Shown: positions 1 to 64,000 of the stretch, piece by piece | How the letters are laid out: every line of letters starts with the position of its first letter | How positions within the stretch are numbered: the first letter of the stretch is position 1 | DNA from: Lysobacter sp. K5869 | Lineage (GTDB): Bacteria > Pseudomonadota > Gammaproteobacteria > Xanthomonadales > Xanthomonadaceae | DNA length: 64,000 nt | NCBI RefSeq assembly: GCF_018847975.1 | Contig: NZ_CP072597.1 | Location: 3,449,001 to 3,513,000, forward strand | Reading direction: 5' to 3' | Made by a program: the position numbers and the translations under genes | The notes under the pieces: model-generated | Databases searched by the model: none | Told to the model about the DNA's origin: nothing | What the model saw: only the letters and a program-made list of their open reading frames with translations

Positions 1-1302
1 GCGCGCGACCAGGCGATCCACATCGTCCAGCGCGCGCCGCAGCCGCGCCGTGGTTTCGCTGTCGCGCGCGGGCGGGGCGATGCCGTCGAGGATCGAGCGC
101 TCGGGGTCGGCCAGGACCTCTTCGCGCAGGCGCAGGCCGTGCGCGGCCAGGATCGGCGCCAGTTGTTCGGCGCGCGCGCGCAGGTCGGCCAGGGTGTTGC
201 GGTAGGCGATCTCGCAGATGCGCCGGCGCGCGGAGAAGCTGAAGGCGTTGGTGAAGAACAGTTCGCGGTCTTCGGCGTTGGGTTCGAACACCAGTTGGTC
301 GATGTCGGGGTACTGCTGGGCGTAGCGCGCCAGTCCGACCTGCATGCGCGATTGCAGCAGGGTGCGGAAGGTCTGCGACAGCACCGCGGGCAGGCCGCCG
401 GCGGCGAGGCTGTTGTCTTCGCTGACCGCCGCGCCGTGGTTGTGGTTGAACGGCACCAGCGGGTTGAGGCCGATCAGCAGGTCGATGCCGCGGTCGAGCA
501 CGACCGAGGCGTGCATGGTCCGGCGCAGCGCGCCGTCGACGAAGTGGCGGCCTTCGATGTCGACCGGCGGGTACAGGCCGGGCAGGGCGGCGCTGGCTTG
601 CACGGCCTTGGAGATCGGCACGTCGTCCCAGCCTTCGTCGCCGAAGCGCACGGCTTCGCCGCTGTCGATGTCGACGGCGACGACGTAGAGCTCGGCGTCG
701 AGTTCGCGAAAGTCGTTGCTGCGGCCGCGGCGGGTGAACACTTCGCGCAGGAAGCGTTCGACTTCGCTGTTGTCGAACAGGCCGTTGGGGATCAGGCCGC
801 CGAAGCGGGTGATCAGGTCCGACCAGCGCGCTTCCAGCGGCGAGAACAGCAGTTCGCGCCACCATTCGGTGGCCAGTCGCGGAAAGCTGGCGGCGCGCTT
901 GAGGTATTCGACGAAGGCCGGGCGCATGAAGGTTTCGGGGCGGAATTCGACGTCGGCGCTGTCGCCGGTGACGAAGATCCGGCACATCTCGGCCGTGTCC
1001 ATGCGGTTGGCGAGGCCAGCGGCGAGGAAGGCGCCGCTGCTGACGCCGACGTAGCAGTCCAGGCGGGTCAGGTCGAGGCCTTCGATGGCTTCGTCGAGGG
1101 CGCGCAGGGCGCCGAGTTCGTACATGCCGCCGATGGGGCCGCCGCCGGCGATGGCCAGGCCGATGCGCGGGCCGTCGCCGCGGGCGGTGCCGTTCTTGGC
1201 GGTCTCGGGTTTCGCGGTGGTTTTGGCGGCGCCGCGGGTCTTGCTTCCTTTCGCCGCCGGCTTGCGGCTCGCCCGGTGGCGGGCGGAATGAAGTGACAGC
1301 AT
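1..1302 (-). CDS. Patatin-like phospholipase family protein (C-terminus cut by window edge)
   Basis: Predicted lipid acyl hydrolase of the patatin family. Translating the minus strand from the ATG at 1302 gives a basic, low-complexity N-terminus of about 45 residues, then the oxyanion-hole glycine motif GGGPIGG, the nucleophile elbow GVSSG (G-x-S-x-G), and much further on DGA, the aspartate of the Ser-Asp dyad. All patatin motifs are in order, so the enzyme looks active. The reading frame is open to base 1, so the 3' end lies outside the window. The Lys/Ala-rich N-terminal extension is not part of the fold; it may be a linker or an over-called start, but no later start codon precedes the glycine motif convincingly. 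Substrate is unknown; phospholipid is the usual one for the family. Confidence 0.85.
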   Translation of the reverse strand, partial: MLSLHSARHRASRKPAAKGSKTRGAAKTTAKPETAKNGTARGDGPRIGLAIAGGGPIGGMYELGALRALDEAIEGLDLTRLDCYVGVSSGAFLAAGLANRMDTAEMCRIFVTGDSADVEFRPETFMRPAFVEYLKRAASFPRLATEWWRELLFSPLEARWSDLITRFGGLIPNGLFDNSEVERFLREVFTRRGRSNDFRELDAELYVVAVDIDSGEAVRFGDEGWDDVPISKAVQASAALPGLYPPVDIEGRHFVDGALRRTMHASVVLDRGIDLLIGLNPLVPFNHNHGAAVSEDNSLAAGGLPAVLSQTFRTLLQSRMQVGLARYAQQYPDIDQLVFEPNAEDRELFFTNAFSFSARRRICEIAYRNTLADLRARAEQLAPILAAHGLRLREEVLADPERSILDGIAPPARDSETTARLRRALDDVDRLVAR

Positions 1303-1410
1303 GTGATCGGCGGCACGGCCCTGGCGGTAGTCGGTCGAGTGTAGCCGAGCGGGGCGAGGCGTCCAGCGGGGGTGTACGAAGGTCGAAGGGGCGCGCTTCG
1401 GGGGGGGCGC

Positions 1411-1480
1411 ATCGGGTCCGGGAGCCTCCCCACGGACGCGGGCCTTTGGCAAGGTCCGTGGGGAGGCTCCCGGACCCGAT
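1411..1480. repeat. Perfect 27-bp inverted repeat with 16-nt loop
   Basis: The arms 1411-1437 and 1454-1480 are exact reverse complements (core GGGAGGCTCCCGGACC). They lie between the patatin gene, which is transcribed leftward, and the hypothetical gene at 1544. No T tract follows, so this is not a classical terminator. It does not match the three repeat families seen elsewhere in the window. Confidence 0.8.
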
Positions 1481-1543
1481 GCTTCGTCGGTGCTTGAAAG
1501 CGGTGCTTGCGGGCTTGCGGGGCTGCCGCGATCATCGGCCCCG

Positions 1544-2266
1544 ATGTCCAGAACATCCGACCTCAGCCGCCGCATGGCCTGCCTGCTGACCCGCCATCAG
1601 GCCTTGCACGATCCCGAGCGCGAGCCGCGCAACCGCCTGCGTTGGCTGCCAGAGCTGCGGCAATGGCAGGCGCGCCGGCTGGAAGCCAGTTTCGACCGGT
1701 TCCTGCGCGATCCGCGCCGGCGTCCGGCGGCGCAGTTCTTCCTCAGCGACGTCTACAACGACCGCGACTTCAGCCGCCGCGACGCCGACATCGCGCGGGT
1801 GTTGCCGATGATGCAGAAGCTGCTGCCCGGGCCGTTGCTGGCGACGGTGGCCGATGCGATCGAGCTGGGTTTGCTGACCCAAGCCTTCGACCTGCGCATC
1901 AGCGAACGCCTGCACGAGCTGGCGCCGCGCCGGCGCAAGCTCGACGGCGCGCTGTACGCGCAGGCGTATCGCGCCTGCGGGCTGCCGCGGCTGCGCGAGC
2001 ATCAGATCGTGTTGATCGAACACGTCGGCTTGGGGCTGGGCAAGGCGGTGCGGATGCCCGGCATCCTGACCTTGCTCAAGCTCTCGCGCGGACCGGCCAA
2101 GGCGGCCGGGCTCTCGGAATTGCAGGGGTTTTTGGAGCGCGGCTTCGCCGCGTTCGCGCAGTTGGGCGATGTGCGCGAGTTCATCGCCGAGATCGGTTCG
2201 GACGAGCGCGAGGTGGCGCAGCGTCTGTTCGACGGCGACGAGGATCCGTTTCCGGATTTGGATTAG
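1544..2266 (+). CDS. Conserved hypothetical protein (240 aa)
   Basis: Soluble protein with no signal peptide or membrane segment. It is rich in Arg and Leu and looks largely helical. A conserved-looking block reads FFLSDVYNDRDFSRRD, followed by a leucine-rich stretch (VLPMMQKLLPGPLLATVADAIELGLL). I take it for one of the uncharacterised proteins common in Xanthomonadaceae; no catalytic motif is visible. I chose the ATG at 1544 over the in-frame one at 1490 because the upstream 18 residues are low quality and overlap the 3' side of the inverted-repeat region. Function unknown. Confidence 0.7.
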   Translation: MSRTSDLSRRMACLLTRHQALHDPEREPRNRLRWLPELRQWQARRLEASFDRFLRDPRRRPAAQFFLSDVYNDRDFSRRDADIARVLPMMQKLLPGPLLATVADAIELGLLTQAFDLRISERLHELAPRRRKLDGALYAQAYRACGLPRLREHQIVLIEHVGLGLGKAVRMPGILTLLKLSRGPAKAAGLSELQGFLERGFAAFAQLGDVREFIAEIGSDEREVAQRLFDGDEDPFPDLD

Positions 2267-2302
2267 CGCCCCGGGCTCGGCGTCCGCGAATGCCGCGTCC
2301 GC

Positions 2303-2396
2303 CCCCTGTAGGAGCGGCGCGAGCCGCGACCGCGACACCACGCCTACGGCGCAACCTGCAACCCCGCGGTCGCGGCTCACGCCGCTCCTACAGGGG
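2303..2396. repeat. REP-like palindrome pair, family A
   Basis: Two inverted copies of a roughly 30-bp unit (core TGTAGGAGCGGCGCGAGCC, then GCGACCGCG) form a long hairpin between two genes that end toward each other. The same unit recurs at about 4.0-4.2, 56.3-56.5 and 61.5-61.8 kb. Confidence 0.85.
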
Positions 2397-2408
2397 CTTG
2401 CGTTCGGC

Positions 2409-2717
2409 TCAGCCCAGCGCGCGCACGAACGCGGGCAGATTCTCGCGCCACTGCGCGCTGCGGATCTTGTCGAAGTACAGCCGCTGCCCGCTCGGCTGCG
2501 CGTCGACGTGGGCCAGGTCGGCCAGGCGCTCGGTCGGGCCGCCGAGCGCGGCGAACAGGACGAAATCGAGTCGTTCGCGCGCGTCGCCGCGGCTCAGCTG
2601 CCAGACGATGCGGTCGCGCTCGACGTAGAACAGTTCGTCGGCGCCGAACTCGCCCTCGATCCGCCAGCCTTCGCGTTCCAGCGCGTCGCGCAGTTCGGTC
2701 AGGCGGGCGCGGGTCAT
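2409..2717 (-). CDS. Conserved hypothetical protein (102 aa)
   Basis: Small soluble protein starting MTRARLTELRDALEREGWRI, with the pattern of a short alpha/beta domain that includes the strand-like segments DELFYVERDRIVWQLSR and LDFVLFAAL. It has no cysteines, signal peptide or membrane segment. It lies 5 bp downstream of the PHA-system gene on the same strand, so the two are probably one transcript. I do not recognise a family with certainty. Confidence 0.65.
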   Translation of the reverse strand: MTRARLTELRDALEREGWRIEGEFGADELFYVERDRIVWQLSRGDARERLDFVLFAALGGPTERLADLAHVDAQPSGQRLYFDKIRSAQWRENLPAFVRALG

Positions 2718-2721
2718 GCGC

Positions 2722-2997
2722 TTACTTGAACTTCTCTTCCAGCACGCGGCGGATCTCGGCCTCGATCGGCCCCTTCATCGCGCCGAGCAGGAACCCAAGC
2801 TGCGCGGTCACGCGCAGATGCTCCGGGGCCACCGCGATCTTGCCGTCGACGCCGCTGCGGGCGAAGTTGAGCACGTCGCCGTCCCAGTTGTATTCGACGT
2901 CGAAGCGTTCGGCGAGCTTCTTGGCCACCTCTTCGACGGCTTTGCGCGCCTTGGCCGGGGCCAGCGAATGCGGGTGGCGGATATCGATGCTGGACAT
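2722..2997 (-). CDS. Polyhydroxyalkanoic acid system family protein (91 aa)
   Basis: Small protein of the family found with polyhydroxyalkanoate granule genes (PHA_gran_rgn type). It reads MSSIDIRHPHSLAPAKARKA at the start, with the family pattern of an N-terminal helix (KARKAVEEVAKKLAERF), a central beta region (VEYNWDGDVLNFARSGVDGKIAV) and a C-terminal helix (IEAEIRRVLEEKF). The upstream in-frame extension is poor, so the start is the ATG at 2997, which has an AGGGAG-like Shine-Dalgarno sequence ahead of it. Exact molecular role is not established; no PHA synthase is in this window. Confidence 0.75.
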   Translation of the reverse strand: MSSIDIRHPHSLAPAKARKAVEEVAKKLAERFDVEYNWDGDVLNFARSGVDGKIAVAPEHLRVTAQLGFLLGAMKGPIEAEIRRVLEEKFK

Positions 2998-3151
2998 GTC
3001 TGGGTCTCCCTGGAAGCCGGCTATTGTGCGGGCAGGGACGGGCGCATCCAAGCCCGCCGCGGCGTCGGCGATAGCGATGCCGGACACGCCGCGCGCGCCT
3101 GGGTTCGCAGCAGGGTGTGCCTGGCGCTGCAACCTGCTAGATTCCCGCCGG

Positions 3152-3955
3152 GTGAGCGTCCTTAAACTGCGATACCCCAACCGCGAGCACGGCGACCTGG
3201 CGTTGAAGCCGGGCGTGCACGCCATCGGCCGCGATTCGGCCGGCCGCACCGTGCTGGTCGAGGACTCGGACGCGGCCATCGCGCAGTTCAGCGTCGACCG
3301 CCGCGGCGTGTGGCTGCAGGTGCGCGACAGCCTGCACGGGCTGCACGTCAACGGCCGCCCGGTGCGGCGCATGGCGATGCTGCGGCCCGGCGACGCGATC
3401 TTCATCGACGGCGTCGAGCTGCTGCTGGTGGCCGACAAGCCCGAGCCGGCGCCGCCGTTCGGGGTCGAGATTCCGGCCGATTCGCGCATGGTCGTGCGCG
3501 GCGTCGGCGGCGTGCATCACGGCCGCTGCTACACCCTGGAACAGCCCAAGGTGATCGGCCGCGCCGGCGACTGCGACATCCGCATCAACGAACCGGCCTT
3601 CGCCGATCGCCACGCGCGGCTGGAAGCGCACGCCGACGGCGTGGTGCTGCGCGACGTGGGTTCGCTCGACGGCAGCGTGGTCAACGGCCAGCCGGTGCGG
3701 CATGCGCTGCTCAAGCCGGGCGATCAGTTGCTGCTCGACGGCCAGCACCGTTTCGTGATCGAAGCGCCGACCCGGCGGTTGAGCGCGGCCGATGCGCTGC
3801 AGGCGCAGTTGGCGCAGGAGCAGGCGGCCAACGAAGACAAGGCCACGCCGCCTTCGGCGCTGCCCTCGTCGGTGCGGCGCATGCCGTGGCTGTTGCTGGC
3901 GGCGGTGGTGATGGCGGGGTTGTTGGGGTTGTTGCTGCTTTACGGGGTGCGGTAA
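3152..3955 (+). CDS. FHA domain-containing membrane-anchored protein (267 aa)
   Basis: Starts with GTG at 3152. The N-terminal half (about residues 1-95) looks like a degenerate FHA domain (GVHAIGRDSAG, then DSLHGLHVNGRPV). The second, residues about 105-200, is a clear FHA phosphopeptide-binding domain with KVIGRAGDCDIRI, ADRHARLE and LDGSVVNGQPV. A Gln/Ala-rich linker leads to a single C-terminal transmembrane helix (WLLLAAVVMAGLLGLLLLYG), so the FHA domains probably face the cytoplasm. It stands between repeats without an obvious kinase partner. The role is inferred as phosphothreonine-dependent scaffolding or signalling. Confidence 0.8.
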   Translation: MSVLKLRYPNREHGDLALKPGVHAIGRDSAGRTVLVEDSDAAIAQFSVDRRGVWLQVRDSLHGLHVNGRPVRRMAMLRPGDAIFIDGVELLLVADKPEPAPPFGVEIPADSRMVVRGVGGVHHGRCYTLEQPKVIGRAGDCDIRINEPAFADRHARLEAHADGVVLRDVGSLDGSVVNGQPVRHALLKPGDQLLLDGQHRFVIEAPTRRLSAADALQAQLAQEQAANEDKATPPSALPSSVRRMPWLLLAAVVMAGLLGLLLLYGVR

Positions 3956-4024
3956 GGCCGGAGCGCTTCGGGGTCGGGCGGCGTTGGGTAGCGGCGGCAT
4001 CGTGCTTGCGGCGCGATGTGTGAG

Positions 4025-4212
4025 CGCGCGGTCGCGGCTCGCGCCGCTCCTACCGTCGGCTGCGGCCGTTTTCGCGTTGGGCTTGGAATCTCGCGGGACG
4101 CGCGGAACTCTCGATCGCTCCCTGTAGGAGCGGCGCGAGCCGCGACCGCGACCTCTCGCTTACATCGAAACCTTGCGGCCCCGTGATCGCGGCTCACGCC
4201 GCTCCTACACGG
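4025..4212. repeat. REP-like repeats, family A (three units)
   Basis: One unit at 4025-4053 and an inverted pair at about 4120-4153 and 4181-4212. The last unit contains the stop codon of msrQ (TAG inside GTGTAGGAGCGG on the minus strand), so the repeat has become the end of that gene. Confidence 0.85.
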
Positions 4213-4894
4213 GTTGCGGCCGTTTCGGCTTGGGCTTGGACACGCGCTTCCACACCCGCCACCCCAGCAACGCCGCGAGGATGCCCGCGTACAGCGCGGG
4301 CTCGCGGATGTCGGATTTCACCAGCCACCAGAAGTGCAGCACCGCCAGCACGGCGATGGCGTAAACCAACTGGTGCAGCCGCCCCCACAGCCGGCCCAGG
4401 CGCCGCATCATGCCCTGGGTCGAGGTGAGCGCCAGCGGCACCAGCAGCAGCCACGCGGCGAAGCCGACGGTGATGTAGGGACGTTTGGCGATTTCCTCGA
4501 AGATTTGGGTCCAGTAGCCGCGCAGGTCGAGCACCAGATAGGCGGCCAGATGCAGGCTGGCGTAGAAGAACGCGTACAGGCCCAGCAGGCGGCGGAAGCG
4601 CAGCAGCACGGCTTGGCCGGTGAGTTGCCGCAGCGGCGTCACCGCCAGCGCGATCATCAGGAAACGCAGCGCCCACAGGCCCAGGCGGTGTTCGATCGCG
4701 GCCACCGGGTCGGCGCCCAGGCCGCCGCTGCCGGTCAGGAATTCGGCGCGGATCTGCCACGCCAGGATCGCGGCCGGAGTCAGCGCCAGCAGATGCGCCA
4801 GCGTCTTGGCGGCGATCACGCCGGGCGGGGTCTTGCGCGGTGCGGCGGTGCGGCGCGCGGCGGGCGCCGCGGCTGCGGGAACGGCGTCGCTCAT
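4205..4894 (-). CDS. msrQ: MsrQ, heme-binding membrane subunit of the MsrPQ system
   Basis: Inner-membrane b-type heme protein that passes electrons from the respiratory chain (quinone side) to the periplasmic reductase MsrP. The 229-aa product has about six hydrophobic helices and the ferric-reductase-like histidines expected of YedZ/MsrQ (EHRLGLWALRF, YASLHLAAYLVLD, LHQLVYAIAVLAVLHFWW). The ATG at 4894 is 2 bp after the msrP stop, so the pair is translated as an operon. The N-terminus carries an Ala/Pro-rich tail of about 25 residues. The C-terminal residues KPKPKRPQPV run into a REP repeat that supplies the stop codon. Confidence 0.93.
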   Translation of the reverse strand: MSDAVPAAAAPAARRTAAPRKTPPGVIAAKTLAHLLALTPAAILAWQIRAEFLTGSGGLGADPVAAIEHRLGLWALRFLMIALAVTPLRQLTGQAVLLRFRRLLGLYAFFYASLHLAAYLVLDLRGYWTQIFEEIAKRPYITVGFAAWLLLVPLALTSTQGMMRRLGRLWGRLHQLVYAIAVLAVLHFWWLVKSDIREPALYAGILAALLGWRVWKRVSKPKPKRPQPV

Positions 4895-4896
4895 GC

Positions 4897-5868
4897 TCAG
4901 AACCACGTCTTCAGGTTCATGCCGGCGTACAGGCTGGCGACTTGCTCGCCGTAGCCGTTGAACAGCCGGGTCGGAATGCGTTCGGCGAACAGCTTGCTGC
5001 CGGTGCCGGCGATGCGGCGCTCGGTCTTCTGGCTCCAGCGCGGGTGGTCGACGCTGGGATTGACGTTGGAGAAGAAGCCGTACTCCTCGGGCTGCAGCGA
5101 GTTCCAGGCGGTGGCCGGGCGGCGCTCGACGAAGGTGATGGCGACGATGGACTTGATGCTCTTGAAGCCGTACTTCCACGGCACCACCAGCCGCAGCGGC
5201 GCGCCGTTCTGCTGCGGCAGCGGCTTGCCGTACAGGCCGGTGGCGAGCAGGGTCAGCGGGTGCATGGCTTCGTCGATGCGCAGGCCTTCGCGGTAAGGCC
5301 AGTTGATCGAGGGATAGCCGATGCCGGGCATCTGCTGGCGGTCGGCGAGGGTGGTGAAGGCGACGTACTTGGCGTTGGCGTTCGGCTCGAAGCGCTTGAG
5401 CGCCTCGCCCAGCGGCACGCCGAGCCAGGGGATCACCATCGACCAGCCCTCCACGCAGCGCAGGCGGTAGATGCGTTCCTGCGGCGCCAGTCCCTTGATC
5501 AGGTCCTCCAGCGACAATTTGCCCGGCTTGGCGCATTGGCCGCCGACCGCGACCGTCCACGGGCTCAGGCGCAAGGTCTTGGCCGCCGCCGACGGGTCGC
5601 CCTTGCCGGTGCCGAACTCGTAGAAGTTGTTGTAGCTGGTGATGTCGGCGTAGGTGGTCGGTGTCTCGTCGGTGCGGAATCCGGCCTTGAGCTGTTCCGG
5701 CGTGGCCGGCTTGGCCGCCGACGGCGGCGGGGCCTCGGCGCCGGCGCAGCCGGACAGGCCCAGGGCCGGGCTCAGCGCCAGGGCCGCCAGCAGGCGCCGG
5801 CGGTCGCGGTAGACGGCCTCGTCGGTGATCTGGGAGGCGGGCAGGTTGAGGGCATCGCGCAACGACAT
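4897..5868 (-). CDS. msrP: MsrP, periplasmic molybdopterin methionine-sulfoxide reductase
   Basis: Molybdenum-cofactor enzyme that reduces oxidised methionines in periplasmic proteins, fed by MsrQ. The 323-aa product has a Tat-type signal ([12 protein letters not shown] followed by an ALGLSGC end). The cofactor-binding cysteine sits in [15 protein letters not shown], and [18 protein letters not shown] and [18 protein letters not shown] match the YedY family. I chose the ATG at 5868 ([12 protein letters not shown]); the upstream in-frame extension is Arg-rich and would bury the signal peptide. First gene of the msrPQ operon. Confidence 0.93.
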
Positions 5869-6051
5869 GGGACGGCTCCGAAGGCTTCGCGGCAGGGGGC
5901 GCCGGGTGGGTACGGTCGTATGACGTCTTAGCGACCGTTTCATTCCCTAGAGGCGGCTTGAGCGGCAAAAGTTGCGCGGGTAACGACACGTACACACGGT
6001 GCTGCACTGCGGCATACTGCGGGGCCACCCCCTCACACCACGGAGCTACCG

Positions 6052-7137
6052 ATGTCCCGCGCTTTCAACTTTAGTGCCGGTCCCGCGACCCTGCCCGAAC
6101 CGGTCCTGCTGCAGGCGCAGTCGGAGCTGCTGGAGTGGAACAACGCCGGGGCCTCGATCGTCGAACTCAGCCACCGCGGGCCCGAATTCATCCAGGTCGC
6201 CGCCGAGGCCGAGCGCGACCTGCGCGCGCTGATGTCGATCCCGGACGACTACGCCGTGCTGTTCCTGCAGGGCGGCGCGACCGCGCAGCAGGCGCTGATC
6301 GCGCTGAACTTCGCCAACCCCGGCCAGGCCGTGGACTACGTCGTCACCGGCCACTGGGGCAAGACCGCATTGAAGCAGGTCAAGCCTTATGTGAGCGCGA
6401 ACGTGGCCGCCAACGGCGAGGCCGGCGGTTTCCGCGACATTCCGGCGCGCGCCGAATGGAACCTGAGTAAGGACGCCGCCTACGTCCACTACACCGCCAA
6501 CGAAACCATCCACGGCGTCGAGTTCCGCGATATCCCCGACACCGGCGACGTGCCGCTGGTGGCCGACTTTTCGTCGTCCATCGCCGCCGAGCCGGTGGAC
6601 GTGTCCAAGTTCGGCGTGATCTACGCCGGCGCGCAGAAGAACCTCGGCCCGGTCGGCGTCAGCGTCGTGATCGTGCGCCGCGACCTGCTCGAACGCGCCG
6701 GCCAGCCGCGCGCGGACATCTTCGACTACCGCTCGCACGTCAAGGGCGAGTCCATGCTCAACACCCCGCCGACCTGGAACTGGTATCTGGCCGGGCTGGT
6801 GTTCAAGTGGATGCTGGCCGAAGGCGGCGTCGAAGAGTTCGCCCAGCGCAACGCGCGCAAGGCCGAGCTGCTGTACGGCGTGATCGACAACTCCGGCGGC
6901 TATTACCGCAACGAAGTCGCCCCGGCCGTGCGCTCGCGCATGAACGTGCCGTTCTTCCTCAAGGACGAAGCGCTGGACAAGCCCTTCCTCAAGGAAGCCG
7001 AAGCGGCCGGGCTGATCTCGCTCAAGGGCCACCGCGCCCTCGGCGGCATGCGCGCTTCGATCTACAACGCGATGCCGGAGGCGGGCGTGCAGGCGCTGGC
7101 TTCGTTCATGCGCGACTTCCAACAAAGACATGGCTGA
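6052..7137 (+). CDS. serC: Phosphoserine aminotransferase
   Basis: PLP enzyme converting 3-phosphohydroxypyruvate and glutamate to phosphoserine (serine synthesis); it also acts in pyridoxal phosphate synthesis. The 361-aa length is typical. It begins [19 protein letters not shown], has the PLP-binding lysine K196 in [10 protein letters not shown], and carries GHWGKTA and the C-terminal [15 protein letters not shown] motif. The start is preceded by GGAG. It heads a gene set with pheA, hisC and aroA, linking serine and aromatic amino acid synthesis as in many proteobacteria. Confidence 0.97.
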
Positions 7138-7202
7138 GCGACCGCGCTGGCCGGCGCCCGAGCGGGCGCCGGCTGCGGTCGCCGTAGACAAGACTTAAGG
7201 CA

Positions 7203-8429
7203 ATGACCACCAAATCCAGCAAGACCAAGCCGGCCGCCGGCAAGACCCAGGCCGCCGCCGACAAGAGCGCGGACAAGAAGAAAGCCGCCGCCAAGCCCAA
7301 GGCCAAGGCCGAAGCGGCGGCGCCGGCCGCGGCCGCCGAGCCCGCCGCCGGCGTCCCCGACCTCGCCACGCTGCGCACGCGCATCGACGGCATCGACCGC
7401 CACATCCAGCAGCTCATCGCCGAGCGCGCCCAGTTCGCCAATCAAGTCGGCAAGGCCAAGGGCAAGCTGGCCGCCGCGGTCGATTACTACCGCCCCGAAC
7501 GCGAAGCGCAGGTGCTGCGCCGGGTGGTGGACCGCAACGACGGCCCGCTCAACGACGAAGTGCTGGTGCGGCTGTTCCGCGAAATCATGTCGGCCTGTCT
7601 GGCCCAGCAGGAGCCGCTGAAGATCGGCTTCCTCGGCCCGGAAGGCACGCACTCGCAGCAGGCGGTGTACAAGCACTTCGGCCATTCGATCCACGGCCTG
7701 CCGTTGGCCAGCATCGAGGAAGTGTTCCAGGAAGTGGAAGCCGGCAGCGCCGACTTCGGCGTGGTGCCGGTGGAGAACTCCACCCAGGGCACGATCCAGT
7801 CCACGCTGGACATGTTCCTCACCTCCAAGCTCAAGATCTGCGGCGAAGTCGAGCTGCGCGTGCACCAGCACCTGCTCTCGCGCAGCGGCCGGATCGAGGA
7901 CATCGAGCGGGTCTACTCGCATCCGCAGTCGTTCGCGCAGTGCAAGGCGTGGCTGCGCCAGTACCTGCCGAAGGCCGAGAAGATTCCGGTGTCGAGCAAC
8001 GCCGAGGCCGCGCGCCGCGCGCGCAACGCCGACGACGCGGCGGCCATCGCCGGCGTCGCCGCGGCCAACGTGTACGGGCTGCGCAGCGTGGCGGGGCCGA
8101 TCGAGGACCGTCCCGACAATACGACGCGTTTCTTGGTCATCGGCCGCGAACTGTTCTCGCCCTCGGGCAACGACCGCACCTCGCTGCTGATCTTCATCAA
8201 GGACCAGCCCGGCGCGCTGTACAACGTGCTCTCGCCGTTCGCCAAGCGCGGGCTGAGCATGAACCGCATCGAATCGCGTCCCGGCCACACCGGCCGCTGG
8301 CAGTACGCGTTCTTCGTCGACATCGGCGGCCACGTGCAGGAAGACGCGATGCGCGAAGCGCTGGAGGAACTGGAAGAGCTGGCGCACGAGGTCAAGGTGC
8401 TCGGCTCCTACCCGGTGGCGATCGCATGA
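7203..8429 (+). CDS. pheA: Bifunctional chorismate mutase / prephenate dehydratase (P-protein)
   Basis: Makes phenylpyruvate from chorismate for phenylalanine synthesis. Domains: chorismate mutase (AroQ helices) about residues 54-138; prephenate dehydratase from about 140 (KIGFLGPEGTHSQQA, with the TTRF motif near 305); and the C-terminal ACT domain about 324-408 with GALYNVLSPF and the Phe-sensing ESRP. An extra N-terminus of about 50 Lys/Ala/Pro-rich residues precedes the mutase domain, unlike the usual enzyme. No alternative start lies inside it, and AAGG stands before the ATG. The stop overlaps the hisC start (ATGA). Confidence 0.95.
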   Translation: MTTKSSKTKPAAGKTQAAADKSADKKKAAAKPKAKAEAAAPAAAAEPAAGVPDLATLRTRIDGIDRHIQQLIAERAQFANQVGKAKGKLAAAVDYYRPEREAQVLRRVVDRNDGPLNDEVLVRLFREIMSACLAQQEPLKIGFLGPEGTHSQQAVYKHFGHSIHGLPLASIEEVFQEVEAGSADFGVVPVENSTQGTIQSTLDMFLTSKLKICGEVELRVHQHLLSRSGRIEDIERVYSHPQSFAQCKAWLRQYLPKAEKIPVSSNAEAARRARNADDAAAIAGVAAANVYGLRSVAGPIEDRPDNTTRFLVIGRELFSPSGNDRTSLLIFIKDQPGALYNVLSPFAKRGLSMNRIESRPGHTGRWQYAFFVDIGGHVQEDAMREALEELEELAHEVKVLGSYPVAIA

Positions 8430-9595
8430 GCCAGCCGGCCCCGCAAGCGCCGTCGGACGCGGGCGCGCCCGCGTTCGACGAGGCGTGGTTCGCCGCGCGC
8501 GCCCAGCCGGGCGTGCAGCGGCTCAAGGCCTACGATCCGGGCCACGATCTGGTCGCGCTGCGCCGCCAGTACGGCGAGGCGCATCTGGTCGAACTGGGGT
8601 CCAACGAGAATCCCTACGGCCCGTCGCCGGCCGCGCGCGAAGCGATCCTGGATTCGCTGCACGCGCTGCATCGTTATCCCGATCCGCTCGGCGGCGACCT
8701 CAAGCGCGCGCTGGCGCGCAAGCACGGCGTCGACACGAAGCAGATCCTGCTCGGCAACGGCTCGCACGAACTGCTGATGCAGCTCGGCCAGGTGTTCGCC
8801 GGCCCCGGCGAGGAGGTGGTGTTCTCGCGCTACGGCTTCGCGGTGTTCGCGCTGTCCACCCAGGCGGCCGGCGCGCGCATGAACATCGTCGACGCGCTGC
8901 CGCGCGAGGCGGCGATGCCCTGCGGCCACGACCTCGACGCCATCGCCGCGGCGGTGAGCGCCGACACCAAGCTGGTCTACATCGCCAATCCGAACAATCC
9001 CACCGGCACCTGGTTCGGCCGCGACGCGTTGGTCGCGTTCCTCGACAAGATTCCGCCGCACGTCATCGTGGTAATGGACGAGGCCTACGCCGAAATGGCC
9101 GACGCGCCGGATTACGCCAGCGCGCTGAGCGTGCTGGCGCGGTATCCCAACGTCGCCGTCACCCGCACCTTCAGCAAGGCCTACGGGCTGGCCGGTTTGC
9201 GCGTCGGCTATCTGATCGCCCAGCCGGGCCTGATCGCGGTGATGGACCGCTTGCGCGAGAGCTTCAACGTCAACGGCCCCGCGCTCGCCGCGTGCGAAGC
9301 CGCGCTCGGCGACGAAGATCATCTGCGCTGGGCGTGCGCGCGCAACGCCGAACAGCGCGCCGTGCTCGACGAGGCGCTGCGCAAGCGCGGCCTGCGCACG
9401 TTCCCCTCGCAGACCAATTTCGTGCTGGCCGAATTCGGCGCGCGCACGCCGCAGGTGGAAGCCGCGCTGGTCGAGCGCGGGGTGATCCTGCGGCCGATGG
9501 GCGGCTACGGCCTGGGCGACTGCATCCGCATCAGCGTCGGTTCGGCCGACGAGAACCGCCGCCTGCTGGCGGCATTGGACGAAGTGCTGGCATGA
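8426..9595 (+). CDS. hisC: Histidinol-phosphate / aromatic aminotransferase (HisC family)
   Basis: Class-II PLP aminotransferase of 389 aa. The PLP lysine is K251 in RTFSKAYGLAGLRVGY. ANPNNPTGT, VVMDEAYAEM and the substrate-binding SNENPYGPSP are present. Its place between pheA and aroA, with ATGA overlaps on both sides, suggests it serves as the aromatic (phenylalanine/tyrosine) transaminase as well as, or instead of, the histidine pathway enzyme. This is the arrangement often called hisC2. Family assignment is firm; which substrate dominates cannot be read from sequence. Confidence 0.9.
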   Translation: MSQPAPQAPSDAGAPAFDEAWFAARAQPGVQRLKAYDPGHDLVALRRQYGEAHLVELGSNENPYGPSPAAREAILDSLHALHRYPDPLGGDLKRALARKHGVDTKQILLGNGSHELLMQLGQVFAGPGEEVVFSRYGFAVFALSTQAAGARMNIVDALPREAAMPCGHDLDAIAAAVSADTKLVYIANPNNPTGTWFGRDALVAFLDKIPPHVIVVMDEAYAEMADAPDYASALSVLARYPNVAVTRTFSKAYGLAGLRVGYLIAQPGLIAVMDRLRESFNVNGPALAACEAALGDEDHLRWACARNAEQRAVLDEALRKRGLRTFPSQTNFVLAEFGARTPQVEAALVERGVILRPMGGYGLGDCIRISVGSADENRRLLAALDEVLA

Positions 9596-10914
9596 GCGCG
9601 AGCGAATCTTCCCAGGCCTGGACCGCCGGTCCGGGCGCCCCGTTGCGCGGTTCGATCCGGGTGCCGGGCGACAAATCGGTATCGCACCGGGCGGTGATGC
9701 TCGGCGCGCTGGCCGAAGGCGTCACCCGCGTCACCGGCTTTCTCGAAGGCGAGGACACCCGCGCCACCGCGCGCGTGTTCGAGCGGCTCGGCGTGCGCAT
9801 CGAAACGCCGAGTGCGAGCGAGCGCATCGTCCACGGCGTCGGCCTGCGCGGTTTGCGCGGCAGCGACGCGCCGTTGGACTGCGGCAACGCCGGCACCGGC
9901 ATGCGCCTGCTCGCCGGCGCGCTGGCGGGGCAGGCGTTCGACAGTGTGCTGATCGGCGACGCCTCGCTGTCCAAGCGGCCGATGCGCCGCGTGACCGAGC
10001 CGCTGGCGGCGATGGGCGCGCGCATCGACAGCGAGGACGGCGGCTTGCCGCCGCTGCGCATCCACGGCGGCCGCGCGCTCGCCGGCATCGAATACACCTT
10101 GCCGGTCGCCAGCGCGCAGGTGAAGTCGGCGCTGCTGTTGGCCGGCTTGTACGCGCAGGGCGAAACCGTGGTGCACGAACCGCATCCGACCCGCGACTAC
10201 ACCGAGCGCATGCTCGCCGCGTTCGGCTGGCCGATCGAGTTCTCGCCCGGCTACGCGCGCCTGAGCGGCGGCCACGCGCTGCGCGCGACCGATGTCGCGG
10301 TGCCGGCCGACTTCTCCTCGGCGGCGTTCTTCCTGGTCGCCGCGAGCGTGATTCCGGGGTCGGAGTTGCTGCTCGAAGCGGTCGGCATGAATCCGCGCCG
10401 CACCGGCTTGCTCTCGGCGCTGCGTCTGATGGGCGCGGACATCGTCGAAGAGAACCCGCGCAGCGAAGGCGGCGAACCGGTCGCGGACCTGCGCGTGCGC
10501 TACGCGCGCCTGCGCGGCGTGGACGTGCCGCAGGCGCTGGTGCCGGACATGATCGACGAGTTCCCGGCGCTGTTCGTCGCCGCGGCCGTGGCGCAGGGCC
10601 GCACCGTGGTCAGCGGCGCGGCGGAGCTGCGGGTCAAGGAGTCCGACCGCATCGCGACCATGGCCGCGGGCCTGCGCGCGCTCGGCGCGAAGATCGAGGA
10701 AACGCCCGACGGCGCGATCATCGACGGCGGCTCGTTCGCCGGCGGCGCGGTCGAGAGCCACGGCGATCACCGCATCGCGATGAGTTTCGCGGTGGCGGCG
10801 CAGCTGGCTTCCGGCGAGGTGCGCATCGGCGACGTGGCCAATGTGGCGACGTCGTTCCCGGGGTTCGAGGCGCTGGCCGCGAAAGCGGGCATGCGGGTCG
10901 GCGCGGCGGCTTGA
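9592..10914 (+). CDS. aroA: 3-phosphoshikimate 1-carboxyvinyltransferase (EPSP synthase)
   Basis: Sixth step of the shikimate pathway: shikimate-3-phosphate plus PEP to EPSP. The 440-aa product has DKSVSHRAVMLGAL near the N-terminus, GNAGTGMRLLAG, ASAQVKSALLLAGL and RVKESDRI. The SAQVK motif, the phrase PGSELLLEAVGMNPRRTG and the overall sequence resemble class II enzymes more than the enterobacterial class I type. Translation is coupled to hisC by ATGA. A strong hairpin terminator follows at 10972. Confidence 0.96.
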   Translation: MSASESSQAWTAGPGAPLRGSIRVPGDKSVSHRAVMLGALAEGVTRVTGFLEGEDTRATARVFERLGVRIETPSASERIVHGVGLRGLRGSDAPLDCGNAGTGMRLLAGALAGQAFDSVLIGDASLSKRPMRRVTEPLAAMGARIDSEDGGLPPLRIHGGRALAGIEYTLPVASAQVKSALLLAGLYAQGETVVHEPHPTRDYTERMLAAFGWPIEFSPGYARLSGGHALRATDVAVPADFSSAAFFLVAASVIPGSELLLEAVGMNPRRTGLLSALRLMGADIVEENPRSEGGEPVADLRVRYARLRGVDVPQALVPDMIDEFPALFVAAAVAQGRTVVSGAAELRVKESDRIATMAAGLRALGAKIEETPDGAIIDGGSFAGGAVESHGDHRIAMSFAVAAQLASGEVRIGDVANVATSFPGFEALAAKAGMRVGAAA

Positions 10915-10971
10915 GGTTCGCGGCTGATGTTCGCGGTGCGAGCCGCGGGCCGTTGCAGCCGAACCCGAACG

Positions 10972-11004
10972 AAGAACGGCGGCCTCGAGGCCGCCGTTCT
11001 TTTT
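10972..11004 (+). terminator. Rho-independent terminator after aroA
   Basis: AAGAACGGCGGCC and its exact complement GGCCGCCGTTCTT form a 15-bp stem that runs directly into a short T tract. Lies 57 bp after the aroA stop. Confidence 0.9.
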
Positions 11005-11067
11005 GAGTCTAAGCCGCGATCGTCGATTCGCCCTTATGGCCGAACGACTCGGCCGCGGACGAGTCTT

Positions 11068-11661
11068 TCACTGCAGCGGCCGGAACTCGACCGGCTGCTG
11101 CACCACCGACGCCACTTCGCGCCCGTTGCGCGTGGCCGGCTTGAAGCGCCAATCGCGCACCGCGCTCAGCGCGGCGCGGTCGAGATCGCGCGAACCGCTG
11201 CGGCGGGTCACCGCGACCTCGTCGGCGCGGCCGTCGGCGCCGACGTTCACCCGCAACACCACGGTGCCGCCTTCGCCGCGGCGCAGCGCCGTGGCCGGGT
11301 AGCGCGGCGCCGGATTGCGCGCGAGCGCCACCGCGTCGGTGGCGCGCGGCTTGGCCGGCGCGGCCTTCTTCTCCGCCGAGGCCTTGGCGACGTTCTTGCT
11401 CGCGGCCGCGTTGGCCTTGCCGGCGGCGTCCTCGCCCGTGGCCGGCGTGCGTTCGACCGGCGGCAACGCCAGCACCGGCGCCAGCGGCGCGGACATCGGC
11501 GGCGCCGGCCGCTTGCCGTACAGATACCAACCCAAGAACGCCGAACCCAACAGGATCAGCAACAACCACAAGCCCGTGCGGCCCGCGGATTCGCCGGTAG
11601 CGGCCTGCGGTGCGTCGGATTGATGCGCCTGAGATTCGATGGAATGTGATGCAGTGCTCAT
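11068..11661 (-). CDS. Energy transducer TonB-like protein (197 aa)
   Basis: Inner-membrane protein coupling the proton-motive force to outer-membrane transporters. It has one transmembrane helix at about residues 30-47 (GLWLLLILLGSAFLGWYLYG), an Ala/Lys/Pro-rich periplasmic spacer, and a C-terminal TonB domain with [23 protein letters not shown] and LDRAALSAVRDWRFKPATRNG. No ExbB/ExbD genes are adjacent. A second protein with a nearly identical C-terminal domain is encoded just upstream at 11856, which points to a local duplication. Confidence 0.85.
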   Translation of the reverse strand: MSTASHSIESQAHQSDAPQAATGESAGRTGLWLLLILLGSAFLGWYLYGKRPAPPMSAPLAPVLALPPVERTPATGEDAAGKANAAASKNVAKASAEKKAAPAKPRATDAVALARNPAPRYPATALRRGEGGTVVLRVNVGADGRADEVAVTRRSGSRDLDRAALSAVRDWRFKPATRNGREVASVVQQPVEFRPLQ

Positions 11662-11776
11662 GCCGACCTCCTTGCGACGAACCCGGGGGACGGTTCGCGG
11701 AGGGCGAGCTTCGAAGCGGCGGCGTTACCCGCGGGTGAACGGTGGGTGATTTTGGTTCAGTACCCGTTCAAGCCTA

Positions 11777-11842
11777 GGAGATAGCGGTTAGGAGTTAGCA
11801 AAAGCCGCTTTCGCTAACTCCTAACTCCTAACCGCTATCTCC
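11777..11842. repeat. 22-bp perfect inverted repeat between the two TonB genes
   Basis: Arms 11777-11798 and 11821-11842 are exact complements (core AGCGGTTAGGAGTTAG). The right arm is preceded by a partial repeat of CTAACTC. It is A/T-richer than its surroundings and has no T tract. Confidence 0.75.
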
Positions 11843-11855
11843 CAGCACCAAAGCC

Positions 11856-13987
<2,132 letters not shown>

Positions 13988-14025
13988 GTGGGTTCGGTCC
14001 GGGCGGGGCTGCTGTGAGCGGCTCC

Positions 14026-14145
14026 GCTCTGGGCAAGGCTGATTCGAGCAAAACCGATTCGAGCAAAACCGATTCGAGCAAGACCGCCCCGAGCAAGATC
14101 GCCCCGAGCGAGTCCGCTCCTGGCAACACCGATCCGGGCGAAACG
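14026..14145 (+). repeat. 15-bp tandem repeat (about eight units)
   Basis: Units of the type GATTCGAGCAAAACC, the first three nearly exact and the rest degenerate. They keep a reading frame from a GTG at 14014 to a TAA at 14158-14160, which would encode a 48-aa peptide with DSSKT/APSKI repeats. No convincing ribosome site is visible, so I treat it as a repeat tract rather than a gene. Confidence 0.7.
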
Positions 14146-14232
14146 GATCGCGCGGCATAAAGCGACACCGAACCGGGCGGAACGATCTCGGCGCCGCCGC
14201 CCGCGCCACGCGGCACCAAGGAGGGTTGCGGC

Positions 14233-14625
14233 ATGGAGTCGTTGTTCTTCATGTTCCTCATCGCGGGCAAGGTCCTGCTCGCGCTGGCGCTATGGAGCGC
14301 GGTGCAGTACGCCGCGCTCGGCGCGGCCAATCGCCGCCGCGCCGAGCCGCTGACGAACGCGCGCCTGTTCGCGCGCGCGCTGCTCGGCGTCGTCGCCGGC
14401 GTCGCGCTTGGCGCCGCCTCGATCGCGCTGATCGCGGGTTCGGTTTTCTCGCTCGGCAACGACGTCAGCGACGCCGGCTTTTTCCTGATCCTGCTGTCGC
14501 TGCCGGCCGGCGCGGCGGCGGCGATGGTGTGCGGGTTCCGCCTGGCCCGCCGCTGGGTTTCGCGAGCGCAGCCTGGAGCCGCGCCCGCGGCCGAGCCCGC
14601 CGCGCGCGAGGCCGGCGAGGCCTGA
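14233..14625 (+). CDS. Small inner-membrane protein of unknown function (130 aa)
   Basis: Three hydrophobic segments: MESLFFMFLIAGKVLLALALW at the N-terminus, LLGVVAGVALGAASIALIAGSVF in the middle, and FFLILLSLPAGAAAAMVCGF, followed by a basic and then Ala/Glu-rich C-terminus. A GGAGG ribosome site stands just upstream of the ATG. I do not recognise a family. Nothing in the neighbourhood (serS upstream, azoR converging from downstream) suggests a role. Confidence 0.65.
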   Translation: MESLFFMFLIAGKVLLALALWSAVQYAALGAANRRRAEPLTNARLFARALLGVVAGVALGAASIALIAGSVFSLGNDVSDAGFFLILLSLPAGAAAAMVCGFRLARRWVSRAQPGAAPAAEPAAREAGEA

Positions 14626-14689
14626 CTGTCGGTGGCGTAGCGGTCGCTGCGGGCCGCGCGCCCGGCCTCGGCCACCGTGGCCGGCGCAA

Positions 14690-14718
14690 TAAAAAAGCCG
14701 GGCCCGTGGGGGCCCGGC
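14690..14718 (-). terminator. Rho-independent terminator for azoR
   Basis: Read on the minus strand: GCCGGGCC, a short loop, GGCCCGGC, then a run of six T. It lies 80 bp after the azoR stop. Confidence 0.88.
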
Positions 14719-14799
14719 CAATGCCGGCGTGGGGGAGGGGTACGCCGTAATCGGGTCGCGTCCGTTTCGGCCCTGGGGGCGGGCCGAAGCACGCCGTGC

Positions 14800-15378
14800 T
14801 CAGGCCGCCAGACGCTGCGGCCGCGGAATCGAGGCATGCGCCGCGGCCAGCGCGTCGGCGCGGTGCTGCGGCGAATACGACACGCCCTCGGCGCGCACGA
14901 ATTCCACATCGGTGACGCCGATGAAGCCCAGCACGTGGCGCAGATAGGTCTCCTGGAAGTCGCTCGGCTGGCCGCTGTGCAGGCCGCCGCGGCCGCTGGC
15001 GACGATGGCCTTCTTGCCCTTGGCCAGGCCTTCCGGGCCATTGGCGGTATAGCGGAAGGTCTTGCCGGCCACCGCCACGCGGTCGATCCACGCTTTCAGC
15101 GTCGAAGGGATGCCGAAGTTGTACATCGGCGCGCCGATCACGATCACGTCGGCTTCCAGGAATTGTTGCAGGATGCGCTCGGATCGCTCGGATTCGGCCG
15201 GATCGTCCTTTGCCAGGGAACGCCCGGTAAGATGGGGGATCGGGTCGGCGTCCAGATCGAGATGTTCGACGTTCAGGCCCGGCAGATCGTCCTGCCAGCG
15301 CGCCGCCACCGCCGCGGACAGTTCGCGAGTCACGGAATTTGCGCCCAGAGCGCTTGAATCGATGTGCAGAAGCTTCAT
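14800..15378 (-). CDS. azoR: FMN-dependent NADH-azoreductase
   Basis: Flavodoxin-fold quinone/azo-compound reductase of 192 aa. It starts MKLLHIDSSALGANSVTREL (FMN phosphate-binding loop) and has the family signature PMYNFGIPSTLKAWIDR and VASGRGGLHSG. Such enzymes reduce quinones by two electrons and protect against electrophile and thiol stress. It is divergent from a LysR-type regulator 124 bp away, the usual arrangement for a regulator and its target, so quinone-responsive control is likely. A terminator follows the gene. Confidence 0.92.
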   Translation of the reverse strand: MKLLHIDSSALGANSVTRELSAAVAARWQDDLPGLNVEHLDLDADPIPHLTGRSLAKDDPAESERSERILQQFLEADVIVIGAPMYNFGIPSTLKAWIDRVAVAGKTFRYTANGPEGLAKGKKAIVASGRGGLHSGQPSDFQETYLRHVLGFIGVTDVEFVRAEGVSYSPQHRADALAAAHASIPRPQRLAA

Positions 15379-15479
15379 GTCGGGACCTCGTCGGGTCGTT
15401 CGGATGCGGGCGTTGCCGCGTTGAGGCAAAGTCTGGATCGTTGCGGCTATGGAATAAAGCTGGTTCAATATCACTCGCT

Positions 15480-15495
15480 GTTCTAATTTTGGAAC
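15480..15495. promoter_or_regulatory. Possible LysR-type operator
   Basis: The interrupted palindrome GTTC-TAATTTTG-GAAC lies in the azoR/LysR intergenic region, 7 bp before the regulator's ATG. Its place and A/T-rich centre fit an autoregulatory LysR box. Confidence 0.4.
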
Positions 15496-15502
15496 TATCG
15501 TC

Positions 15503-16513
15503 ATGCACGATCTGAATGACCTGTACTACTTCGCGATGGTCGTGGACCACGCCGGTTTCGCCGCCGCCGAGCGCGCGCTGGGCATTCCCAAGTCGCGTCT
15601 GAGCCGGCGCATCAGCCAGTTGGAAACCGATCTGGGCGTGCGTTTGCTGCAGCGTTCCACCCGCCGCTTCGCGGTCACCGAAGTCGGCAACAGCGTGTAT
15701 CGCCACGCCCAATCGATGCTGGCCGAGGCGCAGGCCGCGCGCGAAGTCGTCGACCGCCTCAGCGCCGAGCCGCGCGGCGTGATCCGCGTCAGCGTGCCGG
15801 TCGGTCTGGCTCAGCAGCACATTCCGCGGCTGTTGCCCGAGTTCCTGGCCAAGTACCCGCAGGTGCGCGTGCAACTGCACGTCAGCAACCGCCGCGTCGA
15901 CATCATCAACGAAGGCGTGGACGTGGCCTTGCGCGTGCGCTCCAAGCTCGACGACGACGGCAGCCTGGTGATGCGCAGCTTCGGCCAGATCCAGGAATTG
16001 CTGGTCGCCAGCCCGAAGTACCTCAACCGCATGGGCCGCCCGACCAACCCGGACGAATTGTCCGAGCACGTCACCCTGAGCATCAGCGAAGACGACGCGC
16101 GCCAGCGCTGGGAACTGCACGGTCCCGACGGCGAAGTGCGCAAGGTCGAGCTCAAGCCGCGGGTGATGGGTTTCGATTTCCCGATGCTGATGGCGCTGGC
16201 CGAGCAGGGCGTGGGCATCACCCTGCTGCCGGAAACCGTGTGCGCCGAAGCGGTGCGCCGCGGCGAGCTGGAAGTGGTGCTGCCGAACTGGCGCCTGCCG
16301 CAAGGCATCTTCCACGCCGTGTTCGCCTCGCGCCGCGGCCTGCTGCCGGCGGTGCGGGTGTTCATCGACTTCCTCGCCGAAAAGGCGCCGTCGCTGGTCG
16401 AATCCGCGCGCCTGCAATGCAGCGACATCAAGGGCCAGCCGTGCCCCGACAGCATCGCCGGCAAGGCCGCGAAGAAGGCCGACAAGAGCCCCAACATCGC
16501 CGCCCAGGCGTGA
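15503..16513 (+). CDS. LysR-family transcriptional regulator
   Basis: DNA-binding winged helix-turn-helix at residues about 1-60 (LYYFAMVVDHAGFAAAERALGIPKSRLSRRISQLE), then a periplasmic-binding-protein-like effector domain with RVSVPVGLAQQHIPRLLPEFLAKYPQVRVQLHV. At 336 aa it is about 35 residues longer than usual, ending in a Lys/Ala-rich tail (AGKAAKKADKSPNIAAQA). It is divergent from azoR and probably activates it in response to quinone- or azo-type compounds, as inferred from position. The GC-rich hairpin at 16522-16546 closes the gene. Confidence 0.9.
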   Translation: MHDLNDLYYFAMVVDHAGFAAAERALGIPKSRLSRRISQLETDLGVRLLQRSTRRFAVTEVGNSVYRHAQSMLAEAQAAREVVDRLSAEPRGVIRVSVPVGLAQQHIPRLLPEFLAKYPQVRVQLHVSNRRVDIINEGVDVALRVRSKLDDDGSLVMRSFGQIQELLVASPKYLNRMGRPTNPDELSEHVTLSISEDDARQRWELHGPDGEVRKVELKPRVMGFDFPMLMALAEQGVGITLLPETVCAEAVRRGELEVVLPNWRLPQGIFHAVFASRRGLLPAVRVFIDFLAEKAPSLVESARLQCSDIKGQPCPDSIAGKAAKKADKSPNIAAQA

Positions 16514-16521
16514 GACAATGC

Positions 16522-16546
16522 CGCGCCCGGCGCAAGGCCGGGCGCG
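16522..16546 (+). terminator. GC-rich hairpin after the LysR gene
   Basis: A 10-bp perfect stem (CGCGCCCGGC and complement) with a 5-nt loop, 9 bp after the stop. There is no T tract, so termination is only likely. Confidence 0.45.
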
Positions 16547-16598
16547 TCGCCGCGCAGGGCGGCGGCCGGGTCGGACGATCCGGCGACGATGCGTTTAC

Positions 16599-16639
16599 GG
16601 AGAGATGGCCGAGTGGTTTAAGGCAGCGGTCTTGAAAAC
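16599..16639 (+). pseudogene. 5' half of a split tRNA-Ser(UGA)
   Basis: These bases are the acceptor 5' strand, D-arm, anticodon 5' stem and anticodon loop of tRNA-Ser (GGAGAGATGGCCGAGTGG at the start), ending in CTTGAAAAC. The sequence then leaves tRNA structure. The missing 3' half is at 18101-18149; joining the two gives a complete 90-nt tRNA with a paired GGAGAGA/TCTCTCC acceptor stem and anticodon TGA. Confidence 0.9.
16631..16639 (+). repeat. Left 9-bp direct repeat CTTGAAAAC (putative attL core)
   Basis: Identical to 18092-18100 and lying in the anticodon loop of the interrupted tRNA-Ser. The same nonamer also occurs in the anticodon loop of the intact tRNA at 16787-16795. Confidence 0.75.
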
Positions 16640-16754
16640 TTATGTTCAGGCGGTGCGCGAGCAGAAAAAACAAAGTAAAAACAACGTGTTAGTGTGTTCG
16701 CATTGGCGCTGTGGCTTGCGCCGTTTAGCGGATTCCTAGCACGTCACGAAATAC

Positions 16755-16844
16755 GGTGGGTTGGCCGAGCGGTTGAAGGCACTAGTCTTGAAAACTAGCA
16801 AGGGGGTGACCCCTTCCAGGGTTCGAATCCCTGACCCACCGCCA
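16755..16844 (+). tRNA. tRNA-Ser(UGA), intact, inside the insertion
   Basis: Complete cloverleaf with a GGTGGGT/ACCCACC acceptor stem, encoded CCA end, seven-base anticodon loop CTTGAAA (anticodon TGA) closed by the CTAGT/ACTAG stem, a long variable arm (GCAAGGGGGTGACCCCTTCC) and a GGTTCGAATCC T-loop. It differs in nearly every stem from the interrupted tRNA-Ser around it, so it is not a recent copy. It reads UCA-type serine codons and probably replaces the broken host gene. Confidence 0.95.
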
Positions 16845-16880
16845 TCAAAATAGCGCAGCGCCGTAACACAGGGAGCGTGC

Positions 16881-17786
16881 ATGCAGCCCAAGACCATCGC
16901 CGAACAGCTCTTCTTCACCACGGTGCGAATTGACACCGTTGCGGCGAATGGCGCTCAGGGTTCCGGTACGGGCTTCTTCTTCAATCACAAGATTGGCGGC
17001 AACGAGTATCTGTTCGTCGCAACGAACAAGCATGTCGTGATGGGCATGAGAGAGGGGCGCTTTTCGTTCCTGAAACAGAAGGATGGGCAACCCACCCTTG
17101 GCGACGGGTTCAATCTGCACATGGGGCAGCAGGACTGGCCGAAGATGTGGTTTGGTCACCCAGACGCGAATATCGACATTGCCGTTTGTCCGCTGGCGCC
17201 ACTGCTTGAATTTGTGAAGAAGCAGCACGGCACGGACTTGTTCCTACGGGCCGTGAATACAAGCATGATTCCAACGCCGCAGCAGGTGACGGAACTGGAT
17301 GCGGTGGAGTCCGTGACGTTCATCGGCTACCCGAATGGTGTCTGGGACAGCAAGAACCTTCTGCCAGTTGCGCGCCGGGGTACTACTGCCAGTCCTATCG
17401 AAGTGGATTTTGAGGGCACGCCGCGTTTTCTCATTGATGCGTCGGTGTTCGGTGGGTCTAGTGGCAGCCCGGTCTTCATTCTGAATCACGGATCATGGGC
17501 GACCAAGGAAGGCGGCCTCGTAGCTGGCACTCGGTTCTACTTCGTCGGCGTGATCGCCGCAGTGTTCTTCCGCACCCATCTGAACCAGATCATTCCGGTG
17601 CCGATTCCCACACAGGTTCAGCCGATGGCGCAGCAACAAGAGATGATCGACCTCGGAATCGTGTTCAAGGCACGTACCGTTGTCGAGACCATCGAAGCAT
17701 GCCTCAAAGCGCACAACGTCGATACGTCGGCACCTGCACCAATACCAGCACCGCAAGCCGCGCCCGATCCAGCACCGCAGGCATAG
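16881..17786 (+). CDS. Trypsin-like serine peptidase, cargo of the tRNA-Ser insertion (301 aa)
   Basis: Chymotrypsin-fold protease of the Trypsin_2 type. The triad is visible: H51 in VATNKHVVMG, D99 in DANIDIAVCPL and S194 in FGGSSGSPVF. There is no signal peptide or membrane helix, so it should act in the cytoplasm, unlike secreted HtrA relatives. No PDZ domain follows; the C-terminus is Pro/Ala-rich ([19 protein letters not shown]). Base composition is lower in GC than the flanks and codon choice differs, which fits acquisition with the insert. Cytoplasmic trypsin-like peptidases occur in several phage-defence modules, but no partner gene is present here, so the function is open. Confidence 0.85.
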   Translation: MQPKTIAEQLFFTTVRIDTVAANGAQGSGTGFFFNHKIGGNEYLFVATNKHVVMGMREGRFSFLKQKDGQPTLGDGFNLHMGQQDWPKMWFGHPDANIDIAVCPLAPLLEFVKKQHGTDLFLRAVNTSMIPTPQQVTELDAVESVTFIGYPNGVWDSKNLLPVARRGTTASPIEVDFEGTPRFLIDASVFGGSSGSPVFILNHGSWATKEGGLVAGTRFYFVGVIAAVFFRTHLNQIIPVPIPTQVQPMAQQQEMIDLGIVFKARTVVETIEACLKAHNVDTSAPAPIPAPQAAPDPAPQA

Positions 17787-18091
17787 TAGCTGGAGGGCTG
17801 CGCGCAACGCTCGCGCCTGCTCGCAATGGGCTAGACCGCAGCCAGCCCAACCGACCTAACCACAAGGGCAGCAATCGGTTAGCTGGCAAGCCCGCCTAAT
17901 TCCGGGCTTGCTGTTCCTTGCTCGCAGGCAAGCGCGCCGCTACAGGCCGCGCAACGGTGCCGCCAGTAGCAATCTAGGCTAAGTTACGATAAGCCACGCC
18001 AAACATGCAACGACGATAAGCCGTTGTTTTACAAAGGCGTGGCGGGCTAAACAAAGCAGCGGAAAGCTAGGTAAAAGCAGCCTCCGCAAAA
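17787..18091. other. Non-coding right end of the insertion
   Basis: No convincing gene. It holds a 9-bp perfect hairpin (GCAAGCCCG/CGGGCTTGC) near 17888-17913 that could end the protease transcript. Two direct copies of ACGATAAGCC lie at 17986-17995 and 18013-18022, and CCACGCC/GGCGTGG bracket the second. Such repeats next to an attachment core resemble recombinase arm sites, though this is only suggestive. Confidence 0.5.
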
Positions 18092-18149
18092 CTTGAAAAC
18101 CGCCGAAGGGTCAAACCTTCCGTGGGTTCGAATCCCACTCTCTCCGCCA
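18092..18149 (+). pseudogene. 3' half of the split tRNA-Ser(UGA), with right repeat CTTGAAAAC
   Basis: Begins with the second CTTGAAAAC (18092-18100) and continues through the anticodon 3' stem, variable arm (CGAAGGGTCAAACCTTCCG), T-arm (GTGGGTTCGAATCCCAC), TCTCTCC acceptor strand, discriminator G and encoded CCA. It pairs exactly with the 5' half at 16599-16639. Confidence 0.9.
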
Positions 18150-18227
18150 CCTAGTCCGAAACGAAGATCGCGCGGCGGACGGTAGTTCGCCGCAGGTTCT
18201 GGCGCGCGCGGGAACCCGCGTTGCATC

Positions 18228-18258
18228 CGCATGAGGTGCGCGACGCGCACCTCATGCG
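18228..18258. repeat. 15-bp perfect palindrome between tRNA-Ser and the toxin gene
   Basis: CGCATGAGGTGCGCG and its exact complement are separated by one base. It lies between the rightward tRNA and the leftward toxin gene and may stop transcription from both sides, though no T tract is present. Confidence 0.6.
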
Positions 18259-18294
18259 TTTCGGCGGCGGTAGCGGCCCGCCGCCTTCGGCCGA

Positions 18295-19695
18295 TCACAT
18301 CGTCTTCGGGTTTTGCTGCTGCTGCGCCTGCTGCTGTGCCTGCGCGTTGGGCGGCGTTTGGCCGCTCGGCGCCTGTTGCAGCAGTTCGCTGGTCGGCGGC
18401 GCTTCCTTATGGGCCTCGACGACGGCCCGGAAGCCTTCGGTCTTGCCGGAAACGACGATCTTGTCGCCGACCACATCGGCCTTGGCGAGTTGATCGACCG
18501 TGCCGATCCCGCCTTGCTTTTGAGCGGCGACCGTCGCTTCCAAGGCCTTGTGGTCGGAGACGCTCGGCGGCAACTGTTTGCGGATTTCGCCGTACAGCGC
18601 CTGGGTGTCCGGGTGCGCGCGCGACAGGTCGATCGAGGTCGACGACGAGGACGGCGAGCTTCCGGGAGCGGACGCGAGCGACGGGACGGAGAGGCCCGGC
18701 GCGATGCTGATCGACGGCGTTTGCGCGCGCGCCGCGATCCTGGCCGCGTCTTGCACCTCGTCCAGGTTGCGGGTCGCCGCGCTGGCGTTCTTGGCTACGC
18801 CCGCGACGATTCCGTGGTCGGCGCGTTCGTCCAGCAACGGCTTGCGGCAATCGCTCGCCGGATGCTTGGGGTCGGCATCCGGCGCCAGCCGGGCTTCCAG
18901 TTTGGCGTGCCAGCCGACCTGAGCGTTCCAGGCCTCATGCTGCTTCGCCGCGATGGTCGGATCTTTGATGCGCTGCTCGCGCGCGTCGGTGAGCGCTTGG
19001 CTCGGCAAGCGATCGGTGTCGACGGTGCTGTCGTACAGCTTGTCCGCTTCGCGGTTGTAGATGCGGATCGGGACCGGATGGTCCTTGGTCTGAGCCTGCA
19101 CGTGATCGAGATTGGCAGGCAGATCCTGGTAGACCTGATCGCGGATGTTCGGCGGAACGAAACGGCCGAAGCCGTTGCGGTCGAGCGAACCGGTGAAGCG
19201 CGCGTCCACGCCCAACTCGCTTTCCAGGCGATGGGTGGCCAGCGCGCGGATCTCGACGTTGTAGCCGGCCTTTTGCAGCCCCTCCACGAGTTCGACCGCC
19301 TTGGGGCCGCTGCCCAAGGTGGTGTCGATGACCAGGTTCTTGCGATCGCCGATGGCTTTATCGCGCAATTCCTTGGCCCACTGGCTGGCGTCCTTGTGGG
19401 TGTCGTCGGCCCAGTTGTACGGCGAAGCCTTGCGGAACTCGTCGACTTTCGGATGGAAGTCGCGCATCGCGTCGGGATCGACCACGATGGCGTTCATGCC
19501 GCCGCCGAGATCTTGTTTCGCGCGCTCCGCCACGCCGCTTTTGCCCGCGCCGGGTTGGCCGGCGAGGATGATCGCCGTGGGATTCTGGCCTTCGGGGACG
19601 GAGGGGATGCTGTCGTAGTTGACGCTCGGCAGGACGCGCCGCTCGAATTCTTCCTTATGGGTCTTGTCGTCCAGCGGCGGGGCGAGAGGCCTCAT
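18295..19695 (-). CDS. Zeta-type kinase toxin with XVIPCD-like C-terminus (466 aa), putative X-T4SS effector
   Basis: N-terminal zeta-toxin kinase domain (about residues 1-230): Walker A GQPGAGKS at 46-53, DPDAMRDFHP, DASQWAKELRD, LVIDTTLGSG and RALATHRLESELGVDARF. Zeta toxins phosphorylate UDP-N-acetylglucosamine and block wall synthesis in the cytoplasm. A Ser-rich linker leads to residues about 358-437 (HPDTQALYGEIRKQLP ... GDKIVVSG ... FRAVVEAHKEAPP), which match the pattern of the Xanthomonadales VirD4-interacting domain. A Gln-rich tail (QAQQQAQQQQ) follows, typical of these effectors. The start overlaps the immunity gene by ATGA. Likely delivered to rival bacteria by a type IV secretion system encoded elsewhere. 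Confidence 0.85.
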   Translation of the reverse strand: MRPLAPPLDDKTHKEEFERRVLPSVNYDSIPSVPEGQNPTAIILAGQPGAGKSGVAERAKQDLGGGMNAIVVDPDAMRDFHPKVDEFRKASPYNWADDTHKDASQWAKELRDKAIGDRKNLVIDTTLGSGPKAVELVEGLQKAGYNVEIRALATHRLESELGVDARFTGSLDRNGFGRFVPPNIRDQVYQDLPANLDHVQAQTKDHPVPIRIYNREADKLYDSTVDTDRLPSQALTDAREQRIKDPTIAAKQHEAWNAQVGWHAKLEARLAPDADPKHPASDCRKPLLDERADHGIVAGVAKNASAATRNLDEVQDAARIAARAQTPSISIAPGLSVPSLASAPGSSPSSSSTSIDLSRAHPDTQALYGEIRKQLPPSVSDHKALEATVAAQKQGGIGTVDQLAKADVVGDKIVVSGKTEGFRAVVEAHKEAPPTSELLQQAPSGQTPPNAQAQQQAQQQQNPKTM

Positions 19696-20039
19696 GCTTG
19701 CGCCTCCCGCTTGAGGTCGAAGTGGTTCCACAGCTCATTCAAATCGGCCAAGCCGCCGTTCTTGGAGCGCGCCTTGAACATCAGATCGAGCTTGGCGTCG
19801 GCGCGCTGCAGCGCCTGCGCGTCGCCGCCGGCTTCGGCCGCGTTGCGCTCCGCGCGCGCTTCGGAGATGAAGCTGCTGAGAGCGTCTTCCAGCGCCGACA
19901 CCGCGGTCTCGAACGGCGGGCTGCCCTTGGGCTGGGCCGCGGCATCGCGCAGCGTGGCCGCGAGCGCGTCGAGTCGATCCGGATACTCTTTCAGCAATTC
20001 CCGCAAGGCCTGCGGGACGGGGGGCGACAGGGTCGTCAT
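19692..20039 (-). CDS. Putative immunity protein for zeta toxin 1 (115 aa)
   Basis: Small acidic, helical protein (MTTLSPPVPQALRELLKEYP) without signal peptide or membrane segment, so it should protect in the cytoplasm, where a zeta kinase acts. It stands directly upstream of the toxin gene with an ATGA overlap, which ensures antidote is made first. The paralogue at 22957 has exactly the same length and the shared pattern LSPPVPQ, LLK-YPD, PPFETA, ALEDLLS-FI, ARIERADDKLNLMF-ARS. I do not recognise the family, and it is longer than typical epsilon antitoxins. The ATG at 20039 is chosen because the similarity to the paralogue begins there. Confidence 0.75.
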   Translation of the reverse strand: MTTLSPPVPQALRELLKEYPDRLDALAATLRDAAAQPKGSPPFETAVSALEDALSSFISEARAERNAAEAGGDAQALQRADAKLDLMFKARSKNGGLADLNELWNHFDLKREAQA

Positions 20040-20359
20040 GTGATGGCTTCCTTGTTTCGTGAAACGCGTGGGGTAAAAACAAATCTTATAACCGACGCGA
20101 TCGCACTTGCCGTGACGCGCGCCGGGTCTTGGACGTTGGAGACGGTGCGTGAGCGGCATCGCGCGCGCGATGCGCGTCGGATCGAAACGCAAACGTCGAA
20201 TGCGGACGCGAGCGGTCAAGCCGGCTGCCGTCGGGCCGTCGCGAACGGCCGGCGATTCGGGCGCCGGCGCGATGGATTTTCATCGGCGTGCGCGCGTCGC
20301 GATCTTGTCGCGAACGCGGCCGCCGCCCCCGTCGATAGAGGGCGGCGCAACGCGGATCG
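20040..20359. other. Intergenic region upstream of immunity-toxin pair 1
   Basis: No gene seen. The 60 bp nearest the immunity gene are A/T-rich; TTATAAG on the minus strand (near 20086-20092) could be the -10 box of the pair's promoter. The remainder is GC-rich and follows the stop of toxin 2 at 20360. Confidence 0.4.
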
Positions 20360-22960
20360 TCAGCGCTGTTGGCCGGGCGCGCTCTGGTTCTGCGACGGCT
20401 GCGGGTGCTGCTCGCGCGACTGCGCGTGCTGTTGGTCGAACGCTTCCGACCGCTGCAGCGACTGCTGCATGCTCGGCGCCGGCGTCGCCAGCTCCACCGA
20501 CGCCACCGAACCGGGCACCTTGCCGGAAACGAACAGGCGGCCGTTGGCGGATTCGACGTGCTGGATGTCGCCGGGCTCGCGGATGTAGCCGGCGACCTTG
20601 GCCGCGACCACCGCCTCCATGACTTTTTCGTTGGACACGCCGGTCGGCGCGCGCACGCGCACGCCGTCGAACAGCTTGCGGTCGGCGTGATCGGCCGGCG
20701 GCGCTTGCAGGTCGGCGGAGGGCGCGGCGCTCAGGTTGCGCTTGGCTTGTTCGATGTCGGCGCCGGTCGTGGTCGCCTTGGGAACGTAGACGCCCTTGCC
20801 GTCGTCCTGCAGCGTGACCAGATGGCTGTTGGCGCTGGGCGCGCGTTCGCCCGGCGCGGCCTGGACCTGGATGGCGTAGCCGCCGGCGGGCACGTGTTGT
20901 TCGGCGTGCTTGCGTTCGACCGCTTGCGTCGCCGCCTCCAGATGCTGTGGCGTGACCGCGATACCGGCGCTTTGATAGACCGTGGCGAGCGTTTCGCGCA
21001 GGGAGTCGTGCGCGCTGACCGGGCCGCGCGCGGGCGCCTGCGGTTGCTGCGCGAGCGCCGCGCGCAGCTGCGTCTGGGTGGCGTCGAGTTCTTGGCGGGT
21101 CTTGCCGTCGGCCTTGCTGTCGTACAGCCAGCCGCTGCTGATCCATTCGTTCTTGTCGTTGCGGCGGTAGACGTCGCCGTCGGAGGCTTGCAAGGACTCG
21201 ACCTGTCCGCGCGCGTGCTCCACCGGTTCCGGCGGTTTTCCGTATTGGGACCAGCCATAGGCGGCATAGGCCGCGTCGTAGCGCGCGGCCATCGCCGCGG
21301 GCGTGCGCAGCGCGTTGTCGGCGATGACTTGCTGCGATTGCCGGTCCAGTTCGGCGGCGCGCTGCGGCGTGGCGGCTTCGTGGTGGCTGAGCTTGATGCC
21401 GTGCTCGACGTAGCCGTCGACGATCTCGCGGTTCCACTTGCCGTCTTCGCTGCGCTTCCAGTCGGTCTTGCTCGCGCTGTGCGCGTCGCCGGCGGCGCTG
21501 GGGATCGAATAAGGATCGACCGGCGCGGGCGGCGTGGCCAGACGCAGCTGGATCGCCTCGTTGCTGGCCTTGTAGTTGAGGTAGTTGGCCAGTTCCGGCG
21601 AGGCGACGAAGGTCTGCTCGGTGGTGGTGACCTTGCCGGTGGCCGGATCGGTGCGCGCCACGTCTTCGCTGCGGTGCCAGCCTTGGTCGGGATGCTTGGG
21701 ATCGATGCGCCAGGTGTTGCCGTTCTGATCGTCCTGGCGGTTGATGCGGCGGTTTTCCAGCCACTGCGCCAATTCGTTGCCGGCGACCGCGCCGACCACG
21801 CCGCCGATGGCGCCGGTGACCAGCAAGCCGGGGCCGGTTTCCACGCCGGCCACGCCGCCGGCGAACGCGCCCAGCGACGCGCCGCCCCAGGCGCCGAGGT
21901 TGGTCGCGCCGAAGCGCACCACTTCCGAACGGATGCCGGCTTCGTTGCCGGTTTGGCTGAGCTGATGCACGCGGTAGCCGGTGGTCGCCGCGTCGTAGGC
22001 GGTCGCGGCGACGCCGAGCGCGGACAAACCTTTGACCACGCCCGGACGCACCCGCACCGCGTGGTCGATGCCGGCGGCTTGGCGCGCGCCTTGGGCGACG
22101 TCGTCGGCGATGTTCAGCGCCTGCCGTTCGGCGAGCAGGCGCTCGGCGGTCTTGGCGTCGATGTTCGGATTGGCCTTGAGCCGCTCGGGCAGTTGCTCGT
22201 GCCACTGCTGGCGCTGCGCCCATTGCTCGCCTTGGGCTTGGGTGATCGCCGGATCGCGCATGCGCGCTTCGCGCGCCTGATGCAGCGCTTCGCCCGGCGT
22301 CTGGGTGTTGAGCCGGCTGTCGTAGAGTTCGACGCCTTCGCGGTTGAAGATGCGCACCGGGGTGCCGGTCTCGGTGCGCACGCGGTCGAGATTGCCGGGC
22401 AGGTTCTGATACACCTCGCGGCGGATTTCGGCCGGCACGTAGCGGCCGAAACCGTTCTTGTCCAAGGAGGCGGCGAAGCGCGCGTCCACGCCGAGCTCGC
22501 TTTCCACGCTGTGGGTGGCGATGGCGCGGATTTCGACTTCGTAGCCCTTGGCCTTGAGGTCCTTGACCAGATCGACCGCGCTGTTGCCGTTGCCGAGCGT
22601 GGTGTCGATGATGATGTTCTTGCGTTGGTCCACCACCGCCGCGCGCAGTTCCTTGGCCCACTGGCTGGCGTCCTGGTGGGTGTGGTCGGCCCAGGTGTAG
22701 GGCGAGTTGGCGCGGAATTCGTTGACCCGGGGATGGAAGTCGCGCAAGGCGTCGGGATCGACCGGGACGACGTTGCCGCCCAGTTCCTGCGTCGCGGTCG
22801 CGACCAGGCCGCCTTTGCCCGCGCCGGGCTGGCCGGCGAGGATGATCGCCTTGGGATGCGCCTGCGCGGTGGCGTGGTCGATGCCGCTGGCGGGCAGGAT
22901 CTGGTTCTTGAGGATCTTGGCGTGGGCCGTCGGATCCAGACGGTCGGCGGGGACGCTCAT
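20360..22960 (-). CDS. Large zeta-type toxin with glycine-zipper module and XVIPCD-like C-terminus (866 aa)
   Basis: Residues 1-230 are a zeta kinase closely related to toxin 1 (Walker A GQPGAGKG 43-50, DPDALRDFHP, IIIDTTLGNG, RAIATHSVESELGVDARF). Residues about 300-400 form a Gly/Ala-rich hydrophobic zipper (LGAWGGASLGAFAGGVAGVE, GAIGGVVGAVAG) that could insert in membranes. Two Trp-containing blocks follow (WRIDPKHPDQGWHRSEDV; WKRSEDGKWNREIVDGYVEHG). Residues about 753-824 (DHADRKLFDGVRV ... GRLFVSGKVPG) resemble the XVIPCD secretion signal, and the tail is Gln-rich. It overlaps its immunity gene by ATGA. Best read as a two-domain interbacterial effector. Confidence 0.83.
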   Translation of the reverse strand: MSVPADRLDPTAHAKILKNQILPASGIDHATAQAHPKAIILAGQPGAGKGGLVATATQELGGNVVPVDPDALRDFHPRVNEFRANSPYTWADHTHQDASQWAKELRAAVVDQRKNIIIDTTLGNGNSAVDLVKDLKAKGYEVEIRAIATHSVESELGVDARFAASLDKNGFGRYVPAEIRREVYQNLPGNLDRVRTETGTPVRIFNREGVELYDSRLNTQTPGEALHQAREARMRDPAITQAQGEQWAQRQQWHEQLPERLKANPNIDAKTAERLLAERQALNIADDVAQGARQAAGIDHAVRVRPGVVKGLSALGVAATAYDAATTGYRVHQLSQTGNEAGIRSEVVRFGATNLGAWGGASLGAFAGGVAGVETGPGLLVTGAIGGVVGAVAGNELAQWLENRRINRQDDQNGNTWRIDPKHPDQGWHRSEDVARTDPATGKVTTTEQTFVASPELANYLNYKASNEAIQLRLATPPAPVDPYSIPSAAGDAHSASKTDWKRSEDGKWNREIVDGYVEHGIKLSHHEAATPQRAAELDRQSQQVIADNALRTPAAMAARYDAAYAAYGWSQYGKPPEPVEHARGQVESLQASDGDVYRRNDKNEWISSGWLYDSKADGKTRQELDATQTQLRAALAQQPQAPARGPVSAHDSLRETLATVYQSAGIAVTPQHLEAATQAVERKHAEQHVPAGGYAIQVQAAPGERAPSANSHLVTLQDDGKGVYVPKATTTGADIEQAKRNLSAAPSADLQAPPADHADRKLFDGVRVRAPTGVSNEKVMEAVVAAKVAGYIREPGDIQHVESANGRLFVSGKVPGSVASVELATPAPSMQQSLQRSEAFDQQHAQSREQHPQPSQNQSAPGQQR

Positions 22961-23304
22961 GCTTGCCGCTCCTTGGCTTGCTCGAAGTAGGCGCGCAGTT
23001 CGGACAGGTCGCGCAGGCCGACGCCGGGCGAACGGGCGCGGAACATCAGGTTGAGTTTGTCGTCGGCGCGTTCGATCCGCGCGGCGTCGCCGTGAGTTTC
23101 GGCGGCGTCGAGTTCGTCGCGGGCGTCGGCGATGAAGCGGCTGAGCAGGTCTTCCAGCGCCCATTTGGCGGTTTCGAACGGCGGCGCGCCGGCCGGATCG
23201 GCGGCGGCGCCTTCGAGCGCGCCCTCGATGCGGGCGATGAGGTCCGGGTAGTCCTTGAGCAAATCCTGCAGCGGCTGCGGAACCGGGGGCGAAAGCGCGG
23301 CCAT
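22957..23304 (-). CDS. Putative immunity protein for zeta toxin 2 (115 aa)
   Basis: Homologue of the 115-aa protein of the first pair (MAALSPPVPQPLQDLLKDYP; ALEDLLSRFIADARDELDAAE; DDKLNLMFRARS). It is acidic and helical, without a signal peptide. It precedes its toxin with an ATGA overlap, exactly as in pair 1, so the two loci arose by duplication of the whole immunity-toxin unit. Sequence divergence between the two immunity proteins suggests separate specificity, but cross-protection is possible. A promoter is expected in 23305-23480, between this gene and the divergent gene at 23482. Confidence 0.75.
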   Translation of the reverse strand: MAALSPPVPQPLQDLLKDYPDLIARIEGALEGAAADPAGAPPFETAKWALEDLLSRFIADARDELDAAETHGDAARIERADDKLNLMFRARSPGVGLRDLSELRAYFEQAKERQA

Positions 23305-23481
23305 GGCGTCGTTCCTTGATCGGGGCGGGGGAATGATCCGCATCCTACCGCCGCCGCGGCGCGGCGGATGAGAAGACGCCGGCGGACCGACCGGCGGCGC
23401 GGACGCTAAAGATTCCGACAGCGCGGCGGGCCGGCCCGGGTTGAACTGTGCGCCACTTCGACGAGCCCCACGGATTCCGCA

Positions 23482-24510
23482 ATGACCCAGCAACACGAGC
23501 GCGCCATCGCCGTCTTCGGCGCCTACGGCCACACCGGTCGCTTCGTCGCCGCGCGCCTGCGCGAGCGCGGCTGGCGGCCGCGCCTGTGCGGGCGCGACGG
23601 TCAACGGCTGGCGGAGCTGGCCGCGCATTGGCCGGACAGCGAAACGCGGGTGGCGAGCGTGGACGCGCCGGCCTCGCTCGACGCCGCGCTGCGCGGCTGC
23701 GCCGCCGTGCTCAACTGCGCCGGTCCGTTCGGCGATACCGCCGCGCCCTTGCTCGAAGCGGCCTTGCGCGCCCGCATTGCTTATCTCGACACCGCCGCGG
23801 AGCAGCAGCCCGTCCTGGCCGCGTTCGAGCGCTACGACGCCGCGGCGCGCGCGGCCGGCATCGTCGCGATTCCGGCGATGGCGTTCTACGGCGGCCTCGG
23901 CGATCTGCTCGCGACCGCGGCGATGGGCGATTGGGCGCAGGCCGACGCGGTCGAGATCGCGGTGGCGCTGGACGGCTGGCATCCGACCGCCGGCACGCGC
24001 ATCACCGGCGAGCGCAATACCGCCAAGCGCCTGGTGATCGAAAACGGCGTCCTGGCCGAGGCGCCGAGTCCGTCGCCGACGCGCGATTGGGCTTTCGGCG
24101 AGCCGTTCGGCACGCAGCCGGTCGCGGCCGTGCCGATGAGCGAGATCGCCTTGCTGTCGCGGCATCTGCGCACGCGCGGCGCGGTCGCTTATCTCGATCC
24201 GGGCTCGCTGCGCGACGTGCGCGATCCGGCCACGCCCGCGCCGGTCGCGGCGGACGACAGCGGACGCTCGGCGCAGGTGTTCGCGATCGAGGCGCGGGTG
24301 CGGCGCGGCGGGCAAGCGCGCGGGCTCGGCGCGTCGGGCCGCGATATCTACGCGGTGACCGCGCCGTTGCTGGTCGAAGCGATGGAGCGCGCGCTCGACG
24401 GGCGTTGCCGCGGCCACGGCGTGCGCGCGCCCGGCGACGCGTTCGATGCAGCGGACTTCCTCGCCGCGTTGGCGCCGGAGCCGCTGCGTTTGTACTTGCG
24501 CGACGAATGA
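23482..24510 (+). CDS. Saccharopine dehydrogenase-like NAD(P)-binding protein (342 aa)
   Basis: Rossmann-fold protein: AIAVFGAYGHTGRFVAARL at the N-terminus is the nucleotide-binding glycine motif, and AVLNCAGPFGDTAAPLLEAAL with YLDTAAEQ is characteristic of the trans-acting enoyl reductase/saccharopine dehydrogenase-like family. No membrane helices. It stands alone between the toxin locus and the two-component kinase, divergent from the immunity gene and convergent with the kinase. The substrate is unknown, and the family includes many non-saccharopine enzymes. Confidence 0.8.
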   Translation: MTQQHERAIAVFGAYGHTGRFVAARLRERGWRPRLCGRDGQRLAELAAHWPDSETRVASVDAPASLDAALRGCAAVLNCAGPFGDTAAPLLEAALRARIAYLDTAAEQQPVLAAFERYDAAARAAGIVAIPAMAFYGGLGDLLATAAMGDWAQADAVEIAVALDGWHPTAGTRITGERNTAKRLVIENGVLAEAPSPSPTRDWAFGEPFGTQPVAAVPMSEIALLSRHLRTRGAVAYLDPGSLRDVRDPATPAPVAADDSGRSAQVFAIEARVRRGGQARGLGASGRDIYAVTAPLLVEAMERALDGRCRGHGVRAPGDAFDAADFLAALAPEPLRLYLRDE

Positions 24511-24523
24511 AACCCGTCGCGGC

Positions 24524-25864
24524 TCAGTCGTGCGCCTGCGCGGGCAGCCACAGCGCGGCGCGCAGGCCGCCGCCGTCGCGCGGCGACAAGCTCAGGCGTC
24601 CGCCCAGCGACAAGGCCAGTTGCTGGGCGATGGCGAGCCCGAGTCCGGTGCCGCCGGTATCGCGGTTGCGCGAGGCTTCCAGGCGATAGAACGGCTGCAT
24701 CACCGCGTCGAGTTCTTCGACCGGAATGCCCGGGCCGCGGTCCAGCACTTCGATCAGGAAGCCGCCGTCGGCGGGCGCGACGGTCACCTCGGCGGCGCCG
24801 GCGTACTTCACCGCGTTGTCGATCAGATTGCTCGCCACCCGCCGCAGCGCATGCGCGCGCGCGACCATCGGTGCGCCGGCGCGGCCGGACAGGGCGACGT
24901 CCTTGCCGGTGTCCTGGTAATCGCAGACCACGCTGTCGAGGAAGGCGTCGAGGTCGAGCCGGATCGCCGGCTCGGCGGTGCTGTGGGCGCTGCGCGCGTA
25001 GGCCACGCCTTCGCGCACGAGGTGCTGGATCTGCTCCAGATCGTCGAGCAGCCGCGCGCGTTCGGGCGACTCGTCCATCGCCTCGGTGCGCAAGCGCATG
25101 CGCGTGATCGGGGTTTGCAGGTCGTGCGAGATCGAGGCGAGGATCTGCAAGCGCTCGCGCAGGTAGGCGGCGATGCGGTCCTGCATCGCGTTGAACGCGG
25201 CCGCGGCCTGCGCGACCTCGGTCGGCCCGGTTTCGCCCAGACGCTTGCCGGCGCCGCCGGGGCTCAGCGTTTGCGCGGCCTGCGCCAGCTGCTCCAGCGG
25301 CCGCGTCGCCAGCCGCACCGCCAGCCACGCGCACAGCACCAGCAGAGCGAGTTGCGCGGCCAGCACATACGGCAGCCATTGCGCGATCGGCATGGTCGAG
25401 GGCATCACGTCGATGGTCAGCGGCTGGCCGTCGCTGAGCTTGAGGTGGACCTGGAAGCGCTCGGGCCGCTCGCTCACGGTTTCGGCGCGGATCGGATAGC
25501 GCGCGCCGAGCACGCCGCCGATCAACTGCGCGATGTTCTGCGCGCGCTCGCTGAGCTGCGGCGCGCCGGGTTCGCCGGGGCCGAGCACGTACTGATAGGT
25601 GCGGCGCTTGAACTGCGGCAGCCACTGCGCGCGTTCCTCCGCGGGCAGGCGGTCGAGCACGGCGACCGCGGTGCGCACGTCGAGCTCGAGATTGCCGAGC
25701 ATCATCGAGGTCGCGGTGACGTAGCGCTCGTAGAACAACAGGCTGAAGGAGAGCGTGTGCGCCAGCGCCAGACCGGCGAACAGGATCAGGTACAGCCGCG
25801 AGGCCATGCTGCGCGGCAGCCAGCCGCGCGCGGGCTTGGCGGCGACGGCGGCCGGCGCGTTCAT
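24524..25864 (-). CDS. Sensor histidine kinase (446 aa)
   Basis: Membrane sensor with helices at about residues 22-44 and 162-183 flanking a periplasmic domain of about 115 residues. Then come a HAMP domain (RPLEQLAQAAQTL), a dimerisation/phosphoacceptor helix with H247 in ILASISHDLQTPITRMRLR, and an ATPase domain with NLIDNAVKYAG, DRGPGIP and GGTGLGLAI. The layout resembles EnvZ/RstB-type kinases. It overlaps the response regulator gene by ATGA. It ends the ten-gene minus-strand run that begins with hvfX; whether it senses a metal or redox cue is inference only. Confidence 0.93.
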   Translation of the reverse strand: MNAPAAVAAKPARGWLPRSMASRLYLILFAGLALAHTLSFSLLFYERYVTATSMMLGNLELDVRTAVAVLDRLPAEERAQWLPQFKRRTYQYVLGPGEPGAPQLSERAQNIAQLIGGVLGARYPIRAETVSERPERFQVHLKLSDGQPLTIDVMPSTMPIAQWLPYVLAAQLALLVLCAWLAVRLATRPLEQLAQAAQTLSPGGAGKRLGETGPTEVAQAAAAFNAMQDRIAAYLRERLQILASISHDLQTPITRMRLRTEAMDESPERARLLDDLEQIQHLVREGVAYARSAHSTAEPAIRLDLDAFLDSVVCDYQDTGKDVALSGRAGAPMVARAHALRRVASNLIDNAVKYAGAAEVTVAPADGGFLIEVLDRGPGIPVEELDAVMQPFYRLEASRNRDTGGTGLGLAIAQQLALSLGGRLSLSPRDGGGLRAALWLPAQAHD

Positions 25865-26601
25865 GCGTCTTCGCCCACCAGCGTGACCGCTTGCGAGAAC
25901 ACATAGCCTTCGCTGCGCACGGTCTTGATGTAAGACTGGTCGCGCGCGTCGTCCTGCAAGCGTTGGCGCAGGCGGCTGACCAACAGATCGATGGAACGGT
26001 CGAAATGCTCGGCGTCGCGGCCCTGGGTGAGGTTGAGCAACTGGTCGCGGCTGAGCACGCGCTGCGGATGGTCGAGGAACACCCGCAGCAGGCGGAACTC
26101 GCCGCCGCTGAGCGCGATGGCGGTGCCCTCGGGATCGAGCAGGTGGCGCGCGGTGGTGTCCAGGCGCCAGCGGCCGAACGCGATCAAGCGCACGGCCTCG
26201 CTGACCCGCAGGTTCGGCGGCAGCATGCGCGTGCGCCGGATCACCGCGTTGATCCGCGCCAGCAGTTCGCGCGGCGCGAAGGGCTTGGCGAGGTAGTCGT
26301 CGGCGCCCATTTCCAGGCCGACGATGCGGTCGGTGGCGTCGTCGCGCGCGGTCAGCATCAGCACCGGGATCGCCTTGTGCGGGCCGGCGCGCAGGTTGCG
26401 GCACAGCACCAGGCCGTCGTCGCCGGGCAGCATCAGGTCGAGCACGATCAGGTCGATGTCCTGCGCTTCCAGCGCCGCGCGCATCTCGCGGCCGTCGGCG
26501 GCGGTGCTGGCGCGCAGGCCGTTCTTGCGCAGGTAGTCGGCGATCATCTCGCGGATGTCGCGGTCGTCGTCGACGATCAGGATGTGGTCGCTGGGTTTCA
26601 T
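25861..26601 (-). CDS. OmpR-family response regulator (246 aa)
   Basis: Receiver domain with the acidic pair in ILIVDDDRD, phosphoacceptor D55 (IVLDLMLPG), the conserved Thr (MLTARDD) and Lys (YLAKPF). The C-terminal winged-helix DNA-binding domain has GGEFRLLRVFLDHP, SRDQLLNL and IDLLVSRLRQRL ... IKTVRSEGYVF. It is translated just ahead of, and overlapping, its cognate kinase. The 440 bp upstream are full of repeats, so the pair may have its own promoter there. Targets unknown. Confidence 0.94.
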   Translation of the reverse strand: MKPSDHILIVDDDRDIREMIADYLRKNGLRASTAADGREMRAALEAQDIDLIVLDLMLPGDDGLVLCRNLRAGPHKAIPVLMLTARDDATDRIVGLEMGADDYLAKPFAPRELLARINAVIRRTRMLPPNLRVSEAVRLIAFGRWRLDTTARHLLDPEGTAIALSGGEFRLLRVFLDHPQRVLSRDQLLNLTQGRDAEHFDRSIDLLVSRLRQRLQDDARDQSYIKTVRSEGYVFSQAVTLVGEDA

Positions 26602-27042
26602 TGCGGGTCCTGTGGGGCGATGCGGGGGCGATGCGGGGGCGATGCGGGGCGATGCGGGGCGATTATGCGCTTGGGCGGGGTGGAGCGAGGGCGGCTCGGC
26701 TCCGCTCGCCCTGTAGTTGCGATCCTCCCAAACCCGTCATTCCGGCGAAAGCCGGAACCCATCTTGATCTTGCTTTCTGTAGTCGCGATCCTCCCAGGCC
26801 GTCATTCCGGCGAAAGCCGGAACCCATTTTGATCTTGCTTTTTGCTGGTCGCGTACGAAAGCGCGGAGCGAAAGTCAAAATGGATTCCGGCTTTCGCCGG
26901 AATGACGGGGTGAGGGAGTGCGGATCGGGTGAGGGAGTGCGGATCGGGTGAGGGAGTGCGGACGGGGGAATGGAGCGCAGATGGGTAAGGGGGCGCGGAC
27001 GCGGCGGGAGGAGCGCGACGATCGCCGGACAACCGTCGTGCC
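26602..27042. repeat. Repeat-filled intergenic region (tandem repeats plus REP family B)
   Basis: No gene. From left to right: about five 11-bp units GGGCGATGCGG (26614-26662); three family B units (core TTCCGGCGAAAGCCGGAA) near 26736-26768, 26798-26834 and, inverted, 26877-26907; then three 19-bp tandem units (GGGTGAGGGAGTGCGGATC) at 26908-26964. The tract separates the TlpA-like gene from the response regulator. Confidence 0.85.
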
Positions 27043-27600
27043 TCACCCCCGCGCCAGCAACTCCCGGATCATCGCCTCGGTCTGCGCGTAATCGCCTTCG
27101 CCGTAATGCCGGTACACGATGCGCCCGTCGCGGTCGATCAGATACAGCGCCGGCCAGAACCGATTGCCGTAGGCGTTCCAGGTCGCGTAGTCGTTGTCCT
27201 GCGCGACCGGATAGCCGATGCCCAAGCGCTTCACCGCCGCCTGCACGTTGCCGCTCAGGTGCTCGTACTCGTATTCGGGCGTATGCACGCCGATCACCGC
27301 CAGCCCCTGGCCGGCATAACGCTGATGCCACTCGTTGACGTGCGGCTGCACGTGCAGGCAGTTGATGCAGGCGTACGTCCAGAACTCGACCAGCACCACC
27401 TTGCCGCGCAACTGGCTCATGCGCAGCGGCGGACTGTTGATCCAGCGGTGGATGCCCTGGAAATCGGGCGCCGGCGGCGCCGGCTGGCGCGCGGTCGGCT
27501 GGACCGGTTCGGCCTGCGCGCCGGGCGCGCAGGCCACCGCGCCCAGACACAGGCTCAGCGCCAGCAACAACGGTTTGATCGCGAAAGGAGTCTTGAGCAT
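27043..27600 (-). CDS. TlpA/redoxin-like thioredoxin-fold protein (185 aa)
   Basis: Exported thioredoxin-fold protein. An N-terminal signal (LLLALSLCLGAVACAPGAQA, residues about 10-30) may end in a signal-peptidase I site or in a lipobox-like AVAC. The active-site motif is C78-I-N-C81 in FWTYACINCLHVQPHVNEW, as in DipZ/TlpA-type periplasmic disulfide reductases. GIGYPVAQDNDYATWNAYGN and RDGRIVYRHYGEGDY follow the family pattern. It lies 31 bp after the hydrolase gene in the run from hvfX, so a redox role supporting the cysteine-rich peptide is possible but unproven. Confidence 0.85.
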   Translation of the reverse strand: MLKTPFAIKPLLLALSLCLGAVACAPGAQAEPVQPTARQPAPPAPDFQGIHRWINSPPLRMSQLRGKVVLVEFWTYACINCLHVQPHVNEWHQRYAGQGLAVIGVHTPEYEYEHLSGNVQAAVKRLGIGYPVAQDNDYATWNAYGNRFWPALYLIDRDGRIVYRHYGEGDYAQTEAMIRELLARG

Positions 27601-27631
27601 GACGGTTCTCCGGTGGCGCGGACGCGACGGC

Positions 27632-28417
27632 TCAGCCGCCGCTGTGCGCTGGGTCTTGGGTGGGGATGCCGGCGGCTTCGAGAATGGCGAGGGCGACTTC
27701 GCGCGGCCGCGCCAGCGGCACGGCGTGGCCGGCGTCGACGATGCGCGTTTGCGCGCCGATGCGGCGGGCGGTGTCGGCCTGCAGCTGCGGCGAGAGCATG
27801 CGGTCGTTGCGCGCGATTACGTACCAGCTCGGCTTGCCGCGCCACGCCGCCTGCGTCGCCGGTTCGGCGAAGGCGCTGGCCTTGATCGGCGCCTGCAGGC
27901 TCGCCAGCACCTGCGCTTGCCGCGGCTTCAGGTCCGGCGCGAAATCGCGCACGACGTTGGCTTCGTTCAACCACAGCCAGCCCTCGCGCTCTTGCAGGCC
28001 CGACAGCCCCGGCGGTTGCGGATAACCCTGGCCCTGGCCCGCGCTGTTCTGGCCGACATCCGGCGCGAACGCGGCGACGTAGACCAGCGCCTTCACTTTC
28101 GGATCCGCGCCGGCTTCGGTGATGACGCTGCCGCCCCAGGAATGGCCGACCAGCACCACCGGACCCGGCGCGGCGCGGATCGCGCGGCGCACGGTATCGG
28201 CGTCGTCGGACAGCGAACTCAGCGGCTCGTGCACGGCGACGGCGCGCATGCCCCAGTTGCGCAGGATCGGCACGACCTTGTCCCAGCTGGCGCCGTCGGC
28301 GAAGGCGCCGTGAACGAGGATCGCGGTCGGAGCATCGGGCTCGCGCGGCTGCGCGGCGGTGGCGGGCGCGACGGCGGCGGTCGCGGCGAGGGCGAGGAAC
28401 AACGCGGTGCGGAGCAT
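27632..28417 (-). CDS. Exported alpha/beta hydrolase (261 aa)
   Basis: Signal peptide at residues about 1-22 (LRTALFLALAATAAVAPATA). The alpha/beta-hydrolase core has the oxyanion region VHGAFADGASWDKV, the nucleophile S93 in VLVGHSWGGSV and a C-terminal His in DAGHAVPLARP. This is the EstC/pimeloyl-ester-carboxylesterase-like branch often seen near Ohr and redox genes. It lies 31 bp after ohr on the same strand. The substrate cannot be named. Confidence 0.85.
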   Translation of the reverse strand: MLRTALFLALAATAAVAPATAAQPREPDAPTAILVHGAFADGASWDKVVPILRNWGMRAVAVHEPLSSLSDDADTVRRAIRAAPGPVVLVGHSWGGSVITEAGADPKVKALVYVAAFAPDVGQNSAGQGQGYPQPPGLSGLQEREGWLWLNEANVVRDFAPDLKPRQAQVLASLQAPIKASAFAEPATQAAWRGKPSWYVIARNDRMLSPQLQADTARRIGAQTRIVDAGHAVPLARPREVALAILEAAGIPTQDPAHSGG

Positions 28418-28448
28418 GGAAAGGGTCTCGATGAAGTGGGGGGAAAGG

Positions 28449-28874
28449 TCAGATCAGCTCGAACTCGACGTCGATGTTTCCGCGGATGGCGCGCGAGTAC
28501 GGACAGGTGTCGTGCGCGGTTTCGATCAACGTGCGCTTGAGCGCTTCGTCCAGGCCGGGCAGGGCGATGCGCAGCTTGGCCGCGAGTTGGTAGCGCGCGC
28601 CGCCGTCGGTCTTGCCGAGGCTGACTTCGGCTTCGATCGCCGTATCGGTGGGCAGGCGCACGTTGTGGCGCGCGGCGGCGAGCTGCATCGCGCCGATGAA
28701 GCAGGCCGAGTAGCCGACCGCGAACAACTGCTCGGGATTGCTGCCGGGGCGGTTGGAGCCCGGCGTGGACAAGCGCACGTCGAGCGCGCCGTCATCGCTG
28801 CGGCCGCTGCCGTCGCGGCCGCCGGTGGTGCGGGTGCGGGCGGTGTAGAGGGTTTGTTCGAGGGCGTTGGTCAT
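28449..28874 (-). CDS. ohr: Organic hydroperoxide resistance protein Ohr (141 aa)
   Basis: Thiol peroxidase of the OsmC/Ohr fold that detoxifies organic and fatty-acid hydroperoxides. Both catalytic cysteines are present: C58 (GYSACFIGAMQ) and C124 (HDTCPYSRAIRGN). The N-terminus YTARTRTTGGRDG and NPEQLFAVGYSACF are diagnostic of Ohr rather than OsmC. No OhrR (MarR-type) gene is beside it. It lies 50 bp downstream of the ferric-reductase-like gene in the same direction. Confidence 0.93.
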   Translation of the reverse strand: MTNALEQTLYTARTRTTGGRDGSGRSDDGALDVRLSTPGSNRPGSNPEQLFAVGYSACFIGAMQLAAARHNVRLPTDTAIEAEVSLGKTDGGARYQLAAKLRIALPGLDEALKRTLIETAHDTCPYSRAIRGNIDVEFELI

Positions 28875-28924
28875 GGTTGCGATTCCTGGTTGGGGTGGAG
28901 AGCGGGGAACGAGGGATGGGGCGA

Positions 28925-29572
28925 TCAGAGCGAGCGCGGCGCGGCCGCCAGTTGGGACGCCGCGCGTTGGCGGCGCTTGTTGGCGAGGGAGAGCTTGCCG
29001 ACCAGCCGCACCGCCACCGCCGCGATCAGCGCGGCGAACGGCAGCGCGTACGCCGGGTTCATCGGGATGCGCTTGAAGTAGGACAGCGCGAACACCGCGG
29101 CGAGCACCCACATGCCGGCGGTGTGCAGGCGCTTCCACGCGGTCGCGCTCATGCGCCGCGCGACCGGCTTGAACGAGGTGACGGTCATCGCCAGCAAGAA
29201 CAGGTAGCCGATGCTGCCGGGCACGTTCGTCAAGCCGGTGCGGCTCGGCCAGAATTCCGGCGCGAGCCGGCCGTAGGCGTAGATGACGATCGCGTGGACC
29301 CAGTGCGAGAACGCGAAGCCCAGGCCGATGTAGCGGCGTTCGCGCAGCAGCGCCGAACTCGCCGGGCCCGGCAACAAGGTGGCGAAGGCCGAGGCGGTGA
29401 AGGCCAGCAGGAACAGCGCGAACGAGCTGCGCGCGGTGGCGCGCACGGCGCTGTGCACGCCTTCTACCAAGTCGGCTTGCGAGACGACGGTGAGGCCGGT
29501 CATCGCCAGCACGGCGACGGCGATCAGGCTCCACAGCGGCCAGCCGCTGAAATAGGGACGAGGGTGGTTCAC
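28925..29572 (-). CDS. Ferric-reductase-like multi-pass membrane protein coupled to hvfC (215 aa)
   Basis: About five or six hydrophobic helices with histidines spaced as in heme-binding ferric-reductase-like domains (GFAFSHWVHAIVIYAYG; WKRLHTAGMWVLAAVFALSYF). It begins with GTG at 29572, which overlaps the hvfC stop as GTGA, so the two proteins are translationally coupled. It resembles MsrQ-type electron-transfer membrane subunits but has no MsrP partner here. An inferred role is electron supply or metal reduction for the RiPP pathway encoded upstream. Confidence 0.75.
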   Translation of the reverse strand: MNHPRPYFSGWPLWSLIAVAVLAMTGLTVVSQADLVEGVHSAVRATARSSFALFLLAFTASAFATLLPGPASSALLRERRYIGLGFAFSHWVHAIVIYAYGRLAPEFWPSRTGLTNVPGSIGYLFLLAMTVTSFKPVARRMSATAWKRLHTAGMWVLAAVFALSYFKRIPMNPAYALPFAALIAAVAVRLVGKLSLANKRRQRAASQLAAAPRSL

Positions 29573-30354
29573 GGGCGGCTCCTGGGGGCGGACGGTTGGG
29601 AAGCGGGGATGTCGTGGGCGGTGCCGAGCACGACGCCTTGCGCGCGCCACTGTTCGAGCGCGATGCGTCCGTCTTCGAGCAACGCGTCGGCGGGCGCGCC
29701 GGCTTCGGCGGCGAGCGCGCGCAGGTGCGCGGCGCCGCTGCGGCGCTGCGTGCGCAGCGCATCGAGCAGGCGGTAGGACAGCGGCGCCAGCTCCGAGAAC
29801 TGCGCGTCGCCTTCGCCGTCGCGATGCACGAGCAGCAGCGTCGGCGCGTTCGGCGCGCGACGCGGCTGGTACTCCGGGCCGATGCGCTGCACCGGCCAGC
29901 GATAGGCCAGCGGCTGCGCCCACGGCGCGAGCAGCGGCGCGCCCGCGAGCAGATCGCCGTCGCGGTCGTGCGCCGGCGTCGCGTCGTCGCAGGACAGCAC
30001 CGCGGCTTCGGCCCATTCGTAATGCGCGAGCTCGGCCAGCCACGGCAGGCCGCGCACCGCGCCGCGGCGGCTTTGCAGGAACTGGACGAACTCGCCGCCG
30101 ACCTGCGGGAACAGCGGCGTGGCGCAGCGGTGCGCGGCGTAGAAGCGCCGCACCAGCGCGCGCCACGAGGCCTCGCCGAGAGTCGCGCGCAGTACCGGGA
30201 AACCGCCGGCCAGCAGGCCTTCGACCGAGCCGATCAGCAATTCGCGATAGATCCGCAGGCGGCGCTCCTCGATGCCGGGCGGCGGCGCGTAGCGGTTCGG
30301 ATCGCGCAGGTGCCGGGTCAGGGCGAACTGTTGGCGGCGCAGGCGCTCAGACAT
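29569..30354 (-). CDS. hvfC: HvfC/BufC-type DUF2063 protein, RiPP-enzyme partner (261 aa)
   Basis: Partner protein of MNIO enzymes, thought to bind the precursor peptide and present it to HvfB. The N-terminal DUF2063 domain (about residues 5-100) is seen in [48 protein letters not shown] and [26 protein letters not shown]. The C-terminal part is typical of the longer HvfC family. Its start overlaps the end of hvfB by 8 bp, and its stop overlaps the next gene as GTGA. Soluble, no signal peptide. Confidence 0.88.
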
Positions 30355-31204
30355 GGGCCGGCTCCGCGCGTTCGGCGACGCGTTCGGCCGCGGCTTGCAG
30401 CGAGCGGATGCGTTCGACTTCGGCCAACAGCTCGCCCAGCGGCGGGAATCCGAAGTCGCGTTCCAGCAGGGTGGGACGCACGCCGAAGCGCGCATAGGCC
30501 TGCGCCAGCAACTGCCACACGTCGCCGCGCACCGGCGCGCCGTGGGTGTCGATCTTCAGGCCGCCTTCGTCGTCGTAATGCCCGGCGATGTGCAGAGAAG
30601 CGATGCGCGCGGCCGGCAGCCGCGCGAGGAAGGCGCGCGCGTCGTAGCCGTGGTTGTGCGCGTTGACGCAGAGGTTGTTGACGTCCAGCAGCAGGTCGCA
30701 ATCGGCTTCGGCGAGCACCGCCAGAATGAAGTCGATCTCGGCCAGCGCCTGATGCGGCGCGGCGTAGTAGGACACGTTCTCCACCGCGATGCGGCGGCCC
30801 AGCGCGTCCTGGGTCTGGCGGATGCGCGCGGCGACGTGGCGCACGGCTTCGTCGGTGAACGGAATCGGCAGCAGGTCGTAGAGGTGGCCGTCGTCGCTGC
30901 AGTAGCTCAGGTGTTCGCTGTAGAGCGCGACGTCGTGGCGGTCGAGGAACTCGCGGGTGCGGCTCAGCAACTGCGTATCCAGCGGCGCGGTGCCGCCGAG
31001 CGACAGCGACAAGCCGTGGCAGGTCAGCGGAAAGCGCGCGGCCAGCTGCGCCAGCGCCGCGCCGTTGCGGCCGCCGACGCCGATCCAGTTGTCGGGCGCG
31101 CATTCGAGGAAGTCGACGGCGCCGTCGTCCATCGCCGCGAGCTGCGGGAGCAGGGCGCGGCGCAGGCCGAGGCCGGCGTGCGAAGGCGTGTGGGATGCGG
31201 TCAT
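30347..31204 (-). CDS. hvfB: HvfB/BufB, MNIO (DUF692) iron-dependent peptide-modifying enzyme (285 aa)
   Basis: Multinuclear non-heme iron oxidative enzyme of the TIM-barrel DUF692 family. Members oxidise cysteines of a precursor peptide to thiooxazole or oxazolone-thioamide groups. Probable metal ligands are visible: [63 protein letters not shown] and [10 protein letters not shown] chose the ATG at 31204 ([19 protein letters not shown]); the in-frame extension to 31273 is less family-like. It lies 97 bp downstream of the precursor gene hvfA, and hvfC overlaps its end. Confidence 0.93.
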
Positions 31205-31301
31205 GGCGGGCTCGCGTGGCGGAGAAAACGCCCCTTCCCCGGGGAGGGAGAGGGAAGGGGCGAAGCGGTTCAAAAGGCCGGGTTACGCGATCGGATCGGG
31301 C

Positions 31302-31718
31302 TCAGTGCTTGCCGCCGCACTTGCCCTCGCCGCACTTGCCTTCGCCGATGGGCTTGCCGGCGGCCTTGCGCGCGGCCTTCACCGATTCCAGCGCTTCGGG
31401 CAGCGAGATCGAGCCGTCGTGGTTCTTGTCGATGCCGTCGAACTCGGCGGCGCGGGCCGGAGCGCGGGCGACGAACTCTTCGCGCGAGACCTTGCCGTCG
31501 TGATCGGCGTCGGTCTGGGCGAAGCTCTCTTCGCCGCATTTGCCCTCGCCGCACTTGCCTTCGGCGGCCTTGGCCGCGGCGTGGCCGGCGGAGACGAGAT
31601 AGCCCTGCGCCAGCGGCTGCGAAGCGAAGGCTTGGCCGGCGAGCAGCAGGCCGCCGCCGAGGGCGACGCCGAGCAGGCCGAGAGCGCGGGCGGGGTGGGG
31701 GTTGCGGTTGCGCGACAT
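31302..31718 (-). CDS. hvfA: HvfA-type RiPP precursor with EF-hand pair (138 aa)
   Basis: Exported precursor peptide. The signal sequence spans about residues 1-32 (RALGLLGVALGGGLLLAGQAFA). Two EGKCG motifs stand at 53-57 and 58-62 and two more at 126-130 and 131-135; these cysteines are the expected MNIO targets. Between them lie two canonical EF-hand loops, D70-A-D-H-D-G-K-V-S-R-E-E81 and D97-K-N-H-D-G-S-I-S-L-P-E108, which should bind calcium. Simple HvfA peptides lack such a domain. The product is probably a periplasmic metal-binding (copper in the known Hvf case) peptide with a calcium-binding core. Confidence 0.88.
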   Translation of the reverse strand: MSRNRNPHPARALGLLGVALGGGLLLAGQAFASQPLAQGYLVSAGHAAAKAAEGKCGEGKCGEESFAQTDADHDGKVSREEFVARAPARAAEFDGIDKNHDGSISLPEALESVKAARKAAGKPIGEGKCGEGKCGGKH

Positions 31719-31825
31719 GGTGGTACTCCTGAAAGGTGCGGACGGGCCGCGGGAAAGAGCGCCGCGGTGGCGGCGCGGAAGCGATGCGGAATCGGGCAGG
31801 GACGGCGTCGGTCGGCGCTGCGGCG

Positions 31826-32512
31826 TCAGCCGCGCGCGGCGGCGTGTTGCGGGGTAGCGCGGCGCAGCGTCGCGGCCATCGCCAAACCCGCGGCGGCGAC
31901 GATCAGCGCGCCGCCGAGCCAGGGCAGCAGCAGCGCGGTGGGCAGGCCGAAGCCGAGCGCGACCAGCGCCCATACGCGGCCGTCGCCGGCGGCGTCGCTG
32001 GAGGAAGAACGGAACGAGCGCGCGATCAGATGGTCCAGGCTCAAGCGCCCGCCGCCGCCGAGCGCGAGCGGCAGCAGCATCGCCAGATAGATCAGCGGCA
32101 GCTTGTAATTGCCGTGGCCCTGGTCGCTGATCGCATAGCCCTGCCACAGCTCGGCGAGGCTCGACCACTGATCGGGCCAGTGCACGGTGTAGATCGCGAC
32201 CACGGTCAGCACCCACAGCGCGAACGCGGCGTAACGCGTGCCCAGGCCGAGCAGCAGGGCGAGGCCGCCGATCAACTCCAGCCAAGTGGCGGCGAACCAC
32301 GACGCGTCGGCGCCGAGCAGCGAGAACGGCCAGGGGAATTTGTCGCCGAGTTCGGCGAACCAATTCTCGCCGTTGAACTTCTCCAGGCCCGACTCGACGA
32401 ATTCCCAGGCCAGCAGCGCGCGCAGCGCGGCCGGCGCGATCCAGGCGCCGACCGAGTCGACGCGCGAGAACAGCGGGGTGGCAATGGCGGGGGAAACGCT
32501 GGAAGACCGCAT
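31826..32512 (-). CDS. hvfX: HvfX/DoxX-family membrane protein (228 aa)
   Basis: DoxX-type inner-membrane protein with four or five helices (ALRALLAWEFVESGLEKF, WLELIGGLALLLGLG, ALWVLTVVAIYTVHW, LPLIYLAMLLPLALGG, plus a C-terminal pair). GLEKFNGENWF is the usual DoxX signature, and the length fits the longer HvfX form found with MNIO clusters. It is the first gene of the hvf run and lies 107 bp ahead of hvfA. Its role in the pathway is unknown; a transport or redox function has been suggested for the family. Confidence 0.85.
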   Translation of the reverse strand: MRSSSVSPAIATPLFSRVDSVGAWIAPAALRALLAWEFVESGLEKFNGENWFAELGDKFPWPFSLLGADASWFAATWLELIGGLALLLGLGTRYAAFALWVLTVVAIYTVHWPDQWSSLAELWQGYAISDQGHGNYKLPLIYLAMLLPLALGGGGRLSLDHLIARSFRSSSSDAAGDGRVWALVALGFGLPTALLLPWLGGALIVAAAGLAMAATLRRATPQHAAARG

Positions 32513-32803
32513 GATTCGCTCCTGAAGATGGCGCCCGGTGGGTGTGGCGCTATTTCGAAGCGGCGGGGTATCGGCAGCGTGTCGGCGCGGCGGCGGTTTT
32601 GTCGCCTACTGTGGCGTGGGGGCGGGCGGATACATTGCGATACAAACCGGCGGCGGGGCCGGTTTCGGGTTCGGCGTTATCGGTTCGGGGCGGCGACGGG
32701 CGGTCGCGAACCGGCCGGCGCGGAACGGGCCGGGCGCGCCGTCGCCTTTGCGCTGCTGGAAGAGGTCGGGCAGTCGCACGCGGCGTGAACGTATGCGGCA
32801 GGC

Positions 32804-33421
32804 TCAGCGCCGCAAGGCCGAACCCGCCAGCAAGGCGCCGAATCCGATCAGCAGCGCGCCGAACGCGCGGTCGATGCCCCGTCGCCAGCGCAGCAGCCGC
32901 GCGCGCACCGCGCCTTGCGAGAACAGCAGCGCGACCAGGGCGAACCACAGCAGATGCGCGCCGGAGACGAAGGCGCCGTAGCCGAGCTTCGCGCTCAACG
33001 GCGTGTCCGGCCCGACCACTTGCAGGAACAGGCTGACCACGAACACCGTGCACTTGGGATTGAGCGCGTTGGTGAGAAAACCGGTGCGCAGGGCGGCGCA
33101 GTCGCCTTGCGCGGCCGGCGCCGTCTGCGCGGGTTCGTCGGCGGCGCGCGTGCGCAGCATCTTCACTCCGAGCCAAAGCAGGTACAGCGCGCCGAGCAGC
33201 TTGAGCGCGGCGTACAAGCGGATCGATTCGCGGATCACCAGCCCGACCCCGAGCAAGGTGTAGCCCACATGCACCCACACGCCCAGGGCGATGCCCAGCG
33301 CGGTCAGCACGCCGGCGCGGCGCGATTGCAGCAGGCTGTTGCGCGAGACCATGGCGAAGTCGGGGCCGGGGCTGATCACCGCCAGAGTGGTGATGGTGAC
33401 TACGGCTAACAGTTCCTGCAT
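32804..33421 (-). CDS. LysE-family amino acid exporter (205 aa)
   Basis: Six-helix exporter of the LysE/RhtB family. The start MQELLAVVTITTLAVISPGPDFAMVSRNSL contains the conserved SPGPDF motif, and ALNPKCTVFVVSLF is the second family motif. It is divergent, by 65 bp, from a LysR-type regulator gene that would be expected to control it but is broken. The substrate (basic amino acid, threonine or homoserine lactone) cannot be told from sequence. Confidence 0.9.
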   Translation of the reverse strand: MQELLAVVTITTLAVISPGPDFAMVSRNSLLQSRRAGVLTALGIALGVWVHVGYTLLGVGLVIRESIRLYAALKLLGALYLLWLGVKMLRTRAADEPAQTAPAAQGDCAALRTGFLTNALNPKCTVFVVSLFLQVVGPDTPLSAKLGYGAFVSGAHLLWFALVALLFSQGAVRARLLRWRRGIDRAFGALLIGFGALLAGSALRR

Positions 33422-33486
33422 GGTCGGTTCGCGCGGGTAGGGCGGTTGGCGGCTAAATTAGGCGTGGATACCCGGAGCCGCAAACG

Positions 33487-34416
33487 ATGAATCCTCACGA
33501 CGATGGTGAGCCCGGCTCACTACCTGCCTGGCGGTCGCGGGCCGCGCTGCCGCCGCTGGGCGCACTGCGCTGCTTCGAGGCGGCCGCGCGCCTGGGCAGC
33601 TTCACCCGCGCGGCGCAGGAACTGCATCTGACCCACGGCGCGATCAGCCGCGCGGTGCGTTCGATCGAGGACGCGCTCGGCGTCGGCTTGTTCGAGCGCC
33701 GCAGCCAGCGCGTTCACCTCACCGCCGCGGGCGAGCGCTTGCGCGATGCCGCGGCCGGCGCGTTCGAGCTGCTCGCCGCGACCGTGCGCGAACTGCGCGA
33801 GCCGTCGCGCAAGCCGGCGCTGGTGTTGTCGTGCGAACCGAGCTTGCTGATGCGTTGGCTGATCCCGCGCTTGCCGGCGTGGCAGGCCGCGCATCCGCGC
33901 ATCGCGCTGCAACTGGTCGCGGGCGGCGGGCCGGTCGGGTTCGGCGAGGTGGATCTGGCGATCCGCCGCAACGACTTCGCTTGGGAACGCGGCGTGCATG
34001 CGCTGCATCTGTTCGACGAACGCGTCGGCCCGGTGTGCAGCCCGGCCTATCGCGACGCGCAGGTCGGCGGCAGCGGGCGCAACGCGCGCTTGGCCGCGGG
34101 TTCGTGCCTGCTGCACAGCGCCACCCGCGCCGGGGCTTGGGACGCGTGGGCGCGCGCGGCGCGGCGCAAGTTGCCGGCGGACGCCACGGCGCAGACGTTC
34201 GAGCACTTCTACTTCAGCTTGTAGGCCGCGGCGGCCGGCGTCGGTTTGGCGATCGGCCCGTGGCAGTTGGTGCGCGACGAGGTCGCCTCGGGCGTGTTGG
34301 CCGCGCCGCTGGGATTCGTCGCCGACGGCAGCGCTTACTACTTGCTGTCGCCGACGCCCGCGCGCGCGGGTTCGCCCGCCGCGTCGCTGGCCGCGTGGTT
34401 GCGCGAACAGGCGTGA
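33487..34416 (+). pseudogene. LysR-family regulator interrupted by an in-frame TAG
   Basis: Residues 1-245 give a normal HTH domain (LGALRCFEAAARLGSFTRAAQELHLTHGAISRAVRSIEDALG, GcvA-like) and most of the effector domain. The frame then hits TAG at 34222-34224 and continues open for 63 more codons to TGA at 34414. The downstream part (AAAAGVGLAIGPWQLVRDEV ... AAPLGFVADGSAYYLL) is exactly the missing C-terminal end of the family, so a CAG-to-TAG change is the simplest explanation. The truncated protein would lack the last part of the effector domain. The neighbouring LysE gene is the likely target. Confidence 0.85.
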
Positions 34417-34483
34417 GCGCCGCCGCGCTTGCGCCGGTTGGCGGCTTGCCGCAACGTGCCCGCTTTCGCATCGAGGGATCGCC

Positions 34484-34876
34484 GTGAACGACGCCGCCGC
34501 AGAATCCGCCTTCACCGTGGTGTCGTTGGGCGCCGAACGCGTGCTGCTGTGCGCGCAGGCGGGCGAAGCCATCGCCGACGCGCGCGCGGCCACGGATCTG
34601 ATCGGCGAAGCCTCGTTCGCCGGCGCGACGGTGCTGGCCTTGCCAGTGGCGCGGCTGGATCCTTCGTTCTTCCGCCTTGCCAGCGGCTTCGCCGGCGAGG
34701 TCGCGCAGAAGGCGGTGAACTATCGGCTCAAGCTGGCGCTGATCGGCGACATCCAGGCGCATCTGCAGCACAGCGGGCCGCTGCGCGATTGGGTGCGCGA
34801 ATGCGGCGAAGGGCGTTCGGTGTTGTTCGTCGCCGATTGGGACGAATTGGCGCGGCGGCTCGGCGCCGACGATTGA
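34484..34876 (+). CDS. DUF4180 domain-containing protein (130 aa)
   Basis: Small soluble protein starting with GTG at 34484. The pattern ARAATDLIGEASFAGATVLALPVARLDPSFFRLASGFAGEVAQKAVNYRLKLALIGD matches the DUF4180 family (STAS-like alpha/beta fold). No catalytic residues are obvious. It stands 67 bp downstream of the broken LysR gene on the same strand. Relatives elsewhere are often next to transcriptional regulators, but its function is unknown. Confidence 0.8.
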   Translation: MNDAAAESAFTVVSLGAERVLLCAQAGEAIADARAATDLIGEASFAGATVLALPVARLDPSFFRLASGFAGEVAQKAVNYRLKLALIGDIQAHLQHSGPLRDWVRECGEGRSVLFVADWDELARRLGADD

Positions 34877-35178
34877 TCGATGCGGCGAGGGTGGGGCGAG
34901 GATCCGGTGTTGCGGGCGCCGTTCGACCAGTGGGTGCGCCCCCTCACTCCGTCATTCCGGCGAAAGCCGGAATCCATTTTGACGTTGCTTTGCTTTTCGC
35001 AAGCCAGGCGAGAGTCAAGATCAAAATGGATTCCGGCTTTCGCCGGAATGACGGAAGCGGGTGGTGGCGCGAGCGAAGCCGCGAAACCTGGGCCGTGGCG
35101 GGTGCGAGCGCGCGCAGGTCGCGAAACCCGAGCCGCAGACGGCGGGCGCGTCGCCCGCCGCCCTCCGGGCCCGCGCGC
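34877..35178. repeat. Intergenic region with an inverted REP family B pair
   Basis: No gene. Units at about 34951-34982 and, inverted, 35022-35053 (core TTCCGGCGAAAGCCGGAA, followed by TCCATTTTGA) form a hairpin with a 40-bp loop. It lies between two convergent genes. Confidence 0.85.
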
Positions 35179-35991
35179 TCAGCGCCCTTCGAACAAGGCG
35201 TTGAGCTCGGGATAGGACATCGCATCGGCCGCCAGCGGCCGGCTGTCGCCGTCGCGCAGGAACCCGCCGGCGAGCGTGCGCAGGCGCGCGTGGACCGACT
35301 GGGCCAGATCCGACCCGGCGCTGAGCCGGCGCACGCCCCAGTCGCGCAGTTCCGCCGCCGGCGGCAGCGCGGCGCGCGCGAGCAGGTTCAACGGCAGCCC
35401 GGCGTCGGCGGCGATGGCGCGCGCGTGCGCTTCCTCGGTCAGGCCCGGCACGAACAAACCGTCGGCGCCGGCCTCGCGGTAGCGCGCGGCGCGCGCGAGG
35501 GTTTCCTCGACCCGCCGCTCCGGCGGCGCGAGCCCGCGCAGGTAGACGTCGGTGCGCGCGTTGACGAACAGCGCCACGCCCAGGTTCGCCGCGGCGCGCT
35601 TGATCCGTTCGATCTTGGCGCACAACAACTCCGGCGCGGCGGCGCCGTCTTCGATGTTGATGCCGACCGCGCCGACGTCGATCACCCCAGCGACGTGGTC
35701 GGCGACGGCGGCCGGATCCTCGGAATAGCCGCCTTCCACGTCCACGCTCAGCGGTACGCGCACGGCGCGGGCGATGTCGGCGACGGTGGCGATCAGGCGC
35801 GGCACCGGCAAATGGTCGCCGTCGGCGAAGCCGTGCGCCCAGGCGACGCCGGCGCTGGTGGTGGCCACCGCGCTCGCGCCGAGGCTTTCGATCAGGCGGG
35901 CGCTGCCGGCGTCCCAGGCGTTGGCGAGCAGCAGCAAGCCGTCGCGGTGCAGGCGGTGGAAGGTCTCGGCGCGTTGGTTTTGCGCGGTCAT
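35179..35991 (-). CDS. Isocitrate lyase / PEP mutase family protein (270 aa)
   Basis: TIM-barrel enzyme of the PEP mutase/ICL superfamily, small branch. Diagnostic pieces are LLLLANAWDAGSARLIESLGASAVATTSAG, SVDVEGGYSEDPAAVADHV (metal- and substrate-binding acidic residues), GINIEDG and LFVNARTDVYL. It lacks the KKCGH-type catalytic cysteine loop of isocitrate lyase, so it is more likely an oxaloacetate/carboxyphosphonoenolpyruvate-type lyase. The exact substrate is unknown. It is a single gene convergent with the DUF4180 gene. Confidence 0.87.
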   Translation of the reverse strand: MTAQNQRAETFHRLHRDGLLLLANAWDAGSARLIESLGASAVATTSAGVAWAHGFADGDHLPVPRLIATVADIARAVRVPLSVDVEGGYSEDPAAVADHVAGVIDVGAVGINIEDGAAAPELLCAKIERIKRAAANLGVALFVNARTDVYLRGLAPPERRVEETLARAARYREAGADGLFVPGLTEEAHARAIAADAGLPLNLLARAALPPAAELRDWGVRRLSAGSDLAQSVHARLRTLAGGFLRDGDSRPLAADAMSYPELNALFEGR

Positions 35992-36437
35992 CGGGCGGCC
36001 TTTGCGGAAGAAGGCGCCCAGCTTCGCACGCGCGCGCCGGCGCGACCGGCCGTTTTCGGACAACAACGGCGCCCGCCCGCGCAGCGCAGGTTTTTTCCCG
36101 CTTTGCGCGGCCGATTGCGTTCAATCGCGCGGCGCTGAGATACCATTGCCGCACGCTCGCACTAGCAACTCAGCCTAGGGATTGCCAAGTTGTGACCCAG
36201 TTCATCGGTTGCGGGCGCCATGGCGGCCGCGGCGCGCCTTTTCGGCGCAGGCGATGACGGGCCCGGTGCGAGTGCGGGCGCCGGCAGTGAGCCAATAAAT
36301 ATCAATGCCTTGCGCGCCCAGGGGGCGCCGCGTAGCCTCGCGGGCAGGAGCCTGATGCAGGCTCTGCTGCGGGCTTGGCGTAAACGGGCCCCGCTTCGAA
36401 AAACGGGCATGAGCTTCAAGGCAGTTCTGGGGACGGT
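35992..36437. other. Long region upstream of uvrY, with a possible promoter
   Basis: No firm gene. TTGCGT (36115-36120), an 18-bp spacer and GATACC (36139-36144) could be a sigma-70 promoter for the response regulator, leaving a leader of nearly 300 nt. An open frame 36220-36441 ends in an ATGA overlap with uvrY but has the composition of non-coding DNA. Confidence 0.4.
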
Positions 36438-37085
36438 ATGACCATCCGTGTATTCATCGTGGACGACCATGCGCTGGTGCGTACGGGCATGCGCATGATT
36501 CTGTCGGCGGAGACGGATATCGAAGTGCTGGGCGACGTGGAGAGCGGCGAGGAAGCGCTGCCGTTGATCCGCAAGCTCAAGCCCGACGTGGTGCTGTGCG
36601 ATCTGCATCTGCCCGGCGTCAGCGGGCTGGAGGTCACCGAGCGCATCGTCAAGGGCGACCACGGCACCCGCGTCATCATCGTCTCGGTGCTCGAGGACGG
36701 GCCGATGCCCAAGCGCCTGCTCGAGGCCGGCGCCTCCGGTTACGTGGGCAAGGGCGGCGACGCCAGCGAACTGCTGCGCGCGATCCGCGACGTGGCGCGC
36801 GGCAAGCGCTATCTGGCCAGCAACATCGCCCAGCACCTGGCGCTGTCCACGCTCGACGGCGGCGCGTCGCCGTTCGACGAGTTGTCGCCGCGCGAGTTGG
36901 AGATCGCGCTATTGCTGGTGCAGGGCTTCCGCCAGGAAGAAATCGCCAAGCGCCTGAGCTTGAGTGCGAAGACCGTCAACACGCATAAGACGCGGTTGTT
37001 CGAGAAGCTGACGATCACCGACACCATCGCCTTGGCGCGGTTGGCGGCGCAGTACGGGTTGGCCGATCCGGCGCATTCGTTGTGA
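36438..37085 (+). CDS. uvrY: UvrY/GacA-like NarL-family response regulator (215 aa)
   Basis: Global response regulator that, in relatives, is phosphorylated by BarA/GacS and drives CsrA-antagonist small RNAs. The receiver has FIVDDHALVRTGM, phosphoacceptor D55 (VVLCDLHLPG) and a conserved Lys region. The segment GKRYLASNIAQHLALS and the HTH LSPRELEIALLLVQGFRQEEIAKRLSLSAKTVNTHKTRLFEKL follow UvrY/GacA closely, including the unusual ASNIAQ linker. No kinase gene is adjacent, as usual for this orphan pair. Confidence 0.85.
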   Translation: MTIRVFIVDDHALVRTGMRMILSAETDIEVLGDVESGEEALPLIRKLKPDVVLCDLHLPGVSGLEVTERIVKGDHGTRVIIVSVLEDGPMPKRLLEAGASGYVGKGGDASELLRAIRDVARGKRYLASNIAQHLALSTLDGGASPFDELSPRELEIALLLVQGFRQEEIAKRLSLSAKTVNTHKTRLFEKLTITDTIALARLAAQYGLADPAHSL

Positions 37086-37475
37086 GGGCGGGGCGGGGTT
37101 AGGCCTCGCCGGGTAGTTCCTGAGCGCGCGGGGTAAGCGCGAAAGTCAAAATGGGTTCCGGCTTTCGCCGGAATGACGGAACTGGAGAGTGCGCTCCCCC
37201 GACACCGTCATTCCGGCGAAAGCCGGAACCCATTTTGATTTTGCTCGCCGCCATCCGCCATCCGCCATCCGCCATCCGCCACTAGTCACTCGCCCAGCGC
37301 CCGCCGCTTGCGCGCAACCCTAGCGCGCCTCCACCGCAAACCCGCGGCGACCGCGACGCTTCGCATCGCCCAGCCTCGGCGACGCAACTGGCGGGCAACA
37401 AAAAACCGGCCGCTTTCGCGGCCGGTTCTTTCATTCCGATAAAGCGCAGGGCGGCCGCGAGGACCGCCCCCACGC
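37086..37475. repeat. Repeat-rich region between uvrY and rne
   Basis: Contains an inverted pair of family B REP units (about 37146-37178 and 37206-37238), five tandem CCGCCAT units (37248-37281) and the rne terminator. No gene seen. Confidence 0.8.
37400..37431 (-). terminator. Rho-independent terminator of rne
   Basis: Minus strand: AACCGGCCGC, loop GAAA, GCGGCCGGTT, then a T run. Lies 45 bp after the rne stop. Confidence 0.9.
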
Positions 37476-40400
37476 TCAGGCGCGGCGTTCCTGCGAACCG
37501 TCGTCCTTGTCGCCGCCGTCTTCGGCCTTGGCCTGAGCGTCGGCTTCGGCGTTGTCGGCGATCGGCGCCGGCGCGACCGGGTGCGGCAGGCCGTCGAACA
37601 GGCCACCGGTGCGCGGCAGCAGCGAAGCGGCTTCGTCGGCGACGGTGTCGGCGTTGGCCTGAGCCGGCTCGACCGGCGCGGCGGCCGCGGCTTCCGGCGG
37701 CGCGGCGAAGGCGAAGCCCGGCACGGCCTGGGCGGCCTCGCGGGCCGGCGAGGCGGCGGCTTGGGCCGCGGCTTCGGCCTGCGCCAACTCGGCTTCGGAC
37801 GGCTGCACGGTCTCGGCGACCGCCACGACCGGCGCGGACACCGGGGCCGGCTCGGCGACCACCGCCGGCTCGACCGTCGCCGGCTCGATCACGGCGGCTT
37901 CGACCGGCGCGGCGGCGACCGGCACGACCGCGACGGCTTCCGCCTGCGGCTGAGCCTGGATCGCGCGCTCGGCGGCGACGGCGGCCGGAGCGGTCTCGGC
38001 GCGGACCGGGGTTTCGGTCTGGACCGGGGCGGCCTCGGCGGATGCCGGCGACACGGCGGCCGCCTGCGGCTGCGCGGCGACTGCGATTTCGCTCTTGGCG
38101 CCGAAAGCGTCGGCGGCTTCGTGCTTCACCGCAAACGCGTTCTGGTCTTCGGCCTGGGCGGCAACGACGTCGCTCGCTTCGGACTTCGCCGGAGCGGCGT
38201 GAGCTTCCGCCTCGGCCTTGGCCGGAGCGGCGTCAGCTTCGGCCTCAGCCTTGGCCGGAGCGGCGTGAGCCTCGGCCTCGGTCTTGGCCGGAGCGGCGGG
38301 AGCCTCGGCCTTAGCCGCAGCGGCCTCGTCCGTGGCGGCGGCCTTGAACCCGGCCGGTGCGGCAGGGCTCGGGGCAACCGTTTCGAACTGGGCCGGCGCA
38401 GCCTCGCTGGCGGCTTCGAACTTAGCCGGCGCGGCGTGGCTGCCCGCGGCGGTTTCGGCCTGAACCGGCGCAGCGCCGCCACCGGTCGCGGCTTCGTGCT
38501 TAACCGGCGTCGCGGCTTCGTTCGCCGCGGCGTCGGCCTTCACCGGCGCGACGGCTTCGCTGCGGACCGGAGCGGCGGCGATCGCCGCGGCTGCGGCCGC
38601 GACGTTGGCCTGCGACTGCGGCGCGGCCGCGACGTCGTCGAAGTCGAACTCCGGCTGCGAACGATGCGCGGCGGCCGGGGAGGGCTGGCCCGGTTCGGCG
38701 CCGATGTCGTCTTCGTCGTCGAACCCGCCGTCGGCGTCGAGCGCGCCGTCGGCGCCGCCCTCGGCACCGGCGTTCTCGCCGTTGCCGCGACGGCGGCGGC
38801 GACCGCCGCGACGGCCGCGACGGCGACGTCCGCCGCCTTCGCCGGCGGCATCGGCCGCGGCGTCGGCCGGGGTGTCGCCGGTCGCCAGCGCGTCGGCGGC
38901 GACGGCCGCTTCGGCGGTTTCGGGCTTAACGGTGTTTTCGGCAGCGACCGGCGCGGCGGCGGCCGGCGCGGTGGCGGCGACGGCCGCCGGGACGGCGACC
39001 GCTACAGCGGCCGCTGCGGCGGTTGCGGCCGCGGTCTCGGCGACGGCGGCGTCCTGACGCGGCGGCTTGGGCTCGCGCGGCGGGCGCGGCTGGCCGTTGC
39101 CGCCCTGGGCGTTGGCGTTGCCGCCTTGCGCGGCCGCGTCCTGCTGCGGCTTGGGCGGGTTCTGGTTTTGACCCTGACCTTGAGCTTGCTGCTTGGGCTG
39201 CTGCGGTTGCTTGGGCTGCTGTTGCTGCTGCGGGTTCTGCGCCTGCGCCTGCGGCTGCTTGGGCTGCTTCTGCTGGCCCTGCTGCTGCGCCTGCTGGCCG
39301 CCGCTCTGCGGCTGGCCCTGGTTCTGCGGCTGCTTCTCGCGGCGCTGCTGATCCTGCTGGCGCGGCTCGTCGCGGCGGCCGTCGCGGCCGCCCTTGCCGT
39401 TGCCGCGACTGTCGCTGCGGCGCTGGCCGTTGCCGCGGTCGTTGCGCTCGCCGCGGCCGCCGTTGCCGCGGCCTTCCTGGCCGCGCGCCGGTTCCGGCGC
39501 GGCCGGAGCCGGCTGCGGGGTGCCGCGGAAGATGCGCAGGATGCGTTCGACCAGACCGACCGAGTGGGTCGGCGCGGCCACCGGCGCGGGCGTCGGAGCG
39601 GGGATGGGCGCGGGCGCGGCGGCCTGCGCTTCGCGCGGCTCGCGCAGCGGCGCGGGCTGAGTCGGACGCACGTTGGTGACGGCCGGCGCTTCGGGAATGT
39701 TGAGGTGGGCCTTGGTCAGCGCGTGGACCGGCAGCTTGCGCTGGGTGCCGCGCTGGTAGCTGGGCTTGCTGGTTTCCTCGCCGACTTCGTTCTCGCGCAC
39801 GCGCGTGACTTCGTAGTGCGGGGTTTCCAGGTGCTCGTCGGCGACGATGACGATCGGCGCGTCGTGGCGCGCCTCGATCTCCATCAGCGCGCGGCGCTTT
39901 TCGTTGAGCAGGAAGTTGGCGATCTCGGTCGGCGCCTGCACCAGCACCTGCCCGGTGTTCTCCTTCATCGCGTGCTCTTCGGCGACGCGCAGGATCGACA
40001 GCGACAGCGACTCGACGCTGCGCATGCGGCCGTGGCCTTCGCAGCGCGGGCAGACCAGCTGGCTGGATTCGCCCAGCGACGGGCGCAGGCGCTGGCGGCT
40101 GAGTTCGAGCAGGCCGAAGCGCGAGATGCGGCCGATCTGCACGCGCGCGCGGTCCTGCTTGAGCGCGTGCGACAGGCGGTTCTCGACCTCGCGCTGGTGG
40201 CGGTTGGACGACATGTCGATGAAGTCGATCACCACCAGGCCGCCCAGGTCGCGCAGGCGCATCTGGCGCGCGACTTCCTCGGCGGCTTCCAGGTTGGTGT
40301 TGAACGCGGTCTCTTCGATGTCGCCGCCCTTGGTGGCGCGCGCGGAGTTCACGTCGATCGCGGTCAGCGCTTCGGTCTGGTCGATGACCAGGGCGCCGCC

Positions 40401-41255
40401 GGAGGGCAGGCGCACGGTGCGCTCGTAGGCGTTCTCGATCTGCGATTCGATCTGGAAGCGGTTGAACAGCGGGGTGTCGTCGGCGTACTTCTTGAGCTTG
40501 CGCAGGTTGTGCGGCATCACCTGCTCGACGAACTGGCGCGCCTCGGCGTACATCTCGTCGGTGTCGACCAGGATCTCGCCGATGTCCGGGCGCATGTAGT
40601 CGCGCAGGGCGCGGATGATCAGGCGCGACTCCTGGTAGACCAGGAACGGCGCGGGCTTCTTCAGCGCCTCGTCGGTGATCGCCTTCCACACGCTGACCAG
40701 GTAATCCAGGTCCCACTGCAGCTCTTCGGCGTCGCGGCCGACGCCGGCGGTGCGGATGATCACGCCCATGTCGTCGGGGATGGTCAGCTTGTCCATCGCC
40801 TCCTTGAGCGCGGCGCGGTCGTCGCCCTCGATCCGGCGCGAGACGCCGCCGGCGGTGGGCGAGTTCGGCATCAGCACCATGTAGCGGCCGGCCAGGGAGA
40901 TGAAGCTGGTCAGGGCGGCGCCCTTGTTGCCGCGCTCTTCCTTATCGACCTGGACCACGATCTCCTGGCCTTCGCGCAGCAGTTCGCGCAGGCCGGCCTT
41001 GTTGTGGTCGACGCCGGGCTGGAAGTAGTCGCGGGAGATTTCCTTCAGCGGCAGGAAGCCGTGGCGGTCGGCGCCGTAATCGACGAACGCCGCTTCCAGC
41101 GAAGGTTCGAGCCGGGTGATGCGGCCCTTGTAGATGTTGGACTTCTTCTGTTCCTTCGACGGCTGTTCGATGTCGATGTCGTACAGATTCTGGCCGTCGA
41201 CGATGGCCACGCGCAGTTCTTCCGCCTGCGTCGCATTGATCAGCATGCGCTTCAT
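37476..41255 (-). CDS. rne: Ribonuclease E (1259 aa)
   Basis: Essential endonuclease of RNA turnover and rRNA/tRNA processing, and scaffold of the degradosome. It starts [30 protein letters not shown]. The S1 domain is about residues 37-125. The catalytic DNase I-like region has [26 protein letters not shown] and [10 protein letters not shown] (the two magnesium-binding Asp), and the zinc-link is CPRCEGHG. From about residue 510 the protein is disordered: Arg/Gly/Asn-rich RNA-binding parts, Gln-rich runs, then a very long Ala/Glu/Lys/Pro section with [13 protein letters not shown] repeats. It is longer than the E. coli enzyme because of this tail. Confidence 0.97.
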
Positions 41256-41754
41256 TGTTGCGTTCCTCGCGCGCTCTACCGCGCGGAACGCCGTGGCGTT
41301 TCGCTATCTGGGAACTGAGTCCGCGCCGTCGCGTTCGGCGCCCGAACCGGGCCGCCCGCCGCGCCGGCGAGGTCTCCACTACCAGCGCTACATCACCACG
41401 GCACGCCGCGGGAGCGCTCTCAATACCTTTACTCAACTTCGGGCCGGCGGCGCGAACGCCGCACGGGACGGGCGACGGCTGCTTCGAGGGGTCTCTCGTT
41501 CGTGTTCGAGGACGGACTCTGGCGCCGCACGGGTGTTCATCGCGACGGGGTGTCCGTCGGCGAGGGCGGGCTCCGCCGGTCCGTCGCTGCTAACATGGCT
41601 GCCCCGTGGGCAGTGGTTAGACGCGGACCGGAATCGCGGGAGGGGCTTTCGGCCCCGTACCGGGCCGCACGCCGCGAGGCGTACGACCGGGTGCAACTCC
41701 CAGCGAAATCAAAACCTTATCTCGCGTCGCGAGTGTAACAGATAACGCTTCGGG
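41256..41754. promoter_or_regulatory. Divergent rne/rluC promoter region and rne leader
   Basis: 499 bp without a gene. A long 5' leader is normal for rne, where RNase E controls its own mRNA. An A/T-rich section at 41700-41750 contains the short palindrome CTCGCG-T-CGCGAG (41721-41733) and is the most likely site for both start points. No exact promoter can be fixed by eye. Confidence 0.5.
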
Positions 41755-42714
41755 ATGACCCAATCAGCAAACTCCGGCAATGCCGGCGCCCGCACCGTGC
41801 GCGTGCCCGACGATCGCGACGGCCAGCGCCTGGACAACTTCCTGCTCGGCCAACTCAAAGGTGCGCCCAGGTCCTTGATCTACAAGCTGGTCCGCTCCGG
41901 ACAGGTGCGCGTGAACGGGGGGCGGGCCAAGGCCGAGCGCAAGCTCGAAGCCGGCGACGAGGTGCGCATCCCGCCGGTTCGTCTCACTGAAGCTGGCGAC
42001 AAGCCGGCGCCGCCCAAGGGCTTCCTGGACGCGATGGAGCGCTCGATCGTGTTCGAGGACGCCCGCCTGCTGGCCCTGAACAAGCCCTCCGGCGTGGCCA
42101 GCCACGGCGGCAGCGGGATCAGTTTCGGCGCCATCGAGACCCTGCGCGCGCTGCGCCCGAACCAGGGCCTGGAGCTGGTCCACCGGCTCGACCGCGACAC
42201 CTCCGGCCTGCTGATCGTGGCCAAGAAGCGCTCGGCCCTGACCGAGATGCAGGCGCTGATGCGCGAAGAGGGCGGTATCGCCAAACGCTACCTGGCGCTG
42301 CTGACCGGGCGCATGCCCGACGGGATCATGACGGTGGACGCGCCGCTGCACATCGGCCTGCGCCAGGGCGGCGAGCGCCACGTCCAGGTGCACCGCGACG
42401 GCAAGGCCTCGCTGAGCCACTTCAAGGTGTTGGAGCGGCGCGGCGGGCAGTCGTATTGCGAAGTGCGGATCGAAACCGGCCGCACCCACCAGATCCGCGT
42501 GCATTCCCAGCACATCGGCCATCCGGTCGCCGGCGACGATAAATACGGCGAGGCCGAGGTCAACAAGAAGCTGCGCGATCAGTTCGGTTTGCGCCGGCTG
42601 TTCCTGCACGCCTCGACTCTGGAGTTCGCCCTCGACGGCGGGCGCGAGCGGTATTCGCTCAATGCGCCGCTGGCGCCGGAGTTGGTCGAGGTGTTGGACC
42701 GGCTCGGCGGCTGA
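41755..42714 (+). CDS. rluC: 23S rRNA pseudouridine synthase RluC (319 aa)
   Basis: Makes pseudouridines in 23S rRNA. An N-terminal S4 RNA-binding domain (DGQRLDNFLLGQLKGAPRSLIYKLVRSGQVRVNG) is followed by the RluA-type catalytic domain with the aspartate motif HRLDRDTSGLLIVAKK and the C-terminal ETGRTHQIRVHSQHIGHPVAGDDKYG. The position opposite rne is the conserved rne-rluC arrangement, which supports RluC over RluD. Confidence 0.95.
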   Translation: MTQSANSGNAGARTVRVPDDRDGQRLDNFLLGQLKGAPRSLIYKLVRSGQVRVNGGRAKAERKLEAGDEVRIPPVRLTEAGDKPAPPKGFLDAMERSIVFEDARLLALNKPSGVASHGGSGISFGAIETLRALRPNQGLELVHRLDRDTSGLLIVAKKRSALTEMQALMREEGGIAKRYLALLTGRMPDGIMTVDAPLHIGLRQGGERHVQVHRDGKASLSHFKVLERRGGQSYCEVRIETGRTHQIRVHSQHIGHPVAGDDKYGEAEVNKKLRDQFGLRRLFLHASTLEFALDGGRERYSLNAPLAPELVEVLDRLGG

Positions 42715-42734
42715 GCGGCCGAAGCGGCGGCAGG

Positions 42735-43295
42735 TTACGCCAGAACCTTCTGCCGGCGCCTGTGCGCGTAACGCTCGTCCTGCTCGAACCAGCGCAGATA
42801 GGTGCCGTCGTCGTCGTAGTCGATCACGCGGCCGTCCTTGACGATCACGCTGACCAGATTGTCGGCGACGGTGAGGTATTGCAGCCGGGCGAAGCGCGCG
42901 GCGAAGCCGTCGTCGACCTGGATCTCGCGCAGCCGCGCTTTGGCCAGCGCATCGGCGGGGCCGCTCACGCCGAACTCGCGCAGATGCGCATCCAGCGAGC
43001 TTTCGCCGGGCAGCGCGTCGACGCCGTAATCGGCGACCTGGAACGAAAACAGGCACTCTTCCCACAGCAGCGTTTCGATCGCGGCGAGGTCGGCCGCGCC
43101 GAGCGCGAGCACATCGGCGATGGTCCGTCCCATGCGCTCGGTCGCCTGCGACGGCGCGCCGTCGGCGGGAAACAACACGAATTCGTGGCGTTCGCCGAGC
43201 ATCGGCATGGGCAGCGTCAGCCGGCCCAGGCCGTCGTAATCGGTCCACTCGATTCGTTCGGCCCAACCGGCCGGCGGTGCCGGAGGCGGTTGCAC
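42735..43295 (-). CDS. Hypothetical protein (186 aa)
   Basis: Soluble acidic protein with WTDYDGLGRLTLPMPMLGERHEFVLFPADG, a helical middle and IVKDGRVIDYDDDGTYLRWFEQDE near the C-terminus. The frame is open back to 43364, overlapping the upstream TonB-like gene. I prefer the GTG at 43295 (VQPPPAPPAGWAERIEW), 16 bp after that gene's stop. I do not recognise the family. Same strand as the two genes upstream, so probably part of a short operon. Confidence 0.65.
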   Translation of the reverse strand: MQPPPAPPAGWAERIEWTDYDGLGRLTLPMPMLGERHEFVLFPADGAPSQATERMGRTIADVLALGAADLAAIETLLWEECLFSFQVADYGVDALPGESSLDAHLREFGVSGPADALAKARLREIQVDDGFAARFARLQYLTVADNLVSVIVKDGRVIDYDDDGTYLRWFEQDERYAHRRRQKVLA

Positions 43296-43311
43296 GGTCC
43301 GGGCCGTCGCG

Positions 43312-43725
43312 TCAGCGCGCGCTGACGGCCTGCCCGCAATGCTCCGGCCGCTCGGTCGGCGCATGGAACGTCACCGGCACCTGGATGTCGGTCGACACCG
43401 GCTTGCCGTTGCGGGTCGCCGCTTCGAAGCGCCAGCGCTGCACGCCCTTGGTCGCGGCCGCGTCGAGCGCGGGGATGCCGCTGCCGGTCATGACGTGGGC
43501 GCGGGTCGGCTTGCCTTCCGGGCCGACGGTGAGCTGCAGCACGACCTTGCCGCCGACCTGATCGCAGCCGATCTCCAGCGGATACTCCGGCGGCGGCGTG
43601 TCGACCGCGCGCAGCGGCGTGGACGGGATGATCGGTTCTTCGGCGGCGCGCTGGCCGCAGCCGGCGAGGGCGGCGCTCAGGGCCAACACGGCGAGCGCGG
43701 CGTGGGGGCGAAAATTCGCTTTCAT
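43312..43725 (-). CDS. TonB-like periplasmic lipoprotein (137 aa)
   Basis: Lipoprotein signal with lipobox LAGC (ALAVLALSAALAGC), then a TonB C-terminal-like domain: PPPEYPLEIGCDQVGGKVVLQLTVGPEGKPTRAHVMTGSGIPALDAAATKGVQRWRFEAATRNGKPV. It lacks the inner-membrane helix of true TonB, so it cannot transduce energy by itself. Such short forms are common in this family of bacteria. It is third in a run with phhB upstream. Confidence 0.8.
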   Translation of the reverse strand: MKANFRPHAALAVLALSAALAGCGQRAAEEPIIPSTPLRAVDTPPPEYPLEIGCDQVGGKVVLQLTVGPEGKPTRAHVMTGSGIPALDAAATKGVQRWRFEAATRNGKPVSTDIQVPVTFHAPTERPEHCGQAVSAR

Positions 43726-43732
43726 GACGTGA

Positions 43733-44074
43733 TCAACCTATCAGGGCTTCGGCCTTGGCCGCGCAGATGAAGTCGTTCTCGCTCAGCCCGCCGACGTCGT
43801 GGGTGGAATAGCGCACCACGCAGCGGTCGTAGTGCACGCCGAGGTCGGGGTGATGATCCTCGCGATGGGCCATGAACGCCAGTGCGTTCACGAACGCCAT
43901 GGTCCGATAGTAATCGTCGAAGCGGAACGTTTTGGTGAGGGCGTGGCCGTCCTCGGCCAGTTCCCAGCCCGGCACCTGCGGCAGCAGTTCGCGCACGCGC
44001 GCTTCGCTCAAGCGGTGCTCGCTGCCGCGCAGGAGGACGCAATGGGCCTGGACGAGGGGAATGAGGTCGTTCAT
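43733..44074 (-). CDS. phhB: Pterin-4a-carbinolamine dehydratase (113 aa)
   Basis: Regenerates the tetrahydrobiopterin-type cofactor of phenylalanine hydroxylase by dehydrating 4a-hydroxytetrahydropterin. The 113-aa length is normal and the catalytic signature [16 protein letters not shown] is intact, followed by [20 protein letters not shown]. The phenylalanine hydroxylase gene itself is not in this window. Confidence 0.95.
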
Positions 44075-44214
44075 GGGGGACTCCTGGCGGCCGGGCGCGG
44101 GCGCCGCGGCGTTGCGTCTGGCCGCGCCGGCCCCATGTGAATGGAACCGTATCCGCGGCGGTCGTAGGCTGCATGCGCGACATCAGGCCGCGCCGTCCCC
44201 GTTAGAATAGCCCG

Positions 44215-44811
44215 ATGATCAATATTTCCGAATCCGCCCAGGCGCACTTCCGCAAGCTGATCGAACGCGAGGCCTTGCCGGGCCTGGGCGTGCGCTTGTC
44301 GGCGGTCCATCCCGGCACGCCGCGCGCCGACGTGCGCCTGGAGTTCGCCGAACCCGCCGATCTGGCCGGCGACGAGTGGGCGATCGACTGCGAAGGCTTC
44401 ACCTTGTGGCTGCGCGCCGACAGCGTGAAGTACCTCGACGGCGCCGAGATCGATTACGAAACCCGCGCCACCGGCGGCCAACTGCAGATCCGCGCGCCCA
44501 AGATCAAGGGCGAGGCGCCGCAGGATTCGGCCTCGCTGGTCGAGCGCGTGCACTGGATCGTCGAGAACGAAATCAATCCGCAGCTCGCCCAGCACCGCGG
44601 CCACGTCTCGGTGCAGGAAGTCACCGCCGACGGCGTGGTGCTGCTGCGCTTCGGCGGCGGCTGCCACGGCTGCGGCATGGCCGACGTCACCCTCAAGCAG
44701 GGCATCGAAACCACCTTGATGAGCAAGGTGCCGGGCGTGACCGCGGTGCGCGACGCCACCGACCACGACACCGGCCAGGCGCCGTACATTCCGCGCGACA
44801 GCGCGGCCTGA
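44215..44811 (+). CDS. nfuA: Fe-S biogenesis protein NfuA (198 aa)
   Basis: Iron-sulfur carrier. The N-terminal degenerate A-type domain ([19 protein letters not shown], about residues 1-100) lacks the usual cysteines. The C-terminal Nfu domain carries the cluster-binding C150-H-G-C153 in [20 protein letters not shown]. It is divergent from phhB and followed 19 bp later by the repetitive membrane protein gene. Confidence 0.95.
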
Positions 44812-44830
44812 CCCCGCCGCGGCGCCGCCT

Positions 44831-46594
44831 GTGCCCACCGCCGCATCGATCATCGAAGCCCTGCAGCGCCGGTTGCGGCTGACGTTGCGCCGCGACTCGC
44901 CCGAACCCGGCGAATTCCCGGCGCAGTGGCAAGGCTGGCTGGACGCGCAGAGCGCGCGGCCCGGCGCGGTGACCGGCGCGACCGCCGAGGCGTGGATGGC
45001 GGTGTTCGTCGAACGTCCGCTGGCCGCCGCGCCGCGGCGCACGCCCGCGCTCAACCGCTGGCAAGCCTTCGTCACCTTGTGGCGCCAGCAATGGCTGCCG
45101 CCGGAACCCGAGGACCGCCGCCTGCGCTGGGGCGCGGGCGTGGTCTCGCTGATGTGGCATCTGCTGTTCGGCGGATTGCTGGTGTGGCTGATGTACCTGC
45201 AGTACTTCGCCACCCGGCCGCCGCCGCCGGGCGAGACGACGGTGACGATGGTCGAATACGTCGGCAAGGGCACGCCGGCCGAACCCGGCGGCGGCGCGCA
45301 GCAGCCCAGCGAACGGCCGCAGCCGGTCGCGCAGGCGCAGCCGGCCGAACCTTCGCCGCCGCAACCCAGCGCGCAGCCCGCGCCGGCCGAACCGTCGCCG
45401 CCCGCGCAAGTCGCGGTCGCCGCGCCGCCGACGCCGCAACTGCAAGCGCAGCTGCCCGACGTGGCGGTGCGCGACGTGCCCGAACCGCAGCTGCCGCCGC
45501 CGACGGTCGAGCAGCCGGTGATGGTCAGCAAGGAAACCCCCGACGCGCCGCAAGTGTTCGTGCTGCCGCCGACGCGCAAGCGCGTCGACGACAGCGTGCG
45601 CGCGCCGCAGATCCAGGCCGCGCAGCAGCCGCTGCGCAGCGTCGATGTGCCCGCGCCGGTGCAGCCGCCGTCGCTGCGCGTGCCGCAGCGGGAGATCGCG
45701 CTGCCGAGCGTGCGGACGCAGCCGCGCGAAGTCGCCGTGCGCGATGTGCCGGCGCCGGCGCAATTGCCGCAGTTGCAGGTGCGCGAGGTGCCGCAGCGGC
45801 CGGTGGAAACGCCGCAGCTGAGTTCGACCGCGCCGCAGGTGCGCGTCGCCGAGATTCCGACGCCGCCGACGCCCGCGCTGAGTCCCGCGCCCGCGGCGGC
45901 GACGCCCGCGCCGTCCGCGCCGGCGCAAGCGCAGACCGCGGCGCCTTCGGCCTCGATCACGCCCAGCGCGAGCGCGGCGGCGACGGCGTCGTCGTCCAAC
46001 GCCAAGCCGGCCGCCTCCGCCGCGCCCGCCGCCGGCCCCAGCGCGGCCACGCCCGCGCCGCCGGCCGCGACCGCCGGCGCCGGCCCCAAGCCGACCCCCG
46101 CGCCCGGCAGCTGGTCGACTCCGCGCCGCGGCGACGATTGGGGCGACTCGGCGCGCAACCGGCCGGGCGGCCCGCCCGGCCTGTACAACCCCGACGGCAG
46201 CGTGCGCATCGCCGACGCGCCGGGTTCGGCCTCGCCGGGCTTCCCGCCGGGCACGGTCACCCAGGAGATCAAGAACCTCGACCGCGCCGGCACGTGGCTG
46301 CGGCGCAAGCCGACCGACTACGAAGCGACCACGCTCGACAAGTACTGGCGGCCGGACGAAACCCTGCTGGCCGAGTGGGTGAGGCGCAGCATCAAGAACG
46401 TGGCGATCCCGATTCCGGGCACCCGCAAGAGCATCCAATGCTCGGTCGCGCTGCTGATGCTCGGCGGCGGCTGCGGCATCAGCGACCCCAACCTCAACGA
46501 CCAGCCGGCCGAAGCGCGGCCGCCGCCGGACGTGCCGTTCAAGCCGCACCTGCAGGAAGACAACGGCAGCGTGCGGCCGCCGCCGGGCGGGTGA
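44831..46594 (+). CDS. Proline-rich transmembrane repetitive protein (587 aa)
   Basis: GTG start at 44831. There is a cytoplasmic N-terminus of about 110 residues and one transmembrane helix at about 115-132 (SLMWHLLFGGLLVWLMYLQYF). A very long Pro/Ala/Gln/Val region (about 145-430) has repeated AVRDVPEPQL/VREVPQ-type phrases. The C-terminal domain (RAGTWLRRKPTDYEATTLDKYW, LGGGCGISDPNLNDQP) looks folded and ends in a Pro-rich tail. It resembles proteins annotated in Xanthomonas as transmembrane repetitive protein. Topology suggests a periplasm-spanning spacer as in TonB, but no TonB domain is visible. Confidence 0.75.
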   Translation: MPTAASIIEALQRRLRLTLRRDSPEPGEFPAQWQGWLDAQSARPGAVTGATAEAWMAVFVERPLAAAPRRTPALNRWQAFVTLWRQQWLPPEPEDRRLRWGAGVVSLMWHLLFGGLLVWLMYLQYFATRPPPPGETTVTMVEYVGKGTPAEPGGGAQQPSERPQPVAQAQPAEPSPPQPSAQPAPAEPSPPAQVAVAAPPTPQLQAQLPDVAVRDVPEPQLPPPTVEQPVMVSKETPDAPQVFVLPPTRKRVDDSVRAPQIQAAQQPLRSVDVPAPVQPPSLRVPQREIALPSVRTQPREVAVRDVPAPAQLPQLQVREVPQRPVETPQLSSTAPQVRVAEIPTPPTPALSPAPAAATPAPSAPAQAQTAAPSASITPSASAAATASSSNAKPAASAAPAAGPSAATPAPPAATAGAGPKPTPAPGSWSTPRRGDDWGDSARNRPGGPPGLYNPDGSVRIADAPGSASPGFPPGTVTQEIKNLDRAGTWLRRKPTDYEATTLDKYWRPDETLLAEWVRRSIKNVAIPIPGTRKSIQCSVALLMLGGGCGISDPNLNDQPAEARPPPDVPFKPHLQEDNGSVRPPPGG

Positions 46595-47104
46595 GGGCGC
46601 GAGTGGGTTAGGTAGGAGGGCGCGGCTGCGTACTCGCGGCGCTTGGGGCGAATCGATCGCGACGATCTGAGCGCATGCCCGCGGATGCGGGCATCCAGGG
46701 CTTTATCGCGGCATGGCTCTGAAGTCTTTGGATCCCCGCGTTCGCGGGGATGACGTTCTGGGAAGACGCGCGACGCCTGCCTGGATTCAACCGGAGTCCG
46801 TCGGAGTTCAACGGTCGCGAAACCGCAGGAGGTCGTCATGTCCGCGGATGCGGGCATCCGGGGCTTTCTCGCGGCACGGCCCTGAAGTCTTTGGATCCCC
46901 GCGTTCGCGGGGATGGCGTTTCTTGTCTTGAGCGCGGCGACGCTCGCGCTAATTCAACGGCTGCGAAACCATCCGCCGTCAGGCCCGCGAAGGCGGGCAT
47001 CCAGGGTTTTCTCGCGGCAGGGCCCTGAAGCCCTCAAAAACGAACGGCCCGCGAGCGCGGGCCGTTCGTACAAGCGAGCCAGCGCCGCGCGGCGGCGCGA
47101 GCGC
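46595..47104. repeat. Repeat family C cluster (two 80-bp copies plus a partial one)
   Basis: Direct repeats at about 46671-46750 and 46836-46921 and a partial copy at 46982-47028. Each full copy has two palindromes, CCGCGGATGCGGGCATCC and GGATCCCCGCGTTCGCGGGG, joined by a conserved spacer (GCTCTGAAGTCTTT in the first copy). No gene. The cytochrome terminator is at the right end. Confidence 0.85.
47036..47070 (-). terminator. Rho-independent terminator of the cytochrome operon
   Basis: Minus strand: ACGAACGGCCCGCG, short loop, CGCGGGCCGTTCGT, followed by TTTT. Lies 35 bp after the cytochrome stop. Confidence 0.88.
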
Positions 47105-47554
47105 TCAGTGGACGCCGTGCAGATCGTGCAGCGTGCCCTTGTCGCGCGAGCCGAAGTAGGCGGCCAGATCGGCGATCTGCTGGTCGGTCAGATCCTTGGC
47201 CTGGGCCGACATCAGCGCGTGTTCGCGGTCGCCGTCGCGGTACATCTGCAGCGAGTGGGCGATGTAGTCGTGGTACTGGCCGGCCAGCTTGGGGTAGGTC
47301 GGGTCGATCGGGGCGTTGCCTTCGGCGCCGTGGCAGTCCACGCAGGACTGGCCGGTGGCCTTGCCCTTGGTGCTGGCGAGCTTTTCGCCGGCGACGTGGT
47401 TGCCGGACGGCAGGCCCGAGGACGAAGACGTGTGGCCTTCGTTGCGGTCGGCCGAGGAATGGCCGGCCGGGGCGTCGCCGGAGTTGGAGCAGGCGGCCAG
47501 GGCGAGGGCGAGCGAGGCGATGGCGAGACCGCGCAGGATGCTGGGATTCGTCAT
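47105..47554 (-). CDS. Class I cytochrome c lipoprotein (149 aa)
   Basis: Lipoprotein signal (LAIASLALALAACSNS, C22), a Ser/Gly-rich spacer, then one heme c site C71-V-D-C74-H75 and a probable axial Met M115 in HALMSAQAKDLTDQQIADLAAYFGS. Composition and size fit the cytochrome c4/c553 type of small electron carriers to terminal oxidases. It is transcribed together with a second monoheme cytochrome 11 bp upstream and followed by a clear terminator. Confidence 0.9.
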   Translation of the reverse strand: MTNPSILRGLAIASLALALAACSNSGDAPAGHSSADRNEGHTSSSSGLPSGNHVAGEKLASTKGKATGQSCVDCHGAEGNAPIDPTYPKLAGQYHDYIAHSLQMYRDGDREHALMSAQAKDLTDQQIADLAAYFGSRDKGTLHDLHGVH

Positions 47555-47565
47555 GGGTCGGCGGC

Positions 47566-47964
47566 TCACTTGGCGCTGGAGAGGAAGGCGGCGATGTCGG
47601 CGATGTCCTGGTCCGAGAAGCTCTGGGCCTGGGCCTGCATCGTCGGGTGCTTGCGCGCGCCCTTCTTGTATTCGGTCAGCGCGTTGACCAGGTATTCCTG
47701 CGACTGGCCGACGATCTTGGGAACGTGATAGTTCGGATACGCGTTCTTGTAGCCGATGACGCCGTGGCAGCCCTGGCAGGTGTAAGTGAGCTGGCGCCCG
47801 GTTTGGGCGTTGCCAGAGACGCTGGCCGGCGCGGCGGCCGCCGGCGCCGCAGCGGCGGCGGGAGCCGCGGGCGCGGCCTTGGCGGGTTCCTGGGCGGCGG
47901 CGTTCGCGGCGGCCAGGGTGAAGGTCAGGGCGAAGCAGCAGGCGATCGTCAGCGGTCGCATCAT
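47566..47964 (-). CDS. Class I cytochrome c (132 aa)
   Basis: Secreted by a signal peptide (LTIACCFALTFTLAAANAAA), followed by an Ala/Pro spacer, heme site C63-Q-G-C66-H67 and axial M109 in HPTMQAQAQSFSDQDIADIAAFLSS. The sequence YKNAYPNYHVPKIVGQSQEYLVNALTEYKKG is typical of c4/c553-like electron carriers. It is first gene of the two-cytochrome operon; both products probably act in the periplasm as electron shuttles. Confidence 0.9.
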   Translation of the reverse strand: MMRPLTIACCFALTFTLAAANAAAQEPAKAAPAAPAAAAAPAAAAPASVSGNAQTGRQLTYTCQGCHGVIGYKNAYPNYHVPKIVGQSQEYLVNALTEYKKGARKHPTMQAQAQSFSDQDIADIAAFLSSAK

Positions 47965-48342
47965 GTCGTAGTCCGCAATCTCGAGTGGCTAGCGAAAAGT
48001 GGTGGCTGGCTCCGCGCGGCCAAGACCGCGCACAAGTCGGCGAGTATAGCCGTCGCAGCGATTGCAACGAAGCCGTCCTTGGATGCATCCATACTGACGC
48101 CGGTCGCGGATTCGCGGCGGCGTCCGTCCGGGGAGCGGTCGCAGACGGATCGAAAAGGCGGTCGGAGCGCGCGGACACTACGAAACTTGCGCGCACCTTG
48201 CCTCAGATCCGATCCGTGGCTCCAGTCATCATGACCTTCGGCGGATGTTGCCTCGCTGGGGCGGTGATATACCTATATACAACACCGGCATACGACCGGT
48301 AACCGTCGAATTTTCTAGCACTTTTTTTTGGGGTCGTCTCGA
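47965..48342. promoter_or_regulatory. Divergent region between cytochromes and RND operon
   Basis: 378 bp without a gene. Near 48264-48283 an A/T-rich section GTGATATACCTATATACAAC stands out from the GC-rich background and is a likely promoter/operator. The inverted ACCGG/CCGGT (48284-48300) and a run of eight T (48322-48329) follow before the adaptor gene. Confidence 0.5.
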
Positions 48343-49497
48343 ATGCGTCAACTCGACAACAACCGGCAGGGCGGTCCGGCGGCGCACCGCACGGTGGCGC
48401 TCGCGGCACTCGCGCTGGCCTGCGCGCTGGGCCTGTCGGCCTGCAAGGGCGGCGCCGGCGCCGCCGAAGCGCAGGCCAAGGAAGCCAAGGACAAGGTCTC
48501 GGACGCCGTGCCGGTGGAAGTGGCGGTGGCGGGCCGGCGCGCGATCGCCGCCAGCTACACCGGCACCGCGCCGCTGGAAGCGCGCGCCGAGTCGCAAGTG
48601 GTGGCCAAGACCTCCGGCGTGGCGCTGGAGGTGATGGTCGTGGAAGGCCAGCAGGTCAAGGCCGGGCAGGTGCTGGTGCGGCTGGATTCGGCCCGCGCCG
48701 AGCAGCAGGCCGCGCAGACCGGCGCGACCTTGCGCAAGCTCGAGGCCAACTACGCCCGCTCCCGGCAGCTCGCCGAACAGCGCCTGCTCAGCGCCAACGA
48801 CAACGACCAACTGCGTTACGACATGGAGAACGCGCGCGCGGCCAACCGGCTGGCGATGCTGGAACTGTCCTACGCCAAGGTCGAGGCGCCGATCTCCGGG
48901 GTGATCGCCTCGCGTTCGATCAAGCCGGGCAACTTCGTCCAGATCAACTCGCCGATCATCCGCATCGTCGACACCTCGCACCTGGAAGCCGTGCTCAACG
49001 TGCCCGAGCGCGAACTGGCCACGCTGAAGTCCGGCCAGCCGGTGCAGATGACGGTGGACGCGATGCCCGGCAAGAGCTTCGCCGGCAAGGTCGACCGCAT
49101 CGCCCCGGTGGTGGATTCGGGCAGCGGCACCTTCCGGGTGATTTGCTCGTTCGAAGGCGGCGGCGTGCTGCAGCCGGGCATGTTCGGCCGCCTGCGCATC
49201 GATTACGACAGCCGCGCCGACGCGCTGGTGGTGCCGCGTGCGGCGCTGCTCGACGACGAGGGCGATCCGGCGGTGTTCGTGGTGCGCGGCAATAAGGTCG
49301 CGCGCACGCCGGTCAAGCTGGGCTACCTGGACGGCTCCTGGGCCGAGGTGCGCAGCGGCGTGAAGCTCGGCGAGCAGGTCGTGGTGGCGGGCAAGACCGC
49401 GTTGCGCGAAGGCAGCGAAGTGCTGGCGATCAACGCCAAGCAGGTCGCCAGCGCCGCGCCGGCCGCGGCGCCGAACGCCGCGCCGGTCAAGCAATAA
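48343..49497 (+). CDS. RND efflux periplasmic adaptor subunit (384 aa)
   Basis: Membrane-fusion protein linking an RND pump to an outer-membrane channel. Lipoprotein signal (ALACALGLSACKGG), then lipoyl/barrel-sandwich (LEVMVVEGQQVKAGQVLVRLD and YAKVEAPISGVIASRSIKPG), a helical hairpin (LRKLEANYARSRQLAEQ), and beta-barrel and proximal domains. The ATG at 48343 is preferred over a TTG 15 bp upstream. First gene of the operon with two RND permeases. No outer-membrane factor gene is present in the window. Confidence 0.92.
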   Translation: MRQLDNNRQGGPAAHRTVALAALALACALGLSACKGGAGAAEAQAKEAKDKVSDAVPVEVAVAGRRAIAASYTGTAPLEARAESQVVAKTSGVALEVMVVEGQQVKAGQVLVRLDSARAEQQAAQTGATLRKLEANYARSRQLAEQRLLSANDNDQLRYDMENARAANRLAMLELSYAKVEAPISGVIASRSIKPGNFVQINSPIIRIVDTSHLEAVLNVPERELATLKSGQPVQMTVDAMPGKSFAGKVDRIAPVVDSGSGTFRVICSFEGGGVLQPGMFGRLRIDYDSRADALVVPRAALLDDEGDPAVFVVRGNKVARTPVKLGYLDGSWAEVRSGVKLGEQVVVAGKTALREGSEVLAINAKQVASAAPAAAPNAAPVKQ

Positions 49498-49634
49498 GCG
49501 CCGCACGGCGATAAGCCCGGGCAGCGGCGTCTCGACGGCGCCGCGCGCGGGGACTACGGCGGCGCGAGCCGCCACGTCGCGGCGTGGGCCCAAGGCCGCG
49601 CCGCGCAATCCAAACCGAAAACCGGGGATCGGCT

Positions 49635-52600
49635 GTGGCTCAGCTTCCGGACGCGACGTCCTTCAATCTGGTGGAGTTCTCCACCCGCCGCCGCGTGACC
49701 GTGGCGATGGTCACCATCACCTTCCTGCTGTTCGGCGTGATCGCGCTGAACAGTCTGAAGGTCAATCTGCTGCCGGATCTCAGCTATCCCACGCTGACCG
49801 TGCGCACCGAATACACCGGCGCCGCGCCGACCGAGATCGAAACCCTGATCACCGAGCCGCTGGAAGAAGCGGTCGGCGTGGTCAAGGGCTTGCGCAAGCT
49901 CAAGTCGGTCTCGCGCACCGGCCAGAGCGACGTGGTGCTGGAGTTCGCCTGGGGCACCGACATGGACCAGGCCAGCCTGGAGGTGCGCGACAAGATGGAA
50001 GTCGTGCAGCTGCCGCTGGAGGCCAAGAAGCCGGTGCTGCTGCGCTTCAATCCCTCGACCGAGCCGATCTTGCGCATCGCGCTGTCGAACAAGGGCGGCG
50101 AAAAAGCCAGCGACAGCGAGGCGATCCGCCAGCTCACCGCGCTGCGCCGCTATGCCGACGACGATCTGAAGAAGAAGCTCGAACCGGTCGACGGCGTCGC
50201 CGCGGTCAAGGTCGGCGGCGGTCTGGAGGACGAGATCCAGGTCGATATCGACCAGCAGAAGATCTCCCAGCTCAACCTGCCGATCGACACCGTCATCCAG
50301 CGGCTCAAGGCCGAGAACGTCAACGTTTCCGGCGGCCGTCTGGAAGAAGGGCAGCAGCGTTATCTGGTGCGCACGGTCAACGAGTTCGCGACCGTGCCGG
50401 AAATCCGCGAGATGCTGGTGACCACGCAGAAGGCCGGCGGCAACGCCGCGGCCGAGGCCGCCGCGCAGATGGCGCGCGTGGCCGCGGCCTCGGGCTCGGC
50501 CGACGCGATGGCCGCGGCGGCGTCGGTGGAAAGCGCCAACTCGGGCGATCAGGCGGTCGCCGCCGGCGGCAAGCCGGTGCGGCTCAAGGACATCGCCGAG
50601 GTGCGCCAAGGCTATAAGGAACGCGAGTCGATCATCCGCCTGGGCGGCAAGGAAGCGGTGGAGCTGGCGATCTACAAGGAAGGCGACGCGAATACCGTAG
50701 CCACCGCCGACGCGGTGCAGGCGCGGCTGGCGCAGATCAAGTCGCAGATTCCGCCGGACGTCGAACTCACCACCATCGACGACCAGTCGCAGTTCATCCG
50801 CCACGCCATCGCCGACGTCAAGAAGGACGCGGTGATCGGCGGCTTCCTGGCGATCCTGATCATCTTCCTGTTCCTGCGCGACGGCTGGAGCACGTTCGTG
50901 ATCGGCCTGTCGCTGCCGGTCTCGATCGTCGCCACCTTCTTCTTCATGGACCGGCTCGGCTTGAGCCTCAACGTGATGTCGCTGGGCGGCCTGGCGTTGG
51001 CGACCGGTCTGGTCGTGGACGACTCCATCGTCGTGCTCGAATCCATCGCCAAGGCGCGCGAACGCGGCCTGGGCATCCTGGAAGCGGCCGTCGCCGGCAC
51101 CCGCGAGGTGAGCATGGCCGTGGTCGCCTCGACCCTGACCACCATCGCGGTGTTCCTGCCGCTGGTGTTCGTCGAAGGCATCGCCGGCCAGCTGTTCCGC
51201 GATCAGGCGCTGACCGTGGCGCTGGCGATCGGCATCTCGCTGATCGTGTCGATGACTCTGATCCCGATGCTCAGCGCGTTGCGCGGGCGGCCGGCGCTGG
51301 GTTTCCAGGAAGAACCGCCGCATCCGCGCTGGGAGCCGAAGAATCCGCTGCTGCGGGTGCTGGCGTGGATTCCGCGCGGCATCGGCATCGCGGTCAGCTC
51401 GGTGTTCTTCGGCATCGCCTGGGCGGTGACGCGGGTCTGGCGCCTGCTCGGCGCCGTGGTCGGCCCGGTCATGGGCAAGGCCAGCGACATCGCGATGGCG
51501 CCGTACGGCCGCGCCGAACGCGGCTACCTCACGCTGCTGCCGGCGGCGCTGGCGCATCGCGGGCTGGTGCTGACCCTGGCCGGCGCGGCCTTCGTCGCGA
51601 CCTTGGCGGCGGTGCCGCTGCTCGGCGCCGACCTGATCCCGCAGCTCGCCCAGGACCGCTTCGACATGACCGTCAAGCTGCCGCCGGGCACGCCGCTGCG
51701 CGAAACCGATTCGCTGGTGCGCGAGATCCAGTCCAAGCACGAGAAGGACCCCGGCATCCGCGCCTGGTTCGGCGTCAGCGGCAGCGGCACGCGGCTGGAC
51801 GCGAACCCGACCGAGAGCGGCGAGAACATCGGCAAGATCACCGTGGTGATGGCCGACGGCGGCAGCAAGCAGGTCGAGGCGCAGGAAACCGAACGCCTGC
51901 GCCAGACCATGCGCACCCATCCGGGCGCGCAGGTCGACTTCGCCCGCCCGCAGCTCTTCAGCTTCTCCACGCCGCTGGAAATCGAGCTGCGCGGGCAGGA
52001 TCTGGAAACCATCCAGCGCGCCGGCCAGCACATGGCCAAGCTGTTGCGCGGCAACGCCCACTTCGCCGACGTCAAATCCACGGTCGAGCAGGGCTTCCCG
52101 GAGATCCAGATCCGCTTCGACCAGGACCGCGCCGGCGCGCTCGGCCTGGCCACGCGCGACATCGCCGACGTGGTGGTGAAGAAGGTGCGCGGCGACGTCG
52201 CCACTCGTTACAGCTTCCGCGACCGCAAGATCGATGTGCTGGTGCGCGCGCGTCAGGCCGACCGCGCGTCCATCGAGAGCATCCGCCGCTTGATCGTCAA
52301 TCCGGGCAGCAACCGCCCGGTGACGCTGGAGTCGGTGGCCGAAGTGGTCGCCACCACCGGCCCGAGCGAGATCCACCGCGCCGATCAGGTGCGCGTGGCC
52401 ATCGTGTCCTCGAACCTGCGCGACATCGACCTGGGCGGCGCCATCGCCGAGGTCGAGAAGATGGTGCGCGAGAAGCCGCTGAGCCCCGAGGTGCGCATGC
52501 ACATCGGCGGCCAGGGCGAGGAGTTGCAGCAGTCGATCAACTCGCTGCTGTTCGCGTTCGGTCTGGCGATCTTCCTCGTCTACCTGGTGATGGCCTCGCA

Positions 52601-53126
52601 GTTCGAATCGCTGCTGCACCCGTTCGTGATTCTGTTCACCATCCCGCTGGCCCTGGTCGGCGCGGTGCTGGCGCTGTTGCTGACCAATTCGACCGTGTCG
52701 GTGGTGGTGTTCATCGGCCTGATCCTGCTGGTCGGGTTGGTGGTGAAGAACGCGATCATCCTGATCGACAAGGTCAACCAGCTGCGCGAACACGGCATGG
52801 CCAAGCGCGAAGCGCTGATCGAGGGCGCGCGCTCGCGCCTGCGCCCGATCATCATGACCACGCTGTGCACCTTGTTCGGCTTCCTGCCGCTGGCCATCGC
52901 CACCGGCGAAGGCGCCGAGGTGCGTTCGCCGATGGCGATCACGGTGATCGGCGGCCTGCTGGTGTCGACCCTGCTGACCTTGGTGGTGATCCCGGTGGTG
53001 TACGACTTGCTCGACCGCCGCGGCGACGCCTACTACCGCGAACGCGTGCGCAAGGCCAAGCGCCGCGACGAAGCGGTGGCGGACAAGCTCGGCCACGACA
53101 ACGACCCGCTGAGCGAGGCGCACTGA
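49635..53126 (+). CDS. RND efflux permease 1 (1163 aa)
   Basis: HAE1-type proton-driven exporter: N-terminal helix (VTVAMVTITFLLFGVIALNSL), first porter domain, TM2-6 with the conserved GLALATGLVVDDSIVVLESI (proton-relay Asp pair), second porter domain, and TM8-12 with GLILLVGLVVKNAIILIDK. At 1163 aa it is about 120 residues longer than AcrB-type pumps. The extra sequence is an Ala-rich insert at about residues 267-316 and a long loop between TM6 and TM7 at about 550-629, with one extra hydrophobic stretch. GTG start at 49635; the upstream in-frame part lacks family character. Pairs with permease 2 in an MdtBC-like arrangement. Confidence 0.92.
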   Translation: MAQLPDATSFNLVEFSTRRRVTVAMVTITFLLFGVIALNSLKVNLLPDLSYPTLTVRTEYTGAAPTEIETLITEPLEEAVGVVKGLRKLKSVSRTGQSDVVLEFAWGTDMDQASLEVRDKMEVVQLPLEAKKPVLLRFNPSTEPILRIALSNKGGEKASDSEAIRQLTALRRYADDDLKKKLEPVDGVAAVKVGGGLEDEIQVDIDQQKISQLNLPIDTVIQRLKAENVNVSGGRLEEGQQRYLVRTVNEFATVPEIREMLVTTQKAGGNAAAEAAAQMARVAAASGSADAMAAAASVESANSGDQAVAAGGKPVRLKDIAEVRQGYKERESIIRLGGKEAVELAIYKEGDANTVATADAVQARLAQIKSQIPPDVELTTIDDQSQFIRHAIADVKKDAVIGGFLAILIIFLFLRDGWSTFVIGLSLPVSIVATFFFMDRLGLSLNVMSLGGLALATGLVVDDSIVVLESIAKARERGLGILEAAVAGTREVSMAVVASTLTTIAVFLPLVFVEGIAGQLFRDQALTVALAIGISLIVSMTLIPMLSALRGRPALGFQEEPPHPRWEPKNPLLRVLAWIPRGIGIAVSSVFFGIAWAVTRVWRLLGAVVGPVMGKASDIAMAPYGRAERGYLTLLPAALAHRGLVLTLAGAAFVATLAAVPLLGADLIPQLAQDRFDMTVKLPPGTPLRETDSLVREIQSKHEKDPGIRAWFGVSGSGTRLDANPTESGENIGKITVVMADGGSKQVEAQETERLRQTMRTHPGAQVDFARPQLFSFSTPLEIELRGQDLETIQRAGQHMAKLLRGNAHFADVKSTVEQGFPEIQIRFDQDRAGALGLATRDIADVVVKKVRGDVATRYSFRDRKIDVLVRARQADRASIESIRRLIVNPGSNRPVTLESVAEVVATTGPSEIHRADQVRVAIVSSNLRDIDLGGAIAEVEKMVREKPLSPEVRMHIGGQGEELQQSINSLLFAFGLAIFLVYLVMASQFESLLHPFVILFTIPLALVGAVLALLLTNSTVSVVVFIGLILLVGLVVKNAIILIDKVNQLREHGMAKREALIEGARSRLRPIIMTTLCTLFGFLPLAIATGEGAEVRSPMAITVIGGLLVSTLLTLVVIPVVYDLLDRRGDAYYRERVRKAKRRDEAVADKLGHDNDPLSEAH

Positions 53127-53127
53127 C

Positions 53128-56100
53128 ATGAGCGGCGTCGCCGAGATCAGCATCAAGCGGCCGATCACGACCATCATGTTGTTCGTGTCGATGTTCGTGA
53201 TCGGCCTGATCGCGGCCGTGCGGCTGCCGTTGGAGTCGCTGCCGGACATCACCGCGCCGTTCCTGCTGGTGCAGCTGCCCTACGACGGCTCCACGCCGGA
53301 AGAGGTCGAACGCACCATCCTGCGCCCCGCCGAAGAGGCGCTGGCGACGATGACCGGGATCAAGCGCCTGCACGGCACCGCCAGCTCGGACGCGGCCACG
53401 ATCCAGATGGAGTTCAAGGACTGGGACCGCGACGTCGCCATCGCCGCCTCGGACGCGCGCGAGCGCATCGACGCGATCGTCGACGACCTGCCCGACGGCT
53501 TCCAGCGCTACTTCGTGTTCAAGTGGTCCAGCGCCGATCAGGCGATCCTGCAGGTGCGTCTGGCCGGCGACATGGACCTGAGCCATTCCTACGATCTGAT
53601 CGACCGCGAGTTCAAGCGCCGGCTCGAACGCATCCCGGGCGTGGCCAAGGTCGAGATCGGCGGCGCGGCGCCCAACGAGGTGGAGATCGCGATCCTGCCC
53701 GACCGCATGGTCGCCCACGACGTCGATCTCAACACCCTGACCAAGCGCTTGCAGGCGCTGAACTTCTCCATTTCCGCCGGCGAGATCGAGGACGGCGGCC
53801 GCCGCCTGCGCGTGCAGCCGATCGGGCAGGTCGCCGACCTGGAGCAGTTCCGCAACCTCAGCATCAACACCAGCGGCCTGAAGCTGCGCGACATCGCCGA
53901 CGTGCGGCTGAAGCCGGCGCGGCTGGAAACCGGGCGCCGCCTGGACGGCCGCCCGGCCATCGGCCTGGACATCTTCAAGGAGCGCAGCGCCAATCTGGTC
54001 GAGGTCTCGCGTCTGGCGCTGGCCGAGGTCGAGGCGATCCGCGCGCAACCCGAGCTGCGCAACATCGAGATCAAGGTGGTGCGCAATCAGGGCGAGGACG
54101 TGACCAGCTCGCTGCTGGAGCTCGCCGAAGCCGGCGGCATCGGCCTGCTGCTGTCGGTCGCGGTGCTGTTCTTCTTCCTGCGCCATTGGCCCTCGACGCT
54201 GATGGTGACCCTGGCGATTCCGATCTGCTTCGTGATGACCCTGGGCTTCATGCACTTCGTCGGCGTGACCCTCAACGTGCTGTCGCTGATGGGCCTGCTG
54301 CTGGCGGTGGGCATGCTGGTGGACAACGCGGTGGTGGTGGTGGAGAGCATCTACCAGGAACGCGAGAAGATGCCCGAGCAGCCGGAGCTGGCTTCGATCC
54401 TGGGCACCCGCCACGTCGCCATCGCGCTGTCGGCCGGCACCTTGTGCCACTGCATCGTGTTCCTGCCCAACCTGCTCGGCGAAACCAACGACATCAGCAT
54501 CTTCATGTCGCAGATCGCCATCACCATCTCGGTGTCGCTGCTGGCCTCGTGGCTGGTCGCGGTGAGCCTGATCCCGATGATCTCGGCGCGGCTCAAGACC
54601 CCGCCGGCGGTGGCCAGCGACCGCGGCCTGATCCCGCGCCTGCAGCGCTCCTACGCGCGCTTCCTGCGCTGGACCTTGGAGCATCGCGGCCTGAGCGTGA
54701 TGGGCATCGTCCTGGTCGTGCTGATCAGCTTGGTCCCGGCGATGAAGACCAAGTTCGACATGTTCGGCAACGAAGGCGGCAAGGAAGCCTTCATCCAGTA
54801 CCACTGGAAGGGCAGCTACACCCGCGAGCAGATGTCGCAGGAAATCCTCAAGATCGAGAAGCACCTGGAAGCGCACCGCAAGGACTACCACCTCAAGCAG
54901 ATCTACTCGTTCTTCAGCGAGCAGGGCGGCGGCGACGCCGGCACCCGCTTGCAGTTCCACGAAGAGGAAGTGGAGAACACCAAGCCGCTGGTGGAGAAGA
55001 TCGCCAAGGCGCTGCCGAAGTCGGCCAAGGCCGAGATCAGCATGGGCCAGGACGAGGGCGGCGGGCAGAACGGCAACAAGAACGTGCAGGTGCAGTTGGT
55101 CGGCGATTCGACCGAAACCCTGAGCGAACTGGCCAACGATATCGTGCCGATCCTCGGCCGCCGGCCGGAGCTGCGCGACGTGCGCGTGGACATCGGCGAC
55201 CGCAACACCGAGCTCAACGTGCGCGTGGACCGCGAGCGCGCGGCCTCGTTCGGCTTCAGCGTTGAGGAAGTCTCGCGCTTCGTCGGGCTGGCCCTGCGCG
55301 GCGCCCAGCTGCGCGATTTCCAGCGCGGCGAGACCGAGGTGCCGGTGTGGGCGCGCTTCGCCGGCGCGGAGAGCTACGGCATCGAGAACCTGTCGGAGTT
55401 CACCGTGCGCGCCGCCGACGGCCGCAGCGTGCCGCTGCTGGCGATGGTGGACGTGGCGGTGCGCCCGACCGCGAGCCAGATCAACCGCAACAACCGCCAG
55501 ACCACGCTGACCATTCAGGCCAGCCTCAACGGCAAGGCCACCACGCCCGAGGCGCGCAAGGCGATGGAGGAAACGCTCAAGACCGTCGCGTTCCCGGCCG
55601 GCTACAACTACAGCTTCGACGGCAGCTCGTTCGAGCGCGACGACGACGCCGGCAAGCAGATGATGTTCAACCTCATCATCGCCCTGGTGATGATCTACGT
55701 GGTGATGGCCGCGGTGTTCGAATCGCTGCTGTTCCCGGCGGCGATCATGAGCTGCGTGGTGTTCTCGATCTTCGGTGTGTTCTGGCTGTTCTGGCTGACC
55801 GGCAGCTCGTTCACGGTGATGGCCTTCATCGGCATCCTGGTGCTGATGGGCGTGGTGGTGAACAACGGCATCGTCATGGTCGAGCACATCAACAACCTGC
55901 GCCGGCGCGGCCTGAGCCGCAACGAAGCGCTGGTGGAAGGCAGCCGCGAGCGCTTGCGCCCAATCATGATGACCATGGGCACGGCGATCCTGGCGATGAT
56001 CCCGATCTCGCTGAGCGACACCGTGGTGCTGGGCGGTTTGGCTTACTCGCCGATGGCGCGCGCGGTGGCCGGCGGGCTGGCGTTCTCGACCGTGGTCAGC

Positions 56101-56217
56101 CTGCTGTTCCTGCCGACGATCTACGCCATCCTCGACGACCTGCGCGCCGGCAGCGGCAAGCTCGTGCTTCGCGCGCGCGGCGTGGCCGCGAACGGCGCGG
56201 CGACGGCGCAGGCCTGA
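53128..56217 (+). CDS. RND efflux permease 2 (1029 aa)
   Basis: Second HAE1-type permease, starting 1 bp after the stop of permease 1. It begins EISIKRPITTIMLFVSMFVIGLIAAVRLPLESLPDI. The proton-relay helix is GLLLAVGMLVDNAVVVVESIYQ, and TM10-11 is GILVLMGVVVNNGIVMVEHINNLRRRG. Normal length, without the inserts of permease 1. Two different permeases with one adaptor suggest a heteromeric pump as in MdtABC, though each could also work alone. Substrates are not predictable. Confidence 0.93.
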   Translation: MSGVAEISIKRPITTIMLFVSMFVIGLIAAVRLPLESLPDITAPFLLVQLPYDGSTPEEVERTILRPAEEALATMTGIKRLHGTASSDAATIQMEFKDWDRDVAIAASDARERIDAIVDDLPDGFQRYFVFKWSSADQAILQVRLAGDMDLSHSYDLIDREFKRRLERIPGVAKVEIGGAAPNEVEIAILPDRMVAHDVDLNTLTKRLQALNFSISAGEIEDGGRRLRVQPIGQVADLEQFRNLSINTSGLKLRDIADVRLKPARLETGRRLDGRPAIGLDIFKERSANLVEVSRLALAEVEAIRAQPELRNIEIKVVRNQGEDVTSSLLELAEAGGIGLLLSVAVLFFFLRHWPSTLMVTLAIPICFVMTLGFMHFVGVTLNVLSLMGLLLAVGMLVDNAVVVVESIYQEREKMPEQPELASILGTRHVAIALSAGTLCHCIVFLPNLLGETNDISIFMSQIAITISVSLLASWLVAVSLIPMISARLKTPPAVASDRGLIPRLQRSYARFLRWTLEHRGLSVMGIVLVVLISLVPAMKTKFDMFGNEGGKEAFIQYHWKGSYTREQMSQEILKIEKHLEAHRKDYHLKQIYSFFSEQGGGDAGTRLQFHEEEVENTKPLVEKIAKALPKSAKAEISMGQDEGGGQNGNKNVQVQLVGDSTETLSELANDIVPILGRRPELRDVRVDIGDRNTELNVRVDRERAASFGFSVEEVSRFVGLALRGAQLRDFQRGETEVPVWARFAGAESYGIENLSEFTVRAADGRSVPLLAMVDVAVRPTASQINRNNRQTTLTIQASLNGKATTPEARKAMEETLKTVAFPAGYNYSFDGSSFERDDDAGKQMMFNLIIALVMIYVVMAAVFESLLFPAAIMSCVVFSIFGVFWLFWLTGSSFTVMAFIGILVLMGVVVNNGIVMVEHINNLRRRGLSRNEALVEGSRERLRPIMMTMGTAILAMIPISLSDTVVLGGLAYSPMARAVAGGLAFSTVVSLLFLPTIYAILDDLRAGSGKLVLRARGVAANGAATAQA

Positions 56218-56610
56218 GCGACAAGGGGGCGACGCGCCCCCTTGAGGCGGTGACGCGCTTGCGGCGCGATCTGCCGCAACGCGGTCGCGGCTCGCGCCGC
56301 TCCTACAAGGGGCGCGCCAGCTTTCGCGCAGGTCCGGATGCCGACTGTAGGAGCGGCGCGAGCCGCGACCGCGACACCGCAAAGGCGACGCGACCGTTCC
56401 CGCGCGGCCTGCGCACGCGCTCGATCGACTGCCGCCGCACCTGTAGGAGCGGCGTAAGCCGCGACCGCGAAACCGCACCCACGACGAAACACTCCCCGTG
56501 CGAAACGCACGCGGCCGCTGTCGAATTCGTCCCATCGAACGCCGCCGAACGCGGCGCCGCACACCGAAAGGCGAGGGCGCGCGCGCCTCTCGCCCCGGCG
56601 TCTTAAAACC
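56218..56610. repeat. Terminator-like hairpin and REP family A cluster
   Basis: A 10-bp hairpin at 56222-56244 (CAAGGGGGCG and complement) follows the RND operon without a T tract. Family A units follow at about 56280-56312, 56344-56374 and 56440-56472. No gene. Confidence 0.8.
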
Positions 56611-57822
56611 TCACCCCACCAACTTGCTGGCGATCCGGAACCCCGCCAGCCACACCCCGATCCCGGTGCCGATGTTGGTCAGCATGAAGTTGAGCACCAC
56701 CCGCGCCACCCGGTTGCGGTACCACCCGCGCACCGTCTGCGCATCGTCGCGCAGCGCCATGAAGTCGCCGTACGCCGGCTTGCGCCGATGCACTTCCACC
56801 AGCGCGCTGACCGCGCCGGCCGGCACGCCCGGACGGAACGGCTTGAGCGGCGCCACCAGCGCCGCGGTGAGGATGCTCAGCGGATGCCCGCCGGCGAGCA
56901 GACAGCCCAGCGCGGCCAAACCGCCGGTGTACATGACCCACTGCAGCAGCAGGTCCGCGCCCATCGCCGCGCCGCCCTTCCAGAAGCCCCAGGCGATGCC
57001 GATCAGGATCAGCGAGGTGATCGCGATCATCACCCACGGCACCTTGCTCTTGGTCTTGACCTGTTCCAGCTCTTTGCGCTGCGCGACCGGGTCGCCCTGA
57101 TCCTCGCGCAAGTGCTTGGCCAAGCCTTGCAGATGGCCGGCGCCGACCACCGCCAGCACCTCGCGCGACTCGCCCACGGTCTCGCGCAGGCGCGCGGCCA
57201 TGTAGCGGTCGCGCTCGGCGATCACGGTCTCGTACAGCTGCGGGCTTTCCTTGGCGAACTCGCCGAAGCTCGATTCGAGCATGTCGCCTTGCTTGAGCTT
57301 CTCGATTTCGTCCTCGCCGACCTCGTCGGCGGCGAACAGGCTGGTGACCAGACCGACGCCGAGCTTGGCCCGGCCCCAGAAGCCCAGCGACTGCGAGGCG
57401 CGCTTGAAGGTCAGGCCGACCTCGCGGTCGATCAGGTGCACCGGCAGCTCGCGCTCGCGCGCCTCGGTCACCGCGCGCTTGAGCTCGGCGCCGGGCTCGA
57501 TGCCGAGCTGCTCGGCGAGCCGGCGCTGGTAGGCGGCGAGGGCGAGGTTGGCGGCGAACAGCGCGGTCTTGCCCGAGCGGATCACCTGGATCAGGTCCAG
57601 CCGCGCCAGCGCGTCCGGGTCGGTCAGCGCCTGCAGGCGCTGCGGGTCCAGCTCGACCGCGACCGCTTCGAAGCGGCCGCTGCCGACCGCCTCGCGCACG
57701 GCCTCGACGCTGGCCTGGGACACGTGGGCGGTGCCCAGCAGGGTGAAGCGGACCCCGTCGCGTTCGACGATGGCGTGCGGTTGGCCGTGCAGGCCGTCGG
57801 GGACGAGGTGGGGTTCGTTCAT
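56611..57822 (-). CDS. TraB/GumN-family membrane protein (403 aa)
   Basis: TraB domain in the first 250 residues: FTLLGTAHVSQASVEAV (GTAHVS at 30-35), FEAVAVELDPQRLQAL, LPVHLIDREVGLTFKRA and REVLAVVGAGHLQGLAKHL. The conserved His and Glu suggest a metal-dependent protease-like fold. The C-terminal 150 residues hold about four transmembrane helices. Family members exist from bacteria to human mitochondria, but the function is poorly known. Single gene, terminated opposite the RND operon. Confidence 0.87.
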   Translation of the reverse strand: MNEPHLVPDGLHGQPHAIVERDGVRFTLLGTAHVSQASVEAVREAVGSGRFEAVAVELDPQRLQALTDPDALARLDLIQVIRSGKTALFAANLALAAYQRRLAEQLGIEPGAELKRAVTEARERELPVHLIDREVGLTFKRASQSLGFWGRAKLGVGLVTSLFAADEVGEDEIEKLKQGDMLESSFGEFAKESPQLYETVIAERDRYMAARLRETVGESREVLAVVGAGHLQGLAKHLREDQGDPVAQRKELEQVKTKSKVPWVMIAITSLILIGIAWGFWKGGAAMGADLLLQWVMYTGGLAALGCLLAGGHPLSILTAALVAPLKPFRPGVPAGAVSALVEVHRRKPAYGDFMALRDDAQTVRGWYRNRVARVVLNFMLTNIGTGIGVWLAGFRIASKLVG

Positions 57823-57916
57823 GCGGGTTCGGGCGGCTCGCGGCGGCTGTGCCGGAGCACAGAAAGGCCCGCAGCATAGAGGCTGCGGCAGGTGCCGGCA
57901 AACCGCCGCCGGGCGC

Positions 57917-58519
57917 TCAGGCGCGGCGCCGGCGCGCGCCGGCGGCGGCCGCGGGCGGGGCGCTTCGGACCAGGGCCAGCACCTGGGTCAGGGCGACGCC
58001 GCGGATCTCCTTGCCCAGTTCGGGATCGTCGACCGCGCGCGCCAGCAAGGCGCCGCCGACGCACAGCGTGGCCATCGCCACCGCCCGTTCGCGCGCCTCG
58101 TCGCCGGGGCCGAGCGAGTGCTGCAGCATCCCGATCAGGCTGTCGAGCACCTGTGCGTAGGCGCGCTTGACGCAGTCGTCGCCGCGGCCGACGTCGGAGG
58201 AAAACGCCACCAGCGGGCAGGGAGTGTCGAAATCGGCGACGTGGCGGTCGGACAGGTACTCGCGCGCCAGATGCGCCGGCCCGGGCGGGGCCGCGTCGCA
58301 GTCGGGCCCGGGCATGCAGCCCAGGATGTGTTCGACCGCTTCGGCGTACAGATCCTGCTTGCGCTTGAAGTGGTTGTAGAAGCCGCCGCGGGTCAGTCCG
58401 GCCTCGGCCATGATCTGGTCGATCGAGACCTCGGCGAAGCCGCGGCGGGTGAACAGGCGCCGCGCGGTGGCGACGATGCGCGCGCGGGTCTGGGCTTTGT
58501 GTTCGCTGGTATAGGGCAT
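57917..58519 (-). CDS. TetR-family repressor (200 aa)
   Basis: N-terminal HTH: ARIVATARRLFTRRGFAEVSIDQIMAEAGLTRGGFYNHFKRKQDLYAEAV. The C-terminal ligand domain contains two cysteines (CMPGPDC and TPCPLVAF), which could sense electrophiles. It is divergent from a glutathione S-transferase gene with a 24-bp palindrome in between, so it very probably represses both itself and the GST. Confidence 0.92.
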   Translation of the reverse strand: MPYTSEHKAQTRARIVATARRLFTRRGFAEVSIDQIMAEAGLTRGGFYNHFKRKQDLYAEAVEHILGCMPGPDCDAAPPGPAHLAREYLSDRHVADFDTPCPLVAFSSDVGRGDDCVKRAYAQVLDSLIGMLQHSLGPGDEARERAVAMATLCVGGALLARAVDDPELGKEIRGVALTQVLALVRSAPPAAAAGARRRRA

Positions 58520-58562
58520 GGCGGGGCCCTTGGGCGGGGTGGGGACCGGTTTAGCACGATTC

Positions 58563-58586
58563 TAAATATGTTCTTGAACATATTTA
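58563..58586. promoter_or_regulatory. Probable TetR operator (24-bp palindrome)
   Basis: TAAATATGTTC-TT-GAACATATTTA: 11-bp arms that are exact complements with a 2-bp centre, in the 129-bp gap between the divergent TetR and GST genes and far richer in A/T than its surroundings. Confidence 0.8.
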
Positions 58587-58648
58587 CCCGGCTCGCAGAA
58601 TCGTCCGCGCAGCACCTCCCCGCACTCCCACGCCACGAGGACACCGCG

Positions 58649-59293
58649 ATGAAGCCCATGCAGCTGTACTACTACGAATCCCCCAACGCCCGCACCGCCT
58701 GCGCGATCGCCCGCCACCTGCGCGCGCCGGTCGAGTTCGTCCGGGTCGAGCTCAAGCAAGGCGAACACCGCCGCCCCGAATTCCTGGCGATCAATCCCAA
58801 CGGCAAGGTGCCGGTGCTGGTCGACGGCGACACCGTGATCTGGGAGTCGCCGGCGATCGCGGCGTATCTGGCGCAGAAGACCGGCTCGGAGCTGTGGCCG
58901 GCGGCGCCGGCGCAGCAGGTCGAGGCCTTGCGCTGGATCCACTGGGGCGCCGCCCATTTCAACCGGCACGCCGGCACGCTGTTCTTCGAGCGCGTCGCCA
59001 AGGCGATTTTCGGCCTCGGCGAGCCCAACGCGGCCGCGGTCGAGGAGGCGACCAAGCACGTGCGCAACTTCGCCAAGGTGCTCGATGGGCATCTGCAGGG
59101 CCGGCGTTACCTGCTCGGCGACGCCTTGAGCGTGGCCGATTTCTCGGTGGCGTCGATGCTGCCGTGGAAGCGGGCCGCGCAACTGCCGCTACACGACTAC
59201 CCGCACTTGGACGAGTGGTCCGCGCGGATCGAGGCGCTGCCGGCGTGGCGCGAACCGTATCCGAACGCGGACGCGGTCGATATGGCCGCGTGA
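58649..59293 (+). CDS. Glutathione S-transferase (214 aa)
   Basis: Thioredoxin-like N-terminal domain (MQLYYYESPNARTACAIARHL; NPNGKVPVLVDGDTVIWESPAIAAYLA with the cis-Pro and GSH-binding Glu-Ser) and an all-helical C-terminal domain (RRYLLGDALSVADFSVASML). Conjugates or reduces electrophiles with glutathione. Under likely control of the adjacent TetR repressor through the palindrome at 58563. Confidence 0.92.
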   Translation: MKPMQLYYYESPNARTACAIARHLRAPVEFVRVELKQGEHRRPEFLAINPNGKVPVLVDGDTVIWESPAIAAYLAQKTGSELWPAAPAQQVEALRWIHWGAAHFNRHAGTLFFERVAKAIFGLGEPNAAAVEEATKHVRNFAKVLDGHLQGRRYLLGDALSVADFSVASMLPWKRAAQLPLHDYPHLDEWSARIEALPAWREPYPNADAVDMAA

Positions 59294-59713
59294 TTGCGCG
59301 GCGGATTCGATGGACGAGCCCGCGCGCGGCGGATCGCGCCGCGCGTGGGGCGAACGGTCCGGCCGAAGCGGGAGGGGTGAGCTTCGGCCGGACCGGTTCG
59401 CGCTTGCTCTGGACGTGCGGCGGCGCCTCGCGGGTTCGAGCGCGGGATATCGGGATCGATGTTGCTCTCGCAAGCGCTGCGCGCTTTTCGGTGTTGGGGA
59501 CTTCGTTCTTGCCCTGAAACTTGCGGCGATGGAGGTTCGCGCTTGAGCGAAGGATCGAGCCCTCGCGCGCGTACCGCAGATGCCGCGCTTTTCTCGCCGC
59601 GCTCGCGGGATCGATTCCGCGAGCGGCACCGCAAGCGATCCCGGCTCGCGAAACAATCCGCGCGGAACGCCTCGCACGAGATCCGTGCGAAACACCCCGC
59701 GCGGAGCTCGCCC
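59294..59713. other. Intergenic region, no gene seen
   Basis: 420 bp between two genes that end toward each other. Several frames stay open on both strands, but their products are Arg/Ser/Pro-rich with the composition of GC-rich non-coding DNA. No repeat of the three families and no hairpin terminator stands out. Confidence 0.4.
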
Positions 59714-60640
59714 TTACGCCAACCCGTAAGGCAAATTCCCGCTCGACACCACCTTGTCGCCGACCGCCTCCCCGCGCAGGAACCGCAGCACCTCGGCGAT
59801 CACCGCGGTGTCGTCGGCGATGCGGTTGTGCCCCAGTCCTTGCGTGGTCAGCAGCCGCGAATCCGGCCAATAGCGCGCGTAACGCTCGCCCTCGGCCCAG
59901 GGCACTTCGCGGTCGCCCAGGTCGTGCACGATCAGCGCCGGCTTGGCGATGTTCGGCGCGTTGCGGTGCGCCTGCTGCGAATCGAAGCTGATGCCGATGC
60001 GCGCCTCGAAGTAGGCGAACATGCGCCGGCACAGATCCTCGCCGACCCACAGGAAACGGGCGAAGCGCTTGACCGCGGCGACCGGGTCGGCCGCCGGCGC
60101 GATCAGTACCGCGCGTTCGGCGCGCAGCCCGCGCGCCATCGCCAGCAAGGTCGCCGCGCCGCCGAGCGAATGCCCGATCGCCACCGCCGCCGGCCCGTAA
60201 TGCGCGCCGACCGCATGCAGATGGCGGGTGAAGTCGGGCAGGGTGGCCAGCCGTCCCTCGCTGCGGCCGTGGCCGAGCTGATCGAACGCCACCACCGCGT
60301 ACCCGGCCGCGCGCAGCGCCGGCAGCCACTTGGCGACGCGGGTGCCGTGGCTGGACCAGCCGTGGGCGAACAGTACGTACGGCTGCCGCTGCGGATCGCC
60401 CCAGACGTAACAGGCGATGGCGTGGCCGTCGACCTGCAGGCGCTCCTCGCGCGCTTCCAGGGTCGGCGCGGCCAAGGCGCGGCGGCGGCTGGAGGCGAAC
60501 GGGGTGCAGAACAGGTCGGCGGCGCGGCGCATCGTCGCGTCCGGCGCGAGCCAGCCGCCGACGGCGAAGCCGATGCGCAGGCCGTAAAGCTGAGCAAGAT
60601 GACGAACGGTCGTGCTAATTTTGCCGATAGCGGTAGGCAT
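59714..60640 (-). CDS. Alpha/beta hydrolase (308 aa)
   Basis: Cytoplasmic alpha/beta hydrolase: FAHGWSSHGTRVAKWLPAL (oxyanion region), nucleophile elbow AIGHSLGGAATLL, acid in HDLGDREVPW and the C-terminal GLGHNRIADD histidine. It lies 40 bp downstream of a TetR gene on the same strand. The first 12 codons contain a near copy of the motif found in front of that TetR gene, so either the operator lies inside the coding region or translation starts later (next ATG is residue 37). Confidence 0.85.
   Translation of the reverse strand: MPTAIGKISTTVRHLAQLYGLRIGFAVGGWLAPDATMRRAADLFCTPFASSRRRALAAPTLEAREERLQVDGHAIACYVWGDPQRQPYVLFAHGWSSHGTRVAKWLPALRAAGYAVVAFDQLGHGRSEGRLATLPDFTRHLHAVGAHYGPAAVAIGHSLGGAATLLAMARGLRAERAVLIAPAADPVAAVKRFARFLWVGEDLCRRMFAYFEARIGISFDSQQAHRNAPNIAKPALIVHDLGDREVPWAEGERYARYWPDSRLLTTQGLGHNRIADDTAVIAEVLRFLRGEAVGDKVVSSGNLPYGLA
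60602..60623. promoter_or_regulatory. Second copy of a putative TetR operator, inside the hydrolase 5' end
   Basis: On the minus strand AAATTAGCACG, one base, CCGTTCGT: the same sequence as at 61305-61325 in front of the TetR gene except for the central base and one extra A. The two copies are in opposite orientation relative to their genes. Confidence 0.5.
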
Positions 60641-60680
60641 GGCGGGCCTCGTGGGAGAGGATCAGATCAGGCGGGAAGGT

Positions 60681-61298
60681 TCAGGCGGGGAGAGCGGCGG
60701 CCGCGTAGGAGCGGATCAACCGCTCGTAGGCGCGCAAGCCGCGGACCAGGGCGGCGTCGTAACCGAACAGACCAGCGTCGTGATGCACGACCAGGGCCAG
60801 CCCGTAGATCTCGAACGCGAGCTGGGCGGTGTCGGTCTCGGCGTCGAGTTCGCCGGTGTCGATCGCCAACTGCACGGCGCGGCCGAGTTCCTGGTGCCAG
60901 CGCTTTTGTTGCTCGACCACGCACTCGCGCAGGGCGCCGGGGCGGTCGTCGTACTCGTTGACCGCGGCCAGCAGCACGCAGCCGCCGTCGGTGTGGCGCG
61001 ACCAGTCGAACCAGGATTCGACGATGCTGCGCAAACGCGCCAGACCGCGCGGCCGCTGCAGCGCCGGCAGCAGCACATACGCGACGAAGCGCTCGCTGGC
61101 CTTGTCCAGCACCGCCAGCTGCAAGTCCTCGCGCGAACCGAAGTGGGCGAACACGCCGCTCTTGGACATGCCCACCGCGGCCGCCAACGGGCCGATCGAC
61201 AAGCCTTCCAGCCCGGCCGAACAGGCGATGCTGTAGGCCTGGTCGAGGATGGCTTCGCGCGTGGCGGCGCCTTTGTGGGTAGCGGTCAGGGAGGACAT
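60681..61298 (-). CDS. TetR-family transcriptional regulator (205 aa)
   Basis: HTH domain: REAILDQAYSIACSAGLEGLSIGPLAAAVGMSKSGVFAHFGSREDLQLAVLD. The C-terminal domain (FVAYVLLPALQRPRGLARLRSIVESWFDWSRHTDGGCVLLAAVNEYDDRPG) fits the TetR_C group near alpha/beta hydrolases. The ATG at 61298 is preferred because the upstream in-frame extension crosses the operator-like motif. Likely autoregulated and controlling the following hydrolase gene. Confidence 0.92.
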   Translation of the reverse strand: MSSLTATHKGAATREAILDQAYSIACSAGLEGLSIGPLAAAVGMSKSGVFAHFGSREDLQLAVLDKASERFVAYVLLPALQRPRGLARLRSIVESWFDWSRHTDGGCVLLAAVNEYDDRPGALRECVVEQQKRWHQELGRAVQLAIDTGELDAETDTAQLAFEIYGLALVVHHDAGLFGYDAALVRGLRAYERLIRSYAAAALPA

Positions 61299-61842
61299 AG
61301 AGCGCAAATTAGCACGTCCGTTCGTTTTATTGGAGCCGTTCGTCGGCCGGATTCGAGAGAGCCAATGGGCCGGCCGGCGCCGAAACTTCCCGCCGCCGGG
61401 CGCGGCGACCCGCGGCGCCCTTGTTCTTTTGACCGAAAAGCGCCGGCATCGGGGTTTCAAATTGTGTTTTTCGGGCCGGCGGCGCGGCGCGGGCCCCTTT
61501 ACCAGCCCCAGAGCCCCGCCGGCCCCTGTAGGAGCGGCGTAAGCCGCGACCGCGCCATCGCGATAACGATGAAAGCCTCGGCGCAGCCCGCGGAGCTCGT
61601 CGCAGCTGCGTTTTCGCGGTCGCAGCTCGCGCAGCTCCTACAGTCGGAAACGAAGCTAGCCCCCCCTTGTAGGAGCGGCGTAAGCCGCGACCGCGCCAAC
61701 AACGCGCCGGCGAACCCAGAAAACCCCACGACCGATCCGCAGCGCTCGGACCCAATGCCCGCGCCATCGCGAAAATCGTCGTGGATTCATTGCCGCGGTC
61801 GCGGCTCACGCCGCTCCTACACAAGGGCGGCCGCAGATGCGC
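61299..61842. repeat. TetR promoter/operator followed by a REP family A cluster
   Basis: The operator-like motif is at 61305-61325. Four family A units follow at about 61525-61556, 61615-61643, 61668-61700 and 61795-61822 in alternating orientation. No gene between the TetR start and the GNAT stop. Confidence 0.8.
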
Positions 61843-62415
61843 TCAGCGCAAGCCCGGCACGTCCTGATCCGGCTCGCCGACATTCCCGTCGCCCAGCGGC
61901 AACACCATCTGCACCGTATCCAGCCAGCGCCCGTGCTTGCGCCCCAGTCCCGGAAACACGCCGGCCAGTGCGAACCCGAGCCGCTCGTGCAGCGCCACCG
62001 ACGCGGCGTTGCTGCCGTCGCCGATCACCGCGACCATCTGCCGGAACCCGAGCGCGGCGCAGTCCTCGATCAAACGCCGCATCAGCGCGCCGCCGATGCC
62101 GCGCCCGTGGCAGGCCGGTTCGACGTAGACCGAATTCTCCACCGTCCAGCGATAGCCGATGCGGGTGCGGTACGCGCTGGCGTAGGCGTAGCCGGCGAAA
62201 CGCGCAGCGCCGTCTTCGATCAGTTCGGCGACCAGATACGGATAGCCCGCGTCGGCGATCGCGCGCCAGCGCCGGCGCATCTCGGCCAAATCGGGAACCT
62301 CGTATTCGTAAGTCGCCACGCCCTCGCGCACCTCGCGCGCGTACAACGCGGCGATCGCGTCCAGATCGGACTCGACCGCCGCGCGCAGGCGCAGCGCGGA
62401 CGCGGGCGCCGGCAT
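61843..62415 (-). CDS. GNAT-family N-acetyltransferase, phosphinothricin-acetyltransferase-like (190 aa)
   Basis: GNAT fold with LRAAVESDLDAIAALYAREVREGVATYEYE at the N-terminus, ENSVYVEPACHGRGIGGALMRRLIE (acetyl-CoA pyrophosphate loop) and NAASVALHERLGFALAGVFPGLGRKHGRWLDTVQM. This is the Pat/MnaT branch, whose chromosomal members acetylate methionine sulfone-type or other amino acids; the real substrate is unknown. Its ATG shares one base with the aguB stop (TGATG), so it is translated with aguB. Confidence 0.87.
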   Translation of the reverse strand: MPAPASALRLRAAVESDLDAIAALYAREVREGVATYEYEVPDLAEMRRRWRAIADAGYPYLVAELIEDGAARFAGYAYASAYRTRIGYRWTVENSVYVEPACHGRGIGGALMRRLIEDCAALGFRQMVAVIGDGSNAASVALHERLGFALAGVFPGLGRKHGRWLDTVQMVLPLGDGNVGEPDQDVPGLR

Positions 62416-63302
62416 CAGTCGCGGTAACGCTTGAGCAGGTCGGCGTAGGCGTCGATGCGGCGGTCGCGCAGGAACGGCCAGATCCGCCGCACGTGCTCGC
62501 TGCGGCCCAGATCGACCTCGGCCATGACGATTTCCGGTTCGGCGGTCTTGGCCTCGGCCAGATACTCGCCCTGCGGCCCGAGCACGTGGCTGGACCCCCA
62601 GAACTGGATGCCCGACGCGCCGAGCGGCGAGGCCTCGAAACCGACGCGATTGACGCTCAGCACCGGCAGCCCGTTGGCGACCGCGTGGCCGCGATGGCTG
62701 AGGATCCATGCATTGCGCTGTCGGTCCTTCTCGTCCTGCGCATCGTCCGGGTCCCAACCGATCGCGGTCGGATACAACAGCAATTCCGCGCCGGCCAGCG
62801 CCATCAGCCGCGCGCCTTCGGGATACCACTGGTCCCAGCACACCAGCACGCCGAGGCGGCCGACCGAGGTCTGGATCGGCTCGAAGCCGATATCGCCCGG
62901 CGTGAAGTAGAACTTCTCGTAGAACCCCGGATCGTCGGGGATGTGCATCTTGCGGTACTTGCCGGCGATGGAACCGTCGGTTTCGTAGACCACCGCGGTG
63001 TTGTGGTACAGCCCGGCCGCGCGGCGCTCGAACAGCGAGCTGACCAGGACGATGCCGTGCTGCTTGGCGAGCGCGCCGAGGCGCTGCGTGCTCGGGCCCG
63101 GAATCGTTTCGGCCAGATCGAATTCGCTGACCGACTCGTGCTGGCAGAAGTACGGGCCGTTGTGCAGTTCCTGCAACAGCACCAGTTTGGCGCCTTGCCG
63201 GGCGGCCTCGCCGACGCGCTGCTCGATGTTGGCCAGATTGGCCTCGCGCGAGCCGTGGTCGCGGTCCTGGATCAGGGCGACGGGGAGGGTGGTCTTCTTC
63301 AT
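62415..63302 (-). CDS. aguB: N-carbamoylputrescine amidase (295 aa)
   Basis: Carbon-nitrogen hydrolase (nitrilase superfamily) that turns N-carbamoylputrescine into putrescine. The catalytic triad is visible: Glu in LVLLQELHNGPYFCQ, Lys in KYRKMHIPDDPGFYEKFYF and Cys in GVLVCWDQWYPEGARLMAL. The sequence follows bacterial AguB closely. Together with the partial agmatine deiminase gene upstream it forms the agmatine-to-putrescine route; 520 bp of repeats lie between the two. Confidence 0.95.
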   Translation of the reverse strand: MKKTTLPVALIQDRDHGSREANLANIEQRVGEAARQGAKLVLLQELHNGPYFCQHESVSEFDLAETIPGPSTQRLGALAKQHGIVLVSSLFERRAAGLYHNTAVVYETDGSIAGKYRKMHIPDDPGFYEKFYFTPGDIGFEPIQTSVGRLGVLVCWDQWYPEGARLMALAGAELLLYPTAIGWDPDDAQDEKDRQRNAWILSHRGHAVANGLPVLSVNRVGFEASPLGASGIQFWGSSHVLGPQGEYLAEAKTAEPEIVMAEVDLGRSEHVRRIWPFLRDRRIDAYADLLKRYRD

Positions 63303-63820
63303 CGGGGGCACGGGTCCGGCTGTGGGGCGTGGGCCTATTGTAGGACCGCGCCGTGACGGGAGGCGCTGCGGGCGGCAGCGTCGTGGAGATCGGGGCGGAA
63401 GGGGCGGAACCAAACCCGCGCGGCTTCGGATGAGGTTCCCGCGCACCGCCATGGGCTTGAGCGGGCTTGCTCTCACCCGTCATTCCGGCGAAAGCCGGAA
63501 TCCATTTTGCTGTTGCCTTGCTGCGGCGAGCATGGCGAGCAAAATCAAAATGGATTCCGGCTTTCGCCGGAATGACGGGGTCAGAGAGGCGATGCGGGCT
63601 GTGAGGTCGCGCGGATCGCGCGGGTCGAGCGCCGGCGAACTCGGCGAATGGCAAACAGCAAACAGCGAACAGCGAACAGCGAATGCGGCAATCGCAACGA
63701 ACCGCACGTGCGAGGACGAGTCGCGCGCCGGCAAGAGCCACGTGCGAGGACGAGTCGCGCGCGGCAAGACCCGCGCGCAAGGAACGGCGCGAAGCGCAAC
63801 CGCGCCTCGCGCCGAGCGGT
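63303..63820. repeat. Repeat-filled gap between aguA and aguB
   Basis: No gene. An inverted pair of family B REP units at 63477-63509 and 63546-63578, then short tandem CGAACAG-type units (63651-63685), and a direct duplication of a 34-bp unit at 63705-63738 and 63739-63771 (core GTGCGAGGACGAGTCGCGCG). Confidence 0.8.
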
Positions 63821-64000
63821 TTACGCCACCACGCCCCGCGGCAACTGCATGGTCACGCAATGCAGGCTGCCGTTCTGCCAGATCAGCGACCGGCATGGCA
63901 CCGCGACGATCTCGCGGTCCGGGAAGGCCTGCGCCAGCACCGCCTGCGCGGCCGCGTCGGCGGCGTCGCCGTAGGCCGGCATCAGCACCGCGCCGTCGAC
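63821..64000 (-). CDS. aguA: Agmatine deiminase, C-terminal end only
   Basis: The last 59 codons of the gene, read from the window edge: VDGAVLMPAYGDAADAAAQA ... CRSLIWQNGSLHCVTMQLPRG, ending TAA at 63821. NGSLHCVTMQ holds the catalytic cysteine of agmatine deiminases (agmatine to N-carbamoylputrescine). The product is the substrate of AguB, encoded next on the same strand. The N-terminal part lies beyond the window. Confidence 0.9.
   Translation of the reverse strand, partial: VDGAVLMPAYGDAADAAAQAVLAQAFPDREIVAVPCRSLIWQNGSLHCVTMQLPRGVVA

Follow-up and report, generated by a model that had tools for sequence, protein, structure and literature searches.

Insertion Site in the Host tRNA-Ser(UGA) Gene

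What kind of insertion breaks a tRNA-Ser(UGA) gene in its anticodon loop while carrying another, complete gene of the same anticodon, and on which of the two does the host then depend? This question is raised by a 64,000-nucleotide stretch of the chromosome of Lysobacter sp. K5869 (hereafter, the window). Our analysis indicates, with a probability of about 0.88, that the insert belongs, as a miniature without an integrase, to a family of gene-swapping, site-specific integrative islands of Pseudomonadota.

The host gene was split by an insert of 1,461 bp (16640–18100). Its 5′ part (16599–16639, +) ends with the left core, CTTGAAAAC (16631–16639, +), which consists of the seven nucleotides of the anticodon loop and two stem nucleotides; the break point lies directly after ...GGT-CTTGAAAAC. 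The right core (18092–18100, +) is a direct repeat of the left one and is followed by the 3′ part of the gene (18101–18149, +), beginning with CGCCG. Joined to each other, the two parts formed a 90-nt tRNA-Ser(tga) with CCA according to ARAGORN. All of this agrees with a previous sequence-only reading of the locus, which had proposed a split tRNA-Ser, a repeat-bounded insert of 1.46 kb, and a crossover in the anticodon loop. The same reading held that the host gene was destroyed and not rebuilt: ARAGORN identified no tRNA at either junction, only after joining the outer flanks, and the TTATG... following the left core cannot pair with the stem. Precise joining of the flanks, performed in silico, would heal the host gene, as had also been suggested. 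A third copy of CTTGAAAAC was present inside the carried tRNA, and no further copies were found in the 64 kb on either strand. The G+C content was 57% in the insert versus 70% in the window.

Empty sites, which the sequence-only reading had named for comparison, were found: the joined tRNA had an uninterrupted BLAST match in all 19 other genomes of the genus, and in 6 of the 19 the match also ran through the whole 160-nt left flank of the query. An assembly error or a chance resemblance at one or both junctions could be suspected from the single assembly available for this genome; the probability of this is negligible, as it is already contradicted by the genome being one contig (5.97 Mb) and by eight further assemblies that show this left junction too. 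Chance is excluded because relatives share the architecture and the joined tRNA is uninterrupted in the 19 congeners. A group I intron was also considered and rejected: an Rfam scan of the window at gathering scores gave only the carried tRNA, and the direct repeat bounding the insert and the tyrosine integrase of full relatives are further points against it. Nor does the insert bring a classic attP with a tRNA part regenerating the target: its tRNA stands apart as a complete gene.

The host flank immediately downstream of the split gene, outside the insert, encodes a protein with a Zeta_toxin domain (18295–19731, −; Pfam E 7.4e-48), a possible toxin–antitoxin gene.

Relatives of the Insert and Breaks at the Same Core

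The same anatomy was found in eight other genomes (L098, L096, L097, L214, L228, L229, L230, and L231), giving nine genomes with the window; L095 is the tenth island. A search with the carried peptidase revealed two more split tRNA-Ser genes (L082/L098 and L085/L096), L097 was found by BLAST with a 129-nt left end, and L095 by a left-end pattern search of IMG/VR. The CTTGAAAAC core was located at the left junction in all ten loci measured. Nine of the ten carried tRNAs lie directly behind a broken tRNA-Ser 5′ half, while L095 is inserted at the same core behind the end of a Pseudomonas-type prophage. The Pseudomonas-type prophages in L117 (12381) and L126 (12304) end at CTTGAAAAC, followed by the tRNA-Ser(UGA) 3′ half; L095 is therefore a second insertion at that core, and other phages share this attachment site.

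Breaks were also searched for independently of the insert, with a pattern in which the 5′ half of tRNA-Ser runs up to the end of the core and the next base is anything except C; it is blind to classic restoring insertions, because those keep the C. The pattern matched in 5 of 297 genomes of the window's family and in 2 of 399 genomes of the order to which the L096 genome belongs, and these seven include the window and L096. An intact tRNA-Ser(UGA) was present 7–116 bp inside the break, on the same strand, in all seven (7/7). Wherever both ends were available (5/5 cases), the flanks joined in silico healed to tRNA-Ser(tga).

In IMG/VR, the break pattern gave four loci. Two of them (L247 and L248) were rejected as complete phage tRNA-Ser genes. 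The other two, L249 (3856–3890, −) and L250 (6583–6617, −), are tRNA-Ser(UGA) breaks at the same core, and the 3.9 kb and 6.6 kb, respectively, examined downstream of them contain no replacement tRNA. They may belong to another island type or have their tRNA further along, and they count against a universal rule linking break and replacement.

Searches with the left end itself gave few relatives. The pattern CTTGAAAACTTAYGTTCAG, with at most one mismatch, matched in 4 of 398 genomes of the phylum, one of them our own, and its reversed control gave one match; G1004 (an exact match), G812, and G677 were dropped as chance, their 3-kb loci containing neither a tRNA nor the conserved left end. BLAST with the 129-nt left end matched in 5 of 369 genomes of the class: our own, G608 (a real island, L097), and G339, G408, and G468, whose short matches were dropped, ARAGORN finding no tRNA at these loci. 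Among 20 genomes of the order of G608, none matched the left end except G608. Left-end searches of plasmids and phages returned tRNA genes only or nothing, and the second type of left end described below (type II) had no match in IMG/VR. By design, a left-junction search cannot find islands retaining only the right end.

Carried tRNA-Ser(UGA) and Dependence of the Host

The carried tRNA gene (16755–16844, +) is intact and 90 nt long with CCA, as determined by ARAGORN, and it scored 59.3 bits in Rfam. The claim that it is a different tRNA with the same anticodon was borne out: in the five genomes where both are known, the carried tRNA and the healed host tRNA were 64–73% identical. Across all ten loci, the carried tRNAs shared 60–100% identity with each other, and those of the window, L098, and L228 were identical. 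Since it is identical in three hosts and unlike the healed host tRNA, the carried gene travels with the island. In the carried tRNA of L097 (9212–9299, −), CTTGAAATC replaces CTTGAAAAC, which might make it a poorer target for a second insertion.

In 10/10 loci, the carried gene is a tRNA-Ser(tga), the isotype of the target, and in all ten it lies at the left junction, oriented like the target gene. This agreement bears on another explanation, in which the tRNA serves mainly a different purpose, such as countering tRNA-cleaving defence or supplying codons, and replacement is a side effect that relaxes selection on the attP core. The candidate defence genes in the cargo slot, the discussion of phage tRNAs as anti-defence in PMC10865867, and the deviating anticodon loop region of the L097 tRNA (CTTGAAATC) would fit it; a general supply tRNA, however, need not match the isotype, site, and strand of its target, and we regard this explanation as unlikely.

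Under the gene-swapping reading, the host probably comes to depend on the tRNA of the island. The genome of Lysobacter sp. K5869 contained 52 Rfam tRNA matches, 11 of which were longer than 80 nt, as class II tRNAs are. The serine tRNAs among these 11 (10 fetched and 1 in the window) had the anticodons CGA, GCU, GGA, and UGA, and the carried copy was the sole UGA serine tRNA found in the genome; the search for another such gene, suggested by the sequence-only reading, found none. By the wobble rules, UCA should be read only by the anticodon UGA, from which we infer that tRNA-Ser(UGA) is essential.

Dependence was assessed with a pattern for the tRNA-Ser(UGA) 3′ part, run on the nine host genomes. 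It matched the carried gene in 9/9 genomes and no other intact tRNA-Ser(UGA) in any of the nine; one further match, in G1297, was judged by eye not to be a tRNA arm. The host's own 3′ part was present in five genomes (G000, G281, G299, G300, and G608) and was not found by the pattern in four: G097, which is only 86% complete, G183 and G1297, which are nearly one contig each, and G244, where the absence is limited by a contig end inside the integrase. The three genomes other than G244 contain the islands L214, L228, and L231; in the DNA searched there (stretches of 6.0, 17.9, and 17.8 kb), no partner of the broken acceptor stem was found. A diverged 3′ half would escape both the pattern and this search. 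The healed host tRNA of L098 has, by eye, an A–C mismatch in the acceptor stem, as expected for a gene no longer under selection.

Full Islands and Their Integrases

Islands with both ends had lengths of 8,165 bp (L096), 8,361 bp (L097), and 8,493 bp (L230), while the reduced ones with both ends were 1,461 bp (window) and 1,227 bp (L098) long. Cargo comes first in the gene order common to L096, L097, L229, and L230. It is followed by the DUF5681 protein, two proteins of 238 aa and 137 aa (the latter encoded on the other strand), a primase/helicase that varies in kind, an HTH protein, and, toward the right end, a tyrosine integrase with an arm-binding domain (cut by the contig end in L229). L095 encodes the same proteins, but its 137-aa protein follows directly after the cargo and no HTH match was found in it. 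A 112-aa protein precedes the DUF5681 protein in L095, L096, L229, and L230 and is missing from L097. Scans of selected L096 and L097 proteins against Pfam and PHROGs, and of five L230 proteins against Pfam, yielded integrase, HTH, primase/helicase, DUF5681, and Mer families and no capsid, tail, or terminase families.

The integrases of L095, L096, L097, and L230 were 54–85% identical to each other. None of four integrases from relatives had a tblastn match in the window at E 1e-3, in line with the sequence-only claim that no integrase lies inside the insert; a tyrosine integrase is encoded in L095, L096, L097, and L230 and, in cut form, in L229. In a large protein set, the L230 integrase had 1,718 relatives at E ≤ 1e-50 among 7,999 candidates scored; named relatives among the 120 matches listed include Stenotrophomonas, Pseudomonas, Xylella, and Cupriavidus. 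All 26 phage records and all 179 plasmid records matched were below 60% identity, the best among the matches listed being about 31% for phages and 37% for plasmids. The integrase search of E. coli genomes gave no DNA match.

An IMG/VR element, L100, has the classic structure, with a duplicated 3′ half and an intact tRNA, and its integrase was 59–71% identical to those of L095, L096, L097, and L230. Related integrases are thus seen in both the restoring and the replacing mode. It also lends something to the view that the insert is a decayed ordinary tRNA-restoring island, that is, the remains of a classic insertion followed by rearrangement. That view is already contradicted by the relatives and is highly improbable: the carried tRNA is complete, foreign, identical in three hosts, and unlike the host gene, and the same arrangement occurs in elements with an integrase and both ends.

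Cargo Genes

The only clear gene in the insert (16881–17786, +) encodes a 301-aa Trypsin_2 protein (Pfam E 5.2e-8; phrog_7688, E 7.7e-80) of the PADLOC family PDC-S45 (E 1.3e-98, residues 1–278 against positions 11–287 of the 293 in the model), a candidate anti-phage protein as predicted from these matches. The cargo slot adjoins the tRNA, and its contents vary among the islands. Relatives of the peptidase were encoded in L098 (81% identical) and L096 (75%), and another protein, of no assigned family, in L097 (225 aa) and L095 (267 aa). L228 carries a PDC-S35 TIR protein and a DUF2321 protein; in L231, a TIR protein that is, by eye, close to that of L228 stands beside a 319-aa protein. The cargo of L229 is a type II methyltransferase with a weak restriction-enzyme match, that of L230 is MerT and MerR, and that of L214 is a YfbU protein.

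Defining the family by the peptidase alone was tried and rejected: of the 8 peptidase relatives in genome contigs, only two (L082 and L085) are located within a split tRNA-Ser. The PDC-S45 family as such does not include the tRNA arrangement, because the DNA examined at the peptidase loci L083 (whose contig starts 117 bp before the peptidase gene), L084, and L086–L089 contains no such tRNA. Weaker relatives, with 27–41% identity, were found in 8 other genomes out of 297 of Xanthomonadaceae, and four of these loci scanned with ARAGORN had no tRNA. In IMG/VR, searches with the peptidase (4 loci) and with the other cargo protein (19 loci) led to one island only, on the contig of L095. The PDC-S45-like gene of L083 (118–966; 80% identical) stands beside tRNA-Cys and tRNA-Gly genes (1187–1260) and is perhaps cargo of islands at another tRNA.

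Reduced Copies

The window copy retains both ends, the tRNA, and the candidate defence protease gene. Past the cargo slot, a conserved segment (17817–17968, +) is common to relatives with other cargo: it was 87% identical to L096 over 153 columns and 82–87% identical to L228, L229, and L230 over 100–118 columns. The right end (17981–18091, +), with the conserved arm-like blocks AAGTTACGA... and ACAAAGGCGTGG.., resembles that of L097 (69% over 126 columns for 17981–18100, core included). These alignments are most simply read as a single internal deletion of ~7 kb, located between about 17969 and 17981, which would have taken the backbone and the integrase and left both ends. Since both ends are kept, the window form may still move in trans if a relative supplies the integrase. 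In L098, ~12 bp before the right core match those of the window and the right arm is absent, so this miniature is probably immobile.

Island sequence in L214, L228, and L231 ends after ~1.4–2.3 kb, where other genes begin; the tRNA end is kept, and there is neither a right core nor a host 3′ half. The genes beyond belong to the AA_kinase, ribosome recycling factor, and undecaprenyl-diphosphate-synthase families in L228 and to the MAPEG and LodA families in L214, and a nucleotide-sugar-dehydrogenase-like ORF (named by eye) follows in L231. The L214 remnant (1963–3350) comprises the left end, the tRNA, the YfbU gene, and a fragment of the 137-aa backbone gene; it is a candidate case of complete takeover of a tRNA gene by its host. 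In total, 5/9 islands were reduced, three of them to the tRNA end, a proportion that the left-junction search favors.

Left Ends and the Question of the Promoter

Alignment of seven left ends defined type I (window, L095–L098, L214, and L228), with TTAYGTTCAG beside the core (TTGCGTTAAG in L214) and the tRNA 93–116 bp past the core. In the window, it occupies 16640–16754 (+), where TTAYGTTCAG is followed by AGTAAAAACAACGTGTTA and a possible hairpin; these 115 nt are a probable attachment arm and leader. The hairpin is suggestive only: in RNAalifold, 3/16 pairs had both partners exchanged in one or more of the 7 sequences. Type II (L229, L230, and L231) has AGTTGTA beside the core, and the tRNA follows after 7 bp. 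In the left end of the Dechloromonas island (L085, 5763–5785), we found TTCAGACGGCAT, which looks like the Neisseria DNA uptake sequence in reverse complement; the likeness is probably due to chance, because other members differ there.

A simple sigma-70 scan of 16500–18200, which covered the left end and the region upstream of the host gene, recognized no promoter, so that it is geometry that argues for promoter capture. The main ground is type II, which leaves almost no room for an island promoter and therefore points to the promoter of the host gene.

Proposed Mechanism

Judging from the anatomy, the tyrosine integrase of a full relative would recombine the 9-bp attP core CTTGAAAAC with the host anticodon loop. 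Integration would split the single host tRNA-Ser(UGA) gene, as is observed here, without rebuilding it, and its function would pass to the complete tRNA-Ser(UGA) that the island carries on the same strand, close inside its left end. The host gene's promoter would probably drive this carried tRNA, with RNase P releasing it from the transcript, as the 7 bp between break and tRNA in type II suggest. To restore the host gene, excision would have to be exact, from one outer core to the other. A cell losing the tRNA end should die; the island would therefore be held like an addiction module, and its remainder may decay.

More broadly, these islands could be essential-gene swappers. Their carried tRNA would have little or no promoter of its own and be switched on only once it stands behind the promoter of the destroyed gene; survival would then select for orientation, site, and retention, even in one-cargo forms of 1.2–1.5 kb that are movable only in trans. 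The swap could become permanent, a core translation gene now being derived from a mobile element (G097, G183, and G1297). We advance this wider scheme tentatively, at somewhat less than even odds. The strongest parts are the link between break and replacement in 7/7 genome breaks and the nine genomes in which no intact tRNA-Ser(UGA) other than the carried one was found. Promoter capture with a permanent swap is the boldest part and is unproven.

Comparison with Known Systems

Tycheposons are tRNA-linked elements. No description of the present island family was found in the open-licence literature, judged by titles and the openings of abstracts. Among defence systems, the cargo protein corresponds to the phage-defence candidate PDC-S45 of PADLOC, matching its model over almost the full length; the islands differ from that family in the tRNA arrangement, and the defence activity is a prediction.

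With classic tRNA-targeting islands, the family shares the tyrosine integrase (in full relatives) and the anticodon-loop target. In the classic mode outlined in the Islander description (PMC4383910), the gene is regenerated by a tRNA fragment on the island, and the filters given there expect a tRNA with its own fragment, a length of at least 2 kb, and an integrase inside; as far as these filters go, they should miss the window insert. This suggests why island finders expecting a regenerated tRNA would overlook such insertions.

In Sinorhizobium meliloti, according to a discussion passage from 2024 (PMC11476347), an inactivated tRNA gene can be replaced by the isoacceptor gene of a phage-related sequence, the same outcome as proposed here; phiLM21-like prophages rebuild their tRNA targets, as stated in a passage of a 2025 paper (PMC12429752). 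These systems differ in being alphaproteobacterial prophages and islands at other tRNAs.

The principle of the swap is already known: it is the tRNA-dependent lysogeny of actinobacteriophages (PMC10865867, 2024). In that paper, this mode is characterized by a short core (8–17 bp, Table 2), no reconstruction, and a required cognate phage tRNA; actinobacteriophages (Fionnbharth, Gaia, and others) are listed, Lj965 of Lactobacillus is mentioned, and integrase relatives occur in both modes. There, Guerrero-Bustamante and Hatfull raise the questions of how common the mode is beyond actinobacteriophages and what connects it with classic, restoring integration. The islands resemble it in the 9-bp core, the lack of rebuilding, the carried tRNA matching the broken one, the tyrosine integrase of full relatives, and integrase relatives using the classic mode. 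The window copy falls outside the strict definition on two counts: it does not encode an integrase, and nothing about it indicates a phage. Unlike in actinobacteriophages, no phage structural genes were recognized among the scanned proteins, the tRNA is Ser UGA, and the hosts belong to another phylum; the islands' tRNA lies at the junction directly behind the host 5′ half, and there is a cargo slot, integrase-less miniatures, and an apparent permanent replacement in three genomes. We consider the non-phage cargo islands, the miniatures, the position of the tRNA, and the apparent permanent replacement to be new. The family suggests how a one-gene defence island can persist in a genome without a toxin–antitoxin pair and how a mobile tRNA gene can replace an essential one, and it offers a concrete test case: non-phage islands of Pseudomonadota whose integrase relatives use both modes and whose simple geometry suggests promoter capture.
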